A stretch of 64,000 nt of DNA from an uncultured Bacteroidales bacterium (GTDB lineage: Bacteria; Bacteroidota; Bacteroidia; Bacteroidales; Muribaculaceae), in the NCBI GenBank assembly GCA_949289215.1, contig CASENC010000049.1:62001-126000 (forward strand), given 5' to 3'. The notes under the pieces were generated by a model. It was given only the letters and a program-made list of their open reading frames with translations, was not told where the DNA came from and ran no database searches. Position numbers and translations under genes: made by a program. Within the stretch, counting starts at the first letter, position 1. Every line of letters starts with the position of its first letter. Positions 1-64,000 of this stretch are shown here, in pieces.

Positions 1-329
1 AGCAGCTGCTGGTCGTCGCTCATTACCACGTCGATTACGGCTCTGCCGTTAACTTTTTCTTCGATGGTTTTGTATCCAAGCGAAGAAAATACGATAGTGG
101 CATCAGTAGGAACGTTTTTTAAGGCATACTTTCCGTTGATGTCGGTTGCCACTCCGTTAGTAGTTCCTTTAACCATTACGGTGGCACCGATAACGGTTTC
201 TCCGGCCGCGTCGGTAACAGTTCCGCTCACCGTTTGCTGCGCAAACGCCGATGCAGAAGTAACCATCACGCCCAATAGGATCAACACGTGCCTGAGCAGG
301 CACTGTTTGGCTTGATTAATTTTTTTCAT
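1..329 (-). CDS. SusC/RagA-family TonB-linked outer membrane protein, N-terminal part only
   Basis: This is the first ~109 residues of a SusC-like nutrient porin; the rest lies beyond the left edge. The reading frame opens MKKINQAKQ, continues through a hydrophobic signal peptide ending near SASAFAQ, and then enters a carboxypeptidase-regulatory-like plug extension (QTVSGTVTDAAGETVIGATV, then GVATDINGKY and FSSLGYKT). That N-terminal beta-sandwich is the hallmark of SusC-type TonB-dependent transporters, which import glycans with a SusD lipoprotein. The start at 329 is the first ATG and leads straight into the signal peptide. A DUF6377-type regulator lies upstream on the same strand, a usual arrangement for a polysaccharide utilisation locus. 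Substrate cannot be told from this fragment. Confidence 0.93.
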   Translation of the reverse strand, partial: MKKINQAKQCLLRHVLILLGVMVTSASAFAQQTVSGTVTDAAGETVIGATVMVKGTTNGVATDINGKYALKNVPTDATIVFSSLGYKTIEEKVNGRAVIDVVMSDDQQL

Positions 330-574
330 CTGTTAACTTTTAGATTTTAATGATAAGTTTACATAGGTAAAAGAATGATTTCATGGAAAAAGGTATTCGG
401 CAATACGCTTAATCAAAAAAATCATACCGACACGAAATTATTAAGTTTAAATTCCGCTGCATAATGCACCTAATATAAATCTAACTATATTCAAGGTGCA
501 ACAAGTTGTGTATTAGTTGATTGAAGTGGTTATAGAATGATAAAAATCTAAATACCTTCTTAATTGAAAAGTCC
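330..574. other. Intergenic region upstream of the SusC-like gene
   Basis: This 245-bp AT-rich spacer must carry the promoter of the SusC-like gene on the minus strand. I see no clean TAnnTTTG element on that strand; the nearest is TAATTTCG (one mismatch) around 434-441. Activation by the upstream regulator would be in keeping with a weak core promoter, but that is inference. No RNA gene or repeat was recognised. Confidence 0.4.
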
Positions 575-2230
575 TTAAAACGATGCAATTTTCATTATTT
601 CATCGTCGAAATCCACAGGGCAGAGCGAACGTTTCTTGCGCTTGGAACGATAGGTGTAGATGGTGGTGATGGAACAACGCAAGAAACCGGCAATCTTGGC
701 ACTGTCGGTTATGCCGAGTCGGATAAGGGCGAACACACGCAACTCGGTGTTGAGTTTTTCGTCTTCTTTCAAGAGTATTTTGTCGCTTTCGGGAAGCAGG
801 TCGTTAAACCTGGCCACGAAATCGGGGAAAATATTTAGGAATGCCGTGTCGAATGCCTGATAAAACTCTTTGAGCGTGTTATTCACGATGCTGGTGGAGC
901 GCAAGGCCTTGTGCAAGTCTTCGCTGCGACCCGAGGCGGCATAGTGGTAAAGCATTTTGCGATACTGTTCGAGTGTGGATATATAATTGGAACACAATTC
1001 CATGAATTTGCCTATGTATTCCTCTTTGATGCAACTTGATTCCGAGAGTGCGGTGTTGGTGCTTTTGAGTGTGGCATTGGTTTGTTGCAACTCCTCGTTG
1101 AGTTTCAGCAGCTTGTCTTTCGTTATCGATACCAGGCGCAAACTGCGCGATACCGTTCTCAGTTGCTTAATGATGAAAAACACTGCCACCACAAGCCCCA
1201 CGGCCAATGCGCTGATTACCACAATGAGCCACTTTAGTTGCGATTGCATTTCTCGCTGTTTGGCTTCGTAAGCCCTGATTACCAGTGGCAAGATGTTTGC
1301 CGACTGGTTTTTGCGCATTCGTGCCGAAAAATAGTTGGCATCTTCCATGCTTTTCCTCAGGTAATGATAGGCATGGGAGACATCGCCGGCCTCAAACCTG
1401 AATTCGGCGAGTGCTCGCAGTGCCAGGTTCTCTTTCACCGACCCATGGATGTCGGAAATGGCACTTGATGCCATATAATATTCGCATTTGTCGATGTTGC
1501 CTTCAAGTTGGTACACATAGGCTATCAATGATGCAATGACCGAGTATTCCCTTGTTCCGAAATTGTAATTTTCAAGACTTCGGGTAAAGAAATCGGCTGC
1601 TTCTTGCCGCCTGCCAAGCTGGATTAATCGCGACCCGTATTCGGTTTCATAGATAAAACTGTCGGGAGCTGACATTGCCAGCACCGAATCCCTGTATGCT
1701 GTTATCTTGGTTTGATAATCATGTATATACTCGCTGCCGTCGGCATACTCGGCCATATATTGGTAAGTGGTGCCGCATATTTGGTAATAATTGTCTTTGA
1801 TGTCGTCGGGGAGGGTACGGGAGTCTATTCCTGAGAGTATTTTAAGTGCCTCGGTGAAAATGCCTGCTTTTGCAACCAGGTCGGCTTTTTCGATAAGCGA
1901 CATCATAAGCCATTCTTTGTCGCCTGCATCTCGGGCTTGGGAAATGTTGGCATTTATGTAATGCAGAGCCGAGTCGCACACAAACGATTTATATTCAAGA
2001 AACAGCAGTCTGTTTAATTCAAATTCGCGCTCGGGCGTAGAGGCTGTTGCAAGCAAACGATTCAAGCTGTCGATGCGTGCGATTTTCACACGGTCATATT
2101 CCGCACTGTTTGCTATGGTATCGTCGAGCCGTTCCATGAGCGGCATTTCATTGTTGTCACCGCAGCTTTGAAGCAATACGGCAATAAAACATACCAAACA
2201 GAACTTTATATCATACGAACAAGCTTTCAT
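575..2230 (-). CDS. DUF6377-type regulator with TPR-like sensor, one membrane segment and C-terminal HTH
   Basis: This 551-residue protein begins with a lipoprotein-like signal (VLLQSCGDN). A helical, TPR-like region follows to about residue 330, then one strong transmembrane segment (WLIVVISALAVGLVVAVFF, about 335-355), a coiled-coil stretch rich in L/N/T/S, and a C-terminal region ending in a helix-turn-helix-like segment (LRVFALIRLGITDSAKIAGF then TTIYTYRSKRKKR). This is the architecture of the DUF6377 regulators that often sit beside susC/susD loci in Bacteroidetes. It probably senses a signal at the membrane and controls the downstream SusC-like gene on the same strand. Its own upstream region carries paired inverted repeats around a TAATTTTG element, so expression may be phase variable. 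Ligand unknown. Confidence 0.8.
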   Translation of the reverse strand: MKACSYDIKFCLVCFIAVLLQSCGDNNEMPLMERLDDTIANSAEYDRVKIARIDSLNRLLATASTPEREFELNRLLFLEYKSFVCDSALHYINANISQARDAGDKEWLMMSLIEKADLVAKAGIFTEALKILSGIDSRTLPDDIKDNYYQICGTTYQYMAEYADGSEYIHDYQTKITAYRDSVLAMSAPDSFIYETEYGSRLIQLGRRQEAADFFTRSLENYNFGTREYSVIASLIAYVYQLEGNIDKCEYYMASSAISDIHGSVKENLALRALAEFRFEAGDVSHAYHYLRKSMEDANYFSARMRKNQSANILPLVIRAYEAKQREMQSQLKWLIVVISALAVGLVVAVFFIIKQLRTVSRSLRLVSITKDKLLKLNEELQQTNATLKSTNTALSESSCIKEEYIGKFMELCSNYISTLEQYRKMLYHYAASGRSEDLHKALRSTSIVNNTLKEFYQAFDTAFLNIFPDFVARFNDLLPESDKILLKEDEKLNTELRVFALIRLGITDSAKIAGFLRCSITTIYTYRSKRKKRSLCPVDFDDEIMKIASF

Positions 2231-2268
2231 AGTTTTCAGGTCTATTTCATTAATATAAGCCGAGTTGG

Positions 2269-2297
2269 CAATCTGTCTCTTGGGAAGAGACAGATTG
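2269..2297 (+). repeat. Left inverted repeat (candidate recombination site) of a putative invertible promoter
   Basis: This 29-bp site has perfect 13-bp arms, CAATCTGTCTCTT and AAGAGACAGATTG, around the asymmetric centre GGG. The reverse complement matches the site at 2445-2473 at 26 of 29 positions, and the centre there reads CCC. Palindromic arms with an orientation-setting core, present twice in opposite orientation, is the layout of site-specific inversion sites. It lies 39 bp upstream of the regulator start. Confidence 0.65.
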
Positions 2298-2444
2298 GTT
2301 AGCTACAAAATTAGTTAAAATATTGATTTATATTATAATCAGCCAACCTGTTTTTGCATATTCGGCAGAAAACGCCTTGTCATAATTGCTTTTATTTTAC
2401 AATTTTATGCCGATATTATGCTGTAAGTCATGATATTGCTGTTA
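2298..2444. promoter_or_regulatory. Putative invertible promoter segment upstream of the DUF6377-type regulator
   Basis: This AT-rich ~147-bp spacer lies between the two inverted repeats. On the minus strand it holds TAATTTTG (2313 to 2306), which fits the Bacteroidetes -7 consensus TAnnTTTG and points at the regulator start at 2230. I see no good -33 TTG at 19-21 bp, so the promoter is only partly supported. Inversion would turn the element to face the 3' end of tamL and would be expected to switch the regulator off. No recombinase gene is present in the window. Confidence 0.5.
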
Positions 2445-2473
2445 CAATTCGTCTCTTCCCAAGAGACAGATTA
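2445..2473 (-). repeat. Right inverted repeat (candidate recombination site)
   Basis: The partner of the site at 2269-2297. It has the core GTCTCTT-CCC-AAGAGAC and continues with AGATTA. Outer bases CAATTC (2445-2450) and GAATTG (2474-2479) form a further inverted pair. Relative to the left site it is inverted, as shown by CCC against GGG at the centre. A terminator for tamL is an alternative reading, but there is no T-run after the hairpin on the minus strand. Confidence 0.6.
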
Positions 2474-2514
2474 GAATTGGGTATGAAATTATTGGGATGC
2501 CTGTTGTCAATCGT

Positions 2515-4818
2515 TCAGAACGGGTAGCCTATGGCAAGGTGGAAGGCAAGGCTGTCTTTGAATGAAGTCATATTATAGTAGCCGCTGCGCCCGGTTTCGT
2601 AGGGGGCATGGATGCCTATGCCAAGGTCGGCACGCAACACCAGCACGTCCATGTCGAAGCGCAGGCCTATGCCGGTGCCCACAGCTACGTCATTAAGGAA
2701 ATTGCGAGCAGTGAGTTGCGAACCCGGGCGTTGCTCGTCTTCCTGCAGCAGCCACACATTGCCCATGTCGAGGAACACTGCACCATGCAGAAACCCGAGA
2801 ATGGGAAAACGGTATTCGGCATTCAATTCAAGTTTGAATGTACCCGTTTGGTCGTAATATCCGTTGGCTGTACCATCGGAGTGGTAGCTGCCCGGACCTA
2901 TCGAACGCACGGCAAAGGCTCTCACCGAGTTGGCCCCGCCTATGTAGAATTGTTCGGCATAAGGCACTTCGGCCGAGTTCCCATAAGCGTGTTCCGCCCC
3001 TATGAATGCGCGTGCCACAATGGAGTGCCCCGATAGCACCTTGCGCGTGTATATGAGTTGAGCCTGCGCCTTGACGAATTGGGAGAAAGGTGTTCCGAAA
3101 AGTTCTTTGGTTCCGGCTCCGCCGTGTTGCCCGGCAAGGGCCCATATCCCCGAAAATATGTTTCCGGCTTCCGACACGGTGAACGTGAAATTAAAACTGT
3201 TGCGGCGGTCGATGGCACGGTCGAGCGTGTAGGTATAGCTCATCATGGGGATGAATTGGTCGCTGAAACTGTTTTCCACTGCACGGTTCTGCGAGATTAT
3301 CGAATCGAATGCGGTTGTGTGGCTGAGCAACTTGGTATATGACAACTTGAACGGCGTGAACGAACTCGACGAATAACGGTTGGTGTGCCATTCCCATGTG
3401 AATCCGGTTGACAATTGTACCATCTTGAAGTAACTGGGGCGGTTGAGCAAGTCGGCCGAGAGGTTGAATTTTGTCCAATTGATATATCGGCGGCTGCGGT
3501 CGATAAAGCGTGGTGCAAGCAGCCGCGGCACGGCAAGCGTGAAGTCAAGTCCCACTTCATAACTGTTAAGGCGTTGCTCGCTGCCGCTGCCGGTCATCCA
3601 TTCATAGGAACCGTTGATTTGAGTGGTAAGCAATTCGCCACCGCCGAAAACGTTTTTGTGTGTCAATCCAAACACAGCGGCGGGTCCTATGTAGCTGTTG
3701 GATTTTGATGCGGCTTGTATTTCAAATTTGGCTTCAAGCGGCATATCAAGCACACACTCGATGTTAACATCGATGGTGTCGCTTGTCACCGAGTCGAGCG
3801 GCGTGGTATTGATGGTCACGCTGCTGAAGATGCCCATGCGCGACAGGTTGTCTTGCGTCTGCTCGATGGTGCGCACCGAGAATGTGCGCCCCTTGCGCAA
3901 CGTGAGGCATGAAGGTATCAAGTGGTCTTTCATTTTCAGCGGCATATATTTTATTATGCGTCCGCTGCGGCGTGTTTCGAGCGTGTCGGGGGTGCCTTGC
4001 TTGTGAAAATCTTTTACTACTGTTTCCACGTTGCCTATGTAATATTTCCTTTTGGCAGCCGTCGGCATATTGTCGGCAAGGCGCATTTTCACCACCACGC
4101 TGTCGGGTATAAGTATGCTGTCGGCAAGGTATTCGATGTATTCGGGGCGGAAGAAGTAGTATCCGCGGTTTCGCAGGCGGTTGGTGATATTGATGCGCAA
4201 CACGTCGAGCGAGTCGGTGCAGTATCGGCTGCCCGGGTGCAGGTAGTGGCTGCGGCGGGCAAGCGAGTCGATGAACTGTTCCACCGGCGAAGTGCCGCCT
4301 GTGAGCATTACACGCGCCAGTACACGTGGTGTGGTGAGGTTGACTGTATAGTTTATGCGGGCTTTCTTGTGGTTGTCCTTGTCATATTCAAGTTCATAGG
4401 CAGCCTTGGAGCCGAAGTATCCGTTGTTTTCGAGCGTAGTGTTAATCATTTCCACACGCAACTCGGGGCGCACGTCGGAAATAAGTACCGGTTCGGCAAC
4501 AAGTTTCTCGTATATCCAGTGCTTGAACCCCTTGGTGGCAGTGTTGTCCCAATGGTTATACACCCATAGCCCGAGGGGGAACGGGTGGCGTATGTAAGGT
4601 GAATAAAGGCTGTTGTTGGGCTTCACGTTGATGGTCGTGAATACCTGGTCTTCCACACTGCCTATTATTTCTTCCCCTTCGGGTGCGTTATAGGTAATGT
4701 GGTTCACGCCGGTGTAAAGCACCTCGTCGTCGGCAAGGCGGCTGGTGGTGGAACAGCCCGACAGTGCCAGCAGTGCGGCAATCCATATGGTGATATGTGC
4801 TATAAATTGTTTCATCAT
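2515..4818 (-). CDS. tamL: TamL: BamA/TamA-like outer membrane lipoprotein
   Basis: This 767-residue outer membrane protein starts with a lipoprotein signal (LLALSGCSTTSRL). An N-terminal half with POTRA-like segments follows (for example VNHITYNAPEG and LARVMLTGG), and the C-terminal half is rich in amphipathic beta strands, including YIGGANSVRAFAVRSIGPG and GTGIGLRFDMDVLVLRADLG, typical of BamA/TamA surface-antigen barrels. It ends in an aromatic residue (IGYPF). In Bacteroidetes the lipoprotein TamA homologue is called TamL and works with TamB in outer-membrane biogenesis. Its ATG overlaps the stop of tamB by four bases, so the two are translated as a unit. The length suits a TamL protein. 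Confidence 0.85.
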   Translation of the reverse strand: MMKQFIAHITIWIAALLALSGCSTTSRLADDEVLYTGVNHITYNAPEGEEIIGSVEDQVFTTINVKPNNSLYSPYIRHPFPLGLWVYNHWDNTATKGFKHWIYEKLVAEPVLISDVRPELRVEMINTTLENNGYFGSKAAYELEYDKDNHKKARINYTVNLTTPRVLARVMLTGGTSPVEQFIDSLARRSHYLHPGSRYCTDSLDVLRINITNRLRNRGYYFFRPEYIEYLADSILIPDSVVVKMRLADNMPTAAKRKYYIGNVETVVKDFHKQGTPDTLETRRSGRIIKYMPLKMKDHLIPSCLTLRKGRTFSVRTIEQTQDNLSRMGIFSSVTINTTPLDSVTSDTIDVNIECVLDMPLEAKFEIQAASKSNSYIGPAAVFGLTHKNVFGGGELLTTQINGSYEWMTGSGSEQRLNSYEVGLDFTLAVPRLLAPRFIDRSRRYINWTKFNLSADLLNRPSYFKMVQLSTGFTWEWHTNRYSSSSFTPFKLSYTKLLSHTTAFDSIISQNRAVENSFSDQFIPMMSYTYTLDRAIDRRNSFNFTFTVSEAGNIFSGIWALAGQHGGAGTKELFGTPFSQFVKAQAQLIYTRKVLSGHSIVARAFIGAEHAYGNSAEVPYAEQFYIGGANSVRAFAVRSIGPGSYHSDGTANGYYDQTGTFKLELNAEYRFPILGFLHGAVFLDMGNVWLLQEDEQRPGSQLTARNFLNDVAVGTGIGLRFDMDVLVLRADLGIGIHAPYETGRSGYYNMTSFKDSLAFHLAIGYPF

Positions 4819-7800
4819 TGGTCATTCGTCGTTGTGGTGTCGTTTTCTTCTTCTTTTTTGGCTTCGGGCTTGTCGGTAGTCGGCGTGTCGTTGCGACGCG
4901 GACGGCCGAAGTTGAACAGGTATCGCAATTTCGGTAGCTTGCGGCTGATTACGAAACCGACACCGGTCTGCGTTACTTCACCTTCAAGGATACTCTCGTA
5001 GCCCGACTTGTTGAACAGCCGCACATACATGCTTCCGCTGGGCGTAAGTGCGTATTCCAGCGACACATCGTTGAACAGGCTTTGCGCAATTTCGTTTTCG
5101 CCCGTCATGTCGGGACTGTAGTTGCCGCCGACAACTATCTTGAAGCGGTCGTTGAAAAGCGACTTGGATACCTGGTAGCTGTAGCGCATGGTGGATGAAG
5201 TCACGCCATCTACCGTCTGGTCATATTGGTCAATGCCAAACGACAAATCTATGCCCTTGATATTATTGGCTGCCCAGGAGTTAAGCTTTGATTGCAAGAA
5301 AGAGTAGAGCTGGTTGCTTGCAAGGTTGCTCGACGCCGATGTGCCGGGTCCGGTATATGTACCGTAAAGCAGCAGGTTCATGGCTTGTGCGCTGCGTTGA
5401 GTTTGTGACATCGATTGCAGTTCGTTTTGCACTGTCACGTCGCTATTGGTTGAGAGGTCGAATTGCACGTCCATGTCGCTCAATGTGTTGGTTGCCGACA
5501 ACGAAATCAGGAAGTCCACAAGCCTGGAATCTTGCCCTTCCTGCGTCACGTTGGCTTTTGTGGTTTGCACGGCGGTAAGGTTCAGCACCGGGTTCATTAT
5601 TTCCCCGTTGAACTGAATGAAGCTGCCTTCCTTGAAGTTGAACAGTACTTGCGATATGAGTGGCGGATTGTAACGCACAAAACCATTGTTGATGGTGTAA
5701 CGTCCGGTCATGGTCATGTCGCCGAGCCGGTTGAGCGCAAATGTGAGGTTGCCGCTTCCTTCGATTTCGGCACGGTCCGAGCCGTTGTTGCTCAGGAACA
5801 CATTCACGTGCGATCCTTGCATTATATTGAGTCGCGCTGTCAGGTTCATGCTGCTTGTGGTGGCAGCTTGCAGCGAATCGCTCTTGACGTATGTGGTGGA
5901 ATCGCTGAATTGCACAAATGTCACTAATTGTTCGCTGTTTTGCTGTGTGAGGGTGTTCACATCGGTAGGCATGACATATGTGATGTTGGTTCCCGATAAT
6001 ATCGACACCGTTGCGTCGAGGTCGAGGTCGTTCATGGTGCCGCGCATGGTTGCATCGAGGTTGGCAAATCCGCGCCCGAAGAGTTCGGCCTTTTTGGTTT
6101 GGTTGCTGTTGACAAATTGCACATTTTGCCCGTGTATGGCAAGGTCAACCCCCATGTTGGCAATGTCGTTCATATCTACGGTGCCGTTTATCACAAGCGG
6201 ATTGTCGTTGAGCATCTTGATGGAATAATCGTCGAATCGTATCACGCTCGAATCTATCGGGATTTGCTTGCTTGGCAAATTGACCGAAGTGCTGAACACC
6301 GGTACATTGACATATGTCGAGTCGCATTGCAAGTACCCGTTGAGCAACGGCAACCCCGAACTGCCCGATACTGTCATCATTCCATTTAGGTATCCCGTGG
6401 TATTAAGCACATTTGGCGGCATGAACGGGTTGGCTATCGACAAGGGGAAGCGGTCGAGTTCAATCCACAGGTCGTATGCGTTGGTTGTGGCTGTGTCGTT
6501 TATTGCGCCATATGCAATGAGCGATTGCCGTCCGTTGACTTCAAGAGCGGCGGCTATGTTGGTTCCTCCGGTTTGCGGGTCAAGGTCGATAAGTGAATTC
6601 AAGGTGAAGTCACCCACACGTTTCTTGTTGAAATAGAAATTGTTGAAATTCACCACACCGTCGCCCCACAGGCTTTCGCCGTTGAATTTCACCTTGAGCG
6701 ACACTCCCAGTTCTCCCTTCATGGGCGGAGCAAGCGGGGAGAATGTGAGCCAGTCGCTTATCTGTACCTTCGATATGTCGAGCAAAATATCTTCTTGTAC
6801 ACCGGTGCTGTCGCCTGTTTCCACGTGCTTGGTGGTAAGCGAAACCACGCTTGAATCGCATTGCAGGCGCATATCGGCATCGAAGTGTCGGTTACGGTAA
6901 TTATATGATATGTGATTGTCCTTGTTGATGAGCCATCGCTTGTAACCTATTATAGGGTCTTCGGGGATAAGTTTCAACAACACATTTGCCGTGTCCATGG
7001 TTACATCTATGCCGAAGCGTACCCCGATGCTGTCGTTGAAGTCATATTGCCGCAGCAGCACTGTGGCACGGTTCCCGGCAATTATGCCCAGCAATCCGGC
7101 CGAGGCGATGCCGGTTCCATTACGGTTGTCACGGTTGGCAGCGTGCAGCAGGTAGCTTATGCGGCGGTTGCGTTCGGTGGCATACATCCGCACCGTGTCG
7201 ATGGTCAACCCGCTTGCAGTGAGGCGGTCTATGTCGCCGGTCATGCGGAAAGTGCTGTCTTTGGTTACATTGAAACGCATATCGTTAAATTCCACGCCGC
7301 TGCTCTCCAGGAATTGGCTTGCAAGGTTCTTCTTACCCACTTTGATGCTGCAATCGAATTGCGGCATCACGTCGCGCAAGGTGTCGGCATCTATAACAAG
7401 CCTTTCGGCTTGCTCGGCAGCCAATGCGCCGGTCCGGGAAAAGCCTGCAAGCAACGAGTCGATGCCGCAAGGCGATTTCAACGAGAGTGTCATGTCGCCG
7501 TTTGCGATGTTGCCTGTGGTGTGTGTTGAATCGCTTGAAAAATCCATATCTATGGCATCGGCGTAATAATAAGCCTCGTCCATGGTCCAGCCAAGGTCTT
7601 TAATGCCGAGTTTGCCGCTGTATTTCCCGCTTGCAAGATCTATTGTGCCATCGCAAGTGATGTCGGCGTGTCCGTACATGGCCGTTTCCGACATTTCAAG
7701 GCGTTGCAGGTCGATGTTCTCTATGTAGGCCTGTAATTTCACGTCATAAGCATCGGGTGCAATTGTGCCGTATGCCCCGAGCGAAAGGTTAAGCACATCG

Positions 7801-9638
7801 TTTTGTGACAATAAGTTAGAGGAAAAATGGCCGTTGCTTAACCGTGCTGCAAGCCTTATGTCATGGTAATTTTCTTTGCCGAATTCAAAATCGTCGATTT
7901 TCACGTAAGCATTGATCGACGTTTCGGGGTCGAACATATCCAATCCATGGCCTTGCGCATTTATTGCTGCTGTCAGCAGCCCCAAGTCGCTCAGCGGCAG
8001 TAATGCCTTGAGTGGCAACGAGTCGGCCTGCAATGAAATATTATAGTCGGTGGTGCGGCCGGCCCAATCGGCATCGAGGGCTGCGTGCCCCGATGGCAAT
8101 GCAAGAGTCAAAGTGCCTTTTACATCTTCGCCACGCATTTTCACTCGGCCTTCCAACTTGAGAGGTGGAAAGTTTACAGCCGCTTGTTGCTCGGCTTCGA
8201 GCATTGAGGGCTTGATAAAATTGATGTTCTTGAAATCTCCGTTTAAATCCAGGTTTAAGGCCAATTTGTCGGGCGACATGGGATTTTCAACATCTCCCGT
8301 TACCGATACCGATGCGTAGCGCGGCAGTGCAACCGTGCAAGTATTTACCGATAGGCGGCTTGCCGTTCCGGCTGCATTTATGCGTGCTTCGAGCGGGCGG
8401 TATTGCGGTATCATCGACAACACAGGAGCAAGTTCGGGCATTGCACGTTGAATCTCGGCAAGGCCCACTTCGGCATCAAGGTCAATGTTGATTTTTCCCG
8501 ACGGGTTGCCTGTAAGGAAATCGTTGCTGACATATCCCTCGGCGCTCAACTGCGACAGCAGTGTGGAGACATAGAACCCGTCGATGGTCATGCCGCGGTC
8601 GTCCATGGCAAATGTACCCAAGGCCTCAAGCACCCGCAATCCGCTGCGTTCGTCGGCTGTGAATTGCTTGATGGGAACGCGTATTTCCGTGCCGCGGTTA
8701 TACAGGCTGTCGATGGCAATGTTTACGTTGCTTGCTTGCAAATAATTCATGTCGAGACCTTCAACTGCCGGTGTGGCTCCACGCATGGCATATGTTCCTC
8801 CTGCCCGTGTGAGCCGCACGGCCGTACAGTGTATTTCCCATGGGGCCGATGTCACGCTGTCGGGTTCGGCTGCGGCAATGCTGTCGGCCGGGTGTGCCGC
8901 CAAGTATTCGGCAGACGGTGTGAAATATGCTCCTTGCAGGCTATCGACGGCAAGTAACCGAGCATCGATTTGTTGTGAACCGAGGTCGATAACGGCACTG
9001 TCAAGCGAAGCCCGGCCTATTTCCACACCAAGGCTGTCGATAACCGGCATCATTGCCATTGTGTAGCGTATTTTTTCAAGCGATACATTGCCCACTGTAA
9101 TTTTGAATGGCGACGTTGCCGCAGTGTCGGTCGGCGCAGGTTGTGCTTTGTCGTTGAAAAGGTCGAGGTTTACGTCGCCGCCGTGCATCAATGCCTTGCG
9201 CACGTCGAGCGACCCCGAGGCAAGGTCGTATTTCACTCCGTCGATGTCGATGAGTTCCACACGGGCGGTGAGCAACATCGATGAGTCGGCACTCGTCATG
9301 CCATATTTGGCATTTTCCAATCGTGCTCCGCGCATGACGACTTCCCCATGCAGCAACGGTTTCAGCCGTACACCTGTAGTGAGGTTGACAGCTGAGATTA
9401 TTGTGTCGCCGTGGTCGATTATGTTTACATCGTCGATGCGCAGCTTTAATGGGAATTGCAGCCTCATCATGCCCACTTGTACCTGCCAACCTGTGGCTTT
9501 GGATACTTGTGTGACTGCAATATCCTTTATGGCATCTTGAATAAACGGCACGTAAAGCATTGCCAGAATTAAAACCACAATCCCGACTATTGATGCAATC
9601 GTCCACAGTAGTATTTTCCCTATCCCCTTGATTTTCAA
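4815..9638 (-). CDS. tamB: TamB: translocation/assembly module, large periplasmic AsmA-like protein
   Basis: This 1607-residue protein has one N-terminal membrane anchor (ILLWTIASIVGIVVLILAMLY). A very long, beta-rich repetitive body with AsmA-like pieces follows, and a C-terminal TamB/DUF490 domain (about residues 1200-1580) with strands such as GNLTFALNRLGDMTMTGRYT and FQFNGEIMNP-like segments. TamB bridges the inner and outer membranes and, with its TamA-type partner, supports outer-membrane lipid or protein transport. It lies directly before tamL with a 4-bp overlap, the conserved pairing in this phylum. The tail is acidic and low in complexity (KPEAKKEEENDTTTTN). The start at 9638 gives a proper anchor directly. 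Confidence 0.9.
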   Translation of the reverse strand: MKIKGIGKILLWTIASIVGIVVLILAMLYVPFIQDAIKDIAVTQVSKATGWQVQVGMMRLQFPLKLRIDDVNIIDHGDTIISAVNLTTGVRLKPLLHGEVVMRGARLENAKYGMTSADSSMLLTARVELIDIDGVKYDLASGSLDVRKALMHGGDVNLDLFNDKAQPAPTDTAATSPFKITVGNVSLEKIRYTMAMMPVIDSLGVEIGRASLDSAVIDLGSQQIDARLLAVDSLQGAYFTPSAEYLAAHPADSIAAAEPDSVTSAPWEIHCTAVRLTRAGGTYAMRGATPAVEGLDMNYLQASNVNIAIDSLYNRGTEIRVPIKQFTADERSGLRVLEALGTFAMDDRGMTIDGFYVSTLLSQLSAEGYVSNDFLTGNPSGKINIDLDAEVGLAEIQRAMPELAPVLSMIPQYRPLEARINAAGTASRLSVNTCTVALPRYASVSVTGDVENPMSPDKLALNLDLNGDFKNINFIKPSMLEAEQQAAVNFPPLKLEGRVKMRGEDVKGTLTLALPSGHAALDADWAGRTTDYNISLQADSLPLKALLPLSDLGLLTAAINAQGHGLDMFDPETSINAYVKIDDFEFGKENYHDIRLAARLSNGHFSSNLLSQNDVLNLSLGAYGTIAPDAYDVKLQAYIENIDLQRLEMSETAMYGHADITCDGTIDLASGKYSGKLGIKDLGWTMDEAYYYADAIDMDFSSDSTHTTGNIANGDMTLSLKSPCGIDSLLAGFSRTGALAAEQAERLVIDADTLRDVMPQFDCSIKVGKKNLASQFLESSGVEFNDMRFNVTKDSTFRMTGDIDRLTASGLTIDTVRMYATERNRRISYLLHAANRDNRNGTGIASAGLLGIIAGNRATVLLRQYDFNDSIGVRFGIDVTMDTANVLLKLIPEDPIIGYKRWLINKDNHISYNYRNRHFDADMRLQCDSSVVSLTTKHVETGDSTGVQEDILLDISKVQISDWLTFSPLAPPMKGELGVSLKVKFNGESLWGDGVVNFNNFYFNKKRVGDFTLNSLIDLDPQTGGTNIAAALEVNGRQSLIAYGAINDTATTNAYDLWIELDRFPLSIANPFMPPNVLNTTGYLNGMMTVSGSSGLPLLNGYLQCDSTYVNVPVFSTSVNLPSKQIPIDSSVIRFDDYSIKMLNDNPLVINGTVDMNDIANMGVDLAIHGQNVQFVNSNQTKKAELFGRGFANLDATMRGTMNDLDLDATVSILSGTNITYVMPTDVNTLTQQNSEQLVTFVQFSDSTTYVKSDSLQAATTSSMNLTARLNIMQGSHVNVFLSNNGSDRAEIEGSGNLTFALNRLGDMTMTGRYTINNGFVRYNPPLISQVLFNFKEGSFIQFNGEIMNPVLNLTAVQTTKANVTQEGQDSRLVDFLISLSATNTLSDMDVQFDLSTNSDVTVQNELQSMSQTQRSAQAMNLLLYGTYTGPGTSASSNLASNQLYSFLQSKLNSWAANNIKGIDLSFGIDQYDQTVDGVTSSTMRYSYQVSKSLFNDRFKIVVGGNYSPDMTGENEIAQSLFNDVSLEYALTPSGSMYVRLFNKSGYESILEGEVTQTGVGFVISRKLPKLRYLFNFGRPRRNDTPTTDKPEAKKEEENDTTTTNDQ

Positions 9639-9726
9639 CTTTGCAATACATTAAGCGGTTTTAGTTAAATCAAAAATACAACTTTCCACTCACATCGCAA
9701 AATATATTTCCCAAAAACAAGAAAAT

Positions 9727-9765
9727 GATAAGGACGGGCGATTGTGGGAGTCGTCCGTCCTTATC
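9727..9765 (-). terminator. Rho-independent terminator of the transglutaminase-like gene
   Basis: An 11-bp perfect stem, GATAAGGACGG (9727-9737) and CCGTCCTTATC (9755-9765), lies 22 bp past the stop codon at 9787. On the minus strand it is followed by ATTTTCTTGTTTTT, a fair U-tract. Confidence 0.8.
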
Positions 9766-9786
9766 GTTTTATTTGGTTGTTTTTTG

Positions 9787-12444
9787 TTACAACTTATGGG
9801 CAACTTTCATCATTTGCTCGCCTATGCCTATGGTATAGCCGTGTGAGCAGAACACTACACGATTGAATGTGTCGCCTATGATGAATATGGGCAGTGTGCT
9901 GCCTTTCAGTTTCATTTGTTCACGCAATTGTTTTTGTATGGCACCGTCGGTGTCGATACCGTAAGTGATTGTTGAAGGCAGCCCGGGGAATTCGTCGGGG
10001 TTGAATTTGCGGTATTGCTCTTCGCTTGGGAATAGCAGCACCATTTTGCGGCCCCATTGTTCAAATGCCTTGCTTACTGTGGCAATGTCTTTCAATGCAT
10101 GGTTGGTGGGTTCCTGTCCGACGCCAAGCACGCCTACCACAAAGTATCCGCGTCCGGTGGTGGAAAGTATCGACCGTGGCAGGTCTCCGTCGATGGGCAT
10201 ATAGGTGGATTCCGAGTCGAAACTGCCGATTACTTGCACTTCGTCACGGCTTTCACGCATTACCAGTTCGACATTGGTTGTTTTGCCCGGTTTGATGGTA
10301 AAGAACACAAGATGTGAAAGCACACCGCCGTTTGCCAGGCGAGTTCCGCTTACCATGAGGTAGTTGCCTGCATCAAGCGTTAAACCGTTCTTGAGCAATT
10401 GTGACCATTTTGCACCTTCGGCATAACCGAGCAGGCTCAGGCGCCCATCTTCGGTGATACGGGAAATGGTGAAGTGGTCATAATACTTCGGGTCGTCGAG
10501 AACCTTGGTGGGTCGGTATTTGGCCACAAGGCGGCCTGTTTCGGCCATGCTCTGTTCCACGAGTTCAAAATCGACATCGGTAGCACCTTCTTTGCCCATT
10601 ATTTGCACCTTGCCCGTTATCTCGTCGATGCGGGCAGGCACACCCATGGCACGGGCCAATGATACGAAGAATATGTTGCGGCTGTGACGGTCGGCTACAC
10701 GCGACTTCCACACACCTATGGGTGTGATTGGCGAGCCGCCAAGGTTGCAAGTGGGGTCGATGGCGATGCTGTCGGCCACCCATGCCACAATCTTCATGGG
10801 GTCGGCTGCAAAAGCCTTTTGCTCGTCTTCGGGAACAACCGATGTGAGGAATGCCTTATAGGGGGTAATCATTTCATTGCTCACGCGCGGATTGCGCACA
10901 TACAGGCTGAAGAGTTCATCGCTACAATCGTCGCCTTGTCGGGAATTAAGCAGATGGTCGTTAAGTACCGCAAGTTCCACGTCGCGCAAGTCTTTTTCGG
11001 CTATGCATTGCAGCAGGTCGATGCCGGCGGCTTTTTTCTCGTCGGTGTCGAGCGAAGCAAGGAATTCGGTTATCACATCATGGTTGCCGCGCGATGCCAC
11101 AAGCAGTGAGGCAACAGTCTCTTCGGGATTAAGATTGTGCTTTTCGGCAAATTCCTTACCCATTTCTTGGGTATAGAATGTTGCTTCATAGGCTCGGCGT
11201 ATAGAATCTTCGAGGGCAAAGCGACGGTCGTTTTCAGCACGTTGCTCGGCAGTAACCTCGGGGAGGTTTGTTCCTTCTGCCGGCGGTATTATGTCAAGGT
11301 CGAGTGCGTAACTTTCACCGGCCGTCTTGTCGAGTGTGATTGTAACCACGCTGTCTTTGCCAAACGATACTTTTGAATATCCGAACCGTCCGTCGCGTGA
11401 GGCCCATACCACCATGTCGCCCTTACCTGCGGTGAGGAATGTTTTGCCGTCGGTATCGGTATCTTTTGTTGCCACCGAATAAAATTCGCCGTAGTTATAA
11501 ACTTTAAATTCCACTTTCGCGCCGGCTACAGGGCGGCCATCGGCATCGACTACATTTACGTCGGCTTTGGCTGTGGGTGCATAATTGTCGATGACGTTAA
11601 TTTCGGTATATCGCGGTGTGCGGTACATCACTTCTTCGGGACCCATATAGCGGCCGAATACTTTGGTGTGCATGAGCATACCGCGCGATGCCGGCGCATT
11701 GAACCAAGCAAGGTTAAGCACCGGTTCGGGTTCGCAGGCTCCGAAGAAGTACCACCGGCCATCGACCCATGCCTCGACCCAAGCATGGTTATTGTCGGTA
11801 TGTGCCCAGCGGGGTGTGTAAACCTGTCGTGCCGGAATGCCCACCGAACGTAATGCCGACACGGTGAAAGTGGATTCCTCGCCGCAACGTCCGTATGCCG
11901 TTTTTACCGATGCAAGCGGGCTGCTTGTGCGTGCGTCGGTGGGACGGTAGGTGACTTTTTCGTGGCACCAGTGGTTGACCTCAAGTACGGCATCACGCAT
12001 CGAAAGTCCTTGTACACGTTCCTTCAGTTCATTGTAAAATACTTTGCGGCATGTGTCGAGGTTTTCGTTGTTGACACGCACTGGCAGCACAAAGTGGCGG
12101 AATTCGCGTTCGGGAACACTTTTACCCCAAGGCATTTCGTTGCGGGCGCGTAACGAGTAGTCGATGTTTTCGATGAAATAATTCACCGGATGGTCGGCAA
12201 TGTCGGCCATCGGCATATAGGCATACAGGAATTTCAACGCTTCACGCTGCTCGGTGGAAAGTTCCACCATGTCGATGTTGTCGAAGAACTGCTTGCAAGG
12301 CACTGTGTCGCGCCTTGCCGCAAAATCGGCTTCGACCGTGGCACGTTCTTCACTGTCGCCAATAAAATGGCTGCCGCCGCACGATGATGTGCACAACATG
12401 AGTGCGAGTGCTGCGGATGCAAAAAAAGAGGTGTAGGTTTTCAT
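9787..12444 (-). CDS. Secreted transglutaminase-like lipoprotein
   Basis: This 885-residue protein has a lipoprotein signal (LMLCTSSCGGS). A transglutaminase-like core at about residues 160-260 shows the Cys in YGRCGEEST and the His in NNHAWVEAW. The third triad residue is not a plain Asp; the following stretch is WYFFGACEPEP. An Ig-like segment follows (about 300-370, VNVVDADGRPVAGAKVEF), then a second region resembling another transglutaminase fold without an obvious Cys (ARAMGVPARIDEI), and a C-terminal part with thioredoxin-like flavour (KMVLLFPSEEQ, LPIFIIGDTF). It may be a cysteine peptidase acting on protein or peptidoglycan cross-links outside the cell; the substrate is unknown. It is monocistronic, with its own terminator. 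Confidence 0.8.
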   Translation of the reverse strand: MKTYTSFFASAALALMLCTSSCGGSHFIGDSEERATVEADFAARRDTVPCKQFFDNIDMVELSTEQREALKFLYAYMPMADIADHPVNYFIENIDYSLRARNEMPWGKSVPEREFRHFVLPVRVNNENLDTCRKVFYNELKERVQGLSMRDAVLEVNHWCHEKVTYRPTDARTSSPLASVKTAYGRCGEESTFTVSALRSVGIPARQVYTPRWAHTDNNHAWVEAWVDGRWYFFGACEPEPVLNLAWFNAPASRGMLMHTKVFGRYMGPEEVMYRTPRYTEINVIDNYAPTAKADVNVVDADGRPVAGAKVEFKVYNYGEFYSVATKDTDTDGKTFLTAGKGDMVVWASRDGRFGYSKVSFGKDSVVTITLDKTAGESYALDLDIIPPAEGTNLPEVTAEQRAENDRRFALEDSIRRAYEATFYTQEMGKEFAEKHNLNPEETVASLLVASRGNHDVITEFLASLDTDEKKAAGIDLLQCIAEKDLRDVELAVLNDHLLNSRQGDDCSDELFSLYVRNPRVSNEMITPYKAFLTSVVPEDEQKAFAADPMKIVAWVADSIAIDPTCNLGGSPITPIGVWKSRVADRHSRNIFFVSLARAMGVPARIDEITGKVQIMGKEGATDVDFELVEQSMAETGRLVAKYRPTKVLDDPKYYDHFTISRITEDGRLSLLGYAEGAKWSQLLKNGLTLDAGNYLMVSGTRLANGGVLSHLVFFTIKPGKTTNVELVMRESRDEVQVIGSFDSESTYMPIDGDLPRSILSTTGRGYFVVGVLGVGQEPTNHALKDIATVSKAFEQWGRKMVLLFPSEEQYRKFNPDEFPGLPSTITYGIDTDGAIQKQLREQMKLKGSTLPIFIIGDTFNRVVFCSHGYTIGIGEQMMKVAHKL

Positions 12445-12536
12445 ATTATGGTAACGGTATTAATTATGCCTACGAAGATAATATTTTTTCATAGACTGTG
12501 GAGATACGCCCCGGTATTTTTAGTCTAAATTATAAT

Positions 12537-12580
12537 ACAGCCGCCCGGTGTTTCGGAAATCGATGACACCGGGCGGCTGT
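12537..12580 (-). terminator. Strong hairpin terminator downstream of trpS
   Basis: A 15-bp perfect stem, ACAGCCGCCCGGTGT (12537-12551) and ACACCGGGCGGCTGT (12566-12580), with a 14-nt loop begins 22 bp after the trpS stop. On the minus strand it is followed by ATTATAATTT, a weak U-tract. On the plus strand TTTTTTT follows, but no plus-strand gene enters it. Confidence 0.75.
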
Positions 12581-12601
12581 GTGATTTTTTTGCAGTGCTG
12601 C

Positions 12602-13663
12602 TTAGAAGGGGCGTATTCCCATTAATTCGCGCACGTCGCGCAATGTTTTTGAGGCTGTTTCACGAGCCTTTTCGGCACCCATTTTCACCACGCGGGCAAG
12701 GTAGGCATCGTCGTTTTGTATGTCGATTATGCGCTCGCGTATTGGGGTTGTTACTTGCAATATGTCTTCGGCGATTTCTTTTTTGAGGTCGCCATAGCGA
12801 ATTGAGCAATTGTTGTAAGCATCGGTGAAATATTGCACTTTGTCGGGAGTTGACACTATCTTCAACAGTGTGAACAGGTTTTGTACGGCTTCGCACATGG
12901 GCGAATTAGGTTCTTTCGGACCTTCATCGGTGACTGCACGCATCACTTTCTTGCGCAACGTTTTCGGGTCGTCGAGCAGATAAATGCAATTGCCTTCCGA
13001 TTTGCCCATTTTCCCTGAGCCGTCGAGCCCTGGAACTTTTATCGGCTCGCCGCCGAAGTCGAAGTTGGCCGGTTCGGGGAAATAGTCCACGCCGTAGAAT
13101 GAGTTGAAGCGGCGGGCAAAACGTCGAGTCAGTTCAAGGTGCTGTTCCTGGTCTTTTCCCACGGGTACTTTTGTGGCTTTCTGTATGAGAATGTCCACTG
13201 CCATCAAGGTCGGGTAGGTTAGCAGTCCTGCGTTGACACGCTTGTTGGTGTTGGCACCTATTATTTCCTGTTCTATGTTGTCGCTGTCGCTTGTTATGCC
13301 CAGCATTTTGCGCGCTTTGTCCTTGAACGATGCGGTACGCATCAATTCACCTATACCCACGTGCATATTCAGCAGCAGGTACATTTCGGGTATTTCGGGT
13401 ATGTCGCTTTGCACGAATATGGTCGATTTTTCGGGGTCGAGCCCGGCGGCAAGATATTCGGCCAAAATGCTTTTCACATTCTCATGCAGCTTGTCGGGAT
13501 CGGGAGCAGTGGTGAGTGCGTGCAAGTCGGCTATGAAGAAGTAATTGGTGTACTTGCTTTCGGGGTCGTTCTGCATTTTCACAAATTTGCTCAGTGCGCC
13601 ATAATAGTTGCCCAGGTGTAATTGCCCGGTGGCGCGTATTCCGCTCAATACAATTTCTTTCAT
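12602..13663 (-). CDS. trpS: Tryptophanyl-tRNA synthetase
   Basis: This class I aminoacyl-tRNA synthetase charges tRNA-Trp. From the chosen start it is 353 residues and opens MKEIVLSGIRATGQLHLGNY, where HLGN is the HIGH motif. The KMSKS motif appears as GKMGKSEGN near residue 200. A longer frame starts 33 bp upstream (13696), but a good promoter, TTG-N20-TAATTTTG at 13724-13694, places transcription start near 13688. The ATG at 13663 is therefore preferred, and it matches the usual family start. That promoter overlaps the 3' end of the neighbouring phosphatase gene. Confidence 0.95.
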   Translation of the reverse strand: MKEIVLSGIRATGQLHLGNYYGALSKFVKMQNDPESKYTNYFFIADLHALTTAPDPDKLHENVKSILAEYLAAGLDPEKSTIFVQSDIPEIPEMYLLLNMHVGIGELMRTASFKDKARKMLGITSDSDNIEQEIIGANTNKRVNAGLLTYPTLMAVDILIQKATKVPVGKDQEQHLELTRRFARRFNSFYGVDYFPEPANFDFGGEPIKVPGLDGSGKMGKSEGNCIYLLDDPKTLRKKVMRAVTDEGPKEPNSPMCEAVQNLFTLLKIVSTPDKVQYFTDAYNNCSIRYGDLKKEIAEDILQVTTPIRERIIDIQNDDAYLARVVKMGAEKARETASKTLRDVRELMGIRPF

Positions 13664-13693
13664 GTGTCTTGGGTAATTGTAATTTTCCGATTG

Positions 13694-13724
13694 CAAAATT
13701 ACTCGTTTCCTGTGAGATTGGCAA
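13694..13724 (-). promoter_or_regulatory. trpS promoter
   Basis: On the minus strand TTG (13724-13722), a 20-bp spacer and TAATTTTG (13701-13694) fit the Bacteroidetes sigma-ABfr pattern. It sits in the tail of the upstream phosphatase gene and decides the trpS start at 13663. Confidence 0.65.
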
Positions 13725-14514
13725 TAGCCTTGCCAGGATCGGTGGATAGCAATGGCAGCATAAGGGCTGATATGGCAGGGGGAGCCACCAATACCGATAT
13801 ATTGCGGTCGTGGCGGAAGTGATGGAATTCAGCCCCGGCTTCCCGGGCTATGAGCAGCCCGGCACACACATCCCACTCGTGCAGGTTCAGTTCCCAATAG
13901 GCATCAAGAAAACCTGCCGCCACATAACTTATGTCGATGGCTGCCGAGCCTAACCGCCTGACACCGCGCACACGTGGCATTATGCGGGCCACATTGTCAA
14001 GGTTGTTGTCGGGGGTGCGGTCTTTGTCAACCGGGAATCCCGTGGCTACGACACATTGATTGAGTGACAGGTGCGTGCCACATGATATTTTTTCCCCGTT
14101 GAGGTATGCGCCTTCGCCGGCGACGGCATGGAACAATTCGTCAAGATAGGGGGCATATACCACACCCACGACGGTGTTGCCATTGTGCATAATGCCTATC
14201 GAGACGCTGAACATGGGCAGCCCCGAGCTGAAATTGGTGGTGCCGTCAAGCGGGTCGATGACCCATGTGTATTCGGCTTCATGCACCTCACTCCCCGCCT
14301 CTTCCGAGAGTATTGAATGGGTGGGGTAGTGGGTGTGTATGAAATTGATTATGGCCGTTTCGGCGGCTTTGTCGGCCGATGTCACAATATCGCTTTCGTT
14401 GCCGTGCTTGGTTTGCACCGAGTAGTTCCCTTTCCTGAAGTATGACAGGTGTATTTTACCTGCTTCTTGTGCACACTGCACGGCATCGAGCAGCAAGTTG
14501 CTATAATCAATCAT
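13699..14514 (-). CDS. Inositol monophosphatase-family sugar/nucleotide phosphatase
   Basis: This 271-residue Mg-dependent phosphatase carries the family motif WVIDPLDGTTNF (about residues 82-93), the upstream acidic metal ligand in LSEEAGSE, and the C-terminal motif HEWDVCAGLLIAREAGA. Members act on inositol phosphates, fructose-1,6-bisphosphate or 3'-phosphoadenosine nucleotides, and the exact substrate cannot be set from these motifs. Its start overlaps the stop of the Lrp-type regulator by 8 bp, so the two are probably cotranscribed. Length is normal for the SuhB/CysQ group. Confidence 0.88.
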   Translation of the reverse strand: MIDYSNLLLDAVQCAQEAGKIHLSYFRKGNYSVQTKHGNESDIVTSADKAAETAIINFIHTHYPTHSILSEEAGSEVHEAEYTWVIDPLDGTTNFSSGLPMFSVSIGIMHNGNTVVGVVYAPYLDELFHAVAGEGAYLNGEKISCGTHLSLNQCVVATGFPVDKDRTPDNNLDNVARIMPRVRGVRRLGSAAIDISYVAAGFLDAYWELNLHEWDVCAGLLIAREAGAEFHHFRHDRNISVLVAPPAISALMLPLLSTDPGKAIANLTGNE

Positions 14515-14986
14515 TATCTACAATATTATCGTAGATGGGTATTTGGCGCTTGATTACTTGCCTGAATGAAATAAGTGTTTCGGTGCGGGCAAATCCTATC
14601 GATTGCAACCGGTCGTGTATAAGTTCGAGCAGGTGCTCGTTGTTGCGGGCATATAATTTAATGAGCATATCATATTTACCGGTGGTGAAGTGGCATTCCA
14701 CCACCTCGGGCATGGCTTTGAGGCGTTCTATTACTTCGTCGAAACGCGATGGGTCGCTCAAGAAGAAACCCACATATGCGCAAGTGTTGAGGCCTACCGA
14801 TGCCGGGTCGATGTTCGATTCCGAGCCTTTCAGCACTCCCACGCTGTAAAGTTTCTGTATGCGTTGGTGTATTGCAGCTCCCGATACGTTGCATTCGCGA
14901 GCGATTTCAAGGTAAGGCTTACGCGCATTCGAGGACAGCATTTTCAGTATTTTGCAGTCTAACTCGTCTAATTGAAAATTTGCCAT
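14507..14986 (-). CDS. Lrp/AsnC-family transcriptional regulator
   Basis: This 159-residue protein opens with the AsnC helix-turn-helix (LDELDCKILKMLSSNARKPY, then AIHQRIQKLYSVGVLKGSE). A RAM/ligand-binding domain follows (VECHFTTGKYDMLIKLYARN). Such proteins form octamers and respond to amino acids. It heads the operon with the phosphatase gene and is divergent from the GNAT gene across 247 bp. The effector is unknown. Confidence 0.92.
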   Translation of the reverse strand: MANFQLDELDCKILKMLSSNARKPYLEIARECNVSGAAIHQRIQKLYSVGVLKGSESNIDPASVGLNTCAYVGFFLSDPSRFDEVIERLKAMPEVVECHFTTGKYDMLIKLYARNNEHLLELIHDRLQSIGFARTETLISFRQVIKRQIPIYDNIVDND

Positions 14987-15233
14987 GTGTATGAAATAAA
15001 GTTTTTAGTTATTATAGTAAGTGTTCTATGTGTCGATTGTATTTTTTTACGTCATATGTTACTTAATTCGGCCTTGCATACAACCCAAGTGTCCTTTTTT
15101 TCGTCAAACGGCCTGCGCTGCATTTGTTGCATTGGCAAAAAAGTCGTAACTTGCGTAAGCAAATTTAATCATGATATAAAGTTACAAACTAATTATTGAT
15201 TTTTCGCAATTTTGTAAGCAAATTTTTTAATTT

Positions 15234-15782
15234 ATGGGAATAATTTACCGTTTGGTTTCACATTCCGACTTTGCGCTTGAGCAGGTGAAGGAACTTTACA
15301 CGTCGGCATTTCCTGCCGACGAGCGTCGTGATTTTGCCGATTTTACTTCACTGCTTTCTTGTGGCGCCTTTTCGGTGTTGGGGGCATTTGATGCCAATAA
15401 CAGCGACAACCTGCTTGCCTTTATCACATTCTGGAAGTTAGATGAAATAATGTATCTTGAGCATTTTGCAGTGGTGCCGCAGATGCGCGGGCATGGCATA
15501 GGGAGGGAAGTGTTCAGTCATTTCCTCGACGATGTGGCCGCAACCATTGTGATTGAAGTGGAGCCGCCAACCACGCCTATAGCCGTCAGGCGCATACGTT
15601 TTTACGAAACGCTTGGAATGAAATTGTGGGATTCGGTGCATTATGTGCAACCGCCTTACGGCCCCGGCAGGCAACCGCTTGAATTGAAGTTGATGACGCA
15701 CGGCGATGTGTCGCAGGAGCTGCTTGAACGGTCGGTAAAGCAGATGCACAGCCGTGTGTATGGCTGTGCTTCAGCCGAATAG
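15234..15782 (+). CDS. GNAT-family N-acetyltransferase
   Basis: This 182-residue acetyl-CoA-dependent transferase shows the GNAT motif A region EHFAVVPQMRGHGIGREVF, with the Q/RxxGxG/A pyrophosphate loop at about residues 86-91, and RIRFYETLGMKLWDSVHYV as motif B. The substrate is unknown. No Shine-Dalgarno precedes the ATG, as is usual here. The 3' end overlaps the end of the convergent HD gene by 12 bp. Confidence 0.85.
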   Translation: MGIIYRLVSHSDFALEQVKELYTSAFPADERRDFADFTSLLSCGAFSVLGAFDANNSDNLLAFITFWKLDEIMYLEHFAVVPQMRGHGIGREVFSHFLDDVAATIVIEVEPPTTPIAVRRIRFYETLGMKLWDSVHYVQPPYGPGRQPLELKLMTHGDVSQELLERSVKQMHSRVYGCASAE

Positions 15783-16316
15783 TTCGTGCAGGGCTTCAAA
15801 ACGGGCTACTGTCGCATCGCCATATTTGTGAAGTTTTTTGTGTGCTTGTTCGTAGGTGGTTTCACGATCGGGATGCGACTTTGAATAGAACTTGTCGGCA
15901 TAGCACACAAGTTTTTCTTCGATAGATACGGGCAGCATATCACGCAACGGCAGGGGCAATTGCTGTTCCCTGATGTCGATGACCGATATGCCGGCACCGG
16001 TGTGGCGTTCGCACACAAGTGCGTGGCGCGGCAGTCCCATGCCATCGAGCAGTTCCCGCCCCAGTATCCCGTGTTTTATATAAGGCTCCGAGCCGTGGCA
16101 AAATATCTCGGGAGCATTGGTGCGGAAGATGCCTATGTCGTGTAACATGGCTGCTTCATAGACAAAATCGGTGTCGATTTCCAATTGAGGCTTTCGCCCG
16201 GCAATCTCTATGGCAAGGTCGGCCACCTGCTTGCTGTGTTTTACAAGCAGCCGGGCCGCATCGGTGTCATGCCCGTAATATTGCTCGATTATTGCTAAGA
16301 AATTTATCATACACAC
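15771..16316 (-). CDS. HD-domain phosphohydrolase
   Basis: This 181-residue protein carries an HD metal-dependent hydrolase domain: H in VKHSKQVADLA, HD in AAMLHDIGIFRTN, and later H in KHGILG. The C-terminus contains YADKFYSKSH, typical of small HD proteins of the YedJ/uridylyltransferase-HD type. It probably cleaves phosphate from nucleotides or similar small molecules; the substrate is not known. An alternative ATG lies two codons in (16310). It is convergent with the GNAT gene. Confidence 0.8.
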   Translation of the reverse strand: MCMINFLAIIEQYYGHDTDAARLLVKHSKQVADLAIEIAGRKPQLEIDTDFVYEAAMLHDIGIFRTNAPEIFCHGSEPYIKHGILGRELLDGMGLPRHALVCERHTGAGISVIDIREQQLPLPLRDMLPVSIEEKLVCYADKFYSKSHPDRETTYEQAHKKLHKYGDATVARFEALHELFG

Positions 16317-16330
16317 ATATATATATTATT

Positions 16331-16372
16331 TAATTGGTCCAATTAGTTTAATTTGCCTAATTGGACCAATTA
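16331..16372. repeat. Paired 15-bp palindromes between ilvE and the HD gene
   Basis: TAATTGGTCCAATTA (16331-16345) and TAATTGGACCAATTA (16358-16372) are each near-perfect palindromes and are exact reverse complements of one another, separated by 12 bp. As RNA they would form one 15-bp hairpin 18 bp after the ilvE stop, on the minus strand followed by ATAATATATATA. A terminator is the simplest reading; a dimeric operator upstream of the HD gene is the alternative. Confidence 0.6.
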
Positions 16373-16389
16373 TGTCAATCATCAATTTT

Positions 16390-17415
16390 TTAAAGGATTG
16401 TTACCCAGTTGTGAGTGTCGGGTTCGTCGCCCAGTTGGATTGCGCGCAGATGGTTGTAAAGCTTGGTGGTTACAGGACCAGGTTGTCCGTCCTTGGCAAT
16501 CACATATTTCTTGCCTTCGTCGATGTCATCGACTTCGCTGATGGGAGCAGCAACGGCTGCTGTTCCACATTCTGCGGCCTCGTCCACATCGTTAAGCTCT
16601 TCGAGCAGCATCGGACGACATTCCACTTCCATGCCCATGTCCTTGGCTATTTGTTGCAAGCTCATGTTGGTTATCGACGGCAATATCGAATTTGACTTCG
16701 GGGTTATATATTTGTTGCCCTTTATTGCGAAGAAGTTGGCCGGGCCACATTCGTCGATGTATTTTTTCTCTTTCGGGTCGAGGTAAAGCACTGCCGAGTA
16801 TCCTGCCGAGTGTGCCATTTCGCCGGCTTTGAGGCTTGCAGCATAGTTTCCGCCCACTTTCCAACGTCCGGTTCCGCATGGTGCGGCACGGTCGAATTCG
16901 CGATAAACGGCAACCTTGGTCGGCTTGAACCCTTCCTTGAAGTACGGACCCACCGGAGTTACAAAAATTATGAACAGGTATTCAACGGCCGGTTTCACGC
17001 CCACTTGGGCTGTCATGCCCAGTTCTATGGGGCGAATGTAGAGCGACGAGCCGCTGCCGTAAGGCGGAATGAAACGCTCGTTGAGCTTTACAACCTTTTC
17101 TACCATCTCGCGGAATTTCTCTTCGGGCAGCGGAGCCATCATTATGCCGTTTGCGCTGCGCTGTATGCGCTTGGCATTCTCGTCGAGGCGGAATATGCGT
17201 ATCCGTCCGTCTTTGCCCTTGAAAGCCTTTAATCCTTCGAATATCTCTTGCCCGTAGTGCAGGCAAGTGGCTGCCATGTGCATGTTGATGTATTCCGAGT
17301 TGGTAACTTCTATTTCGCCCCATGCGCCGTCCTTGTAGGTGCAACGCACGTTATAGTCGGTTTTCATGTAGCCAAACGATAGGTTTGCCCAGTCTAAGTT
17401 AGTGTTTTCTTCCAT
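16390..17415 (-). CDS. ilvE: Branched-chain amino acid aminotransferase
   Basis: This fold-type IV PLP enzyme makes or degrades leucine, isoleucine and valine using 2-oxoglutarate. From the chosen start (MEENTNLDWANLSFGYMKTD) it is 341 residues, usual for the larger IlvE group. Key stretches are LHYGQEIFEGLKAFKGKDGR, YIRPIELGMTAQ, the PLP-lysine region GGNYAASLKAGEMA, and DECGPANFFAIKG. A frame opening at 17484 would overlap the upstream gene and add 23 atypical residues, so 17415 is preferred. It lies 38 bp behind the small exported protein gene and may be cotranscribed with it. Confidence 0.92.
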   Translation of the reverse strand: MEENTNLDWANLSFGYMKTDYNVRCTYKDGAWGEIEVTNSEYINMHMAATCLHYGQEIFEGLKAFKGKDGRIRIFRLDENAKRIQRSANGIMMAPLPEEKFREMVEKVVKLNERFIPPYGSGSSLYIRPIELGMTAQVGVKPAVEYLFIIFVTPVGPYFKEGFKPTKVAVYREFDRAAPCGTGRWKVGGNYAASLKAGEMAHSAGYSAVLYLDPKEKKYIDECGPANFFAIKGNKYITPKSNSILPSITNMSLQQIAKDMGMEVECRPMLLEELNDVDEAAECGTAAVAAPISEVDDIDEGKKYVIAKDGQPGPVTTKLYNHLRAIQLGDEPDTHNWVTIL

Positions 17416-17452
17416 AGCGTCAGTTATATTAGTTTTGTTTATGATACTTTGG

Positions 17453-17788
17453 TTACAGAGCCACTTTTTGGGTGATGTTTTCAATTTTCACGATGTATAT
17501 ACCGCGTGAATTGATGTTGAGGATTGATGCTCCGTGTGGAAGATTGCCATGCGACACCAGTTGCCCCAGAATTGTGAAGACGCGCACTTCCACCTTGTGG
17601 TCGGTGACGATTATTATCGATTTGTTGCCGGTGTATATGGCTATGCCATTGGAACTCTCGACATTGTTAAGGCTTTGGCCTTCAATTGCCGCACCGCTTG
17701 CAGGTTGCCACTTGGGTTGGGCGGCATCGATATTCCCGGGCAACATGGTTGCCCAGCTTAATAATATCGGTACGGCCCATCTGTTCAT
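17453..17788 (-). CDS. Small exported protein with a sorting-domain-like C-terminus
   Basis: This 111-residue protein has an N-terminal signal peptide (MNRWAVPILLSWATMLPGN). A short linker leads to a C-terminal half reading IAIYTGNKSIIIVTDH, VRVFTILGQLVSHGNLPHG and RGIYIVKIENITQKVAL. That half strongly resembles the beta-sandwich C-terminal sorting domain of type IX secretion substrates, but no cargo domain is present. The start at 17788 is chosen because a TATATTTG -7 element lies at 17826-17819 and the longer frame (17821) would precede transcription. GAGG stands before the ATG. Function unknown. Confidence 0.65.
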   Translation of the reverse strand: MNRWAVPILLSWATMLPGNIDAAQPKWQPASGAAIEGQSLNNVESSNGIAIYTGNKSIIIVTDHKVEVRVFTILGQLVSHGNLPHGASILNINSRGIYIVKIENITQKVAL

Positions 17789-17921
17789 TATATCCTCTTT
17801 TGAAAAAGTTCTGTAATGCAAATATACCTATTTTTTAGACAGAAAGATAAAAAGACCGATTTTTTTAAAAGGCCGGCTGCCTGTTTTTTATGCCCTTGAG
17901 CTTGAAATGAGTTTTGCAGGT

Positions 17922-18245
17922 TTATACTTTTTCATCGAATGGGTATTTGCGCTTTGGATTACGTGGAAACCAGCCTTTTTGCACACGCTTTTGTTGCTCG
18001 AAGATTTCGAGTATGCTCCAAAACGATGAGAATGCCGTCACGCCGAGCAATGCCGACACAAACAGGTTGCCTACCCATACCGACAACCCCATGCATATTA
18101 ATCCCAAAATCAAAAACCACCACCAACACCGGGTGCCGAAGTAATATTCGCATTTTATCACTATGGGGTGGAACAAGCCTATCACGAGGAATGTGCAGAT
18201 GCCTATTGCGAGGCCGAGCAGATTGTTTTCGCTAAGAAAATCCAT
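17922..18245 (-). CDS. DUF4491-family small membrane protein
   Basis: This 107-residue protein has three hydrophobic segments: LLGLAIGICTFLVIGLFHPI, WWWFLILGLICMGLSVWVG and LFVSALLGVTAFSSFWSIL. It ends in a basic cytoplasmic tail (KRVQKGWFPRNPKRKY). The conserved motif KCEYYFGTRCWWWF is typical of DUF4491 proteins, which are widespread in Bacteroidetes and uncharacterised. It stands alone, with a terminator of the preceding gene just upstream. Confidence 0.8.
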   Translation of the reverse strand: MDFLSENNLLGLAIGICTFLVIGLFHPIVIKCEYYFGTRCWWWFLILGLICMGLSVWVGNLFVSALLGVTAFSSFWSILEIFEQQKRVQKGWFPRNPKRKYPFDEKV

Positions 18246-18271
18246 TTTTTTCGTTTAGTGTTGTTAAAAAT

Positions 18272-18313
18272 TTTGCCACTGCGCGGTGCCAAATGATGCC
18301 GCGCAGTGGCAAA
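18272..18313 (-). terminator. Terminator downstream of the TonB-type receptor gene
   Basis: A 15-bp perfect stem, TTTGCCACTGCGCGG (18272-18286) and CCGCGCAGTGGCAAA (18299-18313), lies about 126 bp past the receptor stop. On the minus strand it is followed by ATTTTTAAC. Confidence 0.75.
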
Positions 18314-18414
18314 GGTAGTGCAAGTTGAGGCTACGTGCCAAACGTTTGCCGATTATTCTGATCGGTCATGGCAGGAATATGTTTTGAGCGGTGTGCATGT
18401 GATATTGTAGCAGT

Positions 18415-18427
18415 GCGATTAATCGCG
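18415..18427. repeat. REP-like core GCGATTAATCGCG
   Basis: GCGATTAATCGCG just after the receptor stop shares its core with the 26-bp palindrome at 27723-27748 and with degenerate copies near 54.9 kb. It appears to be a truncated member of that intergenic repeat family. Confidence 0.45.
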
Positions 18428-18439
18428 TCGGTACTGCTG

Positions 18440-20899
18440 TCAATTGCCGGTTGGGGAGGTGCCGGTGGCAGGGGCGTTGTCGCGGCCACCGCCGACAACA
18501 TCGTCGTTAGTGATGGTGGTGCGAGTCTTTTTCACCGATGCTTTCAGCGAGCCGAAGGTGAAGGATACCGCCACTTGGAACATCCGTTGTGGGTAATAAG
18601 CCTTGGTCCATCCTGTGTAGTCGCCGTATCTCGTCACTGTCTCGTTCTTTTGGTATTTGCCCGAGAACGGGTTCATGGCGAACAGCTGCACCGTGAGGCG
18701 GTCGTCCTTTAGGAACGAGCGTTGCAGACCCAGCATATAGAAGTGCGTGGGGCGAATATAGCTGTACAGGCCAGGTATGCCACCGCCGTTGCGCCCGCCA
18801 CTTAGGCTCAAGCGCAGTTTCCATGGCAGTTCCTGCGAGGCACGGGCGAAGAAACTCACGTCCCAGCGACTGTTGTCGAGGCCGAGGCTGGTGTTTTGGT
18901 AGCAGTTGTATGTGACCGATGTGTTGACCGACACGTTTGTCTTCTTCGATGGCATCCATTGGGCAAACAGGTTAAGCCAGCCGCTGCGCAGGCGGCCTAT
19001 GTTGCCGTAGGTTTCGTGACGTATGTCGCCGTCGGTGTATATGAGTTGGGTGATTTGGTCGTTGCTGAGCGAGCCGCCTGCCGTGACGTTGAGTGTCAGC
19101 TTAGGGTGGATATAGGTGTAGGTGGCTTGCAGCGAGTGGTTGCGTGCGCTCACCAGTGCCGGGTTACCCTGCCTGACTTCGGTGGGCGATTCGTTGATTG
19201 TCGGGTCGAGGTAACTTATGCCCGGACGGTTGATGCGCGTGGAGAAATTGAGTCGCAGGTTGTTCTTCTCGTCAAAACGATAGCCCACGCTCAGTGTTGG
19301 CACAAGGTCGTTGAGGTTCTTGCCCAAGAATGGTGAGTTGCCTGTGCGGTAGTCGGCCGTCATACGGGCAAACTCGTAGCGCAATCCGGCACGAGCCATC
19401 CAAGATCCCGAGGAGAACGAGTATTCGCCGTAAACCGCGCCCACGTGCGTGCGGTGCATGAAGTCGAGCAACACGGGAGCCGCCTCGTCTTGCCGGGTGT
19501 TGCTTGCGCTATGGTTGCGGCGGAAGATGTATTTTGCACCCACGTCGAGCTTGTGCTTGTCGCCCAGTGGGCGGGTGTAGTCGAGCTGGAAGGTGTGTTC
19601 CCACATCTTTTGGTCGGAGTCGTAAAAATATCGCGTATAATCAAATTGCGGATTGACAAGCGATTCATATCGGGAATCGTATCGGGTTCCCGTACCTGAA
19701 GCCGATAGCAGGTAAGAAAAATTCAAAGCCTCACCTTTTAGTTGTGTAAGATGTTGGTAATCAAATCGTCCGCTGACGTTGAAATAGTTGTATTGCTGTC
19801 CTTCACCAAACGATTGCACATAGGAATACAGCGTGTCGCCTGCCGCATCGAGCATACAGGTGGAATTGGCTCCATGCTGGTCGATTCCGAGTGCATATCC
19901 GCTGAACGAAGCGGTGAAAAGATTGAGCGAGTCGATTTCATAGCTCAAGTCGAGCGATGCGAAGTGCAGGTGGCCGGGATTTTTCATCCAAATGCTGCTT
20001 GTTTCGTTATTGCCCGTAGAGCGGTACACATATGAATGGTCGTTGTATTGTTCATCATAGCCGCCGATGTTGACATACGTGTAGTTGACGCTTGCCGTGA
20101 GCTTGTCGTTGAGGCTTGTGGTGAGGTAAATGTTTCCGCCGGGTTGCCCCATAGTGTTGTATTGTGCGTAAAGCGAACCCATTATGCCGTCGATGCGGCT
20201 GTTGTCTTTCATCACTATGTTGAGGATGCCGTTAACGCCTTCGGCATCATATTTTGCGCCCGGTTCGGTGATGACTTCTATTTTTTCCACCATGTTGGCC
20301 GGGATTGACTTCAGCACTTGCGACGGGTTGCCCGAGAGCGTGTTGTCGGGGTGTCCGTTCTTGTATATCTTGAAATCGCTGCTACCGTTTACCCGAATGT
20401 TGTCTTGTCCGTCAACGGTCACCATCGGTACCTTTTTCAGCATTTCGAGTATGCTGCTTGCTTTGGCATCTTCATCGCTTGCCACATCGTAGCTAAGACG
20501 GTCGATTTCGGCAGTGACGAGCGGTTTCTGTGCCACCACTTCCACTTCGCCAAGCACATTGTCGGCCACACGTGCCACCATGCGTCCGAGGTCGGCATGG
20601 CGATTGGCATCGCTGACCTCGAAGTTACGCTTTATTTCCTGCTTTCCCACCGAGGCCACCGACAAGCGGTAACTGCCGGCCCGGGAGAGGGCTTGGTTGA
20701 ATGTGCCGTTCTCGGCGGTGACTCCCATTGTCACCGCCCGTGTGGTGTCGGTTGCCGAGTATATGCGTATGGTGGCGTATGGTTCGCCTGTTCCTGTGCT
20801 GTCAATCACCTCGCCGCGCACGCTGTATTGAGCCGATGCAATACACGTGAATGACACTGCTGCAAATAAAGTTGCTATAAACCGTTCAATCTTAAGCAT
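18440..20899 (-). CDS. Outer-membrane TonB-dependent receptor family protein (OMP_b-brl_3 type)
   Basis: This 819-residue protein starts with a signal peptide (MLKIERFIATLFAAVSFTCIASAQ). A carboxypeptidase-regulatory-like domain follows (SVRGEVIDSTGTGEPYATIR, ending near residue 100), then a plug (VTVDGQDNIRVNGSSDFKIY, MVEKIEVITEPGAKYDAEGV) and a long beta-barrel. It is the CarbopepD_reg_2/OMP_b-brl_3 class, smaller than SusC, often linked to peptide, metal or signalling uptake. No partner lipoprotein adjoins. A TACCTTTG -7 element at 20946-20939 places transcription start near 20933, so the ATG at 20899 is chosen over 20941. The C-terminal tail is Gly/Thr/Pro rich. Confidence 0.85.
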   Translation of the reverse strand: MLKIERFIATLFAAVSFTCIASAQYSVRGEVIDSTGTGEPYATIRIYSATDTTRAVTMGVTAENGTFNQALSRAGSYRLSVASVGKQEIKRNFEVSDANRHADLGRMVARVADNVLGEVEVVAQKPLVTAEIDRLSYDVASDEDAKASSILEMLKKVPMVTVDGQDNIRVNGSSDFKIYKNGHPDNTLSGNPSQVLKSIPANMVEKIEVITEPGAKYDAEGVNGILNIVMKDNSRIDGIMGSLYAQYNTMGQPGGNIYLTTSLNDKLTASVNYTYVNIGGYDEQYNDHSYVYRSTGNNETSSIWMKNPGHLHFASLDLSYEIDSLNLFTASFSGYALGIDQHGANSTCMLDAAGDTLYSYVQSFGEGQQYNYFNVSGRFDYQHLTQLKGEALNFSYLLSASGTGTRYDSRYESLVNPQFDYTRYFYDSDQKMWEHTFQLDYTRPLGDKHKLDVGAKYIFRRNHSASNTRQDEAAPVLLDFMHRTHVGAVYGEYSFSSGSWMARAGLRYEFARMTADYRTGNSPFLGKNLNDLVPTLSVGYRFDEKNNLRLNFSTRINRPGISYLDPTINESPTEVRQGNPALVSARNHSLQATYTYIHPKLTLNVTAGGSLSNDQITQLIYTDGDIRHETYGNIGRLRSGWLNLFAQWMPSKKTNVSVNTSVTYNCYQNTSLGLDNSRWDVSFFARASQELPWKLRLSLSGGRNGGGIPGLYSYIRPTHFYMLGLQRSFLKDDRLTVQLFAMNPFSGKYQKNETVTRYGDYTGWTKAYYPQRMFQVAVSFTFGSLKASVKKTRTTITNDDVVGGGRDNAPATGTSPTGN

Positions 20900-20987
20900 A
20901 ATGTGAATAATTGAATTGTTTTTGAGCTTTAGATGCAGCAAAGGTAGTGAAAAGTTGCACGCCCTACCTGGAGAATTGTATATTTTA

Positions 20988-20996
20988 CCCCCCCCC
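20988..20996. repeat. Nine-base C homopolymer upstream of the receptor gene
   Basis: An uninterrupted run of nine C residues on the plus strand lies 42-57 bp upstream of the TACCTTTG promoter element of the receptor gene, near where the -33 and upstream region would be. Such tracts are prone to slippage. Confidence 0.7.
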
Positions 20997-21008
20997 AGTT
21001 AAAAAATA

Positions 21009-23444
21009 TTAAAATTCTAATGTCGAGGGAGTAAGGCCCTCGCTTGAGAGCGTGACAGTGAATGTGCCGTCACTGCCGCGCAGCGGACGCACAAGCAGTT
21101 GGGCGCGGCCTGCAAACGTGCGTATGGCAAAATGCTGCTTGTCGCTGCCCGGTGTGGGGCGTTCCTGCCACTTGAAGCCCGGGTCGCCGTTGCCGTAACC
21201 AATGATTTCGGCATGGCCGGTGACGGCGGCATTGAGTTTGATGTCGGCATCGGGCACACGGCGGCCTTTGTCATCGAGCAGCTCTATGTCGATTACAGCC
21301 AAGTCATACCCGTCGCCTTTGAACGACTGTTTCTGCGCAACGGCATTGATTTTTGAGGCTTTACCCGTGGTCTCGATTACACATTCGGCAACTTTCTTGC
21401 CATTCCGGTACCCGATGGCCGAAACTGTTCCGGGCCGGTAAGTGGCAGTCCATTCAATATGCCCGTTGTGCGGCATGGCCTTGCGGCCCAGGTTGCGACC
21501 GTTGACGGTGAGTTCCACTTCGTCGCAGTTGCTGTAAGCCCATATTTCCACCTCTTCGCCTTCATGCCCGGCAAGGTTCCAGTGGGGCAATATGTGCAAC
21601 ACCGGTTCTTGCGTCCACCAAGCCCGCAGGTAGTAAGTCTCGTCCTTTGGGAAACCGCAATAGTCCATGAGGCCGAATTGCGAGCCGGTTGCCGGCCATT
21701 TCATCGGGTTGGGTTCGCCGCGGTAGTCAAGCCCCGTCCAGTAGAACAATCCTCCCAGCCAGGGTCGTTCGTCATAGAACTTCCAACCGCGTTCTATCAC
21801 ATTTTTCATGTCTTGTTGGCCGGCCGGTTCGCGGTTGATTGCGGCCATTCGCCCCTGCAATGAGTCGGTGTAATACACGTCGCGGGTGCCGCACCCCGAA
21901 GTCTCTTCGGTACCCACGGCGCACCATTCGGGGTTGAGCTTGTGCAGCCCGTCAACATCGTTTTGTTTAATATAATTATAACCTTGTACGTCAAGCCCCT
22001 TGATAAGCTCGCGTCCGCCTGCGTTGCCGGCAGTGGCAAGGCGCGTCGAGTCGAGCCGGTGCACATGGGCACACATCGACCGGGCTATTTTCTCGCCGCC
22101 GGGAGTACCCTCTATCGCCCACTCTTCGTTGCCTATGCTCCACAGGATTATGCACGGGTGGTTGCGATCGCGCACAATCATGCTGCGCAATTGTCTTAAT
22201 TGCTCTTTGTTAATGCCCATCGGACGGTTTTCGTCGATTACGAGCATACCCATCTCGTCACATAGGTCGAGCATATCGGGCGATGCCGGGTTGTGCGAGC
22301 TTCTGATGGCATTGCTGCCCATCCACTTTAACCGATTGATGCGGTAACGCCACAGTTCCCGGCCAACGGCCGTACCCACCCCGGCATGGTCGAGGTGCAT
22401 ATTGGTACCCTTGATTTTCACCCTTTTGCCATTGAGCATGAAACCGCTGTCGGCATCGAACTTTATTGTACGCACACCTATGCGTGTGGTGTAGGTGTCG
22501 ATTGTTTCTCCTTGCTTGTCAATCACATCGGTGATTATTGTGTATAGGTATGGGTTGTCGAGTTGCCACAAGTGCGGGTTTGGTAGTGTGATGCTTTCGC
22601 GAACGGTGTTTTCACTCTTGTATCCCACGTGGCAATTCACCCCTTTCGATTGTGCGGCCACTGTGCCGTCGGCATCGAGCAGCGTGTGCCGCACTGTGGC
22701 CGAGTCATCAGCGAGCCGTGTGTTCCTTATTGTTGTCGAGATGTTTATTGCCGCCCGGCTGTAGTCGTCGGCAATGTCGGTGGTTACCTGTGTGCCGAAG
22801 TGTGCAACGTGTAACGGAGCAGTCGCATAGAGCTTCACGTTGCCCGGAATGCCTGCGCCCTCGTAATACCATCCTTCCTCGGTCGAGGCATCGGCGCGCA
22901 CCGTCAGCACGTTGTCTCCGCCATAATTAAGGTATTCGGTTATGTCATACACTTGCGAGATATATCCGCTCGGCTCGTGGCCAAGGTAAAACCCGTTGCA
23001 AAACACCTGTGCATCGCGAAAAATGGCGTCAAACACCACATATATGTGCTTGCCTTCTATTTCACGTCCAATGGTAAAATGCTTGCGATACCAGCCCACA
23101 CTGTTTTCGGGGTAACGCCAACCCACCATTTTGTATCCGTGGCTGTGGCTTGCTTCGCTGCTATATGGCAGGTCAACCACCCAGTCGTGGGGCAAGTCAA
23201 CATCGGTCCATGCGCTGTCGTTGAATTCAGTCCAAATGGGACTTCGAGCCTGCAAAGTGGCTTGGACCTTACACATATAGGTGAAATATTCGGTGCCATG
23301 GGTAAAGTCGGCCTGCATGTCGGCGGCATTGCCGAGTGCGAATTTCCATCCGGGGTTCATATCGGTGTATTCGCGTGGAGCAAAAGCCCACGCCGAGGCG
23401 ATGGTGCCAATCATCAAAGTGGCGGCAAGCAGAAATCGGTTCAT
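21009..23444 (-). CDS. Secreted glycoside hydrolase family 2 beta-glycosidase
   Basis: This 811-residue exported enzyme has a signal peptide (LLAATLMIGTIASAWAFA). A GH2 sugar-binding jelly roll (about 30-220, with NGFYLGHEPSGY), an Ig-like domain, and the TIM barrel starting near residue 330 (IKGTNMHLDHAGVG) follow. The acid/base Glu is in ILWSIGNEEW near residue 438. A C-terminal DUF4982-like domain ends the protein (VELTVNGRNLG, LAVIDIELLDDKGRRVPDA). This layout is typical of Bacteroidetes beta-galactosidases and related exo-glycosidases; the sugar is not fixed by motif. It sits upstream of the receptor gene on the same strand with 109 bp between them. Confidence 0.9.
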   Translation of the reverse strand: MNRFLLAATLMIGTIASAWAFAPREYTDMNPGWKFALGNAADMQADFTHGTEYFTYMCKVQATLQARSPIWTEFNDSAWTDVDLPHDWVVDLPYSSEASHSHGYKMVGWRYPENSVGWYRKHFTIGREIEGKHIYVVFDAIFRDAQVFCNGFYLGHEPSGYISQVYDITEYLNYGGDNVLTVRADASTEEGWYYEGAGIPGNVKLYATAPLHVAHFGTQVTTDIADDYSRAAINISTTIRNTRLADDSATVRHTLLDADGTVAAQSKGVNCHVGYKSENTVRESITLPNPHLWQLDNPYLYTIITDVIDKQGETIDTYTTRIGVRTIKFDADSGFMLNGKRVKIKGTNMHLDHAGVGTAVGRELWRYRINRLKWMGSNAIRSSHNPASPDMLDLCDEMGMLVIDENRPMGINKEQLRQLRSMIVRDRNHPCIILWSIGNEEWAIEGTPGGEKIARSMCAHVHRLDSTRLATAGNAGGRELIKGLDVQGYNYIKQNDVDGLHKLNPEWCAVGTEETSGCGTRDVYYTDSLQGRMAAINREPAGQQDMKNVIERGWKFYDERPWLGGLFYWTGLDYRGEPNPMKWPATGSQFGLMDYCGFPKDETYYLRAWWTQEPVLHILPHWNLAGHEGEEVEIWAYSNCDEVELTVNGRNLGRKAMPHNGHIEWTATYRPGTVSAIGYRNGKKVAECVIETTGKASKINAVAQKQSFKGDGYDLAVIDIELLDDKGRRVPDADIKLNAAVTGHAEIIGYGNGDPGFKWQERPTPGSDKQHFAIRTFAGRAQLLVRPLRGSDGTFTVTLSSEGLTPSTLEF

Positions 23445-23466
23445 AAATGCGTTCAGGTTTATGTCG

Positions 23467-23487
23467 ATGGCTCATCAAGCGAGCCAT
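23467..23487 (-). promoter_or_regulatory. Hairpin in the leader of the GH2 gene
   Basis: ATGGCTC and GAGCCAT form a 7-bp stem with a 7-nt loop, 23 bp upstream of the GH2 start. A TATTTTTG -7 element (23522-23515) lies just beyond, so the hairpin falls in the predicted 5' leader. It could be an operator or an RNA structure. Confidence 0.4.
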
Positions 23488-23649
23488 ACAATGGTTATAC
23501 ATATTTTGGTTAAACAAAAATACACAGTTTCCCCTTTAGTTGCCTCTTCATGGTGGTAATAGTGTCATAAATAGATAAATTAGTATCATCATATCCAATA
23601 ATTGAATGTTTTGGTTAAGGTTGTTATTGGTATCTTTTGTTGCATAAAT

Positions 23650-23694
23650 TAAGCCTGAACCCTCATTTACACGAGTTTGGAAGGCTCAGGCTTA
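23650..23694 (-). terminator. Possible terminator of the korAB operon
   Basis: TAAGCCTGA (23650-23658) pairs with TCAGGCTTA (23686-23694), 27 bp past the korB stop. On the minus strand the stem is followed by ATTTATG, a poor U-tract, so efficiency is uncertain. Confidence 0.5.
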
Positions 23695-23720
23695 TGGTGT
23701 TTCTATAAAGGAGTGTCGGA

Positions 23721-24743
23721 TTACTTTACTTCCCAGGTGTCGCCGGCAAGCAGCATATCGCGCAGGCAGGTGTAACCCTTGCGCTGCCGCACCTCGGCTA
23801 CTTGTTGCTCTACGGCTTCGTTATACACGGGTGCTTCCACGTCGCGAATGACGCCTATGGCAAGCGGCAACGAGCGGCCGTCCATCATTGCAAGCTGCTG
23901 GTGCAGGAAGTTTGACTGGCAGTGTGCATCATGTGTGAGCACATCGTCGATGTAATAACCGTCCTCGCCTATGGTCACGGCTTTCAGCCCGAAACCATCT
24001 TGCACAAGACCCTTTTCGAGGTTTGCACCGAAAAGCATCTTTTTGCCATGTTCGAGGTGGATGGTGTGTTCGGGGCGATTGGCACGTTCGCTCACATAAT
24101 TATGTATCCCGTTATTGAAAATCACGCAGTTTTGCAATATCTCCACCACCGAGCAACCGCGATGTCGTGCGGCAGCTACCATCACTTCTTGCGACACGGC
24201 CTGTTCCACGTCAAGGCTGCGGGCGAAAAAAGTGCCACGTGCGCCGAATACCAGTTCGGCGGGAATGAACGGATCTTCGGTAGTGCCGTAGGGCGACGAC
24301 TTGCTCACAAATCCGCGGTCGCTTGTAGGTGAATATTGCCCCTTGGTGAGACCGTAAATCTTGTTGTTGAGCAACAGCATATTCACGTCCACATTGCGGC
24401 GCACTTCGTGGATGGTGTGGTTTCCGCCGATGGCCAGGCCGTCGCCGTCGCCACACACTTGCCACACCGTGAGTTCGGGGTTGGCCACTTTGATGCCTGT
24501 GGCCACTGCGGCACCACGTCCGTGAATGGTGTGGAAGCCGTAGGTGTTCATATAATAAATAAGCCGCGAGCTGCATCCTATGCCCGATACCACCACAATC
24601 TTGTGCGGTGGTATGCCCAGTTCGGCCATTGCTTTGTGAAGCTCGGCAAGCACGGCATGGTCGCCGCAGCCCGGGCACCAGCGTACTGCCTGGTCGCTTT
24701 TATAGTCGGCAGCTGTGTATGATGTGTTTTTTGTTTCTTCCAT
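23721..24743 (-). CDS. korB: 2-oxoacid:ferredoxin oxidoreductase, beta subunit
   Basis: This 340-residue subunit binds thiamine diphosphate and an Fe-S cluster, and with KorA it oxidises a 2-oxoacid (2-oxoglutarate or a related acid) to the acyl-CoA while reducing ferredoxin. It shows CPGCGDHAVL near the N-terminus, GIGCSSRLIYY, the TPP motif CGDGDGLAIGGNH running to LLLNNKIYGLTKGQYSPTS, and further cysteines. The start lies 4 bp after the korA stop, so the two are cotranscribed. Kor rather than Por is chosen because the complex has two subunits with a fused gamma-alpha chain. Confidence 0.92.
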   Translation of the reverse strand: MEETKNTSYTAADYKSDQAVRWCPGCGDHAVLAELHKAMAELGIPPHKIVVVSGIGCSSRLIYYMNTYGFHTIHGRGAAVATGIKVANPELTVWQVCGDGDGLAIGGNHTIHEVRRNVDVNMLLLNNKIYGLTKGQYSPTSDRGFVSKSSPYGTTEDPFIPAELVFGARGTFFARSLDVEQAVSQEVMVAAARHRGCSVVEILQNCVIFNNGIHNYVSERANRPEHTIHLEHGKKMLFGANLEKGLVQDGFGLKAVTIGEDGYYIDDVLTHDAHCQSNFLHQQLAMMDGRSLPLAIGVIRDVEAPVYNEAVEQQVAEVRQRKGYTCLRDMLLAGDTWEVK

Positions 24744-24747
24744 TTCG

Positions 24748-26592
24748 TCAGTCCTCCATGATTTTAGTTACACCATCTATTATTTCCTGTACGAGGAACG
24801 GTTGCCCTTCCACCTTGTTGATGCGGTGGATTTCGGTTGCCGGATACTTGGCTTGCAGGTAGTCGGCAAACTGGCCGTTGTTGAGTTCGGCCACGATAAC
24901 CCTCTTGTAGCGGGCCAATACCTCGCCGGTGTTGAGCGGCAACGGATTGATGTAGCGGAAGTGTGCAAGAGCCACGCGCCGCCCGTCGGCATTCAGCAGG
25001 TTGGCGGCCGATAGCAGGTGCCCGTATGTTCCACCCCAGCCCACAAGCAACGTGTCGGCCTCGGTGTCGCCTTTCACTTCAAGGGCAGGGATGTCGTGTG
25101 CGATGTTCTCTATCTTCAGGCGGCGGGCTTCCACCATCTTGGCATGGTTGGCCGGGTCGGTTGATATTGCACTTGTAACTGCGCTCTTTTCAAGTCCGCC
25201 CACGCGGTGAGTAAATCCTTCGGTTCCCGGAACTGCCCAGTAGCGCACTTGCGTTTGCTCGTTGCGCATATATGGGTGCCAGCGGCCTTTCATGTCATCG
25301 GTGACAAAGGGCGGGCGAATTTCGGGATACTCGTCGCTGTCGGGTATGCGCCAAGCCGACGAGCCGTTGGCTATGAAACCGTCGGTGAGCAATATCACCG
25401 GGGTCATGTGTGTGAGGGCTATGCGGGCAGCCTCGAAAGCCATGTCGAAACAGTCGGTGGGCGATGCCGCAGCCACTACTGCCAATGGCGATTCACCGTT
25501 ACGCCCGTAAAGGGCTTGCCGCAAGTCGGTCTGTTCTGTTTTGGTTGGCAGACCGGTACACGGGCCTCCGCGTTGCACGTCGATTACCACCAGTGGCAAC
25601 TCGGTGATTACTGCCAGTCCCAGTCCTTCGCTCTTGAGCGACAAGCCCGGCCCCGAAGTGCTGGTGGCTGCGAGGTCGCCGGCGAATGCGGCACCGATAG
25701 CCGAACAAATTCCGGCAATTTCGTCTTCCATTTGGCAGGCTTTTACGCCAAGGTCTTTACGTTTTGCCAACTCGTGAAGAATGTCGGTTGCCGGGGTGAT
25801 GGGGTAGCTGCCGAGGAAAAGCGGCCTGCCGCTCTTCTCCGATGCCATAATTAATCCCCATGCAGTGGCGGTGTTTCCGTTGACATCGGTGTACCGGCCC
25901 GGGCGGATGCTTTCGCTTTCGATGCGGTAGGTCGATACCGATGCGTGTATGTTATGGCCGTAATCGTAGCCTGCGCGCATGACTTTTGCGTTGGCCTCAT
26001 ATATGGCAGGCTTTTTTGCAAATTTATTGTGTAACAAGTGTAAAGCACTTTCGAGCGGACGGTCGAAAAGCCAGCACACCAGTCCCAGTGCAAACATATT
26101 CTTGCACTTGGTCATCGAGCGGTTGTCCATTCCGCTGTCGGCGAGTGCGTCTTTCACCATCGATGTCATGGGCACTTCCACCACTTGGGCTTTGAGTTGC
26201 AATTCGGTGAAAGGGTCGTCGGTGACGAACAAGGCTTTTTCCAAGTCGCGTTTCTTGAACGAATCGATATCTACAATTGCCACTCCGCCTTCTTTAAGGA
26301 ATTTGGCATGCTGCTTCAGAGCCGCCGGGTTCATTGCGACCAGCACGTCGGCTTTGTCGCCCGGAGTATAAACGCCTTTGCCTATGTGTACTTGGAAACC
26401 CGAAACGCCGCTGAGCGATCCTTGCGGAGCGCGAACTTCGGCAGGGTAGTCGGGGAAAGTGGAAATTTGGTTGCCCACACCGGCCGACACATTCGAGAAC
26501 AGGTTGCCTGCAAGTTGCATCCCATCGCCCGAGTCGCCCGAGAAGCGTACCACCACGTCGTCGAGGACTTTTATATTGGTATTATCCAGCAT
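24748..26592 (-). CDS. korA: 2-oxoacid:ferredoxin oxidoreductase, alpha subunit (gamma-alpha fusion)
   Basis: This 614-residue subunit begins with the gamma domain (VVVRFSGDSGDGMQLAGNLF). The alpha domain follows (LFLGSYPITPATDILHELAK, then DEIAGICSAIGAAFAGDLAA and TSTSGPGLSLKSEGLGLAV). It is the partner of KorB. A frame open to 26652 exists, but a good promoter, TTTG-N20-TATATTTG at 26686-26655, places transcription start near 26649, so the ATG at 26592 (MLDNTNIKVLDD) is chosen. This two-gene arrangement is standard in Bacteroidales, where it supplies reduced ferredoxin or runs a reductive TCA step. Confidence 0.93.
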   Translation of the reverse strand: MLDNTNIKVLDDVVVRFSGDSGDGMQLAGNLFSNVSAGVGNQISTFPDYPAEVRAPQGSLSGVSGFQVHIGKGVYTPGDKADVLVAMNPAALKQHAKFLKEGGVAIVDIDSFKKRDLEKALFVTDDPFTELQLKAQVVEVPMTSMVKDALADSGMDNRSMTKCKNMFALGLVCWLFDRPLESALHLLHNKFAKKPAIYEANAKVMRAGYDYGHNIHASVSTYRIESESIRPGRYTDVNGNTATAWGLIMASEKSGRPLFLGSYPITPATDILHELAKRKDLGVKACQMEDEIAGICSAIGAAFAGDLAATSTSGPGLSLKSEGLGLAVITELPLVVIDVQRGGPCTGLPTKTEQTDLRQALYGRNGESPLAVVAAASPTDCFDMAFEAARIALTHMTPVILLTDGFIANGSSAWRIPDSDEYPEIRPPFVTDDMKGRWHPYMRNEQTQVRYWAVPGTEGFTHRVGGLEKSAVTSAISTDPANHAKMVEARRLKIENIAHDIPALEVKGDTEADTLLVGWGGTYGHLLSAANLLNADGRRVALAHFRYINPLPLNTGEVLARYKRVIVAELNNGQFADYLQAKYPATEIHRINKVEGQPFLVQEIIDGVTKIMED

Positions 26593-26654
26593 ATTAGTTA
26601 ATGGTTTTACGACATAATTATACAAAGCATTTGGCTTGGAGGTCAAATGCAATG

Positions 26655-26686
26655 CAAATATACACCTTTATGTATTCAAAAACAAA
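26655..26686 (-). promoter_or_regulatory. korAB promoter
   Basis: On the minus strand TTTG (26686-26683), a 20-bp spacer and TATATTTG (26662-26655) make a full Bacteroidetes consensus. The leader to the korA ATG is about 57 nt. Confidence 0.75.
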
Positions 26687-26942
26687 ATAATTATGCACAA
26701 ATGCTCATAAATTGCAATAAAATAAAAAATTTGTGTATGATATGGTGAATATTCAAAACAAAATGCGTTTTGCGAGTTATGTTTGTTTACTTAAAACACG
26801 GTATTGCTACATAGTTGCCGCGCATATGTTATATAACACATTCTTTTTGAAGAAAAATGTTATTACGGTTTGGCAAAAAAACATCCTCGTGTGGATAACA
26901 TAGGCTTCGGCTTGGCAATATCAAAAAACAGCTTGCTGATTT

Positions 26943-26973
26943 TTTGCATTGCGCTCGCCTTGCACTATCTTTG
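26943..26973 (+). promoter_or_regulatory. Promoter of the DUF4923 gene
   Basis: TTTG (26943-26946), a 19-bp spacer and TATCTTTG (26966-26973) match the consensus fully. The start codon lies 35 bp further on, preceded by AAAGGAACTGG. The 12-bp palindrome TGTTATATAACA at 26827-26838 lies in the same intergenic stretch. Confidence 0.8.
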
Positions 26974-27007
26974 CACATGAAATATATAATAACTGAAAGG
27001 AACTGGA

Positions 27008-27691
27008 ATGATGAAAAAGTTTAATGTTTTATTGTTGACAGCTGTAGTTTCCTTGATAGGTACAACCCGGGCTGATGCTTTTGATTGGGGTAGTGTGTTA
27101 GGCGGAATGATGCAAAATTCAGCTACAAAGACCGATTCAACAGCATCGTCAACCTCTTCCGGGGCATCGATACTTGGCGGAATACTTGGCGGCGTGTTGC
27201 AGAACGATAATCTTGAGGTGAAGGATATTGCAGGCACATGGACTATAAGCGGTCCGTCGATACAGTTCAAAAGTGACGATGTGCTGGAACAGGCCGGCGG
27301 GGCTGCTGCGGCTGCTGTCATCAAGGAAAAACTTATGCCTTATTACAACAAAATCGGTCTCGACGGCATGAAAATGAATATAGCCGCCGATGGTAATGTG
27401 ACTGTGACACTTAAAAACGGGAAAACGTTCAGTGGCACTGTGAAAAAAGGTGAGCAGGAAGGCGAAATGATTTTTGGTTTCAATAAATTGTCGAGTACAA
27501 GCAAGATAGGAAATATCACCGTGAAAGTGTCTAAATCGCTTAATACGTTAAGCCTGATGGCCGATGTGTCGAAGTTGCAATCTCTGTTGTCGCTTGTTTC
27601 CGACAAGTTGAACATTTCGCAGCTTTCCACCATCACAAGTCTGCTTGAAAACTACGATGGCATCTATGCCGGGCTGGAATTTACAAAGTAG
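27008..27691 (+). CDS. DUF4923-family exported protein
   Basis: This 227-residue protein has a signal peptide (MMKKFNVLLLTAVVSLIGTTRADA). A Ser/Thr/Gly-rich linker (TDSTASSTSSGASILGG) leads to a C-terminal domain starting at DIAGTWTISGPSIQFKSDD and ending in SLLENYDGIYAGLEFTK, which matches the lipocalin-like DUF4923 family of Bacteroidales. These proteins are presumed periplasmic or surface-associated, with no known role. It has its own consensus promoter and a palindromic terminator-like repeat downstream, so it is monocistronic. Confidence 0.82.
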   Translation: MMKKFNVLLLTAVVSLIGTTRADAFDWGSVLGGMMQNSATKTDSTASSTSSGASILGGILGGVLQNDNLEVKDIAGTWTISGPSIQFKSDDVLEQAGGAAAAAVIKEKLMPYYNKIGLDGMKMNIAADGNVTVTLKNGKTFSGTVKKGEQEGEMIFGFNKLSSTSKIGNITVKVSKSLNTLSLMADVSKLQSLLSLVSDKLNISQLSTITSLLENYDGIYAGLEFTK

Positions 27692-27722
27692 TGAGATTTA
27701 TTAAGTTAATCACAATATGCCG

Positions 27723-27748
27723 TAGAGACGCGATTAATCGCGTCTCTA
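27723..27748. repeat. 26-bp perfect palindrome, REP-like, likely also a terminator
   Basis: TAGAGACGCGATT followed by its exact reverse complement AATCGCGTCTCTA, then TTAGTTTTTT. It lies 32 bp past the DUF4923 stop and would fold into a terminator hairpin. Truncated or degenerate copies of the same sequence occur near 18.4, 54.9 and 54.97 kb, so it belongs to a dispersed intergenic family. Confidence 0.75.
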
Positions 27749-27767
27749 TTAGTTTTTTCGGGTAATT

Positions 27768-28907
27768 ATGAAGATAGTTGCAGCTTTTGATTCGTTCAAG
27801 GGGTCGGCGGGTGCCGATGAGGTTGGCGAAGCCGTTGCCTGTGCTTTTCGTGCGGTGTTGCCCGGTTGCGAGGTGGTGAATGTGCCGGTAGCCGACGGTG
27901 GTGAGGGCACGGTAGAGGCTGTTGCGCGCATGGCAAGGGGCGGCGTGCGCCGGGTGGAGTGTGCAACCTTCGACCCGCTGATGCGTCCCATAAAGGCCGG
28001 TTATGTAATTCTTGATGATGGAAATACGGCAGCAATAGAACTTGCCGCAGCTTCGGGTTTGCCATTGGTGGAGCCGCAGTTGAGGAACCCACTTAAAACC
28101 ACTACTTTCGGTACGGGAGTTTTGATAAAAGATGCCGTTGACCGCGGTTGCCGCCGTTTTATAATCGGGCTTGGCGGCAGTGCCACCAATGATGGCGGTA
28201 TGGGGCTGCTTGCGGCACTGGGGTATCGGTTTATTAATTGCAATGGCTGTGAATTGGCTCCGATAGGTGAGAGCCTGCCACAAGTCGCGGCAATAGATGC
28301 CGGTGAAATCGACCCTTGTCTTGCGCAATGCCGGTTCACTGCGGCCTGTGATGTCGATAATCCGTTGACCGGGGCAATGGGTGCTGCGCGTATTTTTGCG
28401 CCCCAAAAGGGTGCCGACGGACAGTCGGTGGAGTACCTCGACCGCGGGCTTGCCACGTATGCCGATGCCATCAAGCGGTATTGCGGGAAAGAGATAACCG
28501 CATTGCAAGGAGCCGGAGCCGCCGGTGGGGTCGGTGGAGGTGTTGCGGCATTACTCGATGCCGAATTGAAACCCGGTAGCGAGATTATACTCGACCTTGC
28601 CGGTTTTGACGATATTATAACCGGTGCCGATTATGTTATCACCGGCGAGGGGCGGATAGATGCGCAGAGCCTTATGGGCAAGGTGGTGGGTGCTGTGTCG
28701 CGCCGTGCTGCCCGTGCAGGTGTGCCGGTTATAGGCATTGCCGGGTGTGTGGATTGCCGGGGTGTTGATGACAGCCGGTTTGCCGCATTGTTATCGATAC
28801 AGCAGTCGCCTGTGAGCCTTGAATATGCCATGAAGAAAGATGTCACGCTGCGCAATGTGCGGTTTACCGTGGAGCAAGTGGCAAAATTGATTAAAAGCCG
28901 CCTGTGA
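27768..28907 (+). CDS. Glycerate kinase (GK-I family)
   Basis: This 379-residue enzyme phosphorylates glycerate. It opens MKIVAAFDSFKGSAGADEVG, the classic N-terminus of the GlxK/GarK group, and continues with VPVADGGEGTVEA, GLGGSATNDGGMGLLAALGY, and the C-terminal YVITGEGRIDAQSLMGKVV. Length matches the family. In gut Bacteroidales it feeds glycerate into glycolysis. The 3' end overlaps the convergent metallophosphoesterase gene by 17 bp, so neither has room for a separate terminator. Confidence 0.93.
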   Translation: MKIVAAFDSFKGSAGADEVGEAVACAFRAVLPGCEVVNVPVADGGEGTVEAVARMARGGVRRVECATFDPLMRPIKAGYVILDDGNTAAIELAAASGLPLVEPQLRNPLKTTTFGTGVLIKDAVDRGCRRFIIGLGGSATNDGGMGLLAALGYRFINCNGCELAPIGESLPQVAAIDAGEIDPCLAQCRFTAACDVDNPLTGAMGAARIFAPQKGADGQSVEYLDRGLATYADAIKRYCGKEITALQGAGAAGGVGGGVAALLDAELKPGSEIILDLAGFDDIITGADYVITGEGRIDAQSLMGKVVGAVSRRAARAGVPVIGIAGCVDCRGVDDSRFAALLSIQQSPVSLEYAMKKDVTLRNVRFTVEQVAKLIKSRL

Positions 28908-30114
28908 CCGACCGTGATATTTCGGCATAATCCATGAGCGAATCGTTTTCTACAGCATATGAGCGGAATTTCATCATGGAGCCGTCGTAATCGACGGTGT
29001 GGTACATAGGTGTGTTGCCGATTACTTTAAATCCGGGACTTTCGGGACGTGCGGTATATGCCTTGGGCGACATATATGATACTATATACACAGGGTGGTC
29101 GCCACGGGTGCCTGTGTTGCGCATATATCCGTGCTCATGCCCTTGCAGCACCAGGTGCACGCCGTATTTTTCAAGCAGCGGCACGAATGTGTTGCGTATC
29201 GACAAGTTGTTACGGCTCTTTCTCACCGAATAAGCAGGGTGGTGGTACATAACTACTTTCCACTTGTCGCCAGCTTCTTTCAGACATTCGCGCAGCCAAC
29301 TGTAACGTGCGGCGAGAGTAACACAGTCGTTAATGCCGTGTGTATCGACTACCATTATACGCAGGTCGGGCAGGTCGATGTAATAACTTATACCCATAGC
29401 AGTTTCTGCTCCGTTCCCGGGATACACGAATGTGTGTCGCCAACGCGGGTCGATGCTTGGGTATAGCGATTTCAGGTAATCATGATTGCCGGTGGCTGTG
29501 ATTAACGGCATTGAAGTGAGTATGGAATCGGCTGTCGAGTAGAAATAGTTCCAATAAGCATCGATGGGTCGTTCAACAAGGTCGCCCGCGCAAGCCCAAA
29601 AATCGGCATCGGGGAATTTCCGGTATAGCTTGGCAAACCATTCTCCCGAGGGTCCGTCGAAATTGTCTTGCACATCACCGAAGAATATGAATTGCCGACG
29701 TGGCAGGTCGGCTTGCGGCATTGTAAACGAATATGTCGCCGACCGTTTCCCTGCTGTGGATACGCTGTAGCTGTATTCCTTGCCTGCTTGCAGGCTGTCG
29801 AGGCTCACCCGGTAGAAGGCATCGCGTCCGCCGCGGCTTTCCACCACGGTGCCGGTGGCTTGCAGTGTCACGGAATCACCGTCTGCGGTAAGCGTCAGGA
29901 ACGACGGTTCTAATGTGTCGCCGCAACGCCACGACACGGTGCGCTGTGACATGAATTGTTCACCCGGCGTCAGGATGATGCGGTCGGGGGCTTCGGCCGC
30001 AGTGTAAGGCTCTTCGGGAATATTGTTGAACCAAGCGTTCCAACGGCTTTTCACAAACAGTGATATGGCGGCCACTATTATAATAGCGCAAATTATCTTG
30101 ATATATCGTTTCAT
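28891..30114 (-). CDS. Membrane-anchored metallophosphoesterase, purple-acid-phosphatase-like
   Basis: This 407-residue protein has an N-terminal membrane segment (YIKIICAIIIVAAISLFVKS). A fibronectin-like N-domain follows (QTVSWR-like strand, EYSYSVSTAGKRSATY), then a calcineurin-type catalytic domain: FFGDVQDN, WACAGDLVERP, ITATGNHDYL, VVMYHHPAY and LQGHEHGYMR. These supply the usual Asp, Asn and His metal ligands. It is probably a periplasmic phosphatase or phosphodiesterase; the substrate is unknown. It is divergent from the fucosidase gene. Confidence 0.87.
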   Translation of the reverse strand: MKRYIKIICAIIIVAAISLFVKSRWNAWFNNIPEEPYTAAEAPDRIILTPGEQFMSQRTVSWRCGDTLEPSFLTLTADGDSVTLQATGTVVESRGGRDAFYRVSLDSLQAGKEYSYSVSTAGKRSATYSFTMPQADLPRRQFIFFGDVQDNFDGPSGEWFAKLYRKFPDADFWACAGDLVERPIDAYWNYFYSTADSILTSMPLITATGNHDYLKSLYPSIDPRWRHTFVYPGNGAETAMGISYYIDLPDLRIMVVDTHGINDCVTLAARYSWLRECLKEAGDKWKVVMYHHPAYSVRKSRNNLSIRNTFVPLLEKYGVHLVLQGHEHGYMRNTGTRGDHPVYIVSYMSPKAYTARPESPGFKVIGNTPMYHTVDYDGSMMKFRSYAVENDSLMDYAEISRSVTGGF

Positions 30115-30254
30115 CGTGTGCTTTTATTTTGCTTGCAAAAATGGTGAAAAAATATGTAGTAAGCAAAAAATAATGTTGCTTGTTCACACACGTATTCCCT
30201 CGGCACGTCGATTCGCAATTGTGGTAACCGTAGTGTAAAAATCGCTTTGGCAAT

Positions 30255-30286
30255 TTTGGCAGTACTTTAATCTTTCGCTATATTTG
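30255..30286 (+). promoter_or_regulatory. Promoter of the alpha-fucosidase gene
   Basis: TTTG (30255-30258), a 20-bp spacer and TATATTTG (30279-30286), 30 bp before the ATG, match the consensus fully. Confidence 0.8.
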
Positions 30287-30316
30287 TACAACATAAAACC
30301 ATTAATATAACCTTAT

Positions 30317-31633
30317 ATGATAAACCATCGTTTTTGTAAAGCTGTAATTGCCGCTGCGTTACTGTTGTCGGGCGGAGGACTTGCAGCACAGGAAATAGGG
30401 AAATATGTTCCCGCCGAGGAGAACCTGAAAGCCCGTGAAGAGTTTCAAGACAACAAGTTCGGTATTTTCCTGCATTGGGGGTTGTACAGTATGCCGGGGC
30501 AAGGTGAGTGGTATATGAATACCGGCAATATCGACAGGTGCGAGTATGAAAAACTGGCTTCGGCTTTCTATCCGTCACGTTTCGATGCCGCCGAGTGGGT
30601 GTCGGCAATAAAAGCTTCGGGGGCAAAATACATATGTATCACGTCACGCCATCATGACGGTTTCTCGATGTTCGATACCGAGTATTCCGATTATAATATA
30701 GTAGATGCCACGCCATTCGGCCGTGACGTATTAAAGGAACTTGCCGACGAATGCCACCGCCAAGGCATAAAGTTGCATTTTTATTATTCTCACCTTGACT
30801 GGCGGCGCGATGATTATCCGCAAGGCAATACCGGGCGAGGCACGGGGCGGCCGGAAGGACATGGCGACTGGCCGAGCTATTACCGGTTTATGAACAACCA
30901 GCTCACCGAGTTGCTTACCAATTATGGGGAAATAGGTGCGATATGGTTTGATGGATTTTGGGATCAACCAATCGACTTTGATTGGCAAAGCGACGAGCAA
31001 TATGCCCTTATCCACCGCCTGCAACCGGCGTGCCTTGTGGGAAACAACCATCACAGAGACCCTTATCCCGGTGAAGACATACAAATATTCGAGCGAGACA
31101 AGCCTGGCGAGAACACTGCCGGGTATTCGGGGCAGGATATAAGTACATTGCCGCTCGAAACGTGCCAAACGATGAATAATACATGGGGGTATAATATAAA
31201 AGACCAAAATTATAAATCTACCGAGGAACTTATACACTATCTTGTGGAAACGGCAGGTAACAATGGCAACTTGCTGCTTAACATTGGCCCGCAACCCAAT
31301 GGCGAACTGCCTGCCACAGCCGTGCAACGCCTCAAGGAAATGGGTGAATGGCTGGCTGTGTATGGCGAAACCATATATGGCACACGTGGCGGCGACATAG
31401 CCCCGCACTCGTGGGGCGTTTCTACACGCAAGGGAGACCGCTTGTTTATACATATTCTCGACCTTGCCGATGACGGGCTTTATTTGCCGCTCAAGGCAAA
31501 AGTGAAATCGGCCAGGGTGTTTGCCGATGGCGCACCTGTCGAATATAAACAAGAGAAAGACGGCGGGGTGTTGCTAAGGCTGCCGAAAGTTCCCGATGAA
31601 ACCGATTATGTAATTGAATTAACGTTGAAATAA
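30317..31633 (+). CDS. Secreted alpha-L-fucosidase, GH29
   Basis: This 438-residue exo-glycosidase releases L-fucose from host or dietary glycans. It has a signal peptide (AVIAAALLLSGGGLAAQ). The GH29 barrel follows with FGIFLHWGLYSMPGQGEWYM, YICITSRHHDGFSMFD and, at about residue 212, AIWFDGFWDQ, whose Asp is the expected nucleophile. NGNLLLNIGPQPNGELP and a short C-terminal beta domain close it. It heads a cluster that ends in cytoplasmic fucose catabolism, so this enzyme very likely supplies the substrate. The cutC gene begins 2 bp after the stop. Confidence 0.93.
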   Translation: MINHRFCKAVIAAALLLSGGGLAAQEIGKYVPAEENLKAREEFQDNKFGIFLHWGLYSMPGQGEWYMNTGNIDRCEYEKLASAFYPSRFDAAEWVSAIKASGAKYICITSRHHDGFSMFDTEYSDYNIVDATPFGRDVLKELADECHRQGIKLHFYYSHLDWRRDDYPQGNTGRGTGRPEGHGDWPSYYRFMNNQLTELLTNYGEIGAIWFDGFWDQPIDFDWQSDEQYALIHRLQPACLVGNNHHRDPYPGEDIQIFERDKPGENTAGYSGQDISTLPLETCQTMNNTWGYNIKDQNYKSTEELIHYLVETAGNNGNLLLNIGPQPNGELPATAVQRLKEMGEWLAVYGETIYGTRGGDIAPHSWGVSTRKGDRLFIHILDLADDGLYLPLKAKVKSARVFADGAPVEYKQEKDGGVLLRLPKVPDETDYVIELTLK

Positions 31634-31635
31634 TA

Positions 31636-32376
31636 ATGAGTTACCGGGTTATAGAAATTTGTGCCAATTCGGCTGAAAGTGCCGTCAAGGCGCAAGAAGG
31701 TGGTGCCGACCGTGTGGAACTGTGTGCAGGTATTCCCGAAGGTGGTACAACCCCTTCGTGCGGAGAAATAATGGCGGCGAAACGGTTGTTGAAGACGACA
31801 AGGCTGCACGTAATCATAAGGCCGCGTGGCGGAGACTTCCTTTATTCTCCACTTGAAGTTGAAGCTATGAAATGCGATATCAATATGGCTCGCTATTTGG
31901 GAGCCAAGGGTATTGTGGTGGGATGCCTCACTGCCGATGGCGATGTGGATGTGAATATGATAAAACAAGAATTGCTGCCTTTCGCAGGAGGAATGAGCAA
32001 GACTTTCCACCGAGCATTTGATATGTGCCGTGACCCGTTTGAGGCATTGGAGCAGATTATCGACATGGGCTTTGACCGTATTCTCACTTCGGGGCAGGCT
32101 GCCACTGCCGAGGAAGGCATACCGTTGATACGTCAATTGGTGGAACGTGCCGCAGGCCGCATAATCATAATGCCCGGATGTGGCGTAAATGCCTCGAATA
32201 TTGATAAGATTGCCGCCGAAACCGGCGCAACCGAGTTCCACCTTTCTGCTCGCAGCCGGGTGGAAAGCGGGATGCAGTATCGTAATCCGCGTGTGTCGAT
32301 GGGTGGAACCGTGCACATCGACGAATACAGCCGCCTTGTTACCGATCCGGCCAAGGTGCGCGAGGTGCTTGGGTAA
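31636..32376 (+). CDS. cutC: CutC-family TIM-barrel protein
   Basis: This 246-residue protein has the CutC signature: IEICANSAESAVKAQEGGAD, RVELCAGIPEGGTTPS, VIIRPRGGDF, FHRAFDMCRDP, RILTSGQAATAEEG and the C-terminal EFHLSARSR. CutC was linked to copper tolerance, but its enzymatic role is unsettled. It is translationally close to the GH29 gene (2-bp gap). In Bacteroidetes cutC often travels with glycosidases, which suggests a carbohydrate role; that is inference. Confidence 0.9.
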   Translation: MSYRVIEICANSAESAVKAQEGGADRVELCAGIPEGGTTPSCGEIMAAKRLLKTTRLHVIIRPRGGDFLYSPLEVEAMKCDINMARYLGAKGIVVGCLTADGDVDVNMIKQELLPFAGGMSKTFHRAFDMCRDPFEALEQIIDMGFDRILTSGQAATAEEGIPLIRQLVERAAGRIIIMPGCGVNASNIDKIAAETGATEFHLSARSRVESGMQYRNPRVSMGGTVHIDEYSRLVTDPAKVREVLG

Positions 32377-32422
32377 CGGTTTGTTACCCGTGGCTACTAT
32401 GTTGCAAAACATATATTTTTTC

Positions 32423-32453
32423 TTGTGCGTCAAGGGCAAAATATGTTACTTTG
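32423..32453 (+). promoter_or_regulatory. Promoter of the fucose catabolic operon
   Basis: TTG (32423-32425), a 20-bp spacer and TTACTTTG (32446-32453; one mismatch to TAnnTTTG) lie shortly after cutC. Transcription from about 32460 would give fucI a leader of about 245 nt. Confidence 0.55.
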
Positions 32454-32459
32454 TGTGAG

Positions 32460-32705
32460 TTTTTTAGCGAGCGAACCGGTTTCGCGTTCCATTCACGCGC
32501 GTGAGTGGACTGTTCGTGCCAAGGTTGCTCCTGCCTGCTGCATCGCAAGGAAAGAGTATAGTGTCCGCAAGATTGAAAATTTTGCCATGCTGCTCAGGCA
32601 TGGTTGCGCGTGTGCGTATTATGGAATACAGGTCGGATATTCAGTGAGACATACAGAACATAAACAACTAAAATAACATACTTCTTTAAAACAGAGATAG
32701 AAACT
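32460..32705 (+). promoter_or_regulatory. Long leader of fucI with two dyad elements
   Basis: This stretch has no convincing gene. It contains the near-perfect 22-bp palindrome TCCATTCACGCGCGTGAGTGGA in two halves (32488-32498 and 32499-32509) and a CCATGC/GCATGG hairpin (32585-32590 and 32598-32603). The first may be a repressor site, the second an RNA hairpin. No known riboswitch class was recognised. Confidence 0.45.
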
Positions 32706-34478
32706 ATGAACAAGTATCCTAAAATTGGCATTCGCCCGACCATTGATGGCCGCCAGGGCGGTGTTCGTGAAAGTCTTGAAGAAAAGACTATGAACTTGGC
32801 CAAGGCTGTGGCCGAGCTTATCTCAAGCAACGTTAAATACAGCGACGGCGCACCTGTGGAATGTGTCATTGCCGATGGTACCATAGGCCGTGTGGCCGAA
32901 ACTGCCGCTTGTGCCGAGAAATTCGAGCGTGAAGGCGTGGGTGCAACCATCACCGTCACTTCTTGCTGGTGCTACGGTTCGGAAACCATGGATATGAATC
33001 CTTATTGGCCGAAAGCCGTTTGGGGCTTTAATGGTACTGAACGCCCGGGAGCAGTGTATCTGGCTGCCGTGTTGGCAGGCCATGCTCAAAAAGGTTTGCC
33101 CGCATTCGGCATTTATGGCCGCGATGTGCAGGACTTGGACGATAATACAATCCCGGCCGACGTTGCCGAAAAAATATTGCGCTGGGCACGTGCAGCCGTT
33201 GCCGTTGCTCAAATGCGCGGGCAAAGCTATCTTTCGATAGGCAGCCAGTGCATGGGTATCGCCGGCAGTATCGTAAGCCACGATTTCTTCCAGGAATACC
33301 TTGGAATGCGTAACGAAAGCGTTGACGAGACCGAAATTTTGCGCCGCATGGACGAGGGTATTTACGACCATGAGGAATATGAGAAAGCAATGGCTTGGGT
33401 TGAAAAGTATTGCAAGCCCAATGAAGGCTGGGACAAGAACCGCCCCGAACGCCAAAAGACCCGCGAGCAGAAAGAGGCCGACTGGGAATTTGTGGTAAAG
33501 ATGACGCTTATCGTTCGCGACTTGATGCGCGGCAACCCCAAATTGCGCGAGATGGGCTTCAAGGAAGAGGCATTGGGTCATAACGCCATTGTCGCCGGTT
33601 TCCAAGGCCAACGTCAATGGACCGACTGGAAGCCTAATGGCGACTTCACCGAAGCCTTGATGTGCAGCACATTTGACTGGAACGGTATCCGTAAGGCATT
33701 TGTGCTTGCTACCGAAAATGATACTTGCAATGCCGTGGCCATGTTGTTTGGCAACTTGTTGACAGGTTGCGGACAAATGTTCAGCGACGTGCGCACTTAT
33801 TGGAGTCCCGAGGCTGTTAAGCGCGTGACAGGCAGGGAATTGACAGGACTTGCTGCCGGCGGTATGATACACCTTATCAATTCTGGTGCAACCACGCTCG
33901 ACGCTACCGGTGAAAGTGTGAATGCCAACGGTGAACATTGCATGAAGCCGTGTTGGGAAATGACCGAAAAGGATGCCGAGGCTTGCCTGAAGGCTACCAA
34001 CTGGTTGCCTGCCGACCGTGACTACTTCCGCGGCGGTGGTTTCTCAAGCAACTTCTTGTCGCGTGGCGGTATGCCTGTTACCATGTCGCGCTTGAACCTC
34101 ATAAAGGGCCTTGGTCCTGTATTGCAGATTGCCGAAGGTTGGACTGCTGATGTTGATCCTGAGATATTTGAAGTATTGAACAAACGTACCGACCCGACTT
34201 GGCCTACTACTTGGTTTGTACCTCGCTTGTGCGACAAACCGGCGTTCAAGGATGTTTATTCGGTTATGAACAACTGGGGCGCCAACCACGGTGCCATCAG
34301 CTACGGACACATCGGTGCCGACCTCATCACATTGGCTTCGATGTTGCGCATACCGGTTTGTATGCACAATGTTGACGATGACAAGATATTCCGTCCGGCT
34401 GCATGGAACGCATTCGGCATGGACAAAGAAGGTGCCGACTACCGTGCTTGCATGAATTACGGCCCTATATATAAATAA
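32706..34478 (+). CDS. fucI: L-fucose isomerase
   Basis: This 590-residue Mn-dependent isomerase converts L-fucose to L-fuculose. The N-terminus [20 protein letters not shown], the middle segment [17 protein letters not shown], and the C-terminal [20 protein letters not shown] and [20 protein letters not shown] are those of FucI. Length matches the family. It is first in the fucI-fucA-kinase-fucP operon and has its own promoter. A hairpin in the gap to fucA may trim or attenuate the message. Confidence 0.97.
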
Positions 34479-34506
34479 TCTAAGTTAAATCGTTTTTTAA
34501 TAAAAA

Positions 34507-34547
34507 GGGAAGAGGGTGAAGCGATTGGTGACTCACCCTCCTTTCCC
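34507..34547 (+). terminator. Hairpin between fucI and fucA (attenuator or processing site)
   Basis: GGGAA-GAGGGTGA (34507-34519) pairs with TCACCCTC-(ct)-TTCCC (34533-34547), with a small bulge and a 13-nt loop. It is followed only by GTTTC, so full termination is unlikely. A role in setting the level of fucI against downstream genes is an inference. Confidence 0.5.
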
Positions 34548-34584
34548 GTTTCATAAGCCTTAACCAAAAAAAACTATATCAGAC

Positions 34585-35223
34585 ATGATTACCAATCTTG
34601 AAATAGACGAATTTGTAAGACAAGCCCATCGTGTGGGCGATGCAGGTCTCACCATTTGCAGCAGCGGCAATTTGTCGTGGCGCATAGGCGAAGAAGTATT
34701 GATTTCGGGTACAGGTTCCTGGGTACCCAACTTGCAGAAAGAGAAAGTGGCAATTTGCAACCTTGCAACAGGGCAAAGCGTGAATGGCGTGAAGCCGTCG
34801 ATGGAACACGTGTTCCACCTGGGTGTGTTGCGCGAACGCCCCGACATGAATGTGGTGTTGCACTTCCAGTCGCCCTATGCAACGGCAATAGCCTGCATGA
34901 AGGAACAACCTGCCAACTTTAACGTGACGGCTGAAATACCGTGCCACGTGGGTCGTGAAATACCCATCATTCCTTATTACCGGCCCGGTTCGCCCGAACT
35001 TGCCGAAGCTGTCATGAATGCGTTGAAGGAACATAACTCGGCATTGATGCTCAAGCATGGGCAAGTGGTGTGCGGAAAAGATTTCGACGAGGCATTCGAG
35101 CGTGCCATGTTCTTTGAAATGGCTTGCCGCATAATCATTCAATCGGGTTTCAATTACAATGTATTCACTCCCGAAGAGATTGCCGACCTTGATACTTACA
35201 TCTTGGGTAAAGTAACCAAGTAA
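34585..35223 (+). CDS. fucA: L-fuculose-1-phosphate aldolase (class II aldolase)
   Basis: This 212-residue zinc aldolase splits L-fuculose-1-phosphate into dihydroxyacetone phosphate and L-lactaldehyde. It shows CSSGNLSWR near residue 25, PSMEHVFH with the expected acid/base Glu74, VVLHFQSPYATA at 90-100, and LMLKHGQVVCGKDFDEAF. The HxH zinc pair of the E. coli enzyme reads H93-F-Q95 here, so one ligand appears changed to Gln, while the later His (KHGQ) is kept. It lies between fucI and the kinase, which supports the assignment. Confidence 0.92.
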   Translation: MITNLEIDEFVRQAHRVGDAGLTICSSGNLSWRIGEEVLISGTGSWVPNLQKEKVAICNLATGQSVNGVKPSMEHVFHLGVLRERPDMNVVLHFQSPYATAIACMKEQPANFNVTAEIPCHVGREIPIIPYYRPGSPELAEAVMNALKEHNSALMLKHGQVVCGKDFDEAFERAMFFEMACRIIIQSGFNYNVFTPEEIADLDTYILGKVTK

Positions 35224-35240
35224 TTACCTGCACCCACAGC

Positions 35241-36599
35241 ATGAAAGAAGTTTATATCGCAGTTGACTATGGCGGGGGGAGCGGCCGCGTGATTGCTGGC
35301 TCTTTCAGCCATGGTCAATTGGAATTGGAGACTATCAGCCGGTTTGGCAACAGGCAGGTGAGAATGGGCGGACACACCTATTGGGATTTCTTGTCGCTGT
35401 TCCAAGACATGAAAGAAGGGTTGCGCATGGCCGTCCGCAAAGGGTACCGCATCAAAAGCATAGGTATCGACACCTGGGGTGTGGATTTCGGCCTGATTGA
35501 CAGCCGTGGCAATTTGCTCGGCAATCCCATATGTTATCGCGACCAATTCACCAACGGGTTGCCCGAAGAACTGTTTGGCGGCGACAAGGCTGCCGCACAT
35601 TATGCCGAGGCAGGCATTCAGATAATGCCTATCAACACCATATACCAATTGTATGGCTTGAAAAAAGAGGGCGATGTGAGGCTTGAAGTTGCCGACAAAC
35701 TGTTGTTCACCCCCGACTTATTCAGCTTTTTCCTTACCGGCGTGGCAAATAATGAGTATAGCATTGCATCTACGTCGGAATTGCTCGATGCCCGCAGCCG
35801 CACTTGGAACCGCAAGTTGATCGACGAACTCGGGTTGCCTCAGCATCTTTTCGGTGAGATAGTGATGCCCGGCAGTCGCCGCGGCACATTGAGACCTGAG
35901 ATTGCAGCCGAGATAGGACTTGATTATCCGGTAGAAGTGATTGCCGTCGGCTCGCACGACACGGCAAGTGCCATCAAGGCTCTGCCGCCCGTTTCGCGTC
36001 GGGGTGCGTGCCGCGCATTCCTGAGTTCGGGTACATGGTCGTTGTTGGGTATAGAACTTGACGAGCCTATTCTTACCGAGGAAGCTCGTCTTGCCGATTT
36101 TACCAACGAAGGTGGTGTGGGCGGCAAAATATGTTTCATGCAGAACATTACCGGCCTGTGGATATTGCAACGCCTGCGTGCACAATGGGAGGAAGAAGGG
36201 CGTGAAACCGATTACGGTGTGCTTATTGCCGAAGCCGAGAAGTCGCATATCGAGTCGGTTATCAACGTCGATGCACCTGAATTCCAAAATCCCGACGGCA
36301 TGGAAGAGACCATAGCCGAGCATTGCCGCATGACGGGGCAACAAGTGCCTGAGACGCAAGGCGAATATATGCTGTGCATAGCCCGAGGGCTTGCCGACCG
36401 CTATCGCCGCGGCATAGAGGGGCTGAACCGCCTCATCGGCCGACCGGTTGAAGAACTGTGTATAATAGGCGGTGGGAACCAGAATCGTCTGCTTAACCGC
36501 CTGACCGAGGAAGCCATCGGCATTCCGGTGGTGAGTGGACCTGTCGAGGCTACTGCAATCGGTAACATAATGGTTCAGGCCGAGGCTTTTGGAAACTAA
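35241..36599 (+). CDS. FGGY-family sugar kinase, probably L-fuculokinase
   Basis: This 452-residue kinase has the FGGY N-terminal phosphate loop DYGGGSGRVIAGSF and the motifs SIGIDTWGVDFGLID, ICYRDQ, VAVGSHDTASAI, FLSSGTWSLLGIEL and, near the C-terminus, LCIIGGGNQNRLLNRLTEEA. The sequence type is close to rhamnulokinase (RhaB), but it lies between fucA and fucP, 17 bp after fucA. Its job is therefore probably to make L-fuculose-1-phosphate. Which sugar it prefers cannot be read from the motifs. Confidence 0.88.
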   Translation: MKEVYIAVDYGGGSGRVIAGSFSHGQLELETISRFGNRQVRMGGHTYWDFLSLFQDMKEGLRMAVRKGYRIKSIGIDTWGVDFGLIDSRGNLLGNPICYRDQFTNGLPEELFGGDKAAAHYAEAGIQIMPINTIYQLYGLKKEGDVRLEVADKLLFTPDLFSFFLTGVANNEYSIASTSELLDARSRTWNRKLIDELGLPQHLFGEIVMPGSRRGTLRPEIAAEIGLDYPVEVIAVGSHDTASAIKALPPVSRRGACRAFLSSGTWSLLGIELDEPILTEEARLADFTNEGGVGGKICFMQNITGLWILQRLRAQWEEEGRETDYGVLIAEAEKSHIESVINVDAPEFQNPDGMEETIAEHCRMTGQQVPETQGEYMLCIARGLADRYRRGIEGLNRLIGRPVEELCIIGGGNQNRLLNRLTEEAIGIPVVSGPVEATAIGNIMVQAEAFGN

Positions 36600-36634
36600 T
36601 GAAACTTAACATGAATAACTTTACATAAACCTAA

Positions 36635-37960
36635 ATGGAAACAAAAAAATCAGCATCGCTGCTTCACCATAACGGGGTGAGCTATGTGTTGCCGTTTATC
36701 CTCATTACAAGCTGTTTTGCCTTGTGGGGATTTGCCAACGACATCACCAACCCTATGGTGAAAGCGTTTTCTAAAATTTTTCGCATGAGTGTCACCGAGG
36801 GGGCACTTGTGCAAGTGGCCTTTTATGGCGGCTACTTTGCAATGGCGTTCCCGGCAGCAATATTCATGCGTAAATTCTCTTATAAGGCCAGCATCTTGTT
36901 GGGTTTGGGATTGTATGCCTTAGGGGCATTGATGTTTTTTCCGGCAAAGTTGACGGGAGAGTATTACCCGTTCCTGCTGGCTTATTTCATTCTTACTTGC
37001 GGATTGTCGTTCCTTGAAACGAGCAGTAACCCCTATATTCTCTCGATGGGTAGCGAGGAGACTGCCACGCGCCGCTTAAGCCTTGCACAGGCATTCAACC
37101 CGATAGGGTCGTTGTTGGGAATGTATGTGGCGATGAATTTCATTCAGAATAAGTTGCACCCCATGGATACCGAAGCCCGGGCAGCATTGAGCGAGGCCGA
37201 ATATGTGGCCATTCGCGATGCCGACCTTGCCACGCTCATAGCCCCGTATTTGGTTATTGGGCTTGTCATTCTTGCCATGTTCTTTATCGTGCGTTTTGCC
37301 AAGATGCCCAAAAATGGCGACCAGTCGCATGAAATAAATTTCATTCCCACCATGAAGCGCATATTCTCGTTGCCGCGTTACCGCGAGGGCGTTATTGCGC
37401 AGTTCTTCTATGTGGGAGCACAAATCATGTGCTGGACATTCATCATACAGTATGGAACACGCGTATTCATGGCCGAGGGGATGACCGAGCAGGCTGCCGA
37501 GGTGGAGTCGCAGCTCTATAACATAGTGGCTATGGCACTGTTCTGCGTGAGCCGTTTCATTTGCACCTTCTTGCTGAAATATTTCAATCCCGGTCAGCTG
37601 TTGAAGATATTGGCGATAGCCGCAGCCGTATTCACCTTGGGCGTGATATTCTTCCAGGATCGCATGGGAATGTATTGCCTTGTGGCTGTATCGGGCTGTA
37701 TGTCGCTCATGTTCCCCACCATTTATGGTATTGCCCTCAAAGGGCTTGGCGATGATGCCAAGTTTGGTTCGGCCGGCCTTATCATGGCTATTCTTGGTGG
37801 TTCGGTGTTGCCTCCGGTTCAGGCCGCCATCATTGACATGGGTACAGTGATGGGGATGCCGGCAGTCAATGTCTCGTTTGTGCTGCCTCTCATTTGCTAC
37901 ATCATGGTGATGATCTACGGACAACGGTCATACCGTCGCAGCCGCCTCGGAATAGAATAA
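36635..37960 (+). CDS. fucP: L-fucose:proton symporter
   Basis: This 441-residue MFS transporter shows about twelve hydrophobic helices. The family signatures include SCFALWGFANDITNPMVKAF, LVQVAFYGGYFAMAFPAAIF, SFLETSSNPYILSMGSEETA and RRLSLAQAFNPIGSLLGMYV. It imports fucose across the inner membrane, completing the pathway from GH29 through isomerase, kinase and aldolase. It is last in the operon, with a terminator 18 bp downstream. Confidence 0.94.
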   Translation: METKKSASLLHHNGVSYVLPFILITSCFALWGFANDITNPMVKAFSKIFRMSVTEGALVQVAFYGGYFAMAFPAAIFMRKFSYKASILLGLGLYALGALMFFPAKLTGEYYPFLLAYFILTCGLSFLETSSNPYILSMGSEETATRRLSLAQAFNPIGSLLGMYVAMNFIQNKLHPMDTEARAALSEAEYVAIRDADLATLIAPYLVIGLVILAMFFIVRFAKMPKNGDQSHEINFIPTMKRIFSLPRYREGVIAQFFYVGAQIMCWTFIIQYGTRVFMAEGMTEQAAEVESQLYNIVAMALFCVSRFICTFLLKYFNPGQLLKILAIAAAVFTLGVIFFQDRMGMYCLVAVSGCMSLMFPTIYGIALKGLGDDAKFGSAGLIMAILGGSVLPPVQAAIIDMGTVMGMPAVNVSFVLPLICYIMVMIYGQRSYRRSRLGIE

Positions 37961-37977
37961 CTGTATTCAGCATATAA

Positions 37978-38023
37978 ATAATAATGGGATGCGTTTTCGT
38001 GGACGCTTCCCATTATTATTTTG
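37978..38023 (+). terminator. Terminator of the fucose operon
   Basis: ATAATAATGGGATGCGT (37978-37994) pairs with ACGCTTCCCATTATTAT (38003-38019) with one mismatch, followed by TTTTG. The loop is 8 nt. Confidence 0.85.
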
Positions 38024-38054
38024 TTCCCTGTTGATGTGGTCCATGTAAGTGCCT

Positions 38055-39122
38055 TCACTTCAGATATTGGCGGTAGAAGGCTTCGATTTTGTCGAAGGGG
38101 ATTTTCCCGTAGTTGTCATAAAGGTCGGTGTGGCTTGCGCCCGGAATTATTAGCAATTCTTTATTGTCGCCGGTCAGCATCTTGTAAGTGTCTTCGCTGA
38201 AGTAGCGCGAATGAGCCTTTTCGCCATGAACGAGCAATACTGCATTGCGGATTTCTCCCGCGTAAGTAAGTATGGGCATATTCAGGAACGACAGCGACGA
38301 GGTGGTGTTCCATCCGCCATTGGAGTTGAGCGAACGCTTGTGGTAGCCGCGACTGGTCTTGTAATATGCGAAGTAATCTTTCAGGAATTGCGGGGCATCA
38401 TCGGGTACAACGTCGGGCAGTCCTCCTGCAAGTGCATATGTGCCGTTACGGTAGTCTTCGGTGCGTTGGGCATTAAGTTGTAGCCTCAGCTCGTTGCGAG
38501 CATCGGCATTGTCGGCTGCATCGAAATATCCATTGGCGTTCACGCGGCTCATGTCATACATGGTGCTTGCCACAGTGGCTTTGATGCGGGTATCGATGGC
38601 TGCGGCATTCACGGCCATACCACCCCAGCCGCAAATGCCGAGTATGCCTATGCGTTCGGGGTCAACATCGGCACGTGTTGACAGGTAATCGACTGCCGCG
38701 CAAAAATCTTCGGTATTGATGTCGGGCGATGCAACATAGCGAGGGCTGCCGCCACTTTCACCTGTGAACGACGGGTCGAAAGCTATGGTAAGGAAACCGC
38801 GCTCGGCCAGTTCTTGGGCATAAAGTCCCGAGGCCTGTTCTTTTACGGCTCCGAACGGGCCACATACGGCAATTGCAGGCATCGCGCCCTCGGCATTTTT
38901 GGGAACATACAGGTCGGCGGCAAGCGTAATGCCGTAACGGTTGTGGAACGTGATTTTGCTGTGGTTCACTTTGTTGCTTTGCGGGAACACTTTGTCCCAC
39001 TCTTGAGTAAGGTTCAGTTTTTCTTCCATATAGTAGTTCTTATTAAGATTTTCTTGTGCCATCAGGCTTGCCGCACCGCAACAGCAGGCGAGCAATATCG
39101 TGCATAATAGAATGTGTTTCAT
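38055..39122 (-). CDS. Exported alpha/beta hydrolase with a dienelactone-hydrolase-like nucleophile
   Basis: This 355-residue protein has a signal peptide (LLCTILLACCCGAASLMAQ). An alpha/beta hydrolase core follows: PAIAVCGPFGAVKEQASGLY, FLTIAFDPSFTGESGG, the nucleophile elbow ILGICGWGGM with Cys164 where most esterases have Ser, and LLVHGEKAHSRYFSE plus LIIPGASHTDLYDN with the likely Asp/His. A Cys at this place is seen in dienelactone-hydrolase relatives. The substrate is unknown. It lies next to an AraC-type regulator on the same strand. Confidence 0.82.
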   Translation of the reverse strand: MKHILLCTILLACCCGAASLMAQENLNKNYYMEEKLNLTQEWDKVFPQSNKVNHSKITFHNRYGITLAADLYVPKNAEGAMPAIAVCGPFGAVKEQASGLYAQELAERGFLTIAFDPSFTGESGGSPRYVASPDINTEDFCAAVDYLSTRADVDPERIGILGICGWGGMAVNAAAIDTRIKATVASTMYDMSRVNANGYFDAADNADARNELRLQLNAQRTEDYRNGTYALAGGLPDVVPDDAPQFLKDYFAYYKTSRGYHKRSLNSNGGWNTTSSLSFLNMPILTYAGEIRNAVLLVHGEKAHSRYFSEDTYKMLTGDNKELLIIPGASHTDLYDNYGKIPFDKIEAFYRQYLK

Positions 39123-39226
39123 AATTTCGTTGATTTTGGTTCCGATACAAAATTACGGAAAAAGCCCTACGGCATTATTGCTGTAAGGCTCAAATATCTT
39201 TTCTGAAAAGGTCGCGGGGTGGTGAG

Positions 39227-40075
39227 TTACGTGGCTACGGCTGTGGGGGCTATGCCATATTGCCTTTTGAAGGCAGTTGAAAAGTGCGACTGGTTCTTGA
39301 AGCCCACTTCACGGCAAACATCGGCAATTTTTCCCCCGTCTTGCATCATGGCATAAGCCACTTCAAGGCGTTTGCGAATAAGCCATTTTTCGGGTGTCAG
39401 GTCGCTTATTTTCTTGAAGTCGCGCTTGAATGTAGCAAGGCTGCGGCCGGTGTAATGTGCTAATTCTTCTTGGGAAAATTCATACATATAATTGTTGTTC
39501 AGGAAGTCGAGAATGTCGATTTTCCACGGTTCGTTGAAATCAAATAGCATTGTGGCAAAGCGGCTGTCGATGTGCAGCAATGCAAGCAGTCCTTCCTGCA
39601 ATTTCAGGTGCATGAAATCGTCTTGAGGTTTCACGTCGGGGTCGAAGTATGGTGTCATCGAGGCAAACAGGCTTGTGATTTCGGCGGTGCGCGGGAGTTT
39701 TATCACCTCGCGTGGCAATTTCCCTGAGTCGTTGGTTCTCATGCGGTATTGTTCGAGCTTGCCATACATCTCACGCAGGAAGTTGCGTGTGAAGTTTAGG
39801 AATATTCCGCAATACCGTTCACCGTTGGCTGTGCGTTTATACATGGTGATATGGTGGTCGCGAGGGATGAACACACATTCCCCCTTGCCCACGTGTATTT
39901 GCTCGTTGCCGTTGTCGTTTTCAAGCACCATTTCACCCGAATACACATAATTCATTGCATATTCCCTGCTGCGGTGGATGCATCCGCTTGTGTCATCGTA
40001 AAAGAAGCTGTAAAACACATCGTTGTAATTGAAAATCAGCTTCATCGGCCCTGAATGTTCCTCTTGTTGCTTCAT
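39227..40075 (-). CDS. AraC-family transcriptional regulator
   Basis: This 282-residue regulator has an N-terminal cupin-like sensor (ENDNGNEQIHVGKGECVFIP, about 55-75). A C-terminal double helix-turn-helix follows (FSQEELAHYTGRSLATFKRD, then KIADVCREVGFKNQSHFSTA and FKRQYGIAPTAV). It is probably an activator that responds to a small molecule. The alpha/beta hydrolase gene 104 bp downstream is a plausible target. Confidence 0.92.
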   Translation of the reverse strand: MKQQEEHSGPMKLIFNYNDVFYSFFYDDTSGCIHRSREYAMNYVYSGEMVLENDNGNEQIHVGKGECVFIPRDHHITMYKRTANGERYCGIFLNFTRNFLREMYGKLEQYRMRTNDSGKLPREVIKLPRTAEITSLFASMTPYFDPDVKPQDDFMHLKLQEGLLALLHIDSRFATMLFDFNEPWKIDILDFLNNNYMYEFSQEELAHYTGRSLATFKRDFKKISDLTPEKWLIRKRLEVAYAMMQDGGKIADVCREVGFKNQSHFSTAFKRQYGIAPTAVAT

Positions 40076-40210
40076 ATATGCCGCCTGCTTGGGGTTTTAT
40101 ATATGCAAATATACAAAATAAGCGGATAGTGCCCAATATGCCATTTTGCATTTTGATGCTTGGGGGGGCAGCTGCAACGCATATGCGTATTGTGGGTAAG
40201 GGAGAATGTG

Positions 40211-41827
40211 TTATTCGTCCTTTACGTTTTTCGAGCGTGATTCTTTCTTGGTTGACGTGCTGGTGTCTTTGTCTTCCTTCAGGTCGATTTCTACCTTGTT
40301 GTGGTCTAATACTTTATATTGCAGGTAGGCAAGCGACTGGTCGGGTAGAATGCGGAATTTCAAGCCAAATTCGATGCGCCACCGCCGATATTCCGAGAAT
40401 AAGCCTTTTTTGAGGTAGGCATCGACGAACGGGTGGACATACATCGTGAAATTTGTTACCTGTAACGAGTTAATCAGGTAGTCGATTTTGTCTTTCAGCA
40501 TATCGGTGAACAGCAACGACGGTTGCACTTCCCCTTTCCCACCGCACGACGGACAGGCTTCGGCTGTGGCAATGTTTAAGGCAGGGCGCACACGCTGCCT
40601 GGTGATTTGCATCAGTCCAAATTTGCTTAGCGGCAATATGTTGTGGCGTGCACGGTCGTTGGCCATCACCTCTTTCATGTGTTCATACAGGGCTTGCCGG
40701 TGGTCGGCCTGAGCCATATCGATGAAATCGATGACGATTATTCCACCCATGTCGCGCAGGCGCAATTGGCGGGCAATTTCATCGGCAGCACGCAGGTTCA
40801 CATCGAGTGCGTTACTTTCCTGGTTGGTGGAATTTTTTGAACGGTTTCCCGAGTTCACGTCGATTACGTGCAGGGCCTCGGTACTCTCGATTATTATGTA
40901 TGCTCCCGATTTGAATGAAACTGTTTTGCCGAATGAAGTTTTTATTTGCCGCGTGATATTGAAGTGGTCGAAAATAGGAGTGTCTTCGGCATATAGCTTT
41001 ACGATATCTTTCTTGTCGGAGGCAATTAGTGTCACATAATGCTGAATTTGGTCGAAGATTTCGGCATTGTTGACATATATGTTCTCAAACGACGTGTTAA
41101 ACACATCGCGAATGAGGCTTACGGCGCGGCTTTCTTCCTCATAGATGAGAGAGGGCGCATCTGAGCGTTGGGCTTTGGCAATGCTTTCTTCCCAACATTT
41201 CAAGAGTGCTTTCAGCTCGTTGTTGAGTTCGGCAACACGTTTGCCCTCGGCCGACGTGCGTATGATTATGCCGAAGTTTTTCGGCTTGATGCTTTCAATC
41301 AGCTGCCGCAGGCGTAATTTTTCTTCGGTTGACTTTATTTTTTGGGAAACCGATATTTTGTCGTTGAAAGGTATTAATACGAGGAACCGCCCTGTGAATG
41401 ATATTTCGGTTGTCAGTCGCGGGCCTTTCGACGATATAGGCTCCTTGGCAATTTGCACTATCAGCTGTTGCCCTATTTCGAGAACATCGGTGATGGTGCC
41501 ATGCTTGTCGATGTCGGGTGTCGGTTTCATTTTCGACACTTGAGGCACGTGCCTTCTGTCATCGAGAGCCGTGGAGAGGAATTGCTTGTAGGCTTTGAAT
41601 TGTGAGCCGAGATCGAGGTAATGCAAAAAAGCGTCTTTTTCAAAGCCCACGTTGACGAATGCTGCGTTCAAGCCCGGCATCAACTTTTTGACTTTGGCAA
41701 TATAAAGATTGCCGACGGCATACGACGCATCACGTGGCTCTTTTTGCAGGGATACAAGTCGTCCGTCCTCGGTCAAGGCGGTTGATATGTTGTCAGGAGT
41801 TACGTCAACGATGAGTTCGCTTCTCAT
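40211..41827 (-). CDS. rng: Ribonuclease G/E family endoribonuclease
   Basis: This 538-residue RNase from the chosen start (MRSELIVDVTPDN) has an S1-like domain (GNLYIAKVKKLMPGLNAAFV, ..KDAFLHYLDL). The RNase E/G catalytic core follows with GGIIVIDFIDM and the metal-binding DVNSGNR, then the zinc-link AEACPSCGGKG. It processes rRNA and decays mRNA. A longer frame to 41890 adds 21 residues absent from family members, so 41827 is chosen. It follows hup and the small AURKAIP1-like gene. Confidence 0.93.
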   Translation of the reverse strand: MRSELIVDVTPDNISTALTEDGRLVSLQKEPRDASYAVGNLYIAKVKKLMPGLNAAFVNVGFEKDAFLHYLDLGSQFKAYKQFLSTALDDRRHVPQVSKMKPTPDIDKHGTITDVLEIGQQLIVQIAKEPISSKGPRLTTEISFTGRFLVLIPFNDKISVSQKIKSTEEKLRLRQLIESIKPKNFGIIIRTSAEGKRVAELNNELKALLKCWEESIAKAQRSDAPSLIYEEESRAVSLIRDVFNTSFENIYVNNAEIFDQIQHYVTLIASDKKDIVKLYAEDTPIFDHFNITRQIKTSFGKTVSFKSGAYIIIESTEALHVIDVNSGNRSKNSTNQESNALDVNLRAADEIARQLRLRDMGGIIVIDFIDMAQADHRQALYEHMKEVMANDRARHNILPLSKFGLMQITRQRVRPALNIATAEACPSCGGKGEVQPSLLFTDMLKDKIDYLINSLQVTNFTMYVHPFVDAYLKKGLFSEYRRWRIEFGLKFRILPDQSLAYLQYKVLDHNKVEIDLKEDKDTSTSTKKESRSKNVKDE

Positions 41828-42087
41828 TACCCGTTTTTGATGGTTAAAAATAAAAAATCTATGCTCCTGCATTTTTGTGCTTTGGAGCAAGATGTAAAAA
41901 GTGTGTGCAGACTGTTTTTTGCCGTGCTTTTAGAAAAGTGCAATGTGTGTGAGTGAGAACAGGTTCATTATTATTCACAAAGAACAAACGCAATGAAGCA
42001 CTGTCCGCACTATAATTGTGCCGGGTGTCATTTTGTTTGTTCTTTTGTAAGACTTGGTTTTCTGAAACCTGAATCTACACACATTCA
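41828..42087. other. Spacer between the small AURKAIP1-like gene and rng
   Basis: About 260 bp of mixed sequence that would form the leader of rng. I see no clear gene, terminator or consensus promoter on the minus strand here. Confidence 0.4.
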
Positions 42088-42177
42088 TTATTTCTTCTTG
42101 TGGCGGTTCTTTCTCAGTCTTTTCTTACGCTTGTGAGTTGCCATCTTGTGGCCTTTTCTTTTCTTTCCGCTTGGCAT
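42088..42177 (-). CDS. AURKAIP1/COX24-domain very small basic protein
   Basis: This 29-residue frame encodes MPSGKKRKGHKMATHKRKKR followed by LRKNRHKKK. It is very basic and carries the KRKKRLRKNR core of the AURKAIP1/COX24 family, relatives of mitochondrial mS38. In Bacteroidetes such peptides are annotated as ribosome-associated. It is too short for most gene finders. It lies between hup (80 bp upstream) and rng on the same strand, a setting conserved in the order. The start and stop are unambiguous. Confidence 0.82.
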   Translation of the reverse strand: MPSGKKRKGHKMATHKRKKRLRKNRHKKK

Positions 42178-42257
42178 ATCTTTAATTTTTTAAGAGTTAT
42201 ATGATTATTCGCTGTTGATTACTGCACAATTTCTTGTGCGGCAGTGTGTAAGCGAGA

Positions 42258-42530
42258 TTATTTTACTTGTTCCATGAATACCTTTGCAGGCTTGAAAGCC
42301 GGGATTTTATGCTCGGGAATGATGAGCGTAGTACCCTTTGAGATGTTGCGGGCAGTCTTTTGTGAACGTGTCTTGACAATGAAACTGCCAAATCCGCGCA
42401 AGTAAACATTCTCGTTATTGGCAAGAGAGTCCTTTACGGTTTCCATGAATTTTTCTACAGTCTCCAATACCGATGCTTTGTCGATACCGGTAGATTTTGC
42501 AATCTCGTTTACGATGTCTGCTTTAGTCAT
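42258..42530 (-). CDS. hup: HU-family DNA-binding protein
   Basis: This 90-residue nucleoid protein has the HU/IHF fold. MTKADIVNEIAKSTGIDKAS forms the helical dimerisation part, and YLRGFGSFIVKTRSQKTARN followed by IPEHKIPAFKPAK forms the beta arm. It bends DNA without strong sequence preference. It is first of the hup, AURKAIP1-like, rng series on the minus strand. Confidence 0.96.
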   Translation of the reverse strand: MTKADIVNEIAKSTGIDKASVLETVEKFMETVKDSLANNENVYLRGFGSFIVKTRSQKTARNISKGTTLIIPEHKIPAFKPAKVFMEQVK

Positions 42531-42822
42531 TGTATTCGTATTTTTTATAAATATTTAAAATTTCCCGTAATCACAAACAAAGGTGAAAACAGATGCCCGC
42601 TTTTGAGGGCGGTGCAGCCCGTTTTCCTGTGCTTCGGGGGGCATATTAACGACCCCCTGCCGGATTTGTAGGTGCAAATATCGCATTTTTTTTTGAAATA
42701 AAAGTAACGAGCAATGAAATTTTCATAGAATTTTTTGTTTTTCACTCGTTTAGGGGTGTTCGGTGCCGGTGACGGATTATAAGGTATATGCGCTGTTGTG
42801 GCCGAGTGAGCGGGGAAATTGC
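42531..42822. other. Divergent intergenic region between hup and the queuosine-precursor transporter gene
   Basis: About 290 bp without a supported gene. It holds a G5/C5 inverted pair around 42635-42656 (ggggggcatattaacgaccccc in two short arms) upstream of hup and an A/T-rich stretch. A -7 element for the plus-strand gene begins at 42823. Confidence 0.4.
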
Positions 42823-42830
42823 TAACTTTG
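42823..42830 (+). promoter_or_regulatory. -7 element of the queuosine-precursor transporter gene
   Basis: TAACTTTG matches TAnnTTTG, 25 bp before the ATG at 42855. The -33 region is poor. It shows that a possible earlier start at 42819 would not be transcribed. Confidence 0.55.
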
Positions 42831-42854
42831 CAGTCGGGTTTTAATAGGTTTGAA

Positions 42855-43547
42855 ATGAATAAGAAATTTACTGTTCCGTTTTTATTGCTTGCGGTATTGT
42901 TTTGCACTTTTCTTGTGGTTGCGAATTTGCTTGAAGTGAAAGTTGTGAAACTTGGCCCGCTTTCGGCTACTGCCGGACTTGTGGTTTTCCCGTTGTCATA
43001 TATAATAAACGATTGTATTGTGGAAGTTTATGGCTTCCAGCGCGCCCGATTTGTGATATGGCTGGGTTTCCTGATGAACCTTGTTGTGGTGCTGCTTGTG
43101 CAACTTGCCCTTGTGTTGCCGCCCGACCCGGTATGGACTGGCCAGCAGGCCATGGAGATTGTGTATGGCAGCACCCCGCGCATTTTGTTTGCAAGTTTCG
43201 TGGCCTTTGTGTGCGGTTCGATGGTTAATGCTTATGTGATGAGCCGCATGAAAGTGATGAGCCATGGCCGGCATTTTTCGGCTCGTGCCATTTTATCGAC
43301 GTTGTTTGGCGAGAGTGTCGATTCGGTGATATTCTTCCCGATAGCCTTCGGCGGAGTGTTGCCGTGGACCACTGTGCTGACTCTCATCTGGAGCCAGGCA
43401 GTCATCAAGACCGCATATGAAGTGGTGGTGTTGCCCGTGACATTGCGTGTGGTTGCTTATATCAAGCGCCGGGAACGAATCGATACCTATGACGATGCTG
43501 CGAGCGGAGTGGATTACCGCTGGTGGCGCGTGGATAAAATAGATTAA
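42855..43547 (+). CDS. Queuosine precursor transporter (YhhQ/DUF165 family)
   Basis: This 230-residue membrane protein has about six hydrophobic helices. It shows the YhhQ-type motifs VVANLLEVKVVKLGPLSATA, FPLSYIINDCIVEVYGFQRA (with the conserved acidic D..E) and LFGESVDSVIFFPIAFGGVL. YhhQ proteins import the pre-queuosine bases used to make queuosine in tRNA. The start MNKKFTVPF is chosen from the promoter position. The nucleotidase gene follows 14 bp later and is probably cotranscribed. Confidence 0.9.
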   Translation: MNKKFTVPFLLLAVLFCTFLVVANLLEVKVVKLGPLSATAGLVVFPLSYIINDCIVEVYGFQRARFVIWLGFLMNLVVVLLVQLALVLPPDPVWTGQQAMEIVYGSTPRILFASFVAFVCGSMVNAYVMSRMKVMSHGRHFSARAILSTLFGESVDSVIFFPIAFGGVLPWTTVLTLIWSQAVIKTAYEVVVLPVTLRVVAYIKRRERIDTYDDAASGVDYRWWRVDKID

Positions 43548-43561
43548 TAGTGTGTTGAGTT

Positions 43562-44281
43562 ATGATTGAGGGAATTAAGACGGTATTTGTTGACGTTGAC
43601 GACACGCTGTGGTGGTTTAGTGAAAATTCGTTGACGTCGTTACGTCATGTATATGAGGTTTTCAAACTTGACCGGTTTGCCGATTATGATGCATTTGACC
43701 GTTATTACCATGACATTAACAGCCGGTTGTGGGAGTTGTACCATTATGGTAAAATCGAGAAAAGTTTCCTTGTGGAGGAACGTTTCAGGTATGCACTTGA
43801 AAAGATAGGCTTTCAACCCAGAACCATAGGCCGTCTTGGAGCCGAAATCAACGAAGAGTATTTGCGATACTTGGCCTTGCAGCCGCTGCTTGTGCCGGGA
43901 GCAAGAGAGATGCTTGAGGGATTGGCTCCCGATTACGACATTAATGTGCTGAGCAACGGTTTCAAGGGTGTTCAGCAGCAAAAATTGCGTTCGGGTGGTA
44001 TAGACGGCTATATTCGCCATGTGGTGCTTTCAGATGATTGCGGAATAACGAAGCCGTTGCGGGGCATATTTGATTATGCACTCGACGTGTGTGGGGCGAC
44101 GGCTACATCGAGCGTGATGATAGGCGACAATTACGACACTGATGTGTGCGGAGCCAAGAATGCAGGTTGGCACACTATATTTTTCAATCGCGGCGGCAAG
44201 CCCGGTGATTACCCGGCAGCCGATGCCGTGGTGAGTGATTTGCGTGAAGTGCCGGCGTTGTTGTTGCCATCCTCGCTTTAA
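43562..44281 (+). CDS. YjjG-family HAD nucleotidase
   Basis: This 239-residue HAD phosphatase has motif I VFVDVDDTLWWF, motif II VLSNGFKGVQQQKL, a motif III Lys (ITKPLRGIFDYAL) and motif IV MIGDNYDTDVCGAKNAG. The pattern fits YjjG-type pyrimidine nucleotidases, which clean up non-canonical nucleotides. The start is ATG close behind the transporter gene. Its stop overlaps the lptD stop on the other strand by 4 bp (convergent). Confidence 0.88.
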   Translation: MIEGIKTVFVDVDDTLWWFSENSLTSLRHVYEVFKLDRFADYDAFDRYYHDINSRLWELYHYGKIEKSFLVEERFRYALEKIGFQPRTIGRLGAEINEEYLRYLALQPLLVPGAREMLEGLAPDYDINVLSNGFKGVQQQKLRSGGIDGYIRHVVLSDDCGITKPLRGIFDYALDVCGATATSSVMIGDNYDTDVCGAKNAGWHTIFFNRGGKPGDYPAADAVVSDLREVPALLLPSSL

Positions 44282-47163
44282 TACCAGGTGATGCCGTTTG
44301 ACGAGCTGCTGCGCTTGTCATACTTGAGGTCGCTCAACAGTGACGACTTGACGGCGATATGGAAGTTGTAGGATTTGTAAGGCCCGACGGGCACGAAGCT
44401 TGCACTCATGGTGAAGCAGTGCAGGTCGCGCGATATCGAGCAGTTCATGTAAGCTATTTTCCCGGTGTCGAAGTTATAACTTGCCGAGAAATTGAATGAC
44501 CAGTTCTTGGTAGGCCTCACATTGCCCGAGAAACTGAGGTTTTGGGTGATGCGCCCGTTATAGTCCATTTTCTCGTAGTTGAAGTCTCCGTAGCTGTAAT
44601 TGATGGAGTAATTGAACGTAAGGCTCCACGGGAAATCCCATTTGGCATATCCGTCGGGGTTGAGTTCTATGCCCGATTCGGTTTTTCCGCCACGGTTTTC
44701 CCGCTCTTCGTTGCGGTTGGCATACCGGTCAACGGCTTCGGGCGGTTCATTCTCCTTTTGGCTTTCCTTCTTGTCTTTTTTCTTGAATGTATCGTTGTTA
44801 AGAGTGTAGGAGAACGAAGTTCCCGTGCTCGACAGTTTGGCAAATCCCTTGCCGGCCTGTAGGCGGGTGCGGTTGACACGTGTGGGGGTACCGTACTCGT
44901 TGAGCTGGTAGGTGTAAACATCCCATGTCGCCGACAGGTTAAGGTTGAAATTCTTCATGAGCCTGAGCGAGAGCGATGTGTTGATGTTGCTCCATCGCAG
45001 TGAGTCGGCTGCAAAATTGTATGACTGGCTCACGGTGAAGTTTTCTATCAGTGAAATCTTTTTTACACCGGTGCTATCGGCATCGCTTTTTACTTTCATT
45101 TCCACATTGTTTGCAAGCGACAGGCTTACTGCTCCCGTTTTGCCTTGCCCCACGCTGCCGAATATGCCGTGCGAGAAATAGGAATACTTGGTGTTGACAA
45201 GCCTTCCGGTGTTGGGGTTGGTATAGGCATATGTGCCGTAGTATCCCCAGAACGGTGTACTGAAGTCGGGCGCACCGGTAAATGAGACGGTAGGGGTGAG
45301 CACGTGGCGTATCATCTGCACTTTGTCGCCGAATATTTTCCAAGGCTTGAAGAAGCCGTATATCTTGGTGTCAAGTGAGATTGATGCGCTGAAGTCGAAT
45401 ATGTTGTAAAAGCTGTAGGTGGTGTCGCGCACAACGGCCGAAGCGGCAGGGTCCCATTGCTGGCGTATCTTGCTGGTGTACATGCGGTCGTTGATGCTTA
45501 CACTGGGTGTGACATTGATATAGTCAAACACGTTGAACGTTGCCGAGATTGGTATGGAGTGGCGCATACCGTTTCGCCAGTCTTTTATTAGGCTCTTCTT
45601 GAAGAATTCTTTTTGCCCGGCAGTGAGGGAGTTTTGAAATACGCCGGTATATGACAACTTGATTTTCTCATACCATTTTTCGCTCCCTACGGCGCTTTTG
45701 CGCTTGAATGGCGCGGTTTGCGACATGGTGAGGGTGATATTTGGGAACGAAACGGTGATGGTTGAATCGGACGAGCGTTGGGAAACGTTGGCCGATGTTG
45801 ACAAGCTCCATTTTGAGTTAGGAAACTTGTAAGTCATGTTGATGCTGCTGCTAGTGGTGTTTTCGGTAAACGAATTGCTGTAGTAGTCATCAAGGTTGTT
45901 ACGGCTGTAACCGCTGGTGGCGAAGTTCACACTGGCCGAGAAAGTCATGTTGGGATTGGCTTTCGAGTCTTGGGAGTGTGTCCATGTTAATTTGAAGTTG
46001 GTCTGTTTTGAATAGTCCGATTCGCCTTTTTCGCCGGTGATGGTTGTGAGGTAGCTTATGTGGAACGCTCCCGAGAATTTGTAGCGTTTGCGGTATGACG
46101 ATTGCGCCGCCAGCCCCCACGACCCCTTGGTGTATATTTCCCCTGTGAGGGCAAGGTCGATTTTGTCGTTGATGGCAAAATAGTATCCGCCTTCACGCAG
46201 GTAGTATCCGCGGTTGTAATCGTCGCCGAATGTAGGCATTATTATACCCGATGAGTATTTGTCGCTGAACGGGAAGAAACCGAACGGGATTGCAAGCGGC
46301 AACGGCACGTCGGCAAGCACCATATATGCCGGTCCCATGACGATGTCTTTTTTGGGGCGCACTTTTGCCTTGGTCAGTTGCAGGTAAAAGTGCGGGTGCT
46401 CGTGGTTGTCGCAAGTGGTGTATCGGCCTTCTTTGATGAAATATTCGTCGTTTTCCATCTTTTTCGTGCGTCCGCCGGTGAGGTATCCTTCGCCCTGTTG
46501 CGTTACCACCTCGGTGATATATCCTTTCTTGGATTTGAAATTGTAACGCATGGTTTTCGATTCATATTCGCCGCTTCGGTCCTTGAACACGGGCAATCCC
46601 TGCATTTCACCCGTGCTGTCGGGGCGGCCTATGGCATATACCTCACTGTTGTCCATGTTCATGTCGATTTGCATCGACTTCAGGTTGATGTCGCCATAGG
46701 TTACATCGCCGTCGCCATACATCGAGGCGTTGTTGCGGCCGTAGAATACAAGCGAGTCTTTGGCAGTGAATTGCACCGAGTTGTCGAGATCGACCATGGT
46801 CATCACGAAACGCGATTTCAGTCTTGAAGTGTCGCGCAGTGAGCTGTCGGACCTTGCCGTGTCGGCAATTCCCGAAACCGAGTCTTTCACGATTGATTGC
46901 CGTATCGATGCCGAATCGGCATTTTGCTTGTGCTTTTGCAGGCGTGCAATGATGCTGTCGGCAGCTGCATTCCTGGCTGAATCGGATATTAATGCAGACA
47001 CCGAGTCGAGAGCCGAGGCATCAATGGTGTCGCCGAGCAGCTCTTCGATTGAGGGGGGCAAGTCGGTAGTCGAGCCTTCTGCCGATTGCTTGGCAACGTT
47101 GCAACTATGGCACACGCAAAGGACAACTACGAGAGATGCTATATATATGAGTATATTTTTCAA
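44278..47163 (-). CDS. lptD: LPS assembly outer membrane protein LptD
   Basis: This large outer-membrane protein has a signal (LKNILIYIASLVVVLCVCHS) with a possible lipobox. An OstA/LptA-like N-domain follows (about residues 100-260, DSLVFYGRNNASMYGDGDVT), then a long C-terminal barrel ending in RSSSSNGITWY. It inserts lipopolysaccharide or lipo-oligosaccharide in the outer leaflet. An ATG at 47220 would give 980 residues, but a TAATTTTG element at 47195-47188 places transcription start near 47182. The TTG at 47163, which directly begins a good signal peptide, is therefore preferred (961 residues). Confidence 0.85.
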   Translation of the reverse strand: MKNILIYIASLVVVLCVCHSCNVAKQSAEGSTTDLPPSIEELLGDTIDASALDSVSALISDSARNAAADSIIARLQKHKQNADSASIRQSIVKDSVSGIADTARSDSSLRDTSRLKSRFVMTMVDLDNSVQFTAKDSLVFYGRNNASMYGDGDVTYGDINLKSMQIDMNMDNSEVYAIGRPDSTGEMQGLPVFKDRSGEYESKTMRYNFKSKKGYITEVVTQQGEGYLTGGRTKKMENDEYFIKEGRYTTCDNHEHPHFYLQLTKAKVRPKKDIVMGPAYMVLADVPLPLAIPFGFFPFSDKYSSGIIMPTFGDDYNRGYYLREGGYYFAINDKIDLALTGEIYTKGSWGLAAQSSYRKRYKFSGAFHISYLTTITGEKGESDYSKQTNFKLTWTHSQDSKANPNMTFSASVNFATSGYSRNNLDDYYSNSFTENTTSSSINMTYKFPNSKWSLSTSANVSQRSSDSTITVSFPNITLTMSQTAPFKRKSAVGSEKWYEKIKLSYTGVFQNSLTAGQKEFFKKSLIKDWRNGMRHSIPISATFNVFDYINVTPSVSINDRMYTSKIRQQWDPAASAVVRDTTYSFYNIFDFSASISLDTKIYGFFKPWKIFGDKVQMIRHVLTPTVSFTGAPDFSTPFWGYYGTYAYTNPNTGRLVNTKYSYFSHGIFGSVGQGKTGAVSLSLANNVEMKVKSDADSTGVKKISLIENFTVSQSYNFAADSLRWSNINTSLSLRLMKNFNLNLSATWDVYTYQLNEYGTPTRVNRTRLQAGKGFAKLSSTGTSFSYTLNNDTFKKKDKKESQKENEPPEAVDRYANRNEERENRGGKTESGIELNPDGYAKWDFPWSLTFNYSINYSYGDFNYEKMDYNGRITQNLSFSGNVRPTKNWSFNFSASYNFDTGKIAYMNCSISRDLHCFTMSASFVPVGPYKSYNFHIAVKSSLLSDLKYDKRSSSSNGITWY

Positions 47164-47187
47164 ATTTAAAATGTGGAAAAACACCTG

Positions 47188-47220
47188 CAAAATTAAGCAA
47201 TAACATTCACACCTGCACAA
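47188..47220 (-). promoter_or_regulatory. Probable lptD promoter
   Basis: On the minus strand TTG (47220-47218), a 22-bp spacer and TAATTTTG (47195-47188). The spacing is slightly long. It bears on the choice of a TTG start for lptD. Confidence 0.5.
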
Positions 47221-47293
47221 TAAAGTTGATAATTAATGTTATTGGGCTGTGTGGAGTAGGTGTTTGGCTAGGTGGCTGAATGGCCGAAGTCGG

Positions 47294-48082
47294 TTATCGG
47301 ATTATGATAAGAGCCTTGGAACGAGTAAGAATGTAGTTGCGGAAGACGGCATCGCTGGTTATTCGTTGCAGTGCTTTTTCCGAGGCTATTTGGTGTGATT
47401 CTTTTTTTGTGTAGCCGGTGGCCTCGCTTACAGGGCTGCCGCACAGGTTTATCATTGAACGGAACATTTGGTTGTTGGAGCCATCGACCGACGTGTCAAC
47501 CAGTTCAAAATTGACCGGTACATGGTTTTTCTGCCCCCATTCGAGCAATTTAGACTTGAAATTAATTTCGGTGCGGGCAATGTTGTGTATATTGATGTGA
47601 GGTGCTATTATGCGTTGCTCGACGAAAGTCTTGCATCGTTCATATCCCTGGTCGAGATATACGGCACCCACCAGTGCCTCAAGTGCGTTGCCATAGATGT
47701 AGGAATTGTGCGTGTGGCTTGTCACTATGGGGTGTACAACTTTGTCGAGCCCCATCTCCTTTGCTATCTTTGACAACGTTTCGCGTTTTACAATCTTTGA
47801 GCGGGTGTTGGTGAGGAACCCCTCGTGCTTGCGCGGGAACATTTTGTAAAGTATGTCGGCTACGATTGCCCCTAAAATCGCGTCGCCAAGGTATTCGAGC
47901 CTCTCGTTGTTGGTGTAGCGGCCTTTGCCGTTTCCTGTGGAACGGGAACGGTGTATGAAGGCGAGCCGGTAGGTGCTTAAATGCCGAGGGGGGAATCCCA
48001 ACAGGCGGAAACAAAAAGCATAAAGCTCCTTATCCTTGCAGAAAAGAAGCTTTATGCGAAATAAGATATCGTTGGGCGACAC
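47294..48082 (-). CDS. rnc: Ribonuclease III
   Basis: This 262-residue double-strand-specific endonuclease has the signature NNERLEYLGDAILGAIVADI near residue 58. It also has EALVGAVYLDQGYERCKTFV in the catalytic domain and a C-terminal double-stranded RNA-binding region (SKLLEWGQKNHVPVNFELVD to SEKALQRI). It processes rRNA precursors and structured RNAs. It lies 11 bp downstream of fabF, in the order acpP-fabF-rnc common in this phylum. Confidence 0.95.
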   Translation of the reverse strand: MSPNDILFRIKLLFCKDKELYAFCFRLLGFPPRHLSTYRLAFIHRSRSTGNGKGRYTNNERLEYLGDAILGAIVADILYKMFPRKHEGFLTNTRSKIVKRETLSKIAKEMGLDKVVHPIVTSHTHNSYIYGNALEALVGAVYLDQGYERCKTFVEQRIIAPHINIHNIARTEINFKSKLLEWGQKNHVPVNFELVDTSVDGSNNQMFRSMINLCGSPVSEATGYTKKESHQIASEKALQRITSDAVFRNYILTRSKALIIIR

Positions 48083-48093
48083 GGTACGCGATA

Positions 48094-49356
48094 TTATTCG
48101 ACGTATTTTTTTACGATCATGCTGGCATTGTGTCCGCCAAAACCGAATGTGTTGGACAGGGCCACGTTGATATCGCGTTTTTGCGCCTTGTTAAATGTGA
48201 AATTCAACTTGTAGTCAATCTCTGGATCCAAGTCGTCGTCGGCATGGTTGATGGTCGGAGGAACTATGCCGTCGGTTATCGTCTTTACGCAGAACAGCAC
48301 TTCAAGCGCACCGGTTGCACCCAGCAGGTGGCCGGTCATCGACTTGGTAGAGCTGATGCTCAAGCGGTAGGCATCGTCGCCCCAAACTTCCTTGATGGCT
48401 TTTACTTCCGACAGGTCGCCTACCGGAGTGGAGGTGCCATGTACGTTGATGTAATCGACATCGGCCGGGGTGAGGCCGGCATCGGCAATTGCCCGTTTCA
48501 TCACCAATTTTGCGCCGAGCCCTTCGGGGTGGCTTGCAGTGATGTGGTAGGCATCGGCCGACATACCGCCACCGACAACTTCACAGTAAATCTTGGCACC
48601 ACGAGCCTTGGCGTGTTCAAGTTCTTCGAGAACGAGGCAGGCCGAGCCTTCACCTATGATAAAGCCGTCGCGTGAACCGCTGAACGGGCGCGAAGCTGTC
48701 TCGGGCGAGTCGTTGCGTGTGGAGAGGGCGTGCATCGAGTTAAAACCACCTACCCCGGCAGGGTAAATGGCAGCCTCGGCACCACCGCTGACCATTGCAA
48801 CAGCCATACCTAAACGAATGTAGTTGAATGCGTCGATCAAGGCATTGGTCGATGATGCGCAAGCCGAGACGATCCCGAAGTTAGGCCCGCGGAAGCCGTA
48901 TTGCATGGAAATGTGACCGGCAGCTATGTCGGCAATCATCTTCGGAATGAAGAATGGATTGTACTTCGGCCCCTGGTCGGCATGCATGGCATAATAGCCG
49001 GCTTCTTCCTCGAATGTGTGCAAACCTCCGATCCCTGACGAGAATATTACGCCTACATTGTCGGCATCGATGCCTTCGGCGTTGATTTTTGAATCTTCAA
49101 CAGCCTGTTGGGCGGCAACAAGCGCGTATTGGGAATAGAGGTCTAGGGTGCGTAACTTCTTGCGGTCGAAATAGTCGGCCCCGTTGAAGTTCTTCACCTC
49201 GCACGCAAACTGGGTCTTGAACAGAGATGCGTCGAAATGCGTAATAGGCCCGGCACCGCTTACTCCCGCAATGGCATTTTGCCATGTGGTTTCAACATCG
49301 TTGCCGAGGGGAGTTACAGCTCCCAAGCCTGTTACAACAACTCTTTTTAACTCCAT
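48094..49356 (-). CDS. fabF: Beta-ketoacyl-ACP synthase II
   Basis: This 420-residue condensing enzyme extends fatty acyl chains. It has the active Cys in VSACASSTNALIDA, the catalytic His residues in INVHGTSTPVGD and the SMTGHLLGATGALE stretch, and the C-terminal LSNTFGFGGHNAS. Length is typical of FabF. It is 23 bp downstream of acpP, its carrier protein. Confidence 0.97.
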   Translation of the reverse strand: MELKRVVVTGLGAVTPLGNDVETTWQNAIAGVSGAGPITHFDASLFKTQFACEVKNFNGADYFDRKKLRTLDLYSQYALVAAQQAVEDSKINAEGIDADNVGVIFSSGIGGLHTFEEEAGYYAMHADQGPKYNPFFIPKMIADIAAGHISMQYGFRGPNFGIVSACASSTNALIDAFNYIRLGMAVAMVSGGAEAAIYPAGVGGFNSMHALSTRNDSPETASRPFSGSRDGFIIGEGSACLVLEELEHAKARGAKIYCEVVGGGMSADAYHITASHPEGLGAKLVMKRAIADAGLTPADVDYINVHGTSTPVGDLSEVKAIKEVWGDDAYRLSISSTKSMTGHLLGATGALEVLFCVKTITDGIVPPTINHADDDLDPEIDYKLNFTFNKAQKRDINVALSNTFGFGGHNASMIVKKYVE

Positions 49357-49379
49357 TATAAATTAATGTGATTTCTTTC

Positions 49380-49613
49380 TTATTTGTTGTTTTCGATGAA
49401 CTCGATGGCGTCGCCAACAGTTACTATGCCCTCGGCCTTGTCATCGGGAATTTCGATACCGAATTGCTTTTCGAATTCCATGATCAATTCAACAGTGTCG
49501 AGTGAATCAGCACCAAGATCTTGAGCAAATGTAGCTTCAGGTGTTACTTCAGATTCGTTTACTCCAAGCTTTTCTACAATTATTGCTTTTACCTTTTCTG
49601 CAATTTCTGACAT
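49380..49613 (-). CDS. acpP: Acyl carrier protein
   Basis: This 77-residue acidic carrier has the phosphopantetheine attachment Ser in [15 protein letters not shown]. It begins [20 protein letters not shown]. It carries acyl chains for FabF, encoded just downstream. Its likely promoter (49958-49929) is far upstream, giving a leader of about 310 nt. Confidence 0.97.
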
Positions 49614-49928
49614 AATGATTAAGTTTTAAATAGTTATAATTTGGATAATACTTTTTTCGCGGCACAAAGTAAGCAATTTTAATTCAGATATGAAAAATTT
49701 TAACGCCTTAAATTGAACCGTTTTGCGCATTTTGTCGCAAAATGTGCAGTTTTGGGCTTTATTCGCGGCTTTTTGCATTCCATTTTCTGCTCCTCGTTGC
49801 TCGATTGCTTTTGCAAGTTTTGCTTTCATTTCCGGTGGTGAGGCGATGCCGTCTCTGTCCTTAATAAACGGTGGTTTAGCCGCCGTTGCCGTTGTGAAAA
49901 ACGAGGTATCAAATTGCCTAACAGGCTG
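49614..49928 (-). promoter_or_regulatory. Long leader region of acpP
   Basis: About 310 nt between the supported promoter and the acpP ATG. A nearer sequence, TTACTTTG on the minus strand (49672-49665), could be a second -7 element with one mismatch. No riboswitch or leader peptide was recognised. Confidence 0.4.
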
Positions 49929-49945
49929 CAAAGGTACTAATTTTG
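49914..49945 (+). promoter_or_regulatory. Candidate plus-strand promoter overlapping the acpP promoter
   Basis: TTG (49914-49916), a 21-bp spacer and TAATTTTG (49938-49945). It lies across the minus-strand acpP promoter and points at an orphan hairpin 50 bp away. Confidence 0.5.
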
Positions 49946-49958
49946 TTTAAAACTCCAA
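49929..49958 (-). promoter_or_regulatory. acpP-fabF-rnc promoter
   Basis: On the minus strand TTG (49958-49956), a 19-bp spacer and TACCTTTG (49936-49929) form an exact consensus promoter. Confidence 0.7.
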
Positions 49959-50017
49959 TGCTTGTGTCAACATTTTTTTAGTTTTGCTTCTGTTTGCCCG
50001 GTGGGTGCCGGGCTTTT
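49951..50017 (+). ncRNA. Candidate small RNA of about 65 nt
   Basis: The stretch from the predicted start near 49951 ends in a hairpin, GCCCGG (49996-50001) with CCGGGC (50008-50013), followed by TTTT. No plus-strand gene enters this terminator from upstream, so a short transcript from the promoter at 49914-49945 would explain it. This is a prediction from signals only. Confidence 0.35.
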
Positions 50018-50091
50018 GCCGACGGAGCGATTTGCCGTTGCGTTTTTTATGATTGTTTTATTGCTTTTTGATGTATAATGTGTGCATGGTG

Positions 50092-50121
50092 TTGTTATTT
50101 GATTGATTTTTGGTATATTTG
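50092..50121 (+). promoter_or_regulatory. Promoter of the small lipoprotein gene
   Basis: TTG (50092-50094), a 19-bp spacer and TATATTTG (50114-50121). The leader to the ATG is about 127 nt. Confidence 0.7.
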
Positions 50122-50253
50122 CAAAAAAGCCGGATTTGCAAAAAAAAGAAACTTGTTTGCCGAACCTGTTTGGCCGATTGCCGCAATGATGGTTATGGCG
50201 TATGAGTCGCAGTGTATTGATTTTCTATCAAACCCTAAAATAATATATGTGTT

Positions 50254-50712
50254 ATGAAGAAGATTGTTTATTTCTTATTGATTGCGTTACTTTGTTCGGG
50301 TTGCAGCACCTCGATAATGAGTACCATGCTGCCCGGCGTGTTTGATACCGCGCCCGGATATTCGTTTGGGTGGGAAAGCTGTGCCGGTAATGCTTCGGAA
50401 GGCATGGCCCGGTTTACTGTGGCGTGTTCCCATGTGTTAGCCCCGCAGACGGTTTATGTGCTAAGCGGTAATGATACTTATGCTGCCGATATGTATGGAA
50501 ACCGTTATCCGGTGACGGTATCGGGGTCTTCATCTCTCAAAATGGCTGCCGGGGTTCCGGGAAAATTTGTTTTTGAGATAAGGGGCATACCGCCGGGAGT
50601 TAATTCGCTGGCTATAATAAGCATCATGTTCAAGACATATACCGACGGTGTTTCAAGCAGTGGAGAATATCGCCCCATGCACTTCCGCAACATTCCCATA
50701 ACTTGGCAATAA
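50254..50712 (+). CDS. Uncharacterised lipoprotein
   Basis: This 152-residue protein has a clear lipoprotein signal (MKKIVYFLLIALLCSGCSTS). Its beta-rich body (SHVLAPQTVYVLSGNDTYAA, KFVFEIRGIPPGVNSLAII) has an Ig-like look. I do not recognise a family. It stands alone with its own promoter, convergent with truA. It is probably anchored in the outer membrane. Confidence 0.7.
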   Translation: MKKIVYFLLIALLCSGCSTSIMSTMLPGVFDTAPGYSFGWESCAGNASEGMARFTVACSHVLAPQTVYVLSGNDTYAADMYGNRYPVTVSGSSSLKMAAGVPGKFVFEIRGIPPGVNSLAIISIMFKTYTDGVSSSGEYRPMHFRNIPITWQ

Positions 50713-50791
50713 TGGTTTGAGGCTATTCACGTGTGTGAAAAAATCCATGTATTAGGAATGTGGTGTGTCGTGCTGTGTGTCTGTTCTTGTG

Positions 50792-51535
50792 TTACATTAT
50801 GGCATAAGGGTAGGTGATATTCCACAGGAACAACGGGTGGCCCGGCATGGAAGTGCCTGCGCTGCAACGGTCTTTCTGCTCGATGACGCGGGCGAAGCCG
50901 TCAACCGAAAGTCGCCCCGAGCCTACTTCGACAAGGGTGCCGACGATGGCTCGTACCATGTTGCGCAGGAAGCGGTCGGCGGTAATGGTGAATACCATCT
51001 GGTTGCCTTCGGGTTCCCATTGTGCATGGGTGATGATGCAGTTGTTAGTCTTTACGTCGGTGTGCAGTTTGCTGAAGCTGGTAAAGTCGGTGTATTTCGG
51101 CAGCAATGCGGCGGCCTTGTTCATCAGGTTGAAATCGAGCCGTGGCGGATATTGCCAACTGAGCGGGTACAGGAACGGTGACTTGCCCCGATGCGTGAAA
51201 TACTTGTAGGTGCGCGATGTGGCATCGAAGCGTGCGTGTGCGTCGTCGGCTACCTGGAATATGGCGTGGATGGCAATGTCGCGCCCCAACAGGCTGTTAA
51301 GCCCGCGCACGAGCCGTGTCGTGTCTTGCGGCATGGTGTCGCAGTCGAAGTGGGCTATCATCATGGCTGCATTCACGCCGGTGTCGGTGCGGCCTGCTCC
51401 CGTTATGGTGATGGGGGTGCGCAATACCGTTGACATGGCCTTTTCGATGGTCTCTTGCACAGTTACGGCATTGGGCTGCGTCTGCCATCCGTGGAAGCAG
51501 GCTCCGCGGTATGATAAGCGTATGAAGTATCTCAC
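50792..51535 (-). CDS. truA: tRNA pseudouridine(38-40) synthase
   Basis: This 247-residue enzyme makes pseudouridine at tRNA positions 38-40. The catalytic Asp is in GAGRTDTGVNAAM near residue 51. YFIRLSYRGACFHGWQTQPN begins the fold, and FLRNMVRAIVGTLVEVGSGR is the usual C-terminal motif. It starts 7 bp after the speA stop and is likely cotranscribed with it. Confidence 0.95.
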   Translation of the reverse strand: MRYFIRLSYRGACFHGWQTQPNAVTVQETIEKAMSTVLRTPITITGAGRTDTGVNAAMMIAHFDCDTMPQDTTRLVRGLNSLLGRDIAIHAIFQVADDAHARFDATSRTYKYFTHRGKSPFLYPLSWQYPPRLDFNLMNKAAALLPKYTDFTSFSKLHTDVKTNNCIITHAQWEPEGNQMVFTITADRFLRNMVRAIVGTLVEVGSGRLSVDGFARVIEQKDRCSAGTSMPGHPLFLWNITYPYAIM

Positions 51536-51542
51536 GCCGGTA

Positions 51543-53444
51543 TCAGTCTTTTTCGAGATAAGTGTAACCGTATAATCCCGAGCGGTAGTTGCTAAGGAAT
51601 TCGCGTCCTTCTTCGGGGGTGATTTTGCCCTGTTTCATCGACCGTGTAACCCATGTCTCGACGTTGCGCACCAGTCGCTTGGGGTTGAACTGCACGTAAT
51701 CGAGTACTTCGGCCACGGTTTCTCCGTCTATTACCTGGTCGATGTCGTAGTGGTCTTTGTACACGCTTATGTGTACGGCGTTGGTGTCGCCGAATAGGTT
51801 GTGCATGTCGCCAAGTATTTCTTGGTATGCACCCACAAGGAATACTCCGAAGTAGTAAGGTTCGTCGGTCTTGACCGGGTGTACGGGCAGCGACGTGGAT
51901 GTTCCGTGCATCGATATGAAGTTGGCTATCTTTCCGTCGCTGTCGCACGTGATGTCTTGTATCGAAGCCATCTTGGATGGGCGTTCGTCGAGCCTTGCTA
52001 TAGGCATAATGGGGAACACCTGGTCGATGGCCCAAGAGTCGGGCAAAGACTGGAACAGCGAGAAGTTGCAGAAATATTTTTCGGGCAACATTCGGGCCAC
52101 TTTACGCAGCTCTTCGGGAGCGTGTTTCATGTCGGCGGCAAGTTCACTCACGTCGCGAGCTATCGACCAAAATAGCTTTTCTATCATGGCACGGGTGCGC
52201 AAGTCGAGTAGCCCGAGGCTGAACAGGTCGAGTGCTTCTTCCTTGATTTGCAATGCGTCGTGCCAACTTTCAAACAACCGCGGCTGGTTGATGCGGTCCC
52301 ATATGTCATAAAGCTCCCTGGCCAGTTCGTGGTCGGATTCGCTGATTTTGTCGATATTTTCGTCCCACTGTGGCAGGCGAGTGGTTTGCAGCACTTCAAA
52401 CACCAGCACCGAGTGGTGTGCCGTGAGCGAGCGTCCCGATTCGGTGATTATGTTGGGTTGCTTAAGCCCGTTTTTCTCGCAGGCATCGACGAGAGCCGAC
52501 ACCGAGTCGTTGACATATTCCTGAATGCTGTAGTTCATGCTGCTCTCGCTTGCGCTGCTGCGAGTGCCGTCGTAGTCCACACCGAGTCCGCCGCCGATAT
52601 CGACGAAATCGATATTGAATCCCATCTTCGACAGTTGCACGTAGAATTGCATGGCTTCGCGCAGGGCATTTTTGATGCGGCGTATTTTTGTTATTTGGCT
52701 GCCTATGTGGAAGTGTATCAGTTTCAGGCAGTCGGCCATTTTGTTTTTTTCGAGCATTTCGATTGCCGAAAGCAATTCGCTTGAGTTTAGTCCGAATTTG
52801 CTTTGGTCTCCGCCCGACTCTTCCCACTTCCCGCTTCCCGAGTTGGAAAGTTTTATGCGCACGCCTATGTTTGGGCGCATTTTCAGCCGTTTCGAGATTT
52901 CGGCAATCAGCTGTAATTCGTTGAGCTTCTCTACGACGAGAATGATGCGGCGTCCCATTTTTTGTGCAAGCAGGGCAAGTTCCACATAGTTCTCGTCTTT
53001 GTAGCCGTTGCAGATGATGAGAGAATTTTCGGCTGCGCTTATGGCCAGCACGGCATGGAGTTCGGGCTTTGAACCGGCTTCAAGCCCGATTTTGAACTTG
53101 GTGCCGTGGCTCACAATTTCCTCCACCACCTGTTTCATTTGGTTTACTTTTATGGGATAGATGATGAAGTTTTCGGCCTGGTAGTGGTATTCTTCGGCAG
53201 CTTGCTTGAAGCACCGGGATATTTTTTCGATGCGGTTGTCGAGAATGTCGGGAAAACGCAGCAATACGGGTGCGGTGATATCTCGCACCTGCAATTCGTC
53301 CATTATTTCTTTCAAGTCAACTCCCACGCAGTTTTCTTTGGGTGTTACCTCCACATGGCCTTTGTCGTTGATTGAAAAATACTTCAGCCCCCAACCATTT
53401 ATGTTGTAGAGCTCTGCGCTGTCTTCGATGCGCCACTTTCTCAT
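51543..53444 (-). CDS. speA: Biosynthetic arginine decarboxylase
   Basis: This 633-residue PLP enzyme converts arginine to agmatine, the first step of polyamine synthesis. It has the PLP lysine in NFIIYPIKVNQMKQ, FHIGSQITKIRRIKNAL, DIGGGLGVDYDGTRS and the C-terminal region QFNPKRLVRNVE. Length matches the SpeA group. It heads a unit with truA. Confidence 0.95.
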   Translation of the reverse strand: MRKWRIEDSAELYNINGWGLKYFSINDKGHVEVTPKENCVGVDLKEIMDELQVRDITAPVLLRFPDILDNRIEKISRCFKQAAEEYHYQAENFIIYPIKVNQMKQVVEEIVSHGTKFKIGLEAGSKPELHAVLAISAAENSLIICNGYKDENYVELALLAQKMGRRIILVVEKLNELQLIAEISKRLKMRPNIGVRIKLSNSGSGKWEESGGDQSKFGLNSSELLSAIEMLEKNKMADCLKLIHFHIGSQITKIRRIKNALREAMQFYVQLSKMGFNIDFVDIGGGLGVDYDGTRSSASESSMNYSIQEYVNDSVSALVDACEKNGLKQPNIITESGRSLTAHHSVLVFEVLQTTRLPQWDENIDKISESDHELARELYDIWDRINQPRLFESWHDALQIKEEALDLFSLGLLDLRTRAMIEKLFWSIARDVSELAADMKHAPEELRKVARMLPEKYFCNFSLFQSLPDSWAIDQVFPIMPIARLDERPSKMASIQDITCDSDGKIANFISMHGTSTSLPVHPVKTDEPYYFGVFLVGAYQEILGDMHNLFGDTNAVHISVYKDHYDIDQVIDGETVAEVLDYVQFNPKRLVRNVETWVTRSMKQGKITPEEGREFLSNYRSGLYGYTYLEKD

Positions 53445-53564
53445 GCTCGTAATAGTGTGCTTTTAATTGTGAATAAATTATTGAAATATATGCAATGGCA
53501 AAATTGCCAAGCAAAATTAATGATATTTTATCTATTTGCTGTTATATAAGAGATATAAAATTGT

Positions 53565-53572
53565 TATCTTTG
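53565..53572 (+). promoter_or_regulatory. -7 element of the fructose-bisphosphate aldolase gene
   Basis: TATCTTTG fits TAnnTTTG. The nearest TTTG upstream (53535-53538) is 26 bp away, longer than usual. It sets the leader and supports the ATG at 53657. Confidence 0.6.
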
Positions 53573-53656
53573 CAGAAAATAAGGAGTATGGCACGGTGTG
53601 CCGATATTCCGGCAAGTTTTGAGAAAGATTTAGTCACATTTATAAATTTAACTAAA

Positions 53657-54658
53657 ATGGTAAATTACAAGGATCTCGGCTTGGTTAACACCCGTGAGAT
53701 GTTTGCCAAGGCTATCAAAGGCGGTTATGCAATCCCGGCTTTCAACTTTAACAACATGGAACAGTTGCAAGCTATCATCAAGGCTGCTGCTGAAACTAAG
53801 TCTCCGGTAATCCTTCAAGTGTCGAAGGGTGCTCGCAACTATGCCAACGCTACGTTGCTGCGCTACATGGCCGAAGGTGCCGTTGAATATGCAAAGGAAC
53901 TTGGTTGGGAACACCCGCAAATCGTTCTTCACCTCGACCACGGCGACAGTTTCGAGCTTTGCAAATCATGCGTTGACAGCGGTTTCTCATCGGTTATGAT
54001 CGACGGTTCACACCTTCCTTATGAGGAAAACGTAGCTCTCACCAAGAAGGTTGTTGAATACGCTCATCAATATGACGTAACCGTAGAAGGCGAGCTTGGC
54101 GTATTGGCAGGCGTTGAGGACGAAGTATCGGCCGATCACCACACCTACACCAACCCTGAAGAGGTTATCGACTTTGCTACTCGCACCGGTTGCGACAGCT
54201 TGGCTATCTCGATTGGTACTTCTCACGGTGCTTACAAGTTCAAACCCGAACAATGCACCCGTGACCCGAAGACCGGCCGCTTGGTTCCGCCTCCATTGGC
54301 ATTCGACGTGCTCGATGCAGTTATGGAAAAGCTCCCCGGTTTCCCGATTGTACTCCACGGTTCTTCGTCGGTTCCGCAAGAGTATGTTGACATCATCAAT
54401 GCCAACGGTGGCAAGTTGCCCGATGCAATCGGTATTCCTGAAGAGGAACTCCGCAAGGCTGCCAAGAGCGCAGTTTGCAAAATCAACATCGACAGCGACA
54501 GCCGCTTGGCTATGACTGCAGCCGTTCGCAAGGTGTTCAACGAGAAGCCGCAAGAATTTGACCCGCGCAAATACCTCGGCCCGGCTCGTGACGAAATGGA
54601 AAAACTTTACAAGCACAAAATCATCAACGTGCTTGGTAGCGAAGGCAAAGCAGAATAA
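53657..54658 (+). CDS. fba: Class II fructose-bisphosphate aldolase
   Basis: This 333-residue zinc aldolase splits fructose-1,6-bisphosphate. It shows AFNFNNMEQLQAIIKAAAET, the zinc-binding LHLDHGDSFELCKSCVDSGF, SSVMIDGSHLPYEENV, GVEDEVSADHHTYTNPEEV and INIDSDSRLAMTAA. A longer frame from 53495 exists but starts before the promoter, so MVNYKDLGLVNTREMF at 53657 is chosen; this is also the family start. Codon use is that of a highly expressed gene. A terminator follows. Confidence 0.96.
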   Translation: MVNYKDLGLVNTREMFAKAIKGGYAIPAFNFNNMEQLQAIIKAAAETKSPVILQVSKGARNYANATLLRYMAEGAVEYAKELGWEHPQIVLHLDHGDSFELCKSCVDSGFSSVMIDGSHLPYEENVALTKKVVEYAHQYDVTVEGELGVLAGVEDEVSADHHTYTNPEEVIDFATRTGCDSLAISIGTSHGAYKFKPEQCTRDPKTGRLVPPPLAFDVLDAVMEKLPGFPIVLHGSSSVPQEYVDIINANGGKLPDAIGIPEEELRKAAKSAVCKINIDSDSRLAMTAAVRKVFNEKPQEFDPRKYLGPARDEMEKLYKHKIINVLGSEGKAE

Positions 54659-54682
54659 TATTTGCTGAATACCGTATTATAG

Positions 54683-54717
54683 CGCCCCGAGAGCAATCGC
54701 TTTCGGGGCGTTTTTTT
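54683..54717 (+). terminator. Terminator of the aldolase gene
   Basis: CGCCCCGA (54683-54690) pairs with TCGGGGCG (54703-54710), followed by TTTTTTTA. This is a strong intrinsic terminator. Confidence 0.9.
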
Positions 54718-54888
54718 ATTCTCAACGGTAGGTTAGAAGATAGTCCGGTCGTTAGTCGGTTGGCGAATTTTGGGGTATTGTGGTTTTTCCGGACTTTGTC
54801 ACTTATTTCCATCAAACTACATAATAACCTGAATATCCTATTTAAATTCGCCATGGGTGGCACACGGCGAGATAAAATGTATTGCGAG

Positions 54889-54911
54889 TAGAGGCGCGAT
54901 TTATCGTGTCT
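54889..54911. repeat. Degenerate REP-like repeat
   Basis: TAGAGGCGCGATTTATCGTG plus TCT resembles the 26-bp palindrome at 27723-27748 with several mismatches. Confidence 0.45.
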
Positions 54912-54958
54912 GATGTGCGGCTATGGTAATCAGTTGATTTTCATGGGATACGGTTTTG

Positions 54959-54980
54959 GACGCGATTAATAGCGTCTCTA
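54959..54980. repeat. Degenerate REP-like repeat
   Basis: GACGCGATTAATAGCGTCTC plus TA matches the palindrome at 27723-27748 apart from its left end and one core base. Confidence 0.55.
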
Positions 54981-55525
54981 TATTTAGATTAGTAAAAAGT
55001 CATTTTCTTGACTTATACATTCGTTAAGGGTGGCACGTTGGCGAAGTCGGGTGATAGCCGTACAGTTGCAGGAATGAGACCTCTGCAAAACAGTTTTATA
55101 TTTTCGTCTTTTAGCAGTTGTCGCAGAAGATAAACCTCTGCCTGGCATAGTTTTATGTAAAATGCGGGAGATTAGGTCTTTTCCGAATCCATATTAATTC
55201 TCTTATTCGGTACAATTGGCTAGAGTAGTCCCAGGTGTCGGTACAAGTTGTATGCGATAGCCCCATGATGTGCTGTGCATGCGTCTTGGCCAGCTCATTA
55301 AATATTGATTTACATGATGTTTATCTAGTAATGAGTTTAGGGGAACAAAAATACCTATATATGTAAGTAATTTAATATGAAACAGTTGAAAAACTCTATC
55401 TGTAATGTAAACATCCCAAAAATTCAGGAGGGAATTTATGGAATACATCCGAGTTTCCACTTATGATATTTTTATGCAATTGTAATTATAGTAATTGGTG
55501 TATAAATAAAATTTTAATTGTATTA

Positions 55526-55554
55526 TTTGCCAATTAAAAAATGTGCTATCTTTG
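55526..55554 (+). promoter_or_regulatory. Promoter of the XRE-type gene
   Basis: TTTG (55526-55529), a 17-bp spacer and TATCTTTG (55547-55554), 51 bp before the ATG. The spacer is a little short. Confidence 0.6.
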
Positions 55555-55605
55555 CAATGTATCAATCTTAAAGGTGGCGGCAACACTTGAAAATACGGCA
55601 TTGAA

Positions 55606-56097
55606 ATGATGAATAAAGAACTTAAAAGGTTTATGAACGCGGAATTCAAATCCAAAGCACGGATTGTGGATTCTAAAATGGTAGAAGTGACCGCACCAGA
55701 TGGCGAGGTGTTTCATGTCCTTTGCCAAGTTGGAGCATATCTAAGTGAAGAAACCCGAAAATTTGAATTACATCTTATTGAGGCTATCTTTGATAAGAAC
55801 TTTTCAGAAGACAAGGAACTGATGACTAATAACATTTGGCGTGAATTTTTTGCACGTGGTGTGACATTTCTTGGCATTAGTTCTGGAGATAGGCAAGGAG
55901 AACGAATAAGAATAGGTGGGCGTATTCGGCAAATCAGAGAAGAAAGGAATATGGAAGCTCGTGATTTGGCTAAACTGGCAGGAATAGATGCTGCAAATCT
56001 TAGTAGAATAGAGAACGGCAAATACTCCGTTGGCATTGACATTTTATCCAAAATCGCCGCTGTTTTAGGAAAGAAGATAGATTTTGTTGACCTTTAA
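55606..56097 (+). CDS. XRE-family helix-turn-helix protein with an unrecognised N-terminal domain
   Basis: This 163-residue protein has a C-terminal XRE DNA-binding domain (about 104-160: RIRQIREERNMEARDLAKLA, GIDAANLSRIENGKYSVGID, ILSKIAAVLGKKIDFV). The N-terminal ~100 residues (ARIVDSKMVEVTAPDGEVFH to FLGISSGDRQGE) match nothing I recognise. The gene is far more AT-rich than its neighbours and lies 5 bp upstream of a second AT-rich gene, so the two form a small operon. It is probably the regulator of that module. An ATG pair at 55606 and 55609 leaves the exact start open. Confidence 0.8.
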   Translation: MMNKELKRFMNAEFKSKARIVDSKMVEVTAPDGEVFHVLCQVGAYLSEETRKFELHLIEAIFDKNFSEDKELMTNNIWREFFARGVTFLGISSGDRQGERIRIGGRIRQIREERNMEARDLAKLAGIDAANLSRIENGKYSVGIDILSKIAAVLGKKIDFVDL

Positions 56098-56102
56098 CTG
56101 AC

Positions 56103-56927
56103 ATGACTATGACAAAAGAACAAATTATAGAAAGCATTCTTTTGGTTTCAAGAAATCTAAAACTTGAAGTAGCCACAAAGTGCAAAAGCGAAAAATGGAG
56201 TGCTGATATTGTCGTAAATTGTGACACTTATAAAGTAGCTTTTAATATCTGCAAAAGTCCTCGTAATGTAGAAGAAACTTATAAAACCATGAGGGAGGAA
56301 CGTATATGCGGCTGCTGGCTACTGATGCCTGCGAAAAATAGCGTTTTTCTCCCCAATAATATGCCGTGCTTCAAATTATCAGAAAAATCCGATGCCATTC
56401 AAGTGTTTCTCAATTCTGAATTTGACGATGATAATTCTAATGTTATTGCACTTGACGCTTTTATTCCGTCTTTAATAAGAGGAAACATCAGGTTTGCACA
56501 AAGGATACTGGTCAAATATATAGAGGTACGCTTTGTTGATATGCAATGTTGGAAATGCCATAAAGAAAACCAAGTGTATTTCATTAATCGCTTGCGTTCT
56601 TCAGACGGAATATCAGTCCCATATAATAGTGTTTCAATGGGTAAATTGGAGTTTAATCCACTGATAATAAAATCAATTGAGCAATATATAACTGTACATC
56701 CGGAATCAGGAATTAAAATGGGTAAAATAAAGCCACGATTCAGCAAAACCGTTGGAGAATCTTATCCATCGTTTGGATGTGCTTATTGTGACAGTATTTT
56801 GGGAAATCATTTTGTCCAGGAAACAATGATGGAAATGAGGTATTACTCAAATAGCTTGTCGAAAGCCCAAATAGAAATTCAAGATGAAATCTACATGCCT
56901 GCGGATTGCTGGTATATAAAGGAATAA
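56103..56927 (+). CDS. Uncharacterised protein with two CxxC pairs, weakly CoiA-like N-terminus
   Basis: This 274-residue protein is not a family I can name. Its N-terminal part (residues 33-75: WSADIVVNCDTYKVAFNICK, then SPRNVEETYKTMREERICGC and WLLMP) follows the pattern of the CoiA-type nuclease-like domain, but the acidic residue expected in the ExQ position is Asn48. Two CxxC pairs, C149-WK-C152 and C226-AY-C229, would form a zinc ribbon. Sampled lines are about 30% G+C, against about 50% in the aldolase gene. It is tightly coupled to the XRE gene. A role in DNA or RNA handling, or in defence, is a guess. Confidence 0.6.
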   Translation: MTMTKEQIIESILLVSRNLKLEVATKCKSEKWSADIVVNCDTYKVAFNICKSPRNVEETYKTMREERICGCWLLMPAKNSVFLPNNMPCFKLSEKSDAIQVFLNSEFDDDNSNVIALDAFIPSLIRGNIRFAQRILVKYIEVRFVDMQCWKCHKENQVYFINRLRSSDGISVPYNSVSMGKLEFNPLIIKSIEQYITVHPESGIKMGKIKPRFSKTVGESYPSFGCAYCDSILGNHFVQETMMEMRYYSNSLSKAQIEIQDEIYMPADCWYIKE

Positions 56928-56988
56928 ATTTAGGAGGAAAAATCTTCCTCCTATACCTATTTGGTGTACCCACTGCATATATGTCAAA

Positions 56989-57009
56989 TTATTGGTGTCC
57001 GCTAAAACT
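56989..57009 (+). repeat. Left terminal inverted repeat of the IS4-family remnant
   Basis: A 21-bp repeat, TTATTGGTGTCCGCTAAAAC plus T, perfectly inverted at 57524-57544. Confidence 0.8.
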
Positions 57010-57082
57010 CAAAAAGACATAAAATTCATGTCCGCAATGCCATAGACAGGTGTTGCGGATGTTTTTGAAAACCAAGTCTATA

Positions 57083-57433
57083 TCAGTCAAAGGGGGTGAA
57101 TTCCGGAGGAGGTTTCCTTGCATCTTCGAGTATTTCGGTCCAATCCTTTTCTGGACTTTCAAAGTAGGTGTAACAGTTGACGTAATGCATTAGCATGATT
57201 CTGACCATCGTGGCCAGTCCGGGAAAGCTTCATGTGCGCTTGATGTGTCTCTGCAGCACCATCAGTAACAAGTTTGCGATGAGTGTCACCCGGACTTGTA
57301 TCTTTATGGCGTTGGCACTCTCGCCGTAGAAATATCTCAGCGGGAAGTTTTGTTTCAGTTGCTTAAACAGAAGTTCGATTTTCCATCTCTTGCAGTATAT
57401 GGCGATGCCGCCTGCGGCTGCCTTTTCCCCCAT
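57083..57433 (-). pseudogene. IS4-family transposase, C-terminal remnant with an internal stop
   Basis: The frame from 57433 begins MGEKAAAGGIAIYCKRWKIE and carries the exact IS4 signature Y(2)R(3)E(6)K as YCKRWKIELLFKQLK. It runs to QRHIKRT, where a TGA (57232-57230) interrupts. The same frame then continues SFPGLATMVRIMLMHYVNCY to EFTPFD and a stop at 57083. A Trp-to-stop change would explain the break. The N-terminal domain and the first catalytic acidic residues are missing, so it is inactive. Confidence 0.85.
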
Positions 57434-57523
57434 TGTTATTAACGTTTTGTTGTAGAAACAAAGGTGACGAAAAGGGCTGATTTCTTCGCTTGGAAGTAAG
57501 CCTTAATTTTTTTGAAACTAAAA

Positions 57524-57544
57524 AGTTTTAGCGGACACCAATAA
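57524..57544 (-). repeat. Right terminal inverted repeat of the IS4-family remnant
   Basis: AGTTTTAGCGGACACCAATA plus A, the exact reverse complement of the left repeat. Confidence 0.8.
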
Positions 57545-57646
57545 TATATAATAAGGATAGGGGGAGCTTCGATTTCGGTATTGCAGCCCCTTGAATTTAC
57601 ATTTTGACGTACCCACTGATGGGGGCGTCGGGAAGTGTGATATAAG

Positions 57647-57691
57647 AAAAGCGTTGGTTTAATCGTTATGTGATTGAAAACCAACGCTTTT
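57647..57691 (-). terminator. Terminator of the SRP RNA-tRNA transcript
   Basis: AAAAGCGTTGGTTT (57647-57660) pairs with AAACCAACGCTTTT (57678-57691), just after tRNA-Pro. On the minus strand it runs into TTTTCTTATAT. Confidence 0.8.
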
Positions 57692-57698
57692 GAAATTG

Positions 57699-57774
57699 TC
57701 GGGATGACAAGATTCGAACTTGCGACCACTCGCCCCCCAGACGAGTACTCTAAACCGGACTGAGCTACATCCCG
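57699..57774 (-). tRNA. tRNA-Pro(GGG)
   Basis: On the minus strand CGGGATGTAGCTCAGTCCGG opens the cloverleaf. The anticodon stem is CTCGT/GCGAG with loop CTGGGGG, so the anticodon is GGG. The T-arm reads GTTCGAATC and the acceptor closes with CATCCCG-A. The CCA is not encoded. It is 76 nt. Confidence 0.93.
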
Positions 57775-57836
57775 AATTGTGTTCAGGTCGTGTGACCTGA
57801 GTATTGTCTTTTTTTTCTAAAGAACTCTTTTCTTTG

Positions 57837-57910
57837 AGCCTCTTGTCGGATTCGAACCAACGACCCCGAGATTACAAATCACGTGCTCTGGCCAACTGAG
57901 CTAAAGAGGC
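57837..57910 (-). tRNA. tRNA-Thr(UGT)
   Basis: On the minus strand GCCTCTTTAGCTCAGTTGGC opens the cloverleaf. The anticodon stem CGTGA/TCTCG encloses TTTGTAA, so the anticodon is TGT. The T-arm GGTTCGAATCC and acceptor AAGAGGC close it. CCA is not encoded. It lies 62 bp upstream of tRNA-Pro. Confidence 0.93.
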
Positions 57911-57911
57911 A

Positions 57912-58012
57912 GGTGGGCAAGCTGACTACATCGCGCCGCTACGACCTGCTACCCTTGCTTCGGTCAAGACCTGGGGGAATTCACCGGGAGCATGCCGTGT
58001 AGGACTTACCCG
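57912..58012 (-). ncRNA. ffs: Signal recognition particle RNA (small bacterial type)
   Basis: On the minus strand the ~100-nt RNA opens ACCCGGGTAAGTCCTACACG and closes TGTAGTCAGCTTGCCCACC. GGGTAAG pairs with CTTGCCC and CTACA with TGTAG, giving the long hairpin. The conserved apical part reads ATTCCCCCAGGTCTTGACCG then AAGCAAGGGTAG, the Ffh-binding motif of the small SRP RNA. It has a consensus promoter directly upstream, and the two tRNAs follow on the same strand. SRP RNA targets membrane proteins for co-translational insertion. Confidence 0.85.
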
Positions 58013-58016
58013 GGTG

Positions 58017-58046
58017 CAAAGGTACGCATATTTTTTATTTTGGCAA
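58017..58046 (-). promoter_or_regulatory. Promoter of the SRP RNA gene
   Basis: On the minus strand TTG (58046-58044), a 19-bp spacer and TACCTTTG (58024-58017), placing the RNA start near 58011. Confidence 0.75.
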
Positions 58047-58078
58047 GCGTTTTTTATGAAAAATCTCAATTATTTGGC

Positions 58079-58086
58079 TAATTTTG
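58079..58086 (+). promoter_or_regulatory. -7 element of bioB
   Basis: TAATTTTG fits TAnnTTTG, 22 bp before the ATG at 58108; the -33 region is weak. It overlaps an earlier possible ATG at 58084, which is therefore excluded. Confidence 0.55.
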
Positions 58087-58107
58087 TATCTGCTAATATT
58101 GGAAATT

Positions 58108-59067
58108 ATGCTTAATGAGTTGAAAAATAGGGTATTGTCGGGCTATGAAATTTCGGTCGATGATGCTAAAATTATAGCCTGTTGGCCCGATGTGGATGAA
58201 TTATGTGATGCTGCAGGGGAAATCTGCCGCCGTTTTTGTGGTAATCGTATCGACACGTGTTCCATTATCAATGCCCGTAGCGGGCGTTGCGGAGAAGATT
58301 GCAAATGGTGTGCGCAGGCTGCCCGTTTCCACACTGGAGTCGAGGAATATGAGTCGGCGAGCAGCGACGATACGCTTGCGCTGGCTCGTTACAATGACAG
58401 CCGCGGGATAAGGCGTTTTTCGCTTGTGACGAGTGGCCGCAAGGTGAGCGGCCGCGACATGGCGCACTTCTGTGAAATATATCGCCGCCTTGGCAGGGAG
58501 ACGGGGTTGCAGTTGTGCGCCTCGATGGGATTGCTTGACGAGGAGTCCATGAAGATGCTGCGTGATGCGGGTGTAACGCGTTATCATTGCAACCTTGAGT
58601 CGGCGCCGTCGTTTTTCCCGTCGCTGTGTACGACACACACCATAGCCGACAAGATTGCCACTTTGCGCCTTGCCAAGCGCATGGGAATGACTGTGTGTTC
58701 GGGCGGCATAATAGGCATGGGTGAGACCATGGAGCAGCGCATAGAACTTGCCATGACGTTGCGCGAAATAGGTGTCGATTCGGTTCCTATTAATATATTG
58801 GTTCCTATTCCGGGCACACCGATGCAGGATATGCCACCCATAAGCGAAGATGAAATAATGCGCACTGTGGCGGTATTCCGTTTTATCCTGCCCGACAAGT
58901 TCCTGCGTTTTGCCGGGGGAAGGGCACGGCTTAGTGATGCAGCCGAGCGGCGTATTCTTACGGGTGGCATGAACGGTGTGATAATGGGGGATATGCTCAC
59001 TACCATAGGCAACCGCATCGACGAAGATCGCGAATTGTTCCATTCGCTCGGGCTTGAGCCGGCATAA
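58108..59067 (+). CDS. bioB: Biotin synthase
   Basis: This 319-residue radical-SAM enzyme inserts sulphur into dethiobiotin. The 4Fe-4S motif is C61-GED-C65-KW-C68 in RSGRCGEDCKWCAQAARFHT. Further features are LCASMGLLDEESMKMLRDAG, YHCNLESAPSFFPSLCTTHT, VCSGGIIGMGETMEQRIELA and PINILVPIPGTPMQD. From the chosen start the length is usual for BioB. No other biotin gene is nearby, so the pathway is dispersed. Confidence 0.95.
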   Translation: MLNELKNRVLSGYEISVDDAKIIACWPDVDELCDAAGEICRRFCGNRIDTCSIINARSGRCGEDCKWCAQAARFHTGVEEYESASSDDTLALARYNDSRGIRRFSLVTSGRKVSGRDMAHFCEIYRRLGRETGLQLCASMGLLDEESMKMLRDAGVTRYHCNLESAPSFFPSLCTTHTIADKIATLRLAKRMGMTVCSGGIIGMGETMEQRIELAMTLREIGVDSVPINILVPIPGTPMQDMPPISEDEIMRTVAVFRFILPDKFLRFAGGRARLSDAAERRILTGGMNGVIMGDMLTTIGNRIDEDRELFHSLGLEPA

Positions 59068-59090
59068 GAAAATAACTTTCTTGTGGAACA

Positions 59091-59122
59091 TTTGCCATGC
59101 CAGAGTGTTTTGTGTATATTTG
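59091..59122 (+). promoter_or_regulatory. Promoter of the toxin-antitoxin pair
   Basis: TTTG (59091-59094), a 20-bp spacer and TATATTTG (59115-59122), 27 bp before the antitoxin ATG; AAGGAG precedes the start as an unusual good Shine-Dalgarno. Confidence 0.75.
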
Positions 59123-59149
59123 TAATTACTAAAAAATAAGGAGTATTAT

Positions 59150-59416
59150 ATGATGAAGGCAACGATGACGCTTGATATGAACAGCTTGTGGCAGTCGATA
59201 AAGTCGCTGTCGGCAAGTAACAAGGAGTGGCTGCGCGACAAGTTGATTGAAGACTTGGATGGCGGCCATACCGGAGTTGTGTCGGAAGACAAGGTGGAAT
59301 ACATAAGCAAAGAAGAGATCCTTGCCGGGATTGATGCCGGATTGAAGGAAGTGGCTAAAAGAAAACGCGCAGGTCGGAAAGCCAAAACTTTAGATGAATT
59401 AATAGATGAATTATAG
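59150..59416 (+). CDS. Antitoxin-like protein of a type II toxin-antitoxin pair
   Basis: This 88-residue protein has a helical N-terminus (MTLDMNSLWQSIKSLSASNK, EWLRDKLIEDL). A middle acidic stretch (VVSEDKVEYISKEEILAGID) leads to a basic C-terminal part (KRKRAGRKAKTLDELIDEL). The size, the position just before a RelE/ParE-like gene and the 11-bp overlap with it mark it as the antitoxin. It would bind the toxin and repress the shared promoter. An ATG pair opens the gene at 59150. Confidence 0.72.
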   Translation: MMKATMTLDMNSLWQSIKSLSASNKEWLRDKLIEDLDGGHTGVVSEDKVEYISKEEILAGIDAGLKEVAKRKRAGRKAKTLDELIDEL

Positions 59417-59747
59417 GATAGTTTTTGACAAGCCTTTTGAAAAAGAGGTAAAACGGCTTTCTAAAAAATATGCTTCGTTGAAGCATGATTTGGCAAGGTT
59501 GCGCGATGAAATATTGGCTGATCCGCTGCTTGGCACCGACCTGGGCGGAGGTTTGCGAAAGATACGCATGGCCATCACGTCGAAAGGCAAAGGGAAAAGC
59601 AGTGGGGCAAGAGTAATTACATTTACTGTGATAGTGTCGGTGGAAGAAACCGAAATAAACCTGCTGTATATATATGGTAAAGCCGAACGCTCGACCATAA
59701 CCAAAGGCGAGATTGAAATGCTATTGAAGAAAAACGGGTTGCTTTAG
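59406..59747 (+). CDS. RelE/ParE-superfamily toxin
   Basis: This 113-residue protein opens MNYRIVFDKPFEKEVKRLSK KYASLKHD, the typical RelE/ParE N-terminal strand and helix. It continues with LGGGLRKIRMAITSKGKGKS SGARVITFTVI and INLLYIYGKAERSTITKGEI. RelE-type members cleave mRNA at the ribosome; ParE members poison gyrase. The SKGKGKSSGARVI stretch fits the HigB/RelE-like group better. It overlaps the antitoxin gene by 11 bp. Confidence 0.75.
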   Translation: MNYRIVFDKPFEKEVKRLSKKYASLKHDLARLRDEILADPLLGTDLGGGLRKIRMAITSKGKGKSSGARVITFTVIVSVEETEINLLYIYGKAERSTITKGEIEMLLKKNGLL

Positions 59748-59838
59748 ACGTTTGATAGGAACCGGGTGCATATTTTTCTTGGGCGTGAGGTGGATAAGGT
59801 CAAGAATTATTGCTAATTTTGCAACTTAAAATGTTTAA

Positions 59839-61464
<1,626 letters not shown>

Positions 61465-61490
61465 ACACACATATATATTATTGAGAAGAA

Positions 61491-63635
61491 ATGGATAAAA
61501 ACGCGATTATCGGAATGTTGCTGATGGGCGTGGTTATATTTGGCTTCATGTGGCTTAACCAGCCATCGGAAGCCGAACTTGCGCAACGCCGGGCAGCAGC
61601 CGAGCAGGCAGCTACCGAAGCTGCCATACGACAAGCCGAGGCCGGTGCCGCATTTGGCGTGACCGATACCGTGACGGCTGCCGAAATAGCAACGTTGAAG
61701 TCCACCGTGATGCAATTCGGCCGTACCGACGGTGAAGGAGAAAAAGCTGTTTACACGCTTGAAAACGGGGGCGTGTCGGTAAAATTGCAAAATGGAGAAT
61801 TGTCGGGTGACATTACACTTGACGGAGGCTCGATGGGCAGCCTTTCCGAGGCTCTTGCCGCCACGACTGCCAATGTGGCTTTCCATAACCGCCTTGTGGC
61901 CAAGGTGAGGACGTTGATAAACGATTACACACGTAACGGTTCGTTTGCCAATTTCCTTAATGGGCGCGATTCGACGTTGATGCTCGAAAATGAAATGCTG
62001 AAAGTGGAAGTGTCTTCGCTTGGCGGACAAATATCGAGTGTTATATTAAAGGACTATAACGACCACAAAGATTTTAATGTCGATGACGTAAATCCGGTTA
62101 AATTGTTTGATGCTTCGACCAATAGTTACAGCTTCATACTTAATACCAATTCACAACGTTTCGACACCAAGGATTTTTACTTTGTGCCGGTGCAGCTTAA
62201 CGACAGCACGGTGCTTATGCAACTCGACCTGGGTGGTGGCAGCAAGTTCGGTATTCGTTATACACTCCCGGCGGGACGCTATGACGTGGTTATGGAAGTG
62301 TTGCAAGAGAATATGGACAAGGTGATACCCACCAACATACCCAATCTTGATTTTGCTTGGAAGCAGAAGATGTCGCGCCACGAGTCGGGCCGTATGTTTG
62401 AAGAACGTAACAGTGGCTTGTATTTCAAGTATTCGGGCGGTGATGTCGATTACTTGAGCGAAACAAGCAACGATGACGAGCAAATGCAGGACAAACTGAA
62501 ATGGGTGGGTTTCAAGAACCAGTTCTTTTCAAGCATCTTGATTTGCAAGACTTATTTCAACGGCGGCAATTTCGAGAGCCACGTTATACCTACCGAAGAT
62601 CCCGACAATCGCAACTTCTTGAAGACGATGAGCATGGAAAGTTCGCTCGACTACAGTTCGACCAACCCCATGCCGGCACAGTTTAATTTCTACTTCGGCC
62701 CCAACCTTTATCCGTTGCTTTCTTCATACGACGAACTGGTTTCGCCCGACGAAGATTTGAAACTGACTAAGGTTATACCGCTCGGATGGCCGTTGTTCAG
62801 GTGGATTAATACTGGGTTCATCATTCCTGTGTTCAACTTCCTCGGCAGCTTTATCCCGAGTTATGGCTTGATAATACTTATCATGACCATTCTCATAAAG
62901 CTTATTTTGTGGCCGCTTGCACACAAGAGCTATAAGTCGCAGGCACGTATGCGTTTCCTTGCCCCCGACATAAAGGCTCTTAACGACAAGTATCCCGAAA
63001 AAGAACAAGCCATGCAGAAGCAGCAAAAAATGATGGAATTGTACCGTCAGGCCGGCGCCAATCCCATGAGTGGTTGTTTGCCGCTGCTGTTGCAAATGCC
63101 TATATTGGTGGCTATGTTCACATTCTTCCCTTCGTGTATCGAATTGCGCGGCCAGTCGTTCTTGTGGGTCAAGGATCTTTCGGCTCCTGATGCCATAGTA
63201 AGTTGGGATGCACAAATCCCGTTCATCACCAATTACTTTGGTAACCACATAAGTCTTTTCTGCTTGTTGATGACAGTTGTAAATATCATTTACGCACGCA
63301 TCAATATGCAGAACCAGGCAGGAAGCCAGTCGATGCCGGGCATGAAGATGATGGCATACCTGATGCCGGTTATGTTCCTTGTGTTCTTCAATAATTATGC
63401 GGCCGGTCTTAGTTACTATTACTTTGTATCGTTGCTCATCACCATTTTGCAGACCTATGGTTACCGTCACTTTGTGAGCGAAAGCAAGATGCGTGCAATG
63501 ATGGCCGAGGCTGCCCGCAAGCCAAAGAAGAAGAGTGGTTTCATGGCTCGCCTTGAAGAAGCTCAACGCCAGCAGCAAGCCATGCTTGCCGAGCAGCAAC
63601 GCCGCAAGAATAATAACAGTAAAGGCCGTCATTAA
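61491..63635 (+). CDS. yidC: Membrane protein insertase YidC
   Basis: This 714-residue insertase has an N-terminal anchor (AIIGMLLMGVVIFGFMWLNQ). A coiled-coil-like Ala-rich stretch (AELAQRRAAAEQAATEAAIR), a large periplasmic beta domain (about 80-410), and a C-terminal 60KD_IMP core with about five helices follow (YGLIILIMTILIKLILWPLA, QKMMELYRQAGANPMSGCLP, LLLQMPILVAMFTFFPS). A basic Gln-rich tail ends it (RKNNNSKGRH). It inserts proteins with the Sec/SRP route, and the SRP RNA gene lies 4 kb away. Confidence 0.96.
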   Translation: MDKNAIIGMLLMGVVIFGFMWLNQPSEAELAQRRAAAEQAATEAAIRQAEAGAAFGVTDTVTAAEIATLKSTVMQFGRTDGEGEKAVYTLENGGVSVKLQNGELSGDITLDGGSMGSLSEALAATTANVAFHNRLVAKVRTLINDYTRNGSFANFLNGRDSTLMLENEMLKVEVSSLGGQISSVILKDYNDHKDFNVDDVNPVKLFDASTNSYSFILNTNSQRFDTKDFYFVPVQLNDSTVLMQLDLGGGSKFGIRYTLPAGRYDVVMEVLQENMDKVIPTNIPNLDFAWKQKMSRHESGRMFEERNSGLYFKYSGGDVDYLSETSNDDEQMQDKLKWVGFKNQFFSSILICKTYFNGGNFESHVIPTEDPDNRNFLKTMSMESSLDYSSTNPMPAQFNFYFGPNLYPLLSSYDELVSPDEDLKLTKVIPLGWPLFRWINTGFIIPVFNFLGSFIPSYGLIILIMTILIKLILWPLAHKSYKSQARMRFLAPDIKALNDKYPEKEQAMQKQQKMMELYRQAGANPMSGCLPLLLQMPILVAMFTFFPSCIELRGQSFLWVKDLSAPDAIVSWDAQIPFITNYFGNHISLFCLLMTVVNIIYARINMQNQAGSQSMPGMKMMAYLMPVMFLVFFNNYAAGLSYYYFVSLLITILQTYGYRHFVSESKMRAMMAEAARKPKKKSGFMARLEEAQRQQQAMLAEQQRRKNNNSKGRH

Positions 63636-63691
63636 TTCCACCGACACTCCGTTATTTTATAGCTAAGAATTTAAACATATAAATATATATC

Positions 63692-64000
63692 ATGGCATTA
63701 GTAAACGAGCATTTTTTGAAGTTGAAGAGTAACTACCTCTTCTCGGATATTGCCAAAAGGGTTGAAAAATTCACGTCGGAAAATCCCGACAAAAAAATAA
63801 TACGCCTCGGCATAGGCGACGTGACTCGTCCGTTGCCACAGGCAAGCATCGAGGCCATGCACCGTGCGGTAGATGACCTTTCACGGTCGGAAACTTTTCA
63901 CGGCTACGGCCCTGAACAGGGATATGACTTCTTGCGCGAAGCTATCGTGGAACATGATTTTGCTCCGCGAGGGGTGAAATTGGCCGCCGATGAGGTGTTT
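63692..64000 (+). CDS. dapL: LL-diaminopimelate aminotransferase, N-terminal part only
   Basis: The first 103 residues of a fold-type I PLP enzyme are visible and run off the right edge. It opens [20 protein letters not shown] and continues [20 protein letters not shown] and [20 protein letters not shown], the DapL N-terminus. DapL makes LL-diaminopimelate for lysine and peptidoglycan. It follows yidC by 56 bp on the same strand. Confidence 0.93.

Follow-up and report, generated by a model that had tools for sequence, protein, structure and literature searches.

A putative invertible promoter before a SusR-family regulator gene, and a related class of inversion sites, in Muribaculaceae

Introduction

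Glycan sensing in gut Bacteroidota has its textbook model in the SusR regulator and its sus locus. The sus locus is induced by maltose-type sugars, and in Bacteroides thetaiotaomicron susR transcript levels were reported to be comparable between conditions (PMC11633381). Invertible promoters and other DNA inversions are also established in Bacteroidales, among them inversions that serve SusC/SusD loci, capsules and exopolysaccharide, together with the master invertases Mpi, Tsr0667 and Tsr19 (PMC12632263, PMC4747536), as are invertases lying beside promoter invertons (PMC11892184, PMC8748976). The tyrosine invertase Tsr19 (BF2766) of Bacteroides fragilis flips promoter segments that are bounded by inverted repeats, one of them close to its own gene and another distant, and downstream transcription depends on the orientation (PMC4747536). 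Tsr0667 of the same species is described as causing shufflon-type inversions at three SusC/SusD clusters, one enzyme serving several regions (PMC4747536), while Mpi is a global invertase flipping the promoters of several capsule loci (PMC12632263). In a defined gut community, promoter invertons of Bacteroidota were sorted by the motif of their inverted repeats and associated with tyrosine recombinases, in an account whose main text does not mention Muribaculaceae (PMC11892184).

Here we analyse a 64-kb stretch of an uncultured Muribaculaceae genome, referred to as the window, which belongs to contig G000:C49 of a draft genome (G000) that is 85% complete. The window very probably contains a Bacteroidales invertible promoter (inverton) in front of a SusR-family regulator gene, as judged from its sequence and that of related genomes. 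The type of switch is already known in Bacteroidales; the SusR regulator is an unusual target. Among the matches listed in literature searches that covered few subscription papers, neither an invertible promoter before susR nor the site class CNGTCTC-N7-GAGACNG was seen; the site class may coincide with one of the inverton groups already described (PMC11892184). The locus resembles the Tsr19 system in combining a tyrosine recombinase, here a candidate, with a promoter segment between inverted repeats, but what the promoter serves is a SusR-type regulator, and no invertible segment was found beside the gene of the candidate enzyme. With Tsr0667 it shares a DNA inversion bearing on SusC/SusD outer-membrane loci; the difference is that a simple two-site promoter flip is predicted here, in front of the gene for the regulator of a starch-type locus. 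Furthermore, the regulator belongs to the same family (NF058541) as SusR of B. thetaiotaomicron and likewise stands beside susC/susD/amylase/GH97-type genes (PMC11633381), whereas here the regulator's own promoter appears to be invertible.

An inverted site pair around a promoter-like box before susR

Two palindromic sites in inverted orientation were proposed for this region by the initial annotation, and this is borne out, with the corrections that site B ends at 2472 rather than 2473 and that the match is 26 of 28 nucleotides (93% complementary), not 26 of 29. Site A is a perfect 13+3+13 palindrome, the two sites are 147 nt apart, and the spacer of site B is the exact reverse complement of that of site A (Table 1). 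Allowing at most two mismatches, two copies of the core are present in the 64-kb window where 0.01 would be expected, and 0 of 100 shuffles contained two. The pair thus has the form described for invertons, in which inverted repeats of 10-40 nt surround an intervening segment (PMC11892184). Read as probable tyrosine-recombinase sites, A and B each consist of arms close to ATCYGTCTC / GAGACRGAT around a 7-bp spacer.

The segment between them carries, as was also claimed initially, a -7 element aimed at the regulator gene. It is the single match in the interior, on the minus strand only, to TAnnTTTG, the -7 consensus for Bacteroides (PMC7366714), so that the segment holds a Bacteroidota-type promoter as far as the -7 box is concerned; no clear example of a -33 element was seen. 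A sigma-70-type scan of positions 2100-2700 returned three promoter-like sites where 1.3 would be expected; one lies within the interior and likewise faces susR. These matches were given no weight because the consensus scanned is not that of Bacteroidota.

The gene downstream encodes a 551-aa product that was first annotated as a DUF6377-type regulator. It does match PF19904 (DUF6377) and is more precisely a member of NCBIfam NF058541, 'SusR family glycan utilization regulator', scoring 540.4 bits against a cut-off of 480. The SusC-type gene said to follow it is indeed present, its start lying at window position 329. On the same strand 3' of susR, mostly outside the window (G000:C49:50000-62700, locus L155), there are genes for SusC, a SusD-family protein, CBM26, a GH13 amylase and GH97, and by this predicted gene content the adjoining locus is a starch-type sus locus. 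Its SusD-family protein reaches only 120.7 bits against the 725 of NF033071 and is not the B. thetaiotaomicron-type SusD itself. The SusC, SusD-family, CBM26, GH13 and GH97 genes are all kept beside susR in two other genomes of the genus, G006 and G001.

Table 1 Features of the putative switch, further site pairs of the same class, and recombinase loci with their own site pairs
Feature	Location	Strand	Remarks
susC-type gene start, first gene of the starch-type locus running beyond the window	1..329	-	SusC, TIGR04056
SusR-family glycan utilization regulator, gene under the putative switch	575..2230	-	PF19904 DUF6377; NF058541
Putative recombination site A, SusR-proximal, perfect palindromic arms	2269..2297	+	CAATCTGTCTCTTGGGAAGAGACAGATTG; 7-bp asymmetric spacer TTGGGAA at 2280-2286
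Putative invertible interior, 147 bp	2298..2444	.	opposite orientation in G006:C12, 139/147 bases identical
-7 promoter element, ON orientation towards SusR	2306..2313	-	TAATTTTG; TAnnTTTG match
Putative recombination site B, Omp85-proximal, inverted relative to A	2445..2472	-	CAATTCGTCTCTTCCCAAGAGACAGATT; spacer TTCCCAA at 2456-2462
Omp85/POTRA outer-membrane protein gene	2515..4818	-	3' end adjoins the switch; conserved flank by which orientation was judged
TamB-type gene, upstream neighbour	4815..9638	-	present also in G006, G001, G003
Site pair before susR	G000 and G006
Site pair between two divergent UpxY-led capsule operons	G006:C3, L165 6546-6754		with promoter box
Site pair before UpxY gene	G001:C3
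Site pair before AraC-type regulator	G006:C13
Site pair before 182-aa gene lacking a family match and a lipoprotein-like gene scoring just below its cut-off	G006:C41
Site pair between sulfatase gene and divergent 632-aa gene	G004:C15
Recombinase loci with own downstream site pair	L094, L095, L107, L109, L111, L119-L121, L123, L125, L127, L128, L130

Orientation of the interior in related genomes

We searched 61 genomes, the window's own included, with the 284-bp intergenic region as query. Outside its own genome the whole region was matched in one genome, G006 of the same genus; a third genome, G048, gave a match of 30 bases only. In G006, one strand matches the interior and its sites (query 41-242) at 94% and the other strand matches the flanks, and the interior alone, so similar to that of the window in one orientation, agrees at no more than 67 of 147 bases in the other. 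The inverted interior lies between the same genes as in the window. Flipped in silico, it aligns with G000 from end to end with scattered substitutions and no gaps except one end base. The promoter of G006 is directed away from susR, and no TAnnTTTG points towards that gene. Compared by eye, the arms on the flank side keep to the flanks and the arms on the interior side move with the interior; the crossover is therefore placed in the spacer. Both orientations are thus seen between two separate draft genomes of the genus. The initial annotation had proposed a site-specific inversion switch, which could turn a SusC-type glycan locus on and off through its regulator; the inversion reading is supported by the G006 interval, which is inverted and ends at the two sites.

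In G001, G003 and G004 the Omp85 and susR genes stand in the same order and the sites are absent from that region. These orthologues have, at the corresponding position, a promoter-like stretch towards susR, ATATTTT...TAATTTTG in G003 and G004 or TAACTTTG in G001, and for this reason an ancestral fixed promoter appears to have become enclosed by sites in the G000/G006 lineage. Between Omp85 and susR, G004 (L034) shows different, repetitive inverted repeats, TAGGAATGTGGAAT / ATTCCACATTCCTA.

We also scanned upstream of SusR/DUF6377 genes at 41 loci (30 plus the best 11 of 30 further loci), 39 of which gave a protein match; these include a repeat of the window's gene (L188), one locus without upstream DNA (L055) and three with short upstream stretches (L037, L181 and L182). 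Among the 39 matches, this site pair is confined to the window's gene and the orthologous gene of G006. Weak one-mismatch matches at L036 (two) and L045 (one) were taken as chance, their own shuffles matching in 1 of 5 and 0 of 5 cases.

Distribution of the site class

The form CNGTCTC-N7-GAGACNG, which allows any spacer and was searched in nine genomes of the genus only, occurred 3 times in G000, 5 times in G001, 8 times in G006 and twice in G004; it was absent from the other five, and the reversed control pattern from all nine. Of 297 family genomes sampled evenly from a larger group, 3 contained a stricter TTNNNAA form, CNGTCTCTTNNNAAGAGACNG; all three are of this genus, and the reverse-pattern control gave no hit.

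Seven two-site pairs were found by arm pattern with at most three mismatches and any spacer allowed (Table 1). They are not independent, as two species contribute the SusR pair and probably the capsule locus as well, and correspond to about five independent loci. Two of their 14 sites, site B of the window and the second site of G001:C3, fail the strict CNGTCTC-N7-GAGACNG pattern. Within all seven pairs the spacers are exactly inverted, as the inversion design would have it, and they are equal in 0 of 42 cross-locus comparisons. Furthermore, TAnnTTTG lies on one strand only in 7/7 interiors, with one copy ending 8-10 bp before a site; for each interior, 15 to 29 of 2000 dinucleotide shuffles placed this motif 7-10 bp from an end. 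As in the Mpi system, the class also stands before capsule loci. At the G006:C3 pair, between divergent capsule operons, flipping would select one capsule or the other and would not act as an ON/OFF switch.

Several sites fall outside the seven pairs, namely a cluster (G000:C49:180860 / G001:C12), a single G001:C11 site, which by eye has an apparent partner with a damaged centre, and a single G000:C21 site. The G001:C12 cluster (L018 1398-1859) has four sites in two nested matched pairs, the outer with TGCGTAA/TTACGCA and the inner with TGCGCAA/TTGCGCA spacers. Its G000 counterpart (G000:C49:180860-181221, L160 8861-9222) has three sites with spacers TGCGCAA, TGCGCAA and TTACGCA, not all matched, and seems to have lost one 103-bp unit. 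This multi-site cluster has a ROK gene on one side and, on the other, a locus comprising a SusC-type gene and the gene for a GH18-like protein that scores under its cut-off. At G000:C21 (L168 10413-10433) the contig ends 122 bp past the lone site, inside the would-be invertible segment, which is perhaps an assembly break from mixed orientations.

Candidate recombinases

Mpi is a serine recombinase. No match to PF00239 (serine recombinase) was found in the window's own genome, 85% complete, with controls positive in 10 of 14 genomes, and a serine invertase was rejected for now. In this respect the locus differs from an Mpi regulon, and the result is consistent with the initial view that the repeat is not of the Mpi type. 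On the other hand, the same genome has seven matches to the tyrosine recombinase family PF00589.

Forty recombinase loci were taken over the genus, of which 28 entered a tree (quick method, no bootstrap) and 12 were left out as unlike or partial; G006:C3:125117, G000:C31:32103 and the Xer-type matches are not in it. One clade comprises 20 recombinases, 11 of them with a local site pair (four by eye or by single-site matches). Within it, an orphan subclade with a support of 99 unites six members without a local pair, G000:C18, G006:C25, G001:C4, G007:C1, G004:C2 and G008:C21; G006:C25 and G001:C4 are 99% and 78% identical to the G000:C18 orphan. A local pair thus accompanies 11 of the 14 other clade members, against none in the few kb around the orphan and each of its five orthologues, so the Tsr19-type arrangement of an invertible segment beside the invertase gene is not seen for the orphan. 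Around three orphan-subclade genes no CNGTCTC-type pair was present in 19 kb; there was one unlike inverted repeat (L161 3477/3684).

Orthologues of the orphan (at least 70% identity) occur in 6 of the 9 genus genomes, and sites in 4 of those 6 and in 0 of the other 3. The orphan appears to be the only clade member with an orthologue found in all four site-bearing genomes. This co-occurrence of recombinase and sites is only suggestive, because G007 and G008 have an orthologue and lack the CNGTCTC-N7-GAGACNG site. We regard the orphan tyrosine recombinase at G000:C18:29908-30882 as the best candidate enzyme for the switch, and a moderately probable one.

Further recombinases of the same class are encoded at G000:C31 (twice, one at C31:32103), C35 and C38 and at G006:C6, with a partial one at G006:C3:125117. 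A real switch might instead be served by another enzyme, for example of the G006:C6 / G001:C26 type, or by more than one, which is possible although somewhat doubtful. The G001:C26-type recombinase has a similar local pair in G001, including by eye TTGTCTC-TTGGCAA-GAGATAA, and G006 has an orthologue of it (71%), but none was found in G000 (85% complete), where the nearest protein is about 46% identical.

Discussion

We propose that a site-specific recombinase, probably of the tyrosine type, would bind the palindromic arms and that strand exchange within the 7-bp spacer would flip the 147-bp interior. In the window orientation (ON), the TAATTTTG promoter would transcribe the SusR-family regulator, which would then allow induction of the starch-type susC/susD/amylase/GH97 locus beside it. 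With the G006 orientation (OFF), the promoter would face away and leave the starch locus silent or poorly inducible. The sites with their matched spacers, the inverted orientation in a relative, the -7 box with its position and the gene identities are observed directly; reversible flipping in a population, its ON/OFF effect on transcription and the enzyme are what we infer. Transcription in the ON orientation would start almost at the site, which would give the mRNA a strong hairpin at its 5' end, and the OFF orientation would direct antisense transcription into the 3' end of the Omp85 gene (window 2445-4818), with a possible effect on the Omp85-TamB pair.

An ancient inversion that became fixed between two species, the sites being remnants and no switch being active, would also account for the two orientations, and one genome per species was compared. 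We consider it improbable. Both spacers differ together between the two genomes, TTGGCAA / TTGCCAA in G006 against TTGGGAA / TTCCCAA in G000, a joint change that would be expected if the two sites continue strand exchange and for which continued exchange is the simplest explanation; moreover, exactly matched pairs are kept at several other G006 loci and in G001 and G004.

Reading the palindromes as a terminator (the Omp85-side copy) and a 5' mRNA leader hairpin (the SusR-side copy) finds some favour in the strong fold of the SusR-side site near the predicted ON transcript start (-25.4 kcal/mol in a 121-nt stretch, z -3.46), and the site may act as a leader hairpin in addition to its part in the switch. 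As a replacement for the switch it is highly unlikely: no T run follows either stem and a terminator scan returned nothing there, by which the terminator reading was ruled out, and it leaves unexplained the exactly inverted spacers, the inverted G006 interior and the placing around promoter boxes. A plain terminator had been named at the outset as the finding that would speak against inversion; that objection falls, the sites being mainly inverted pairs that enclose promoter-like boxes. A mobile element of the MITE kind, bounded by terminal inverted repeats of 28 bp and inserted upstream of susR, would suit the absence of sites from the orthologous loci of G001, G003 and G004 but is scarcely credible, as the search of 61 draft genomes gave a long match to the interior at the orthologous G006 locus alone and not at several places, the other G006 match (C41) spans a site only, and the promoter motif of the interior is present at the same place in the site-free orthologues.

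If the promoter flips before susR, starch use would become a coin-toss trait laid over sensing, and some cells would be unresponsive to starch. We tentatively suggest, as a serious but uncertain possibility, that one orphan master tyrosine invertase, with targets limited to a few species of the genus, might flip the promoters of susR, capsule, AraC, sulfatase and other loci, through a common arm (ATCYGTCTC) and a locus-private 7-bp spacer serving as address, and that it might couple starch use and capsule choice in bet-hedging. If this is true, pairs would recombine only with themselves and the chromosome would not be scrambled. The locus-specific spacers hint at a way in which many inversion sites could be served by a single enzyme without scrambling of the chromosome. 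About five loci of this site class lend themselves directly to the study of one recombinase.

Many recombinases of the genus have an inverted pair of their own just 3' of the stop codon (Table 1), with differing outer arms and mostly on an RTCTC-N7-GAGAY plan, and one group has GTTA-type arms in its local pair. These recombinases form a natural set for following recombinase-site co-evolution.
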